DNA from: Oscillospiraceae bacterium
GTDB lineage: Bacteria; Bacillota; Clostridia; Oscillospirales; Acutalibacteraceae
DNA length: 36,312 bases
Assembly: GCA_028683785.1 (NCBI GenBank)
Contig: JAQUHC010000005.1
Span: 1-36,312 of the forward strand
Direction of reading: 5' to 3'
Shown here: positions 1-36,312 of the stretch, piece after piece
Numbering within the stretch: position 1 is the stretch's first letter
Layout of the letters: the number at the start of each line of letters is the position of its first letter
The notes under the pieces: generated by a model
What the model saw: the letters and a program-made list of their open reading frames with translations, nothing else
Told to the model about the DNA's origin: nothing
The model's database searches: none
Program-made: the position numbers and the translations under genes

Positions 1-119
1 CTTCTGACAGCGTTTGGCTTCCTGCATTTTGGGACGGTTCTGCAGATGCATATGAAAATGAAAACAGACTGAGTATTACCGCAAAGGAAAGTAGGTATGC
101 TAAATAACGTTTTTTCATT
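1..119 (-). CDS. N-terminus of a secreted/exported protein (partial, runs off the left edge)
   Basis: Reverse strand reads MKKRYLAYLLSFAVILSLFSFSYASAEPSQNAGSQTLSE..., a typical Sec signal peptide with ASA-like cleavage site. AAAGGA lies upstream, and a good promoter is further upstream. Not in the ORF track because it is truncated. Confidence 0.72.
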
Positions 120-159
120 CTGAACATTCCTTTACAATTATATTACCATATGTGTATAA

Positions 160-187
160 ATATAACACAAAAATATTTTTTTGTCAA
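160..187 (-). promoter_or_regulatory. Putative sigma-A promoter for the left-edge secreted protein (TTGACA-16 bp-TATATT)
   Basis: Reverse strand TTGACA AAAAATATTTTTGTGT TATATT, about 40 bp upstream of the start codon. Confidence 0.55.
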
Positions 188-480
188 CGTTTACATTTTT
201 AAGACAATAATCTCAATAATCGGTTGGTGACTAAAAATCATGTATCAAGCGAGTTCTTTACAAAAAGACGGTAATATTTTAGTTTTTCTCAAATTCGAAA
301 CATTTCAATAATTTATATTACTAAGCTTTATGGTAATGGACTATAAGTGGCCTATGCCCGTCGAAAAACGCATAAATATTACAGCGAGGTTTTAAACATA
401 ATTGCCTAATTTATAAAACAAGCTTGTTATAGTGCGGATTCTATTACCAACCGTTAACTAAGGTATTTGTTTTTTAAGAA

Positions 481-518
481 TTAAAAAATAGGCGTATCGT
501 TTTTTGACGATACGCCTA
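481..518 (-). terminator. Rho-independent terminator downstream of ppdK
   Basis: Perfect stem TAGGCGTATCG / CGATACGCCTA with an 8-nt loop, followed on the minus strand by TTTTTTAATTC. Confidence 0.8.
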
Positions 519-639
519 CCATTTTTAGATATAAACCTCTACTGTTAAATCCGTCCATTGAAACTTTTAGGGATAGTCTCCGTTGGCTTTACGAAAGGCT
601 TTAGCGGCTTCGTAGTCCACCGTGAACTCGAAGTAGAGA

Positions 640-3273
640 TTAGTCCTCCCTACTACGTATAGCAGCCTGTGCTGCAGCCAGGCGGGCTATCGGTACGCGG
701 TAGGGGGAGCAGGAGACATAGTTAAGTCCGGTATTGTGGCAGAACTCAACCGATGAGGGGTCGCCGCCGTGTTCTCCGCAGATGCCCAGTTTTATATTCG
801 GGCGGGTGGCTTTGCCTTTTTCCACAGCCATCTTTACGAGAACGCCTACGCCTGTCTGATCAAGACGGGCAAACGGGTCTGATTCGTAAATGTTATTGTC
901 ATAATATGCATCAAGGAAATTGCCTGCATCATCACGGCTGAACCCAAAGGTCATCTGGGTGAGGTCGTTGGTGCCGAAGGAGAAGAACTCGGCTTCGGTT
1001 GCAATCTGATCCGCCGTAACGGCAGCGCGCGGTATCTCGATCATGGTTCCGACAAGATACTTCAGTTCTATGCCCGCCTCGGCAATCAGCTTATCGGCCG
1101 TTGCGGTAACGGTATTCTTGACGAATTTAAGTTCCTTTACTTCCCCAACCAGCGGAATCATGATTTCGGGGACTATATTAAATTCGGGATGCTTTCTGCT
1201 GACATTGATTGCGGCATTGATAACCGCGGTTGTCTGCATCTCGGCAATTTCGGGATAGGAAACGGTGAGACGGCAGCCGCGATGCCCCATCATGGGGTTA
1301 AACTCATGCAGCGATGAAATAACAGCCTTTAGCTCTGCCACGGTGATGTTCAGCTCTTTTGAAATCTCTGCGATCTCCTCATCCTTGGTGGGCAGGAACT
1401 CATGCAGCGGAGGATCGAGGAAACGGATGGTCATGGGACGGTCCTCCAGCACCTCATACATTGCCTCAAAGTCGCTCTGCTGATAGGGCAGTATCTTGGC
1501 AAGAGCCTTTTTGCGAGATTCGACATCCTTAGCAACTATCATTTCGCGCATGGCCTTGATGCGTTCACCTTCAAAAAACATATGCTCGGTGCGGCAAAGC
1601 CCGATACCTTCTGCCCCAAACTTAACCGCCTGAGCGGCATCGCGGGGGGTGTCGGCGTTGGCGCGAACCTTCATGGCGCGGGCGGCATCAGCCCAAGCCA
1701 TGAAGCGGCTGAAGTCTCCCGATATTGAAGCCTCAACCGTGGGGATTGCCTGAGCATAAATGTTGCCGGTTGAGCCGTCAAGAGAGATATAATCCCCCTC
1801 TTTGATGGTTTTGCCGCCGAGGGTGAAGCATTTATTTTCTTCGTCAATCTTTATATCGCCGCAGCCGGATACGCAGCAGGTGCCCATTCCGCGCGCAACA
1901 ACCGCTGCGTGAGAGGTCATGCCGCCGCGAACCGTAAGAATACCCTGAGAAACATCCATTCCCTCAATATCCTCGGGAGAGGTTTCAAGACGGGTAAGAA
2001 TAACCTTTTCTCCTCTATCCGACCAAGCTCTTGCATCGGCGGCGTTAAACACCACCCGACCGAAAGCAGCTCCCGGGGAGGCTGCCAAGCCTTTGCCTAT
2101 AACCTCCGCCTTTTTGAGAGCAGCTGTGTCAAACTGGGGATGCAGCAGCGAATCAAGCTGCTTGGGCTCTACCCGCATGACAGCCTCTTGCTCGGTGATC
2201 ATCTTCTCGTCAACAAGGTCGACCGCAATCTTTAATGCAGCGGCGGCCGTGCGCTTGCCGTTGCGGGTTTGAAGCATATAGAGCTTGCCATCTTCAATGG
2301 TGAACTCCATATCCTGCATATCGCGATAATGATTTTCAAGCCGCTCAGACAACTCGACAAACTGCTTATAAACATCCGGCATAATCTCATTCAGTTCGGA
2401 TATCGGGGAAGGCGTGCGTATACCTGCGACAACATCTTCGCCCTGAGCGTTGATTAAAAATTCGCCGAACAGCTTATTTTCACCTGTAGCGGCATTACGG
2501 GTAAAGGCAACGCCGGTACCGGAATTATCACCTGTGTTGCCGAACACCATCATCTGAACATTGACGGCGGTGCCCCAGTTGTACGGGATATCGTTCATGC
2601 GGCGGTAGTAGTTGGCGCGGGGGTTGTCCCATGAACGGAAAACAGCCTTGATCGCTTCCATGAGCTGAACCTTTGGCTCGGAGGGGAATTCTACCCCCTT
2701 CTGCTCTTTATAGAACGCTTTAAATTTGGCGGTCATTTCCTTCATGTCGTCCGCGGTAAAATCGGTGTCCAGCTGGATGCCGCGAGCTTCCTTCATCTCA
2801 TCGATTATTTTCTCAAATTCTTTTTTTGAAAGCTCCATGACAACATCCGAAAACATCTGAACAAAGCGGCGGTAGGAATCATAAGCAAAACGGGGATTGC
2901 CCGTTTTTTTAGCAAGCCCTTCAACCACGACATCATTCAGCCCGAGGTTGAGAATGGTATCCATCATGCCGGGCATCGAAGCACGTGCACCCGAACGCAC
3001 CGAAACCAACAACGGATTAACCGGATCGCCGAACTTTTTACCGGATTTCTGCTCCAATTTGCCAAGCGCTTCATATATTTGTGCTTCTATGTCTGCATTA
3101 ATTGTACGCGCATCCTCATAATACTGAGTGCAGGCCTCGGTCGATACTATAAAACCCGAAGGAACCGGCATACCCAGATTGGTCATTTCGGCTAAATTGG
3201 CACCCTTACCACCGAGGAGCTCACGCATACTGCCTTTGCCCTCGCTGAAAAGATACACATATTTGTGACTCAT
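640..3273 (-). CDS. ppdK: Pyruvate, phosphate dikinase
   Basis: 877 aa. Contains GGKGANLAEM, the GGMTSHAAVVARGMGTCCVSG phosphohistidine motif and the C-terminal GICGEHGGDPSSVEF motif. Confidence 0.97.
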   Translation of the reverse strand: MSHKYVYLFSEGKGSMRELLGGKGANLAEMTNLGMPVPSGFIVSTEACTQYYEDARTINADIEAQIYEALGKLEQKSGKKFGDPVNPLLVSVRSGARASMPGMMDTILNLGLNDVVVEGLAKKTGNPRFAYDSYRRFVQMFSDVVMELSKKEFEKIIDEMKEARGIQLDTDFTADDMKEMTAKFKAFYKEQKGVEFPSEPKVQLMEAIKAVFRSWDNPRANYYRRMNDIPYNWGTAVNVQMMVFGNTGDNSGTGVAFTRNAATGENKLFGEFLINAQGEDVVAGIRTPSPISELNEIMPDVYKQFVELSERLENHYRDMQDMEFTIEDGKLYMLQTRNGKRTAAAALKIAVDLVDEKMITEQEAVMRVEPKQLDSLLHPQFDTAALKKAEVIGKGLAASPGAAFGRVVFNAADARAWSDRGEKVILTRLETSPEDIEGMDVSQGILTVRGGMTSHAAVVARGMGTCCVSGCGDIKIDEENKCFTLGGKTIKEGDYISLDGSTGNIYAQAIPTVEASISGDFSRFMAWADAARAMKVRANADTPRDAAQAVKFGAEGIGLCRTEHMFFEGERIKAMREMIVAKDVESRKKALAKILPYQQSDFEAMYEVLEDRPMTIRFLDPPLHEFLPTKDEEIAEISKELNITVAELKAVISSLHEFNPMMGHRGCRLTVSYPEIAEMQTTAVINAAINVSRKHPEFNIVPEIMIPLVGEVKELKFVKNTVTATADKLIAEAGIELKYLVGTMIEIPRAAVTADQIATEAEFFSFGTNDLTQMTFGFSRDDAGNFLDAYYDNNIYESDPFARLDQTGVGVLVKMAVEKGKATRPNIKLGICGEHGGDPSSVEFCHNTGLNYVSCSPYRVPIARLAAAQAAIRSRED

Positions 3274-3578
3274 CTAATCTACCTCCTATATTTCACTGCC
3301 GCAACCCGTTGTTTGTGATTTCATGTTATTATTGCATTTCGGCAGCAATATGTATTATACCAAATCGGTAAGCATATTTCCATATAAAGTTTTCGATATC
3401 TAATAAATTTTCCCTTTATACAAATATTATGATAAAAATATCTTGCTCTCTGTTATTTATTTGCAAAAGCTATTGAAAAAAGAGGGCGGTTTTGCCATAA
3501 TGTTATTTATACAGTAAATTTATTTTTATATATTGTTGGAGAATTTACTATAAAATGCACGGAGGGGGCAAAAACAAA

Positions 3579-4538
3579 ATGAATTATCACGGCAAGGACA
3601 TTAAAATTTTCTCGGCAAATTCTCATCCCCGTCTTGCGGTACATATTTCAGAAAAGCTGGGTCTTCCGCTTGGGCGTTCCGAGGTGAAAACCTTCAGTGA
3701 CGGAGAAATTTCGGTTTCGATAAACGAATCGGTTCGCGGTTCGGATGTTTTTGTGGTTCAGTCCACCTGCGCCCCGGTCAATAATAATCTGATGGAGCTG
3801 CTTATCATGATTGATGCGTTCAAGCGCGCATCAGCCGCCCGTATTACGGCTGTTATACCGTATTTCGGTTATGCCAGACAGGATCGAAAGGCCAAGGCGC
3901 GGGATCCGATTTCAGCCAAGCTGGTTGCCGACCTTATCACCACATCGGGCGCAAACAGGGTTCTCACCATGGATTTGCATGCCCCACAAATTCAGGGCTT
4001 TTTTAATATTCCGGTTGACCATTTGGTAGGCTCACCGATTTTGGCAAACTATTTTCGTGATATTATCGGAAAAGATCATGATAATTATGTGATCGTATCC
4101 CCCGACCTGGGATCGGTTACCCGCGCACGGAATTTTGCCGCCCGTCTGGATTGCACCATCGCAATTGTGGATAAAAGGCGGCAACGCGCAAATGTCAGCG
4201 AGGTTATGAATATTATCGGGGATGTGCGCGGCAAAAATGTAATACTGCTGGATGATATGATTGATACCTCCGGAACATTATGCAATGCGGCGGCGGCAAT
4301 AGCCGAAAAATGCGGAGCCCTGTCTGTTATGGCGGCGGCGACACACGGTGTACTGTCCGGCCCTGCAATCGAACGGATTAAAAGCAGCGTGATTGATAAG
4401 GTGGTAATTCTCGATACCATCGAGCTGCCGCCCGAGAAACAGATTGACAAAATAGAGGTTCTGCCCATTGCTTCTGTTTTCTCAGAGGCAATCGAGCGGA
4501 TTTATGAGGATAAACCGGTTTCAATTATGTTTAAGTGA
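3579..4538 (+). CDS. prs: Ribose-phosphate pyrophosphokinase
   Basis: KIFSANSHPRLA...GRSEVKTFSDGEISVSINESVRG...YFGYARQDRK...ILLDDMIDTSGTL PRPP motif. The ORF opens at 3555, but the ATG at 3579 lies behind GGAGGGGG and is the likelier start. Confidence 0.95.
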   Translation: MNYHGKDIKIFSANSHPRLAVHISEKLGLPLGRSEVKTFSDGEISVSINESVRGSDVFVVQSTCAPVNNNLMELLIMIDAFKRASAARITAVIPYFGYARQDRKAKARDPISAKLVADLITTSGANRVLTMDLHAPQIQGFFNIPVDHLVGSPILANYFRDIIGKDHDNYVIVSPDLGSVTRARNFAARLDCTIAIVDKRRQRANVSEVMNIIGDVRGKNVILLDDMIDTSGTLCNAAAAIAEKCGALSVMAAATHGVLSGPAIERIKSSVIDKVVILDTIELPPEKQIDKIEVLPIASVFSEAIERIYEDKPVSIMFK

Positions 4539-4570
4539 AGCTTTATTTTTTTCTTAAGGGGATACTGTAA

Positions 4571-5167
4571 ATGTTTTTTCGCAATCCTAAATATTCGCCT
4601 GTGGATTTTTTGGTCGTCGGGCTTGGAAATCCGGGGAAAAAATATGAGGGGACGCGTCACAACTCCGGTTTTGTCGTGTTAGAAACGCTTGCTCAAAATC
4701 TGGGTGTCAAGGTCAATCGGGTTAAATTCAAATCGCTTTGCGGCGATGGAAAGATCGGCGACAGTCGAGTTTTGTTAATGCAGCCCCAAACCTTTATGAA
4801 TGCCAGCGGTGAAGCGGTATGTGAAGCCATGCGGTTTTACAAGCTAAAGCCTGAACAGGTTCTGGTTATTTTCGATGACATTTCTTTACCGGTCGGAGCC
4901 GTTCGCATAAGGCGCAAGGGAAGCGACGGCGGCCAAAAGGGAATGCAAAGCATCATTACCCTTTCGGGCAGCGATGAGTTCCCGCGCGTTAAAATCGGTA
5001 TAGGTGAAAAGCCACATCCCGACTATGAGCTTTCGGCATGGGTGCTGTCCCGCTTCACAAAGCAAGAAGCTGCCCTGCTGTTGGAGGCTGCCGAAACGGC
5101 TGCAGCTGCCGTCTGTATGATTGTACAGGGCAATATTGACGAGGCGATGAACAGGTATTCAAAATGA
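4571..5167 (+). CDS. pth: Peptidyl-tRNA hydrolase
   Basis: VGLGNPGKKYEGTRHNSGF, PQTFMNASGEAV, DDISLPVGAVRIRRKGSDGGQKGMQSI motifs; sits between prs and mfd. Confidence 0.96.
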   Translation: MFFRNPKYSPVDFLVVGLGNPGKKYEGTRHNSGFVVLETLAQNLGVKVNRVKFKSLCGDGKIGDSRVLLMQPQTFMNASGEAVCEAMRFYKLKPEQVLVIFDDISLPVGAVRIRRKGSDGGQKGMQSIITLSGSDEFPRVKIGIGEKPHPDYELSAWVLSRFTKQEAALLLEAAETAAAAVCMIVQGNIDEAMNRYSK

Positions 5168-5186
5168 CACAAAGGAATTTGACGCA

Positions 5187-8100
5187 ATGAATGTTTTAAA
5201 CAAAGGTCTGACCGGTCTTGCCGCTTTTCAGTCGCTTTGTGCTGATATAGGCGCAGGGCGGCTTCCTGCTTCTGTCACCGGTCTGGGACATATTCATAAG
5301 ATTCATTTTATCTCTGCCCTGTCTGCCGCCCTCGGCAGGCGGGCAGTGCTGTTGACAGCGGATGAGGGAGAAGCCGCAAAAGTGTGTGAGGATGCGGCTG
5401 CTTTGGGTATGAGGGCGGTATTTTTCCCCGCTCGTGATTTGTCGCTCCGGAGCGTTGAATCGGTCTCCCGCGAGTTTGAGCAGCAGCGGCTGGGTGCTCT
5501 TTCTAAAATAATGTCGGGGGAATATGATATTGTCGTTGCCGCGGTCGATGCGGCAGCCCAATTCACCCTGCCGCCCGATGTGCTGCGTTCTCGAACCATC
5601 ACCCTTCGTGAGGGATTGCCTCTTCCTGTAAAAAGCCTTCCCGCCGCACTTGTTGCCGCCGGATATGAACGGTGCGACCAAATAGAGGGGGCGGGTCAGT
5701 TTGCCGTTCGCGGAGGTATTTTCGATATTTTTCCGGCAGCCTGTCCTTCTCCCGTTCGTGTCGAGCTTTGGGGGGATACCGTTGATACCATCGGGTATTA
5801 CGATATCATTACACAACGCCGCACCCAACCGCTTAAAATTGTTTCGGTCACTCCTGCCGCCGAGGTCATGCCTGACAATCAAGAACGGCTTGCCGACGAT
5901 ATTGAGGTACTGGCTTCCGAGTTAAAGGGTAAAAGCGCGTCTGCGGCGCGGGAGCTGTTGCTGGCAGATGCATCTCGCCTGCGGGGGGGCGGTCGTCCGG
6001 CCTCGTTTGATAAATATATCGGGTTGATATATAAAAAGCCGGCCACCCTATTTGATTATACCGGTTATAACAACTCCGCCGATGTGATGCTTTTTGTGTC
6101 CGAGACCGCTCGTGTTCGTGAACGCCTTCGCACCGCAGTATGGCAGCTTGAAGAAGATATAAAGGCGCTTCTCGCCGAAGGACAGCTTTGTCGGGGATTA
6201 ACCGAATTTATGCTGGATTCTGTCGGTGTTCAGTCGGAGCTTGAAAAGCGCGGGGGGATTCTGCTTGACACCTTTGCCCGCACCGGTCAGGACATATATC
6301 TTAAATCGCTTTATAATATCAATGCAAGGCAGCTTCCGGCATGGTCGGGCGGGCTTGATTTGTTGGCGGATGACCTGAAAAATTATATGAACCGTAACAT
6401 GGCCTGCATAGTTTTGGCAGGCAGCGAAGTAAAAAATGCCAAAATGCTTGCCGATGATCTTGTCAAGAGGGGAATTCCCGCTTTATATGCGCCCTCACCC
6501 CAAGCACCCGTGAAAAACCGCGTTCTGGTTCTCCAGGGCGGGCTGTCTGCCGGGATGGAATACCCCGAAGCGGGGTTTGCCGTTATAACCCATGGGCGTA
6601 TCGGGAGCGAAAGGAGAAAGGTGCGCCGGAGAAGGCATGATAAGGCGGCCGAAATCCATAATCTAACCGAGCTTACACCGGGGGATTATATTGTACATGC
6701 GGCGCATGGTATCGGGCTTTATCAAGGCATACATCCCCTTGAAGTTCAGGGTGTTATCAAGGATTATATAAAAATTGAATACGATAAAGGCGACACCCTT
6801 TATGTGCCGGTAACCCAGCTTGACCTTGTTTCAAAATACATCGGCACCAAGGATGATGTGAGGGTGCGGCTGCACCGTCTCGGCGGGCAGGAATGGCAAA
6901 AAACCAAAGCCCGGGTTCGCACAGCGGTCAAGGATATTGCCCGGCAGCTCATACAGCTTTATGCGCAGCGTATGTCCTCCCCGGGGTTTGCCTTCGAGCC
7001 GGACGGCGAATGGCAGTATGATTTTGAACGCCGATTTGAGTATGAGGAAACCGACGACCAGCTTCGATGCGTTGAGGAGATTAAATCCGATATGGAGCGC
7101 ACGGTGCCCATGGATCGTCTGTTATGCGGGGATGTGGGATTCGGTAAGACCGAGGTCGCACTTCGGGCTGCCTTCAAATGCGTAACCCAAAGTAAACAAT
7201 GCGTGTTGCTTGTCCCCACAACAATCCTTGCTTTTCAGCATTATAATACAATCATTCAACGATTTGACGGCTTTCCCGTTCGGGTGGATATGCTGTCCCG
7301 TTTTCGCACCCCAAAGCAGCAGGAGCAAACAATCAAAAAGCTTGCAAACGGAGAGGTGGATATTGTAGTAGGCACCCACCGTATACTGTCAAAGGATATA
7401 AAATTTTATGATATCGGACTGATAATAGTTGATGAGGAGCAGCGTTTCGGGGTCGCGCAAAAGGAAAGGCTTAATGAGGCCTATCCGAATGTAGATGTTC
7501 TCACCCTGTCTGCCACCCCAATCCCGCGTACCCTTAACATGGCCATGAGCGGTATACGCGATATGTCGATAATCGAGGAAGCACCCCAGGACCGCCATCC
7601 GGTTCAAACCTATGTGCTGGAATATGACACAGGTATTTTGTCCGATGCCATAAGGCGTGAACTGAGGCGGGGCGGCCAGGTATATTATTTGCACAACCGG
7701 ACCGAAACCATCGAGCGTTGTGCGGCAAGCATACAGATGCGTATCCCCGAAGCGCGGGTAGGATTTGCTCACGGGAAAATGGGCGAGGAGCAGCTTTCTG
7801 ATATATGGAAGCAGATGCTGGAGCACGAAATCGATGTGCTTGTTTGCACAACGATTATTGAAGCCGGCGTGGATGTGCCCAACGCAAACACCCTGATTAT
7901 CGAAAACGCGGACAGGTTTGGGTTGTCACAGCTTCATCAGCTTAGGGGTAGGGTCGGGCGTTCCGCCCGTCGGGCTTTTGCGTATCTCTCCTTTGTGAGG
8001 GGCAAGGTGCTTACCGATGTTGCCACCAAGCGGTTGGAGGCGGTGCGTGAATTTACCGAATTCGGCGCGGGTTTTAAAATTGCCATGCGAGATATGGAAA

Positions 8101-8687
8101 TCCGAGGAGCGGGCAATATTCTCGGGGCACAACAGCACGGACATATGGAAGCTGTGGGATATGAAATGTATCTCCGGCTTTTGGGTGAGGCGGTAAACGA
8201 GGAAAAAGGAATACCCGATAAAAACCGGGAAGCCGAATGCCTTATCGACCTTCAGGTTACGGCACATATTCCCGAAGATTATATCTCATCCACCGCGCAA
8301 AGGCTGGATATCTATCGGCGCATTGCCGACATTCGTTCGCATGAAGACTCATTGGATGTTTATGATGAATTAATCGACCGATTCGGAGATCCCCCCGAGG
8401 CGGTTCAAGGCCTTATCGACGTTGCCATGCTTCGCAATATGGCGGCCGATATCGGAGTATATGAGGTGAATCAGAAGCAGGACAGTCTTTTATTATATAT
8501 GAGGCACCTGGATATGCAGGTGGGCTCCCGCATATCTTCCGCGCTTAAGGGGCGTGTCATGATCAGCGCAGGTGCAAAACCCTATATAGCAGTCAAGGTC
8601 AGAAAAGGGTTCACACCGCTGGACACCCTGAGAGAGGCTCTTGAAGCCTGTCGCCCCGATGATACGGCAAACGATAAAACGGAGTAA
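5187..8687 (+). CDS. mfd: Transcription-repair coupling factor
   Basis: 1166 aa SF2 translocase: LLCGDVGFGKTEVALRAAF (Walker A), DEEQRFGV, TLSATPIPRTLNMAMSG, QLHQLRGRVGRS; CarD-like region PGDYIVHAAHGIGLYQGI. Confidence 0.97.
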   Translation: MNVLNKGLTGLAAFQSLCADIGAGRLPASVTGLGHIHKIHFISALSAALGRRAVLLTADEGEAAKVCEDAAALGMRAVFFPARDLSLRSVESVSREFEQQRLGALSKIMSGEYDIVVAAVDAAAQFTLPPDVLRSRTITLREGLPLPVKSLPAALVAAGYERCDQIEGAGQFAVRGGIFDIFPAACPSPVRVELWGDTVDTIGYYDIITQRRTQPLKIVSVTPAAEVMPDNQERLADDIEVLASELKGKSASAARELLLADASRLRGGGRPASFDKYIGLIYKKPATLFDYTGYNNSADVMLFVSETARVRERLRTAVWQLEEDIKALLAEGQLCRGLTEFMLDSVGVQSELEKRGGILLDTFARTGQDIYLKSLYNINARQLPAWSGGLDLLADDLKNYMNRNMACIVLAGSEVKNAKMLADDLVKRGIPALYAPSPQAPVKNRVLVLQGGLSAGMEYPEAGFAVITHGRIGSERRKVRRRRHDKAAEIHNLTELTPGDYIVHAAHGIGLYQGIHPLEVQGVIKDYIKIEYDKGDTLYVPVTQLDLVSKYIGTKDDVRVRLHRLGGQEWQKTKARVRTAVKDIARQLIQLYAQRMSSPGFAFEPDGEWQYDFERRFEYEETDDQLRCVEEIKSDMERTVPMDRLLCGDVGFGKTEVALRAAFKCVTQSKQCVLLVPTTILAFQHYNTIIQRFDGFPVRVDMLSRFRTPKQQEQTIKKLANGEVDIVVGTHRILSKDIKFYDIGLIIVDEEQRFGVAQKERLNEAYPNVDVLTLSATPIPRTLNMAMSGIRDMSIIEEAPQDRHPVQTYVLEYDTGILSDAIRRELRRGGQVYYLHNRTETIERCAASIQMRIPEARVGFAHGKMGEEQLSDIWKQMLEHEIDVLVCTTIIEAGVDVPNANTLIIENADRFGLSQLHQLRGRVGRSARRAFAYLSFVRGKVLTDVATKRLEAVREFTEFGAGFKIAMRDMEIRGAGNILGAQQHGHMEAVGYEMYLRLLGEAVNEEKGIPDKNREAECLIDLQVTAHIPEDYISSTAQRLDIYRRIADIRSHEDSLDVYDELIDRFGDPPEAVQGLIDVAMLRNMAADIGVYEVNQKQDSLLLYMRHLDMQVGSRISSALKGRVMISAGAKPYIAVKVRKGFTPLDTLREALEACRPDDTANDKTE

Positions 8688-8717
8688 AATTTCAACCCTT
8701 AAAAAGAAGGTGAAAGG

Positions 8718-9476
8718 ATGGTCATAAATATGCCAAACCTGTTTCAACAGCAGCATCAAGGCTTTTTATCAAGCTTTTCGCTTAAATGGATTGCAATAAT
8801 CTCGATGACGGTTGACCATATCGGCGCATTGGTAATACCCAAGGATTACAGTTTGATATTCCGCTGTTTTGGCAGAATAGCCTTTCCGATATTCTGTTTT
8901 CTTATAGTTGAGGGATGTTTTCACACACACAACCTGAAAAGGTATATTTTCCGTCTTTTCGCATTTGCACTCATATCAGAAATCCCGTTTGACCTCGCGT
9001 TCAGCAGGGTAATCTTTTCGACAAAAAAACAAAATGTATTCTTTACACTTTTAATAGGACTTGTTATGATAACCCTTACCGACAGAGCTTTTGAAAATCT
9101 TCGCGAAATAGAAAAAGCCCGTAAAGGTAAACGGGCAGGCTCTTTCTTCTATAAATTCCTATATTTGATAATCTGCTTTTTCTTCCTGTCCGGAGGGCTG
9201 GCAGCATCGATTTTGCTGAGGGTGGATTATACGCTGATTGGCGTATTGACAATAATGGCACTTTATATTTTCAGAAAATATACGGTTTTCGGGATGCTCT
9301 CCATCATGCTGATAAATGTACTATTGGGCAACATAATCCAATCCTTGGCGATTTTTTCTGTAATACCGATAATGCTTTATAACGGCGAAAAAGGGCATCG
9401 GATGAAATGGTTGTTTTATCTTTTTTACCCCTGCCATCTGCTGATTTTGGTTTTATTGAGATATTTGTTAAAATAA
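8718..9476 (+). CDS. TraX-family membrane protein (putative acyltransferase-like)
   Basis: LKWIAIISMTVDHIGALVIP...FRCFGRIAFPIFCFLIVEGCFHT is characteristic of the TraX family; multi-TM. A later in-frame ATG (8730) is an alternative start. Confidence 0.8.
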   Translation: MVINMPNLFQQQHQGFLSSFSLKWIAIISMTVDHIGALVIPKDYSLIFRCFGRIAFPIFCFLIVEGCFHTHNLKRYIFRLFAFALISEIPFDLAFSRVIFSTKKQNVFFTLLIGLVMITLTDRAFENLREIEKARKGKRAGSFFYKFLYLIICFFFLSGGLAASILLRVDYTLIGVLTIMALYIFRKYTVFGMLSIMLINVLLGNIIQSLAIFSVIPIMLYNGEKGHRMKWLFYLFYPCHLLILVLLRYLLK

Positions 9477-9512
9477 ACGGCGCGTATATACAGCCAGCAT
9501 ATTACGCACCGT
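9477..9512. terminator. Bidirectional hairpin terminator between the convergent TraX-like and flavin reductase-like genes
   Basis: ACGGCGCGTA ... TACGCACCGT stem (one mismatch) in AT-rich flanks between two convergent stops. Confidence 0.5.
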
Positions 9513-9528
9513 AAATATTTAATAAAAT

Positions 9529-10047
9529 TTATGCTCTTTTTATCACCTTTAAGATTTCGCCGACATACAACCTATGATAATCCTCCTGCCGATAATTGCC
9601 GCTGATGGCGGGGTCGAGAAAACTCTTTGGCTCGATATCCTGAAAATATATTTTACGGCATATTAGCGCAAGGCTGCATTCATCATAATAGGGTGCTTGT
9701 GCATCAAATATAGGGGTCAGTCCGGTTTGGGCAATTTTGTCGGTGTCCCGTCCCGAATGGGAACCGCAAAACTGTAATGCCCTCCGGTTTCCCTCCCCGA
9801 GGAATGACAGCGAAAAATATTTCTCCCGCTCAATAAATTCGTATGTGAAACGCGACGGGCGCACAAACGCAAAGCTCACATTGATGTTCCATAAAACGCC
9901 CATGCCTCCCCAGCTGGCGGTCATTGTGTTAAAATTCCCCGCCTGCCCAGCCGAAACAAGCATCCAATCCTTACCGATTTTCTGAAATATATTGTCGTTC
10001 AACTCCGCAGGGCTGACTTCGATAAATTTATTCATACAAATAACCAT
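9529..10047 (-). CDS. Flavin reductase-like (FMN-binding split barrel) protein
   Basis: GKDWMLVSAGQAGNFNTMTASWGGMGVLWNINVSFAFVRPSRFTYEFIE is typical of flavin reductase-like domain proteins. Confidence 0.8.
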   Translation of the reverse strand: MVICMNKFIEVSPAELNDNIFQKIGKDWMLVSAGQAGNFNTMTASWGGMGVLWNINVSFAFVRPSRFTYEFIEREKYFSLSFLGEGNRRALQFCGSHSGRDTDKIAQTGLTPIFDAQAPYYDECSLALICRKIYFQDIEPKSFLDPAISGNYRQEDYHRLYVGEILKVIKRA

Positions 10048-10125
10048 GCCTTTCTGTCTATATTATGTTCTTTTTAGTATAATAACATTATTTGATAGGA
10101 AAAACAAATAAAAGGGAGGGTTCAG

Positions 10126-10803
10126 ATGGCTATTCAAATTACACCTGAGTTTCAAGGGGTTCTGCGCAGCTTTATGCTTAGGGTACCCGAATGCATACAG
10201 GATTGCTCCGGAATTCGCGTTTTCGGTAAGCGTATTCGTTCACTTGTTTTTACCACCGATGTTGCCATAATAAAAAACTGCAACGCCGATGCCGTTATTG
10301 CCGTTTATCCGTTCACCCCTCAACCGCTTATTACACAGGCTATTATGCAGGCAGCCGATATGCCTGTTTTTGCGGGAGTCGGCGGTGGGCTTACCCAAGG
10401 AATGCGCGTGCTTGACCTTGCGCTCCATGCCGAATTTCAGGGGGCTATGGGGGTTGTGGTAAACGCTCCGACAAGGAATGAAACGCTACGCGATTTGACA
10501 AAACGCATCGACATTCCCGTTGTAGTTACCGTGGTATCCGAGCAAGATGATATAGAGGCAAGGATTGAGGCGGGTACAAAGGTGATTAATGTATCGGCCG
10601 CCGCCGGCACAGCCGAGCTTGTTCGGAAAATACGCAGCAGGTATCCTGAGCTTGCAATAATTGCAACCGGCGGACCTACCGATGACAGTATCAAAGAAAC
10701 CATCGAGGCGGGCGCCAACGCGATAACCTGGACCCCACCCACAAACGGCCAGGTTTTCAAAAAAATAATGGAGGCATATCGCAAGGGCGAGGAACACCCT
10801 TAA
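10126..10803 (+). CDS. Beta/alpha-barrel (TIM-barrel) family protein, function uncertain
   Basis: 225 aa with a phosphate-binding-like IIATGGPTDDSIKETIEAGANAITWTPPT C-terminus and repeated beta-alpha units; clear SD AAAGGGAGG. Confidence 0.65.
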   Translation: MAIQITPEFQGVLRSFMLRVPECIQDCSGIRVFGKRIRSLVFTTDVAIIKNCNADAVIAVYPFTPQPLITQAIMQAADMPVFAGVGGGLTQGMRVLDLALHAEFQGAMGVVVNAPTRNETLRDLTKRIDIPVVVTVVSEQDDIEARIEAGTKVINVSAAAGTAELVRKIRSRYPELAIIATGGPTDDSIKETIEAGANAITWTPPTNGQVFKKIMEAYRKGEEHP

Positions 10804-11026
10804 GCATCCGTTTTCAACAGAAAGGAATGAGCAGTATAACGAGGAAGGGCACTATATTAAATCGGATGAGCCCAAGTACCTTACCGGAACCGATCTTTAT
10901 ATATTCCCATTCAACTTTGGGCATAAGGATTTGGAGAAGGATTGATACTAAACACTGATCAGAAGCTTGATAAAAAATCACGGATGTTTTTGGCTATCAA
11001 TTCAGACCGAAAATGTATGTAGTAAA

Positions 11027-11941
11027 TCACATTAAGGCGGCAAGCAGGAGCATCTCATGTACCTTGGCATATATGTTCTCGAAATCCTCCAGCGGCAGCG
11101 GGTTTTCCCCTTTACCCAGCTCTATTGTAAACCCTGGCTTGCCGGTCTGCTGTATAAACCAATCTTTAAATCCGCCGTGGGATGCCATCCCTTCAGGTTG
11201 GGACACGGTATATCTTGCTGAGGCTGCCATTACCTCGGCCATAACCCTTGCATTAGTAGGGGTGCGGTCACCGTACCGCCAGAATATTTCTTCGCCCTGT
11301 GAATGCAGTGCAAGAACATGTCGGAAATCGGCGCGGCGGCACAATGCCGTAAGGGCTGCGGTTTCGGGTTCACTTTCCGGGGCTTCCCCGCACCATTGAC
11401 GGGGAGATGGTGAGCTTATGCCGTTTTTTATCTCCATCTCCCTAATGGTTTCCCAACCGGCATCAAAGTTGTGGTTGATATCAACCCCCCGTGCATTAGC
11501 CTGCCATTCGCCGGGTCGGTTGCCCCCCAGTTCCCGAACCATGGCGGCATATTTTCCCGCCGAACCCGAGCCATGTATGGCAATATCAACCCCGTCGGGG
11601 TTGACCTGAGGAACAAAAACAAGACTGCGCCCCACCAAGGCTTCGGGCACGCGAATATCTGCTATGTTGCCCCCTTTTTCGAGAGCAACACATAAATCCT
11701 CGATAAGTCTGAGAAGTACCAGTGATGTAATCCACTCCTGTGCATGAAACCCGGCAGCATAAAGTATACGCTCCCGCCCGTTGCCCAAAATGAGTCCTTG
11801 TATGTCGCGCCCTAACACGCTTTGCCCGATAGGCATTGCTTCAAGAAAACCGAATCTGCCCCTGAGGGTGTTAATCAGTCCTCTCACCGAGCCGCTGTCG
11901 GCCTGTTGAGCTGTCACTATTCTTTGCATTTTTATGACCAT
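11027..11941 (-). CDS. M14-family zinc carboxypeptidase (gamma-D-glutamyl-diaminopimelate peptidase-like)
   Basis: AAGFHAQEWITSLVLLRLIEDL (HxxE zinc motif), FVPQVNPDGVDIA, RGVDINHNFDAGWE, LHSQGEEIFW, GFTIELGKGENPLP. Confidence 0.85.
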   Translation of the reverse strand: MVIKMQRIVTAQQADSGSVRGLINTLRGRFGFLEAMPIGQSVLGRDIQGLILGNGRERILYAAGFHAQEWITSLVLLRLIEDLCVALEKGGNIADIRVPEALVGRSLVFVPQVNPDGVDIAIHGSGSAGKYAAMVRELGGNRPGEWQANARGVDINHNFDAGWETIREMEIKNGISSPSPRQWCGEAPESEPETAALTALCRRADFRHVLALHSQGEEIFWRYGDRTPTNARVMAEVMAASARYTVSQPEGMASHGGFKDWFIQQTGKPGFTIELGKGENPLPLEDFENIYAKVHEMLLLAALM

Positions 11942-12057
11942 CCTTTCGCAGTGAAAGTTTGAAAAATTTATTTTTTAAACTTACGCCTCCAGTATGTTTT
12001 GTCAAAGCCTGAATATTTTCGTTCTATATATATTGATATTAAGGAGAAAGTATAATT

Positions 12058-12603
12058 ATGAATCTCAGCGAAAAAACCTTGTCCGAAAATATTTTGTTTA
12101 CCGGAAATATAATCAGCCTGAACCTTGATGAAGTCGAACTGCCCAACGGCAAAACCGCCACCCGTGAGGTTGTTAAGCATCCCGGCGGGGTATGCGTTGC
12201 CGCCCTTAATGATGATGACCGGCTTCTTTTTGTTCGTCAGTATCGATATCCGTATGGAGAATTGCTGCTTGAGCTGCCTGCCGGAAAGCTCTCCCCCGGT
12301 GAAGACCCGCTGGAATGCGGGAAAAGGGAGCTGAAGGAGGAGACGGGCGCGACAGCCGAGCATTATGAATCCCTTGGATGTCTGTATCCGTCCCCCGGCT
12401 ATTGCGGTGAGATTATCCATATGTTTTACGCTTCGGGGCTGTCATACGGCGATATGAAGCCGGATGAGGACGAATTTTTAGAGGTGGAACACATACCGCT
12501 TGAAAAGGCAGTACAAATGGTGCTGGATAACGAGATAACAGATGCAAAAACCCAGACGGCGGTTTTAAAGGTTGCCGAGAAACGCCGTCGAGACCTTTTA
12601 TGA
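12058..12603 (+). CDS. NUDIX hydrolase, ADP-ribose pyrophosphatase-like
   Basis: NUDIX box GKLSPGEDPLECGKRELKEETGATAEHY; SD AAGGAG. Confidence 0.9.
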   Translation: MNLSEKTLSENILFTGNIISLNLDEVELPNGKTATREVVKHPGGVCVAALNDDDRLLFVRQYRYPYGELLLELPAGKLSPGEDPLECGKRELKEETGATAEHYESLGCLYPSPGYCGEIIHMFYASGLSYGDMKPDEDEFLEVEHIPLEKAVQMVLDNEITDAKTQTAVLKVAEKRRRDLL

Positions 12604-12760
12604 AAATAATCTTTAAAAAACCTTTTTATTTTTCTCGCTTTTATTTACCAGTATATTTTGGTATAATAACTAAGCGATTGGCACCGGGTTTTAAAAATCC
12701 CGAAAGATGAAATTGTGCTTTGCTTGTTCACCTGTAACCGATTAAAGGAGAGTGTTAATA

Positions 12761-14041
12761 TTGCAGCCTGAAATACAGTCTATCTGTGACGGTGCCGAAT
12801 TTTTGAATATTAAAGACGACCGATTTAAAACCGCACGGCTTTCGGTAGCAATGTTGCTTCCTCTGCAGGAGCAAATGGCTTCATCCAACGCAATACTGCC
12901 CTTTCTTCTTCGGAGAAGCTGTTCCAATTATCCGAATTTTACCGCGCTTCAACGCCGTTTAAATGAGCTTTACGGCGCACGTATAATTCCGAATGTTATC
13001 CGGATAGGAAACGGTCAGGCCATGATGCTTACCGCCGTTTCAATAGATGATCGGTTTGCACTGAATAATGAGGAAGTGGCGGTCAGGTGCGCCGAGCTCT
13101 TGTGCTCAATGATTTTTCAGCCTGTACTGCACAACGGTGGATTTCCGCAGGAGGATACCGAACAGGAAAAGCGCTGTCTTATAGAGCTTATTCAATCCGA
13201 AATAAACGAAAAGCGGTTGTATGCCCGCCAACGCTGTGAGCAGATATTGTTTGAGGGAGAGGGATATGCCGTAAATCGTTACGGAACAATCGAGGAGGTC
13301 GGCAGATTGACCCCGCAAACGATTGCGGAGGCTTGGCGCAACCTGCTCAAAACCGCAAAAATACGAATAATATATCAAAGCGCGGGAAACAGCCAAGCGG
13401 TTTTTAAGACCTTTAAATCAGGGCTTGATACGGTAGGCAGCCGAGCACCTGTTTTATTTAATAAAGCTGCAGACTGGGATTCTTCCAAAGGCGCAAAAGA
13501 GGTTGTCGAGCGAATGGGGGTAAATCAGGCAAAGCTGGTTATGGGTTTTAGAACGGTAAAAACCGCCGATATCCCCTCCATGAGGCTTATGAATTCACTG
13601 CTCGGCGGCACTCCCCACTCACTCTTGTTTAAAAATGTCCGCGAAAGGCTGGGACTTTGCTATTACTGTTCATCCTCCTTTGACAGGCTTGGAAAGGTTA
13701 TTCTTGTGGACAGCGGGGTGGATGAACAAAACGCCCAAAAAGCGCGTCAGGAAATTCTTAATCAACTTGATGCCGTTTGCCGGGGAGAGTTTACTGATGA
13801 GGAGACCGAATCCGCCCGCAGAAGCCAAATAAACCGGTTCCGAACCTTCGGCGATTTACAATCTTCACTTGCCGACTGGTATGTCGGGCAGAGCCTTGAT
13901 GATAAAACGGTTACACCCGAGTGTTCTGCCCGGGAGCTCAACTCGGTCACACGGGAGGATATAATAAACGCCGCTCGCGGGGTCAAATACGGCGGTGTTT
14001 ATATGCTGGCCGGGGAGGAGGTTGACCATGTCGGAAATTAA
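12761..14041 (+). CDS. M16-family peptidase-like protein (YmfF/YfmF-like, likely non-catalytic partner)
   Basis: Insulinase-like sequence lacking HxxEH. GTG at 12752 abuts the SD AAAGGAG, so the in-frame TTG at 12761 (spacing about 10) is the likelier start. Confidence 0.8.
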   Translation: MQPEIQSICDGAEFLNIKDDRFKTARLSVAMLLPLQEQMASSNAILPFLLRRSCSNYPNFTALQRRLNELYGARIIPNVIRIGNGQAMMLTAVSIDDRFALNNEEVAVRCAELLCSMIFQPVLHNGGFPQEDTEQEKRCLIELIQSEINEKRLYARQRCEQILFEGEGYAVNRYGTIEEVGRLTPQTIAEAWRNLLKTAKIRIIYQSAGNSQAVFKTFKSGLDTVGSRAPVLFNKAADWDSSKGAKEVVERMGVNQAKLVMGFRTVKTADIPSMRLMNSLLGGTPHSLLFKNVRERLGLCYYCSSSFDRLGKVILVDSGVDEQNAQKARQEILNQLDAVCRGEFTDEETESARRSQINRFRTFGDLQSSLADWYVGQSLDDKTVTPECSARELNSVTREDIINAARGVKYGGVYMLAGEEVDHVGN

Positions 14042-15323
14042 TATCGGATGGAAGGAAATTCGTGAACCTCATACCGGCGATGTTTGTTTCAAGCTTGCTC
14101 ATCCGACAGGACTTACCATATTTGTTTGCCCTAAAAAGGGCTATGCTTCAAGCTACGCCGTTTTCGGAACTCGTTACGGCTCGATTGACACGGTGTTTTA
14201 TAAAGACCGAGACCATGAACCCACCCATGTTCCGGCGGGTATCGCGCATTATTTGGAGCACAAGCTGTTTGAAAATGAGGATGCGGGCGCGTTTGAGAGA
14301 TATGCAAAAACCGGAGCGTCCGCAAATGCATACACCGGATTTGACCGAACCGCATATCTGTTTACCTGCACCGACAGGCTTGAGGAGTCGCTGGAAATTT
14401 TGCTCGATTTTGTTCAGTCGCCCTATTTTACCGAGGAAACGGTTGCCAAGGAGCAGGGCATAATAGGTCAGGAAATCCGCATGGGTGAGGATTCGCCGTC
14501 AAGACAGGTGCTGTTTAACCTGTTGCGTGCACTTTATCATAAGCATCCGGTACGCATTGATATTGCGGGAACTGTGGAGTCAATTGCGAAAATTACCCCC
14601 GAGCTGCTTTACGGATGTTATAATACCTTTTATAATCTTAATAATATGGTGCTTGCGGTAGTGGGTAATGCCACGCCGGAGCTTGTGAAAAAGGTGGCCG
14701 ACCGCATCCTGAAGCAAGGAGAGGACAAAATGGTGGAACGCGCGGGGGTGGATGAGCCGCCCGAGGTGGTACAACCGCGTACAGTTCAGAAAATGCCGGT
14801 ATCCGCACCCCTGTTCTATCTCGGCTTCAAGGATTATTTCCCCGACGGAAAAAACAGCCGCACCCCCGAGGAGATTATTGCCGCGGGTGTTTTGCTTGAA
14901 ATATTGGCGGGGCGTTCCTCCGGCCTTTACAACCGACTGATGGAGCGGGGGCTTATAAATTCCTCGTTTGATTCCGATTATTTTGACGGCCCGGGTTACG
15001 GAATTTGGCTGTTCGGCGGGGAATCATCCGACCCGGATGCTGTGGCTCGCGCCATATCGGATGAGATTGAGCGTTTGCGAAAGGACGGAATTCCTGCTGC
15101 TGATTTTGAAGCTGCTCATAAGGCTATGTACGGCAGGCAGGTTTCGGCGCTTAATGATATCGAAAATGTGGGGGATATTCTTATTTCGGATTTCTTTGCA
15201 GGGCGCAGCCCGTTTTCCGCCATAGATGCCGCCGCAGGATTGAAACTCGAAACGGTTGAGCGACTTTTGAACACCTGCCTCTTAGAGCATCAAATGGCAC
15301 TGTCGATTGTATCCCCTGTATAA
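14028..15323 (+). CDS. M16-family zinc peptidase (YmfH-like)
   Basis: Inverted zinc motif GIAHYLEHKLFE (HxxEH) plus downstream glutamates. The ATG at 14028 behind GGGGAGGAGG overlaps the preceding stop; the upstream 13995 ORF start is less likely. Confidence 0.88.
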   Translation: MSEINIGWKEIREPHTGDVCFKLAHPTGLTIFVCPKKGYASSYAVFGTRYGSIDTVFYKDRDHEPTHVPAGIAHYLEHKLFENEDAGAFERYAKTGASANAYTGFDRTAYLFTCTDRLEESLEILLDFVQSPYFTEETVAKEQGIIGQEIRMGEDSPSRQVLFNLLRALYHKHPVRIDIAGTVESIAKITPELLYGCYNTFYNLNNMVLAVVGNATPELVKKVADRILKQGEDKMVERAGVDEPPEVVQPRTVQKMPVSAPLFYLGFKDYFPDGKNSRTPEEIIAAGVLLEILAGRSSGLYNRLMERGLINSSFDSDYFDGPGYGIWLFGGESSDPDAVARAISDEIERLRKDGIPAADFEAAHKAMYGRQVSALNDIENVGDILISDFFAGRSPFSAIDAAAGLKLETVERLLNTCLLEHQMALSIVSPV

Positions 15324-15332
15324 AATAAAAAA

Positions 15333-15362
15333 CGCGAGGCGGATATAAAAATCCGCCCCGCG
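15333..15362. terminator. Strong GC-rich hairpin between ymfH-like and lgt; the T-tract lies on the minus strand side
   Basis: CGCGAGGCGGAT ATAAAA ATCCGCCCCGCG. A-rich on its 5' side (+), so it would work as an intrinsic terminator for antisense (-) transcription. Confidence 0.5.
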
Positions 15363-15425
15363 ACAATATGCAAATATTTTGAGTAAGCAAGATTCAGTAT
15401 ACATATGAAAGGATGTTGACCCGGT

Positions 15426-16409
15426 ATGAAAGACTTTGTTGAATTTCCGGCACTAAACCTCAAGTTTGGTATTTCCGACACCATTGTACAATTTCGGCTT
15501 TTCGGTATGGATATTGCGCTGAGATGGTATGGATTGCTTATCGCGATTGGTTTTTTGCTTGCCGTAATCTATGCGTTGCGCCGTGCACGCGAGTTTGATA
15601 TCGACCCCGACCGCCTGATTGATGTTACATTGGTTTCGGCTATTTTTGCCTTTATCGGAGCAAGGCTTTACTATGTTCTGTTTTCAGGAGATACAGGGGC
15701 ATATTTTGAGGAACCCCTCAGTATTTTAAGGGTTTGGGAGGGCGGCCTTGCAATATACGGCGGCATCATCTTTGCATTTATAACCGCCATATGGATGTGT
15801 CGTGTGCGCAAGGTTAATACCCTCGCGGTGTTCGACATAGCCGCGCTTGGTTTTCTTATCGGGCAGAGTATCGGGCGCTGGGGTAATTTCGCCAACCAGG
15901 AAGCGTTTGGAACCAATACCGATCTGCCTTGGGGAATGACGGGCTCGTTAATTCAGCAAGGGCTTAACAGCTCGGTTCAATTTGACCCCTCCAAGCCGGT
16001 TCATCCCACCTTTCTTTATGAATCGCTGTGGTGTATTATCGGCTTTATAATCCTTCATTTTGTATCTAAAAAAGCATACAAATTCAAAGGACAAATCTTC
16101 TCATTGTATGTTATATGGTATGGCTTCGGCCGCTTTTTAATCGAGGGGCTGCGCACCGACAGTCTGATGCTGGGACAAACCATGCGGGTTTCGCGGGTGG
16201 TGGCGGCATTATCCGTTTTCGGCGGTATTGCCCTGCTTCTCATACTCAGGGCACGGTATAATTCATTGCCGGTTGACCTGTTTGAAGAGCTGACAGCGGA
16301 TGGCGCAATCCCTGTTACCCAAGAAGAAATACCCGATTTAGGGATTGAAGCCGAAGATGATGTTGTTTCGGATGCAGAGGAAGAATCCGAAAGCGATACA
16401 TCATACTAA
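15426..16409 (+). CDS. lgt: Prolipoprotein diacylglyceryl transferase, C-terminal tail apparently truncated by a repeat insertion
   Basis: ALRWYGLLIAIGFLLA, FIGARLYYV, GGLAIYGGII, GQSIGRWGNFANQEAFG signature. Ends ...ESDTSY* where TAC TAA are the first six bases of the palindromic repeat. Confidence 0.95.
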   Translation: MKDFVEFPALNLKFGISDTIVQFRLFGMDIALRWYGLLIAIGFLLAVIYALRRAREFDIDPDRLIDVTLVSAIFAFIGARLYYVLFSGDTGAYFEEPLSILRVWEGGLAIYGGIIFAFITAIWMCRVRKVNTLAVFDIAALGFLIGQSIGRWGNFANQEAFGTNTDLPWGMTGSLIQQGLNSSVQFDPSKPVHPTFLYESLWCIIGFIILHFVSKKAYKFKGQIFSLYVIWYGFGRFLIEGLRTDSLMLGQTMRVSRVVAALSVFGGIALLLILRARYNSLPVDLFEELTADGAIPVTQEEIPDLGIEAEDDVVSDAEEESESDTSY

Positions 16410-16529
16410 ATCCATTCTAAAACATTCCAGAATAGAGCGATGCGTTCCTAATACTAATTTAAATTAAATTAGTATAGCAAGAACGCGCCATGAGCGATAA
16501 TTATGGAATAGTTATAGTTGGATTTAGTA
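16404..16529. mobile_element. MITE-like palindromic element, copy A (126 bp), inserted in the 3' end of lgt
   Basis: TIR TACTAAATCCA / TGGATTTAGTA, flanked by TCA on both sides (16401-16403 and 16530-16532). Excision restores an open lgt frame to a TAA at 16617-16619. Confidence 0.82.
16452..16474. repeat. TACTAATTTAA-A-TTAAATTAGTA minimal palindrome nested near the centre of copy A
   Basis: 11-bp perfect inverted arms around one base; the arms equal the TIRs of copies B, C and E. Flanks TAA/TAG. Confidence 0.7.
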
Positions 16530-16630
16530 TCAGATGAAGTAACAGATGATACAGATATAATAGAAACAGAAGAAAAATCCCCCGATGAAAACCCGGAGGA
16601 TAAGAGTGAACAACAATAAAGGAGACCTGT

Positions 16631-17491
16631 ATGGCAATATTACTTGACGGAAAAATTATATCAGCCAATGTTAAAAGCGAGGTTGCCCAAGAGGTGACCC
16701 GGATGAAAGCCAAAGGAATTACCCCGGGGCTGGCAGTCATCATTGTGGGTGACGACCCGGCTTCACGAACATATGTAAACAACAAAAAGAAGGTTTGTGC
16801 CGAAGCAGGGGTTTATTCCGAGGAGATCGCCCTCCCTGCGGATACGCCTCAGGATCAGCTGATATCCCTAATTGTAAGCCTAAACAACCGCAGCGATATA
16901 AACGGTATTTTGTGCCAACTGCCCCTCCCGCCTCATATTGACGATAAGGCGGTGATTGCCGCCATCTCGCCCGTAAAGGATGTGGATGCCTTTCATGCCG
17001 CCAATGTCGGCCATATTATGATCGGGGACTATACATTCCTGCCCTGTACCCCCGCCGGAGTCATGGAGATGATTCACAGCGCCGGGGTTACGGTTGAGGG
17101 GAAAAACTGCGTTGTAATCGGAAGAAGCAACATTGTGGGCAAGCCCATGGCCATGATGCTGCTGCACGAAAACGGAACGGTCACCATCTGTCATTCCAAG
17201 ACAAAGAATATCAAAGAAATCTGTAAAAACGCGGATATCCTTGTGTCTGCAGTCGGAATTGCAAAATTTGTAACCCCCGACATGGTGAAGCCGGGTGCCG
17301 TGGTAATTGATGTCGGCATGAATCGTGATGAAAACAACAAGCTTTGCGGGGATGTTGATACTGCGGCGGTGAGCGAGGTGGCGGGTTATATTTCACCCGT
17401 CCCGGGCGGAGTTGGATTAATGACCACCGCTATGCTGCTTAAAAACACGGTAACAGCCGCGAAAATGCAGAATGCTTTTATAGAAAATTAG
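16631..17491 (+). CDS. folD: Bifunctional methylenetetrahydrofolate dehydrogenase/cyclohydrolase
   Basis: VGDDPASRTYVNNKKKVCAEAG, GILCQLPLPPHID, VIGRSNIVGKPMAMML, PVPGGVGLMTTAMLL. Confidence 0.96.
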   Translation: MAILLDGKIISANVKSEVAQEVTRMKAKGITPGLAVIIVGDDPASRTYVNNKKKVCAEAGVYSEEIALPADTPQDQLISLIVSLNNRSDINGILCQLPLPPHIDDKAVIAAISPVKDVDAFHAANVGHIMIGDYTFLPCTPAGVMEMIHSAGVTVEGKNCVVIGRSNIVGKPMAMMLLHENGTVTICHSKTKNIKEICKNADILVSAVGIAKFVTPDMVKPGAVVIDVGMNRDENNKLCGDVDTAAVSEVAGYISPVPGGVGLMTTAMLLKNTVTAAKMQNAFIEN

Positions 17492-17497
17492 TACAAA

Positions 17498-17560
17498 TAC
17501 TAATTTAACATATAGACGTAGATAATATCCATACTTCTATATGTTTATATTAAATTAGTA
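17498..17560. mobile_element. MITE-like palindromic repeat, copy B (63 bp, internally shortened)
   Basis: TIR TACTAATTTAA / TTAAATTAGTA; shares the core GTAGATAATATCCA (ATAGATAATATCCA in copy C). Lies between the convergent stop codons of folD and the PPTase gene, overlapping the latter. Confidence 0.75.
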
Positions 17561-18232
17561 TTTTGATACCGCAAGGTAGGCATCGGGCAGTTCATACACC
17601 GTGATTTTGACGGTATTACCGTCTATAATACAGGTGTCGTTCTCGGTTATGCAAAAAGAGGACAGCGGAACCGATAGCCCTTTTCCGCACAGCTTCAGAA
17701 CACTTTCCTTGCATACCCATAACCTGCAAAATTCGGCTGCATATCGGTTTTTCGGCATACCCTTAAGCCGCTCAAGCTCAAGGGCATGGAAACGGCATGC
17801 AATCCTCTCCAAACGGCTTATTGAAATCCGGGGTATTCGCTGAATATCAATTCCGACCGGTCTGTCGCTTATTGCCGCCCCAACCAGCCGTTCACTGTGA
17901 GAAATATTTACATGATAATGTCTGCCGTTAACTTCAATTCCGGACGGAAAGGGTTTACCGTGCTCGGTAGGCCATCCCAGTCGGGCGGCAAGCTCGGAAA
18001 TTTCATCACGCGATTCTAAAAGGCTGTCTGTTTCGGGATAGACAAGTCCTTCGTTCGATTGATTTTTAACCAAAGCATAAAAGACCAGATATGCCGCGAC
18101 GGCAGAGTTGACCCTATCCGACGGCTTCTTTAGTTTTGCCATTTGCATCCGTCTTTGTTCGGGCAGTGCAGATTTCATTAATTCGATTATTTTTTCATCA
18201 GGTTCCGAAGTGTCGGCAATATATACAATCAT
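17555..18232 (-). CDS. 4'-phosphopantetheinyl transferase superfamily protein
   Basis: VGIDIQRI...CRLWVCKESVLKLCGKGLSVPLSSF is the Sfp-type GxDxE/WxxKEa signature. Starts one base after the fhs stop (TAA G ATG). Confidence 0.85.
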   Translation of the reverse strand: MIVYIADTSEPDEKIIELMKSALPEQRRMQMAKLKKPSDRVNSAVAAYLVFYALVKNQSNEGLVYPETDSLLESRDEISELAARLGWPTEHGKPFPSGIEVNGRHYHVNISHSERLVGAAISDRPVGIDIQRIPRISISRLERIACRFHALELERLKGMPKNRYAAEFCRLWVCKESVLKLCGKGLSVPLSSFCITENDTCIIDGNTVKITVYELPDAYLAVSKY

Positions 18233-18233
18233 C

Positions 18234-19904
18234 TTAAAAAAGTCCGGTTATGCGTCCGTCCGCATACACATCAATGTTTTGAGCCGCGGGTGCTTTGGGA
18301 AGGCCGGGCATGGTCATAATATCGCCGGTAAGGGCGACGACAAAGCCTGCCCCTGCAGACAGCCTGATGTTTTTAACCGTAATGCGAAAGCCGGTAGGTC
18401 TGCCGATAAGAGCCGGATTATCCGAAAGCGAATACTGGGTTTTTGCGATACATACAGGCAGATTTCCATACCCTAGCGCGGTCAGGTTTTTTATTTCCTT
18501 GGCTGCCGAGGGGAGCAGATCAACTCCATCAGCGCCGTAAATTTCACGTGCAATCGTCTCAATTTTTTCGATAATAGGCATTTCATCTTTATAAATCATG
18601 CGGAAATTATTCGGTTGTTCCGCAATCTGAATAACCTCGCCCGCAAGCTCAATTCCGCCCTCTCCGCCTTTCCCCCAAACCTCTGACAAGGCGACATTTA
18701 CACCAAGCTCTGCACAGCGGCGGCGGACAAGATCAAGCTCCGCCTGGGTATCGTCGGGGAAGCGGTTGATGGCAACAACGGCGGGCAGCCCGTATTTTAT
18801 GGTTATATTTTCAATATGTTTAATAAGGTTGGGCAGCCCCATATCAAGGGCGGACAGGTTCTCTTTCGTCAGATTAGCCTTTTCAACCCCTCCATGAGAT
18901 TTAAGAGCGCGAACGGTGGCAACAATAACCACCGCATCGGGGGACAATCCGGCCTTGCGGCATTTAATATCAAGAAACTTCTCCGCCCCGAGATCCCCGC
19001 CAAATCCGGCTTCGGTTATCACATAATTCCCCAGCTTGAGCGCCAGTTTAGTGGCAACTATGCTGTTGCAGCCGTGTGCGATATTGGCAAAAGGCCCCCC
19101 GTGAATCAGTGCGGGGGTATGCTCCAGAGTTTGCACAAGATTGGGCTTGATTGCATCCTTCAGCAACGCCGTCATTGCCCCCTGTGCCTTGAGCTGACCG
19201 CAGGTGACCGGCCTTTCATCTCGGGTATATCCCACCACAATACGCGCCAGATTTTCCTTTAAATCCATAAGGTCGTTTGACAGACAGAGTATTGCCATTA
19301 TCTCTGATGCAACCGTGATGTCATATCCATCCTCCCGCGGGCCCCCGTGTGCCCGCCCGCCGAGCCCGTCGGTAATATGACGAAGCTGGCGGTCGTTCAT
19401 ATCCACGCATCTTTTCCATGTTATCCGTCGGGTATCTATATCGAGCTGATTACCGTGGTGAATATGGTTGTCCAACATGGCGGCAAGCAGGTTGTTCGCC
19501 GCGCCTATGGCGTGCATATCTCCGGTAAAATGCAGATTTATATCCTCCATCGGTATCACCTGTGCCCAGCCGCCCCCGGCAGCCCCGCCCTTTATTCCGA
19601 AAACAGGACCGAGAGACGGTTCGCGAAGGGCAAGCACCGGCTTTTTCCCCAGGCGATTAAGTGCATCACCCAGACCGATGGTTGTGGTGGTTTTCCCCTC
19701 CCCTGCCGGGGTGGGCGTGATGGCGGTAACCAAAATTAGTTTGCCGTCCGGCCTGTGTTTTAACCGGTCAAGCACCGACAGATGCACCTTTGCCTTGTCA
19801 TTTCCGTATAAATCGATTTCTTGTCTTGTCAGCCCCAACTCGGCGGCAATTTCCTCAATATACCGCGGGTTAATGCTCTGGGCTATTTCAATATCCGACC
19901 TCAT
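18234..19904 (-). CDS. fhs: Formate--tetrahydrofolate ligase
   Basis: [50 protein letters not shown]. The ORF opens at 19946; MRSDIEIAQ at 19904 is the conserved-looking N-terminus. Confidence 0.96.
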
Positions 19905-20017
19905 CATAATCAAATCAGTCCTTCTTTTTGTATGTGAAAAATACATTTATAATATTAGTATTTTGGCAAGAGTGTGTCAAGTTTTTAATCAGTGTTTAGC
20001 ATAAAGGGGCATTTCAC

Positions 20018-20671
20018 ATGACTGAGGGCATTCGGATTTTTTTATATATCTTTCCGGCGGTTATGCTTTTTTTCGCGCTTCTGCCTTTATTTTTTAAACT
20101 TAAGCAGCAAAAAATAGCGGGTTCGGCAACCGTTGTAAAGGCGTTTTGCAGCCTTGTTCCGGTCATCTTTTGCCTTAACGGATGCGTTGTAAACGGTTTC
20201 AGAGGCTTTTGGTGGATTTTAGCCGGACTGTCGCTCTGCCTTGTTGGTGATATCATAACTGAGCAAAGCAAATCGACCGGCTTAAAAATTTTCACGGTTG
20301 CCAATCTCTTGTTTATATATGCGTTTACAATCTTCGCCAAGCCGACCGTATCTGCCGCACAGGTTTTTTTGTTTTTGCTTGCAATGACAGCACTGATTTT
20401 CCGAAGACAACTCCGCAAGCCGGACAGGCATTTCGTTCCTTTGCTTATATATGCGGTTGTGCTGCTTTTCATGGTGTCCCTGTCTCTAACACTGCCGGTC
20501 GCGGTAGGAACAGTACTTATTGCAACAGGTGCCCTGTTGATTGCGATTTCGAATATAATAGATGCAAAAGTCTTTTTAAAATCTGCCGAAAAGAATAGTC
20601 GCCTTTATGCGATAAGGCTTGGAATATATTACGCGGGCTTATATCTTTTTGCTTTGGCAGTTTGGTTATGA
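20018..20671 (+). CDS. Multi-TM protein, YhhN/lysoplasmalogenase-like
   Basis: GFWWILAGLSLCLVGDII, GTVLIATGALLIAISNIIDAKVFL, LGIYYAGLYLFALAV match the YhhN pattern. Confidence 0.65.
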   Translation: MTEGIRIFLYIFPAVMLFFALLPLFFKLKQQKIAGSATVVKAFCSLVPVIFCLNGCVVNGFRGFWWILAGLSLCLVGDIITEQSKSTGLKIFTVANLLFIYAFTIFAKPTVSAAQVFLFLLAMTALIFRRQLRKPDRHFVPLLIYAVVLLFMVSLSLTLPVAVGTVLIATGALLIAISNIIDAKVFLKSAEKNSRLYAIRLGIYYAGLYLFALAVWL

Positions 20672-20687
20672 TACAAATATACACTAT

Positions 20688-20725
20688 AATAAGGGGGTTG
20701 CCGATGGCAACCCCCTTATTTATAC
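20688..20725. terminator. Intrinsic terminator after the YhhN-like gene
   Basis: AATAAGGGGGTTGCC GAT GGCAACCCCCTTATT, perfect 15-bp stem, then TTATAC. Confidence 0.85.
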
Positions 20726-20737
20726 TGATTTTTCTGA

Positions 20738-20827
20738 TACTAATTTAATTTATAAACATAGATAATATCCAAGTCCGTTGTATATCTTCTTATTATGATA
20801 TTTCTATATATTTATTTTAAATTAGTA
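20738..20827. mobile_element. MITE-like palindromic repeat, copy C (90 bp)
   Basis: TACTAATTTAA...TTAAATTAGTA flanked by TGA on both sides. Reverse complement of copy E except for a 1-base indel. Confidence 0.88.
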
Positions 20828-20833
20828 TGATGT

Positions 20834-22225
20834 TCAATCACTATTTGATTTGTCGTCCTTTTTGTTTTCGTTTTCCTCGTCGGGTTCGGGGTCAATATTT
20901 ATATGGACACGCTCGATACGTCTTTCATCCATTTCCATTACGGTAAATGTAACATTATTGAGCACCACCTCTGGGTGCTCCTGCTCACCGGGAATACGCC
21001 CCAGTACATCCATGATATATCCCGCAAGGGTATCATATTCTCCCTCGGGAATATTGATATTGATAATTTCGCCCAACTCATCAATATCTATCGAGCCATC
21101 CACCTCAAAGGTGTTATCACCCGTTTTGGTGATCTCCTCCTCCTCGTGGTCGTACTCATCCTGAATGTTGCCCACAATGGATTCAAGCAAATCCTCCATT
21201 GTTACTATACCTGCAAATCCGCCGTACTCATCAACCACAATTGCCATTTGCACCCGTTTTTCGGTCATTTCCGCAAATAAATCGCGGCAACGTTTGGTAC
21301 CGGGAACAAATAATGTGCCCCGCATGACATGACGGATGGTTATTTCTTGCGGAATATCCTGCCCCACATACGGCAGCAAATCCTTCACATACAAAACGCC
21401 GATAATGTTGTCGATTTCATCTTCATAGACAGGGAGGCGCGAATATCCGCCGTCAACCCCTGTGCGAAGCGCCTCGGCAATACCGTCGTTAACCTCGATA
21501 ACCTCGACATCGGTGCGGGGGGTCATTATATCCTCGGCAGTGATATCGTCAAACTCAAATATATTGTTGATCATTTCCTTCTGGGTACCCTCAATAACAC
21601 CCTTTTCACCGCCGACATCCACCATCATGCGGATTTCCTCCTCGGTTACATTGCTGGCCGAGGCATTGGGGTCCATCCCGAACAAACGCACCACAACATT
21701 TGTGGATACCGAGAGCAGCTTTACAAAAGGACGCATAAAGGCTGCAACCGCGCGTAAAACGCCGATTACAGCAAAAGAAATCGCTTCCGCTTTTTGCATC
21801 GCGATGCGTTTGGGTACCAGTTCACCCAAAACCAGAGAGAAAAACGACATTACCAATGTAATGAATACAACGCTTACAATTCCAATGATATTGCTGTACT
21901 TCACAAAGGATGATGACAATCCGATAAACCAGGCTGCAAGCGGCTCGGCTAATGACTGAGCGGCGGTTGCCGAAGTCAGAAAGCCTGCCAAGGTAACGCC
22001 TATTTGGATGGTTGCAAGAAAATTTGATGAATTGGACGTCAGTTTAAGTACCTGCTGTGCCTTTTTATGTCCGTCCTCAGCCATCTTGCGAATTTTGTTG
22101 TCGTTAAGTGATATAACGGCAATCTCGGATGCGGCGAAAAAAGCGTTTACAAAAATAAGGACAAGCAAAAGAATAAGCTGAGCAATAAGGTTTCCCCCAG
22201 GTTCGGGTTCAGGAACTGAATCCAT
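20834..22225 (-). CDS. CNNM/CBS-domain hemolysin-like (HlyC/CorC family) membrane protein
   Basis: ILLLVLIFVNAFFAASEIAVISLND, EDIMTPRTDVEVIEV, VVDEYGGFAGIVTMEDLLE, C-terminal transporter-associated domain. Confidence 0.93.
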   Translation of the reverse strand: MDSVPEPEPGGNLIAQLILLLVLIFVNAFFAASEIAVISLNDNKIRKMAEDGHKKAQQVLKLTSNSSNFLATIQIGVTLAGFLTSATAAQSLAEPLAAWFIGLSSSFVKYSNIIGIVSVVFITLVMSFFSLVLGELVPKRIAMQKAEAISFAVIGVLRAVAAFMRPFVKLLSVSTNVVVRLFGMDPNASASNVTEEEIRMMVDVGGEKGVIEGTQKEMINNIFEFDDITAEDIMTPRTDVEVIEVNDGIAEALRTGVDGGYSRLPVYEDEIDNIIGVLYVKDLLPYVGQDIPQEITIRHVMRGTLFVPGTKRCRDLFAEMTEKRVQMAIVVDEYGGFAGIVTMEDLLESIVGNIQDEYDHEEEEITKTGDNTFEVDGSIDIDELGEIININIPEGEYDTLAGYIMDVLGRIPGEQEHPEVVLNNVTFTVMEMDERRIERVHINIDPEPDEENENKKDDKSNSD

Positions 22226-22265
22226 GAATTAATTTTTCCCCTTTCATGTTGGCAGAAATTGTTTT

Positions 22266-22357
22266 GATTGATTTAATTTATAAACATATATAACATCTAA
22301 AGTCTATTATATATCTTCTTATTATGATGTTTCTATAATATTTATTTTAAATTAATA
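22266..22357. mobile_element. MITE-like palindromic repeat, copy D (diverged)
   Basis: Same orientation and same interior as copy C (TTTAATTTATAAACATA..., TATATCTTCTTATTATGAT, TTTATTTTAAATTA), with degraded ends. Confidence 0.78.
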
Positions 22358-22627
22358 TTAAAGTCTGAATAAAATTAAAAACTTGGGACAATTCTGATAA
22401 ATACAGCATAATAATATATGGTTTTTCAAGGGATGTCAACCAACCCGATGATACGGGTAATGAATTGCGGGCACGAAAAGCCGAGGCATACGGTGTTTTC
22501 GCGTGGCCAAACTCAGCCTATCACAAAAACAGAGCGAAAATCGCCGAAAATAAGAGATTATTAAAAATTCTAATAATTGATTTAATAAAAAGTTCAAATA
22601 ATTCAGCATTTTTAGACACTTTAATGG

Positions 22628-22656
22628 TTTACAGTTTTGACGTAACGTGGTACTAT
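22628..22656 (+). promoter_or_regulatory. Putative sigma-A promoter for nifJ (TTTACA-17 bp-TACTAT)
   Basis: TTTACA GTTTTGACGTAACGTGG TACTAT about 85 bp upstream of the start codon; SD AAGGAGG before 22741. Confidence 0.5.
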
Positions 22657-22740
22657 GATAGACAGTCTAAAACTCGATAATAAATAATCGAGGCTATGAT
22701 ATAGTTTTATTACCACTCTTTTCAAGGAGGAAAAAAGTAA

Positions 22741-26316
<3,576 letters not shown>

Positions 26317-26361
26317 AATATCGACCCCCATTCTGACCCACAAACCAGCCTTGAAAGCAAC

Positions 26362-26403
26362 AAAAAAGCCAGGGAAACAATATCGTTTCTCTGGCTTTTT
26401 TTG
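26362..26403 (+). terminator. Intrinsic terminator after nifJ
   Basis: AAAAAGCCAGGGAAAC AATATC GTTTCTCTGGCTTTTTTT. Confidence 0.85.
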
Positions 26404-26550
26404 TTCTATATTTTCTACGGGCGAAACGGTCAAGACCGTTCCCTACTTCATGAATGTATAATTTTAGGGCTGATACTTATACTAGTATTAGTATTAGTAT
26501 TTCGCGAAATGGCAAGCATGCGTCAGCCTTTTTTATTTATTACACAAAAA

Positions 26551-28311
26551 TTATTTCAGATTTGCTTTCAGGGTTTCAAGCTGATTTAACAGCTCTTCCG
26601 GTATCCTGTCGCCGAATTTTTCGTAAAACTCGGTAACTCCTTCGGTTTCGACGGTCCAGAGCTCTTTATCAACCTCAAGAATAGATTTCAGGGTATCTAT
26701 TGAAAAATCGAGGCCCTCCAGATTGATATCCTCTGCATTGGGAACATATCCGATTGGGGTCTCGACCGCATTGACCCTGTCCTCACAGCGCTTGATAATC
26801 CATTCGAGTACCCGCAGATTATCACCAAAGCCCGGCCAGATAAACTTGCCGTCATCATCTAAGCGGAACCAGTTTACATTAAATATCTTGGGTGCCTTAT
26901 CCCCCAGCTTCTTGCCCATGTCAAGCCAATGTGTCCAATAATCAGCCATATGATATCCGCAAAACGGGAGCATTGCCATCGGGTCGCGGCGAACCACTCC
27001 GACAGCGCCGGTAGCGGCAGCCGTGGTTTCAGAAGCCATTATAGAGCCGACAAATACACCGTTATTCCAATCGCGCGATTGATATACCAGCGGAGCTGTT
27101 TTTGCACGGCGGCCGCCGAAAACGATAGCCGAAATAGGAACCCCTTTACCCGAATTGAACTCGGAGGAAATGCAGGGGCAGTTGACCGCAGGAGCGGTAA
27201 ACCTGGAATTCGGATGCGCCCCCTTTGAGCCGTCTTCAGCATCCCATTTCTCGCCCTTCCAGTTTAACGCGTTCTTGGGCGGATTTTTATCAAGCCCTTC
27301 CCACCAGACGGTGTTATCATCAAGATTATGCACAACATTGGTGAAGATGGTTCCCTTTTGGGTGGAAATAAGTGCGTTTGGATTGGATTTCATGTTGGTG
27401 CCGGGAGCGACACCGAAAAATCCGTTTTCGGGATTTACCGCCCACAGACAGCCGTCCTCTCCAACCCTCATCCATGCAATGTCATCCCCAACGCACCATA
27501 CCTTATACCCCTTTTTCTTATAGATTTCGGGAGGAATCAGCATGGCAAGATTGGTCTTTCCGCAGGCAGACGGGAAGGCAGCGGCAATATATTTAACCTC
27601 ACCCTTCGGATTTTCAATGCCTAAAATCAGCATATGCTCGGCCATCCATCCCTCGTTATATCCGAGATATGATGCGATGCGCAGTGCAAAGCATTTTTTA
27701 CCCAGAAGAACATTTCCGCCGTAACCGGAATTGACTGATATAATGGTGTTGTCCTGCGGGAAATGGCAGATATAACGATTTTCTTCGTCAATATCAACCT
27801 TGCAGTGAAGACCCCGCACCCAGTCGTTACTGTCGCCAAGGGCATCAAAAACATTCGAGCCGACACGGGTCATTATCGCCATATTGAGAACAACATAAAT
27901 CGAATCGGTAAGCTCTACACCGTATTTTGCAAAGGGTGAACCCACCGGTCCCATTGAATACGGTATAACATACATGGTTCTTTCGCGATAGCTTCCGCGG
28001 GCAATATCATACAGCATTTTGTATGCATCATTCGGCTCCATCCAATTGTTTGTAGGACCTGCATCCTCTTCCTTGGTCGAACAGATAAATGTACGATGCT
28101 CCACACGCGCGACATCATTGATGGCTGTGCGATGCAAATAACATCCCGGCAGCTTCTCCTGATTTAACTTTTCCATTTCGCCGGTTTTGCAAGCTTCTTC
28201 TCTCAAAGCTTCAAGTTGCTCCTCAGAGCCGTTAATCCAAACAACCCTCTCGGGTCGCACCAAATTCTTCATCTCGTCAATCCAAGAGAGAACAGACCGG
28301 TTTTTAGTCAT
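26551..28311 (-). CDS. pckG: Phosphoenolpyruvate carboxykinase (GTP)
   Basis: AAFPSACGKTNLAMLIPP kinase loop, VGDDIAWMR, GVAPGTNMKSNP, FGGRRAKTAPLVYQS. The start at 28311 lies behind AAGGAG; the ORF opens at 28341. Confidence 0.96.
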   Translation of the reverse strand: MTKNRSVLSWIDEMKNLVRPERVVWINGSEEQLEALREEACKTGEMEKLNQEKLPGCYLHRTAINDVARVEHRTFICSTKEEDAGPTNNWMEPNDAYKMLYDIARGSYRERTMYVIPYSMGPVGSPFAKYGVELTDSIYVVLNMAIMTRVGSNVFDALGDSNDWVRGLHCKVDIDEENRYICHFPQDNTIISVNSGYGGNVLLGKKCFALRIASYLGYNEGWMAEHMLILGIENPKGEVKYIAAAFPSACGKTNLAMLIPPEIYKKKGYKVWCVGDDIAWMRVGEDGCLWAVNPENGFFGVAPGTNMKSNPNALISTQKGTIFTNVVHNLDDNTVWWEGLDKNPPKNALNWKGEKWDAEDGSKGAHPNSRFTAPAVNCPCISSEFNSGKGVPISAIVFGGRRAKTAPLVYQSRDWNNGVFVGSIMASETTAAATGAVGVVRRDPMAMLPFCGYHMADYWTHWLDMGKKLGDKAPKIFNVNWFRLDDDGKFIWPGFGDNLRVLEWIIKRCEDRVNAVETPIGYVPNAEDINLEGLDFSIDTLKSILEVDKELWTVETEGVTEFYEKFGDRIPEELLNQLETLKANLK

Positions 28312-28375
28312 ATTGCATATCTCCTTTCCTTGATGTACCATTTTTCCCCTATTATAAAAAATGATATCGCATATT

Positions 28376-28405
28376 ATTATACCGCGAAAATATCCATTTT
28401 TACAA
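28376..28405 (-). promoter_or_regulatory. Putative promoter for pckG (TTGTAA-18 bp-TATAAT)
   Basis: Reverse strand TTGTAA AAATGGATATTTTCGCGG TATAAT upstream of pckG. Confidence 0.55.
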
Positions 28406-28448
28406 TATGTTAATTGTTAATTTTCTGATAATTTTAAAAACAAACAAT

Positions 28449-28492
28449 TAAACGGATTTGCAATTAGGAAATCCCAATCCTGCAAATCCGTT
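28449..28492 (-). terminator. Intrinsic terminator downstream of the polA-ywlE-rimI-tsaD cluster
   Basis: AAACGGATTTGCA ... TGCAAATCCGTTT, long stem, followed on the minus strand by T-rich AATTGTTTGTTTTT. Confidence 0.7.
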
Positions 28493-28518
28493 TATTTATG
28501 GTTGAAATAAACTATTAA

Positions 28519-28609
28519 TACTAATTTAAAATAAATATATAGAAATATCATAATTAAGAAGATATACAACGGACTTGGATATTATCTATGTTTATAAATT
28601 AAATTAGTA
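28519..28609. mobile_element. MITE-like palindromic repeat, copy E (91 bp)
   Basis: TACTAATTTAA...TTAAATTAGTA flanked by TAA on both sides. Reverse orientation relative to C, one indel difference (CTTCTTATTATG vs CTTCTTAATTATG). Confidence 0.88.
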
Positions 28610-28615
28610 TAATAA

Positions 28616-29635
28616 TTAATTGTTGATAGAATTATCAATCGGCATGGTCGCTCTTGCATTAAGATCCAGCCCTGCAGCTGGGTTGACCCCAAATTCATAA
28701 AACGCCTGTGAGCCCACCATTGCAGCATTATCCCCGCAAAGGGACAGCGGAGGATAGAAAAGCCGGATGCCCAGACGACTGCAATTATCTGACATTTGTG
28801 CGCGCAATGCCGAATTTGCCGACACCCCTCCTGCCAAAACTATTGCGGAAGCCGAGGTATCCTTTGCGGCGAGCAGGGTATTTTCAATAAGCATGTCAAC
28901 GGCGGTTTGTTGAAATGAGGCTGCCAGGTCGTCAAGATTTAACAATTCACCCTTTTGCTCTGCATTATGCAAACGGTTGATAACCGCTGTTTTAAGCCCT
29001 GAAAAGCTGAAATCATAAGGGCTTCCCTCAACCCTGGGCCGGGGAAGATTAAAGGCGTTGGGATTGCCCTGCGCCGCCCTGCGGTCAAGACTGACACCGC
29101 CGGGATAGGGCATCCCCATGGCTCTTGCCACCTTATCATAGCATTCCCCCGCCGCATCGTCTCGGGTACGCCCCATCACTTTAAAGTGTGTATAATCTTC
29201 AACCATAACAATATGACTGTGCCCCCCCGAAACAACAAGGCAGAGAAAGGGCGGTTCAAGCTCGGGAAATGCAAGATAATTGGCGGCTATATGTGCCCGC
29301 AGATGATGAACTGCAACAAGAGGCAATCCCGCGGACATCGCCAACCCTTTCGCAAAGTTTACCCCCACAAGCAGCGCGCCAATCAAGCCGGGCGCATAGG
29401 TCACCCCGACAGCATCGATATCCGAAATCCCGGTTTGGGCATCGGCGAGTGCTTGCCTTACAACACCGGAAATGGCCTCCGAATGTCGTCTGCTTGCAAT
29501 TTCGGGCACAACGCCGCCGTAAATTCTGTGCTCCTCCACCTGTGAAGCGATAACATTCGAAAGGGCAACCCTGCCGTCTTCAACAACGGCAGCCGCCGTC
29601 TCATCGCAGGAGGTTTCAATGGCGAGTATTTTCAT
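28616..29635 (-). CDS. tsaD: tRNA N6-adenosine threonylcarbamoyltransferase
   Basis: MKILAIETSCDETAAAVVEDG, VHHLRAHIAANYL, LVVSGGHSHIV, YDFSFSGLKTAV, VLAGGVSANSALR. Confidence 0.97.
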   Translation of the reverse strand: MKILAIETSCDETAAAVVEDGRVALSNVIASQVEEHRIYGGVVPEIASRRHSEAISGVVRQALADAQTGISDIDAVGVTYAPGLIGALLVGVNFAKGLAMSAGLPLVAVHHLRAHIAANYLAFPELEPPFLCLVVSGGHSHIVMVEDYTHFKVMGRTRDDAAGECYDKVARAMGMPYPGGVSLDRRAAQGNPNAFNLPRPRVEGSPYDFSFSGLKTAVINRLHNAEQKGELLNLDDLAASFQQTAVDMLIENTLLAAKDTSASAIVLAGGVSANSALRAQMSDNCSRLGIRLFYPPLSLCGDNAAMVGSQAFYEFGVNPAAGLDLNARATMPIDNSINN

Positions 29636-29669
29636 TACTTCATATCAATTCCTTATGCTTATACTAATC

Positions 29670-30137
29670 TTAAAAATACAGCGAATAAATTGCCGCGTCC
29701 TCTTTAGGTGAATCATAAAAATCGGGTCGGATTCCGTCTCGTTTAAATCCCATGCCTTCATAAAGTGCAACGGCGGGCAGGTTGGACACCCTAACTTCCA
29801 GTGTAAGGCGGCTCAGCCTGTTTTGCTCTGCATAATCCACCGCCGCGGCAATCAAGGCTTTTGCAATCCCAATCCGCCGATAATCGGGGTGAACAACAAT
29901 ATTGGCGATTGCGCCCTCATCAAGAATATGGTGCATGCCGATATAGCCCACCGCCTGTTTGTCCTTGGGCGATTGGGCAACGAAAAAGACGGCAAGGGGA
30001 TTTTGCAGCTCCTCAGCCAAAGCATCATATGACCACGGTCTGGAAAAAGTCAGCCTTTCCAGTTGCGCAAGGTCATCAAGATGGACTGACTGCATTTTAG
30101 TTATTATAATACCCGGAGGTTTGCTGATCTCGTCCAT
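29670..30137 (-). CDS. rimI: Ribosomal-protein-alanine N-acetyltransferase
   Basis: GNAT fold: IANIVVHPDYRRIGIAKALIAAAVDYAEQN...LEVRVSNLPAVALYEGMGFKRDGIRPDFY; adjacent to tsaD. Confidence 0.88.
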   Translation of the reverse strand: MDEISKPPGIIITKMQSVHLDDLAQLERLTFSRPWSYDALAEELQNPLAVFFVAQSPKDKQAVGYIGMHHILDEGAIANIVVHPDYRRIGIAKALIAAAVDYAEQNRLSRLTLEVRVSNLPAVALYEGMGFKRDGIRPDFYDSPKEDAAIYSLYF

Positions 30138-30174
30138 TTTTCCTTTTCAAACCTTTCAATCTAAAGGGTAAAGC

Positions 30175-30223
30175 ACTGATTTAATTATAACATCCAAGTC
30201 TATCATATCTATTTCAAATCAGT
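30175..30223. repeat. Diverged, shortened relative of the palindromic repeat family (copy F)
   Basis: ACTGATTT AATTATAACATCCAAGTCTATCATATCT ATTTCA AATCAGT; interior AACATCCAAGTCTAT resembles copies C and D. Overlaps the ywlE-like stop codon. Confidence 0.5.
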
Positions 30224-30674
30224 TGAAAATCTCGTCTGCCAAGGAGTTGACCGCCTCTGTCAACCTATTCCGCGTTTCCCGATAGGTGTCAATATTCCCG
30301 CCGAAAGGGTCGGTAATTCCGCTCTCTTTTTTGGCCGAGAGGATGTACACCTTTTTCGGATCGGCTCCCCGCCGAATAACCTCGGCGGCATGGGCCGGGC
30401 TCATAACGGCAAGGATATCGGCATTCATTATCTGTTCCGCGGTTAGATTTTGTGAAATATGGCTTTCAAGCGCCTCGGCTGATTTTTCGTCAAGCTCGGC
30501 AATCACGCTTATTGCATTTGGTGACGCCGGTTCGCCGTAAGCGGACAGCCCTGCATTCTCAATAATTATATCCCGCACACCCCGCTTGTCAAGCTCAATA
30601 CCCATAAGCACGGCAGCCATGGGGCTGCGGCAGGTGTTGCCGGTGCAAACAAATATTATTGTCAAGTTCGTCAT
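30219..30674 (-). CDS. Low-molecular-weight protein phosphatase, YwlE-like (arginine phosphatase-type P-loop)
   Basis: IIFVCTGNTCRSPMAAVLM: Thr after CTGN rather than the Ile/Leu of classical LMW-PTPs; ITDPFGGNIDTYRETRNRL. ATGA overlap with polA. Confidence 0.85.
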   Translation of the reverse strand: MTNLTIIFVCTGNTCRSPMAAVLMGIELDKRGVRDIIIENAGLSAYGEPASPNAISVIAELDEKSAEALESHISQNLTAEQIMNADILAVMSPAHAAEVIRRGADPKKVYILSAKKESGITDPFGGNIDTYRETRNRLTEAVNSLADEIFN

Positions 30675-33253
30675 CCTTTCGCGTCATACCATGTTCTGCC
30701 GATTTGAACATCTGCCGCAAGCTTTACCGCCATATCCGCCGCCGACTCCATCTCTTCCTTTAACAAAGAGGCGGCTTTTTCCGCTTCATTCAGCGGGGCT
30801 TCAACAATAAGCTCATCATGTACCTGCAAAATTAAACGGGACTTCATACCTTCCTTTTTGAGCCGGTTAAAAACCCGGACCATTGCGATTTTTATAATAT
30901 CTGCTGCCGTCCCCTGTATCGGCGTGTTTCGCGCGATCCGCTCGCCGAATGAGCGCGTAACCCTGTCGGATGCTTTAAGCTCGGGCAGCGGGCGGCGGCG
31001 TGAAAACATGGTTTCGGCATATCCCCTGTCCCGCGCCAGCTCGATCATGTTATCCATAAATTTCGCGACCCCGGAGTAATGCTCAAGATAATGCTCGATA
31101 TATCGCTTTGCTTCACCGTATGACACCCCGATATCCTCGGACAGCGAATGGGCGCCGATACCGTAAACAATGCCGAAATTAACCGCTTTTGCCCGGGACC
31201 TCATAAGAGGGGTTACCATCTCCTCAGGAATATCGAACACCTGGGACGCGGTCACACTGTGAATATCGGTATCGCTATTAAATGCAGAAATCATATTCTC
31301 ATCCCCCGACATATGCGCCAAAACCCTCAGCTCTATCTGGGAATAGTCGGCATCACAAAGTGTCCAACCCTCCTGTGCCCGAAAAAAGCGGCGCAGCTCC
31401 CTGCCCAGCTCCTGTCTGACGGGGATGTTCTGCAAATTGGGTTCGGTGGAGGATATCCTGCCTGTCCGCGTTTCGGTCTGATTAAACGAGGTGTGTATGC
31501 GGCCATCGTCTCCAACCACCTTGAGCAGTCCGTCACAATAGGTGGATTTCAGCTTTGTCAGCGTGCGGTAATCGAGCAGCATGGCAACCGCCGGATGGGC
31601 GTTCCGCAGGCTTTCAAGCACCTCGGCATTGGTTGAATATCCGGTCTTGGTTTTTTTCTTTGCCGGCAGCCCCAAATCCTCGAAAAGCGCCTTTGACAGC
31701 TGCTTTGGGCTGTTAAGGTTGAATTCATATCCCACCGCCTCGGTTATACCGCCCTGTAAATCATCTATTCTTTTTTCAAGCATATCCCCGAAAGCGGCAA
31801 TTCCTTGTGTATCAACCTCAAAACCGTTGTTTTCCATATCGGCAAGGACATTCGCAAGGGGTATTTCGACATCCCGAAGTAAAGACTCCTGCCCATGCGC
31901 CGTCAGCTCAACCTCCAGCCTGTCAGCAACCGCCGGCAACAAAGATACTCCTCGGTCTTCCCCGTCAACCGTCGGGACCGCAACCGCATATTCCTGTGCC
32001 AGTCGGGCAAGGGAATAATCGGATGAAAGAGGATTTAGCAGATAGCCCGCCAGCATGGTATCCATCACAATCCCCTTAGGCTGTAACCCCTCGTTTAACA
32101 GGGCGGCGCACAGCGTTTTTGTATCGGCAACCCGTTTGATTATACCGCCGTCACAAATACGCTTTTTCAATTCATCAAAACCGTCGGTTTGATTACCTAT
32201 AACCGCCGAACGTCCGTCAAACATGGCGGCAACGGCGACAAGTTTTAAATTTTCGACCTGTGCGGTCATGTCGAGTTTCTTATTCTTATCAATCCATTCG
32301 AGCAGAGCGGGCAGCGCCTCTCCGCCCTCAACCGTAACCACCCGTTGGGGCGTCGATTGTTCGCCCGCGGGCGTTTGGACTGCCGCATCCAATCCCAGCT
32401 TGTCGATCCAAGAAAAGAATTCAAGCCTTGCCAAAAGCGCGGACAGCTCGGGGGATTTCATCTTCTCCAGCTTATAATTGTTCAAATCGCGCTCAATCGG
32501 AACTTCACAGCAGATGGTACCCAGCTTGCGGCTCAAAAACGCGCTGTCCCGTCCCGCCCTCAGTTTTTCACGCACCCCCGCTTTTATATCAAGGGAGTCA
32601 AGGTCGTTATACATATTTTCAAGGCTTCCGAAACGCTGCATCAACTCAAGCCCGGTTTTTTCGCCCACCCCGGGCACCCCGGGAATATTATCGCTTGCAT
32701 CCCCCATAAGTGCCTTCAAATCAATAAGCTGTTCGGGTGTAAGACGGTATTTCTCATATATCGCTTGGGTATCATACACTGTGGTTTCGGGTTTACCCAT
32801 TTTGGTGCAGGCAAGCATAACGGTTACCCCCTCCCGCACAAGCTGGAGAGAATCGCGGTCCCCGGTCGCTATTATACATTCCCAACCCATTTCACCGGCT
32901 GCCGACGACAATGTCCCCAAAATATCGTCGGCTTCATATCCCTCCCGCTCCAACACATGACAGCCCATAAGGGTGAGCATTTCTTTTAATACAGGCATCT
33001 GCTGACGCAATTCGTCCGGCATACCCTTGCGTCCGGCTTTATATTCGGCATATTCCTTATGCCGAAAGGTGGGAGCGTGAAGATCGAATGCCGCCGCAAT
33101 ACCGTCAGGGTTTAACTCCTCCTTCAGCTTGTGAAGAATAAGCAAAAAACCATAAAGTCCGTTGGTATACCTGCCGTCTTTTGTGGTCAGCAGCTTAATT
33201 CCGTAAAAAGCGCGGTTGATTATACTGTTACCGTCCAGCACAAGCAGGCGCAT
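30671..33253 (-). CDS. polA: DNA polymerase I (5' nuclease + polymerase domains, degenerate 3'-5' exonuclease)
   Basis: MRLLVLDGNSIINRAFYG, GVPGVGEKTG, DADYSQIELRVLAHMSGD, RSRAKAVNFGIVYGIGAHSLS, LQVHDELIVEAP. Confidence 0.97.
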   Translation of the reverse strand: MRLLVLDGNSIINRAFYGIKLLTTKDGRYTNGLYGFLLILHKLKEELNPDGIAAAFDLHAPTFRHKEYAEYKAGRKGMPDELRQQMPVLKEMLTLMGCHVLEREGYEADDILGTLSSAAGEMGWECIIATGDRDSLQLVREGVTVMLACTKMGKPETTVYDTQAIYEKYRLTPEQLIDLKALMGDASDNIPGVPGVGEKTGLELMQRFGSLENMYNDLDSLDIKAGVREKLRAGRDSAFLSRKLGTICCEVPIERDLNNYKLEKMKSPELSALLARLEFFSWIDKLGLDAAVQTPAGEQSTPQRVVTVEGGEALPALLEWIDKNKKLDMTAQVENLKLVAVAAMFDGRSAVIGNQTDGFDELKKRICDGGIIKRVADTKTLCAALLNEGLQPKGIVMDTMLAGYLLNPLSSDYSLARLAQEYAVAVPTVDGEDRGVSLLPAVADRLEVELTAHGQESLLRDVEIPLANVLADMENNGFEVDTQGIAAFGDMLEKRIDDLQGGITEAVGYEFNLNSPKQLSKALFEDLGLPAKKKTKTGYSTNAEVLESLRNAHPAVAMLLDYRTLTKLKSTYCDGLLKVVGDDGRIHTSFNQTETRTGRISSTEPNLQNIPVRQELGRELRRFFRAQEGWTLCDADYSQIELRVLAHMSGDENMISAFNSDTDIHSVTASQVFDIPEEMVTPLMRSRAKAVNFGIVYGIGAHSLSEDIGVSYGEAKRYIEHYLEHYSGVAKFMDNMIELARDRGYAETMFSRRRPLPELKASDRVTRSFGERIARNTPIQGTAADIIKIAMVRVFNRLKKEGMKSRLILQVHDELIVEAPLNEAEKAASLLKEEMESAADMAVKLAADVQIGRTWYDAKG

Positions 33254-33622
33254 AAAAAATCCCCCTTAATAAAGATTGTATTTTAAAAATTCAAAATCTA
33301 CCGTGTCATAAGTCCTAATGCTATTGCGATATACGCCAGATAGTATTAAAAAAGATTAAAACTCAGGGCGCATCTATTATAACACATAAACAAAAAGAAT
33401 TATACAAAGGGAGTTCATTATTGATTTATGAATAGTATTATATTACAATGGATTAAAATAGAGTGACTCTTTGAGGAATAAATCAGTAAAAGAAATCCGC
33501 AAGGGAGTCGGGATACAACTTCGATATATCCGCCTGTTTTAAAAGTTTAAACTAATTAAATCGTGGGTTTCATGAGAAAATCTAAGAAATTGCTTCATAT
33601 TAAGAGATAGGAGATGATTGCC

Positions 33623-34630
33623 ATGAAATGTAAAAAGTGCGGTAATGAATTGCTTCAGGGCTATAAATTTTGCAAAGGCTGCGGATATCCAGTCGAGGCT
33701 TCTATTCAATCGTCTGACAAGCCTGAAAGTTTTCCGTCGGCGGCCGAAGAAACCGCGAAAAGCAAATTGGTACAAAGCAGCATCAGGAAAATAGCCTCTA
33801 ACATTGTCGGCAATGAGAGTTTCGCGCTCCCTACTTCCGGTCGGATGGTCTTTACTCAGAGCTTGAGCATGGGCAAAGGTTTTGCCGAGAGTATTGGTCC
33901 TTTTAAGTTTTTAGTAAGCGGAGCTTTGGGTTTAGTCAGAAACATCAAAGGTATTTTAAAGGACAAAAAGCGCCTGATATTGTTAGCTGTCATGTCGCTT
34001 GTATGGCTATTACTTATGATACTGCCTATGCTTAATATAAACATTGCCCCAATAAAAGTGCTCAGCTTTTTATCCTTTGCACAGGGCGGAACAACAGGCG
34101 GTGTTGTAGGAATCTTAGGCGGCAGCATTGGAAAGGGAATAGTCGCTTTTTTCTTCTCTTCGCTTATTACACCTATTTTCAGCAAGGGCAAGCCTTTCGG
34201 AGGCATTGCCGCAGGATTTAAAACTTTTTTGCGCTCTTTTAACATAAAGTCAGCAATGGAGATTTCTCCTTTGCTGTTAGGTGCAGGCTTATCGCTTATT
34301 GCCTACAATTTTATGAATGCCGGTTTGACCCTGCAAAATAGTATGATAGGATTGGTGGCTGCTTTCCTGTCGGTTAAGGCATTATCAAATAAGTCAGGGT
34401 TTTTACAGGGCTTTATAAGGTCGATAATGAGCAAAATATTAAAGGACAAAGCACCTGACTTTTCGGCTATCAGCCGAGTTGTTGCCGGTATTACAACAGG
34501 GTTTGCCCTTTGTATCCCGCTCACCGCAATAAACATCCCTTATATAATCTCTTTAATGGGATTAGCTTTGATAATTGCGTCGGTTATTATTTTTGCAGCT
34601 TTCAAAAGCAGAGTGGAGGCAGTGAAATGA
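33623..34630 (+). CDS. Zinc-ribbon domain multi-TM membrane protein of unknown function
   Basis: MKCKKCGNELLQGYKFCKGCGYPVEA (CxxC-x11-CxxC) followed by several hydrophobic Gly-rich segments. ORF opens at 33614, but AGGAG abuts that ATG; 33623 has better spacing. Confidence 0.75.
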   Translation: MKCKKCGNELLQGYKFCKGCGYPVEASIQSSDKPESFPSAAEETAKSKLVQSSIRKIASNIVGNESFALPTSGRMVFTQSLSMGKGFAESIGPFKFLVSGALGLVRNIKGILKDKKRLILLAVMSLVWLLLMILPMLNINIAPIKVLSFLSFAQGGTTGGVVGILGGSIGKGIVAFFFSSLITPIFSKGKPFGGIAAGFKTFLRSFNIKSAMEISPLLLGAGLSLIAYNFMNAGLTLQNSMIGLVAAFLSVKALSNKSGFLQGFIRSIMSKILKDKAPDFSAISRVVAGITTGFALCIPLTAINIPYIISLMGLALIIASVIIFAAFKSRVEAVK

Positions 34631-36312
34631 AAAACAGATTATTTGCGTCTTTATTACTCGTTTTTATGCTGACTTTCCTTTTTACGATACCTGTTTCAGC
34701 TTATTTGCGTACTGAAGAAAGCTCAACAGGCTATCCCTACGATAAGAACAATAAGTATAACTACTATGTGGCCAATTACGGCTTACCGGCAATGGCTGTG
34801 GATGGTAATAATAGAATCTTCACTTTCAATATTACCGTAAGGGATAAAAAAAATGTAATATTATCTCGAGATAAACTTTTACTGACAATGAAGAATCTGC
34901 CGTCACAGGAATATGTAACGGTTCATGAAAGAATGTCAGGATCAGAAAGAATGGAGCACGCCGGATATCAGGCTTCAGTATCTCTTCCCAGTATATACAG
35001 TTCAGGTGACTGGAAGGCATACACAAAAAAGATGATTGAATCACGAAAGGACAAAGGAATAACCATAAAAGAAGGCTCTTTTATGGGTAAAAAGGCTCTT
35101 ATTGAAGTTGAAGATGAAATGAATTCAGATTATAGACAAATCAGAACGAGAAGCGTGTCGGGACGCTATTTTGTGTATTTTGATGATATTGTAATCCCAA
35201 ACGGAATCATTGTCTTGGCAATTGAATGGAGAGCTGTGTCGTTCGGTTGGATCGGCTATTCTATGCCTGAAAAAAGACAGGAGGTTGAAACAATTGTAAG
35301 TGAAAAATATGAGATTGTTAAAAGTGATGTAATGAAATCACTCGATAAATTCAGCAGTATTAAGTTTGAACCCAAAAAAATTGCTCAGGTGAGAATATTT
35401 AAGGATAAAAAGCAGACTGCAAATACAAATGCGGCCACCACTGCAGGAACAGTTGCAGTTGCAGTGCTTTCAACTATTATTTCCGCTGCAGCAATCTCGG
35501 CAGGAGGTGCGGCGGGAGCTGCCGGCGGATCGGGAGAGTCGGGCGATGAGGAAGAACGAGAGAAAAAAAGCTATAAGATGGTGCTTTATAAAGAGTTTGG
35601 CGACAAAATAAAATACAATGGTGAAACTGTTTTTGTTTATGCAAAAATGATGGAGGTAAGTCCTGACGGGACAGAGCTTGACAGACTTGACCTTACGCAA
35701 CGAATTGAAATTTTCTCAGATGACAGGTTTTTGGATATATCTCCGCCTGTTTTATCGGGAGAGTATATGGGTGCATCGGTCAGTGCTACGGCAAATCAAA
35801 CACAGGGTATGCCCTCAGAAGGTGTTATCAGCTTCCGCTTTAACGGTGAGGGCGGAGTCTTTCAAAACAATGTTAAGTTTAAGATGATTGGTGAATGCTA
35901 TATCGAATTAGCGCAGCAAAACCTCAATGTTTATGCAACCTCCGGAGGCAGCTTTAGTATGCCTTACAGATTGGTTGACTTTGCAAATGAAGCCAACGTA
36001 GAGGTTTTGCCAATGCAAAGCGAGGTACCTTTTACCTTGGAAATTGGTGTCGATAAGAATAACAATCCGATCATTATCGCTTCAGACACGGCCGAGCAGA
36101 AGCCAATTGAAAACTTTTATGATTCCTTCAGCTGTGAAATTACGGCTAAAAATGATAAGGAGTCTGCGCGCACTGTGTTTTATGTAGTGATGTGCTATGA
36201 GGGAGTGTTGCCCGATTTCCTTGGCAAGGAAAAAGAGATAAAAGGCTTTAAGGACGATAAAGGCAATATGGAAAAAACTCTTATAGCTTTTTCGCAAGGA
36301 CTTTGGAACGAT
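34627..36312 (+). CDS. Large secreted/membrane-associated protein of unknown function, partial (runs off the right edge)
   Basis: ATGA overlap with the zinc-ribbon gene. Signal peptide MKNRLFASLLLVFMLTFLFTIPVSA; 562 codons open to the window end; internal hydrophobic Ala/Gly-rich segment TAGTVAVAVLSTIISAAAISAGGAAGAAGGSG then acidic EEERE linker and beta-rich C-terminal region. Missing from the ORF track because there is no stop in the window. Confidence 0.82.
   Translation, partial: MKNRLFASLLLVFMLTFLFTIPVSAYLRTEESSTGYPYDKNNKYNYYVANYGLPAMAVDGNNRIFTFNITVRDKKNVILSRDKLLLTMKNLPSQEYVTVHERMSGSERMEHAGYQASVSLPSIYSSGDWKAYTKKMIESRKDKGITIKEGSFMGKKALIEVEDEMNSDYRQIRTRSVSGRYFVYFDDIVIPNGIIVLAIEWRAVSFGWIGYSMPEKRQEVETIVSEKYEIVKSDVMKSLDKFSSIKFEPKKIAQVRIFKDKKQTANTNAATTAGTVAVAVLSTIISAAAISAGGAAGAAGGSGESGDEEEREKKSYKMVLYKEFGDKIKYNGETVFVYAKMMEVSPDGTELDRLDLTQRIEIFSDDRFLDISPPVLSGEYMGASVSATANQTQGMPSEGVISFRFNGEGGVFQNNVKFKMIGECYIELAQQNLNVYATSGGSFSMPYRLVDFANEANVEVLPMQSEVPFTLEIGVDKNNNPIIIASDTAEQKPIENFYDSFSCEITAKNDKESARTVFYVVMCYEGVLPDFLGKEKEIKGFKDDKGNMEKTLIAFSQGLWND

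Follow-up and report, generated by a model that had tools for sequence, protein, structure and literature searches.

A recent MITE insertion very likely truncated the acidic tail of Lgt and separated lgt from folD

Results

We analyzed a 36,312-nucleotide stretch of DNA (the window), which is contig C74; the draft genome to which it belongs comprises 2.0 Mb in 185 contigs and is 88.9% complete. With high confidence, we conclude that a recent MITE insertion in this stretch truncated the C-terminal tail of Lgt and separated lgt from folD by sequence. The initial annotation had placed a 126-bp inverted-repeat element with TCA flanks at this junction, and its coordinates are correct to the base (Table 1). 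The termini of the element read TACTAAATCCA and TGGATTTAGTA, with TACTAA at the left end. The element is an imperfect palindrome that generates a hairpin spanning its entire length. Folded as RNA, it reaches -46.3 kcal/mol compared with -20.2 ± 3.3 kcal/mol in shuffled sequences (n = 200; z = -8.0), which places the palindrome far beyond chance. Its GC content is 31%, compared with 47% for the window, and it contains no transposase gene.

Table 1 Coordinates of the lgt-folD junction and of related elements (window positions unless a contig is named)
Feature	Position	Strand	Description
lgt, prolipoprotein diacylglyceryl transferase	15426-16409	+	327 aa as present; TIGR00544 E 1.1e-59; PF01790 E 2.4e-76
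Left TCA target-site copy	16401-16403	.	Fits TNA
Family A MITE, nested form	16404-16529	.	126 bp; TIR TACTAAATCCA
23-bp palindrome TACTAATTTAAATTAAATTAGTA, hairpin tip	16452-16474	.	Bare end pair of MITE family B
Right TCA target-site copy	16530-16532	.	
Stranded lgt 3' end	16530-16619	+	28 acidic-tail codons (46% D+E) after TCA; original TAA stop
folD	16631-17491	+	286 aa; ATG at 16631
Family B copies in window	20738-20827, 28519-28609		TNA duplications TGA and TAA
B inside A	C142:399-617, C113:20077-20295, C165:11574-11792		219 bp
A inside B	C159:16201-16419, C173:735-953		219 bp
Tandem 23-bp end pairs inside A elements	C4:13871-14115, C171:661-905		245 bp
126-bp copy in a gene (L002)	C118:13828-13953		Frame of 452 aa (weak DUF2229 match), in its last 30 codons
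Element in a gene	C140		Last 3 codons of 172
Elements in genes	C184, C4		Candidate long open frames

The annotation also held that the element is mobile, a claim that is borne out by at least 40 copies at unrelated places in the same genome, most of which are 95-100% identical (these copy numbers are lower bounds; because only 40 candidates were scored, more copies may exist). The same N of TNA appears on both sides in 30 of the 34 copies with both flanks in an unselected list counted by reading, and the pattern TNATACTAAATCCA yielded 114 matches compared with 0 for its reversed control. Among copies selected for matching duplications, the target is T-N-A within an AT-rich stretch. Full 126-bp copies with matching duplications (n = 26) diverge from their consensus by a mean of 0.5%, and the copy in the window is one base off; because genomic copies differ so little from the consensus, we consider the insertion to be recent. 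Searches of 39 other genomes (11 from the same genus, which includes Candidatus Avimonas genomes) and of plasmid, phage, and viral contig collections returned no match of the element, and an Rfam search over the window returned nothing. With its TIRs, target-site duplication, AT-rich composition, length below 500 bp, and multiple dispersed copies in mostly intergenic positions, the element represents a new MITE family, of a type already known, that is in a recent burst and is unusual in its nested composition.

The Lgt domain (residues 29-272; PF01790) is untouched by the insertion. The protein now ends in ESDTSY followed by TAA, and both the tyrosine codon and the stop (TAC TAA) come from the element. 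Removal of the element plus one TCA restores a 354-aa Lgt frame with a TAA at 16617-16619, 11 nt from folD in the predicted pre-insertion arrangement; the predicted empty site is GATACATCAGATGAAGTAACA. The ribosome-binding site of folD (AGGAG) lies directly after this old TAA and is intact.

Comparison with relatives backs the earlier proposal of a 354-aa, acidic-tailed precursor. All nine of the element-free relatives from the same genus that have a complete gene encode a longer Lgt with a long acidic tail (351 aa in the closest relative and 373, 373, 380, 405, 369, 400, 393, and 378 aa in the others), and in none of them does Lgt stop at TSY. In a more distant relative (L108), Lgt comprises 343 aa. 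The tails of all relatives are acidic and weakly conserved. In the closest relative (G002/L071), whose Lgt and FolD are 81% and 96% identical to those in the window, Lgt ends in SEDEATADPTEQ, followed by TAATAAAGGAGAC, and folD starts 14 nt after the Lgt stop. Two further close relatives have a 373-aa Lgt and an 11-nt gap to folD. The tight coupling of lgt to folD that had been proposed thus holds for the three closest relatives, in which the genes lie 11-14 nt apart, and does not extend to the others, in which they are separated by 29-160 nt. Apparent insertions in lgt and folD of L146/L087 are runs of N rather than elements.

Alignment to the closest relative also provides a coding counterpart for 16530-16619. 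The lost 28 residues score 55 against that relative's tail, compared with 33.9 ± 5.2 for shuffled tails, only 4 of 2000 of which scored as well. The tails end in EQ followed by TAATAAAGGAGACTCGTATG in the closest relative and in EQQ followed by TAAAGGAGACCTGTATG in the source genome, and the alignment across the joined junction is gap-free except for indels of whole codons. At the level of DNA, the tail alone was matched by 557 of 2000 codon shuffles, so that its similarity is not significant, as expected for a fast-evolving tail; moreover, an open frame as long as the stranded tail arises by chance in 12.5% of shuffles. The case for the pre-insertion gene therefore rests on similarity of the protein tail, gene lengths, spacing, and target duplication together. 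Truncation of Lgt is probably tolerated, judging from its untouched domain and the varying tail length among relatives.

Two other accounts of the junction were considered. The element could have been in the operon for a long time under selection, as a terminator or an mRNA-processing hairpin that keeps expression of lgt apart from that of folD, with the short Lgt being the normal form. A very stable hairpin does lie between the genes, and RNase III cleavage at the ends of MITEs (Correia elements) has been reported in Neisseria (PMC10969869); the hairpin between lgt and folD might be cut by this enzyme as well. Unlike an intrinsic terminator, the element does not combine a GC-rich stem with a coding-strand run of T, and neither a promoter-like site nor a terminator-like site on the + strand was found in 16200-17700. 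A long-established operon part is also difficult to reconcile with a sequence that is missing from all relatives searched, recurs at no fewer than 40 unrelated places, and shows the near-zero divergence of a recent arrival. We consider this account very improbable. Still less probable is an artefact of assembly or binning that misjoined a repeat into lgt: although the draft is fragmented into 185 contigs and several copies of the element lie at contig ends, the sequences on both sides of the element follow the lgt-folD order seen in relatives, and a misjoin would not produce the perfect target duplication. Recent MITE insertion remains our explanation for the junction.

Counting gene contexts for 50 elements with their flanks joined, we found that few interrupt a long open frame. 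In the copy on C118, the lost 30 residues are replaced by an element-encoded peptide that ends in SHTKSILKHSRIERCVPNTNLN. The better-supported copies that interrupt genes lie near 3' ends, which would be expected if an insertion survives only in the tail of a gene; these copies are too few to test this.

Sorting of elements that combine TACTAA ends with matching TNA duplications in 222 kb of sequence revealed several families. Family A includes 126- and 103-bp forms, family B measures 90-91 bp and has TACTAATTTAA ends, family C measures 103 bp (TACTAATCTCA), and family D measures 156 bp (TACTAATATCC). Sequences at 17497-17562, just 3' of folD, and at 22265-22350 look like shortened or decayed relatives of family B. 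A possible further family is marked by an end, TACTAAACACTGATC, near 10.9 kb (10942-10970) with an inverted partner at 19977-20005. Relatives of families C and D are present in other genera of the same bacterial family; in one such genome (G081), a 156-bp MITE that has TACTAATCTCA ends and targets TNA is present in over 20 copies (e.g., L317:184-339 and L318:218-373).

The two forms of family A differ at the hairpin tip. The 103-bp form has a plain tip (GCGTTCTTGCGGGCAAGAACGC) and is missing the 23-bp palindrome, which in the 126-bp form consists of just the two ends of family B. This palindrome occurs 67 times in the genome, and nearly all of the occurrences that were read are located in the core of an A or a C element; some are flanked by TAA on each side. 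Judging from this location and these flanks, the palindrome seems to be what is left of an old B insertion after the loss of its middle, subsequently carried along with A and C. Complete B elements within A elements, and the converse, are present as well (Table 1).

A search for the partner transposase in the 88.9% of the source genome that is represented found no transposase element with TACTAA ends. Matches to PF01609 were two transposases (on C55 and C165) that are IS1182-like by reading and have their own inverted repeats; NF033580 gave only weak matches to these same two proteins, whose ends are not TACTAA, and PF13586 and PF13359 had no match in this genome. A search of 38 further stretches for long elements with TACTAA at their boundaries found none. 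An IS5-type transposase in G081 was rejected as the partner, as its ends are CTAGGGTGTGTTGACAC. The 3-bp, TNA-type target duplication fits the IS5 family (IS1031-like), in which IS1237/ISLxx6 generate three-base duplications of TTA or TAA (PMC2516522). The size of the target thus points to an IS5-like transposase as the putative mobilizer. Its gene may lie in the missing 11% of the genome, have been collapsed in the assembly, or have been lost.

Discussion

Our findings are best explained by a non-autonomous DNA transposon, the 126-bp MITE with its TNA target and 3-bp duplication, which inserted at a TCA within the lgt sequence that encodes the acidic C-terminal tail, presumably mobilized in trans by a DDE transposase that is most likely IS5-like. 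The first two codons of the element, TAC TAA, stop Lgt at 327 rather than 354 aa, so that 28 codons and the old stop now lie stranded in the stretch from the element to folD. The truncated Lgt presumably works, and lgt and folD are presumably still on one transcript, now with a stable hairpin between them. The insertion was probably kept because it spares the catalytic domain and affects a tail that varies in both length and sequence. More tentatively, and with less than even odds in its favor, one transposase may mobilize MITE families that are alike only in their TACTAA ends and TNA targets, such that one family inserts into another and the resulting composites multiply and give rise to new families. 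The composites would include the cores that contain the bare 23-bp end pair, itself possibly once mobile.

The truncation of lgt is a good example of what MITE insertion does, but an ordinary, textbook one. It provides a clean natural case in which a MITE shortens a widely conserved enzyme at its variable tail and enters an operon, with relatives that document the state before insertion. The nested families could show how new MITE families come from old ones.

Similar to IS5 groups with 3-bp duplications (IS1031-like; IS1237/ISLxx6, PMC2516522), the element duplicates a T-N-A target; it differs from them in that the source genome yielded no IS5-family transposase that has TACTAA ends. Prokaryotic MITEs such as Chunjie of Geobacter uraniireducens, QMITEs of Coxiella, and Correia elements have been reviewed (PMC10969869). 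The element resembles these in its size below 500 bp, TIRs, target duplication, AT richness, high copy number, mostly intergenic location, stable hairpin, and occasional disruption of a gene. Unlike these, it combines a TACTAA TIR with a TNA target, occurs only in this genome among those searched, has a nested core derived from another MITE family, and was found with no partner IS. Finally, the element is reminiscent of Rickettsia palindromic elements (RPEs), which are palindromic, approximately 150 bp in length, and inserted within genes. Translation continues in frame through an RPE, which adds a peptide, whereas the element in lgt, with TAA at bases 4-6, stops translation at its second codon and truncates the protein.
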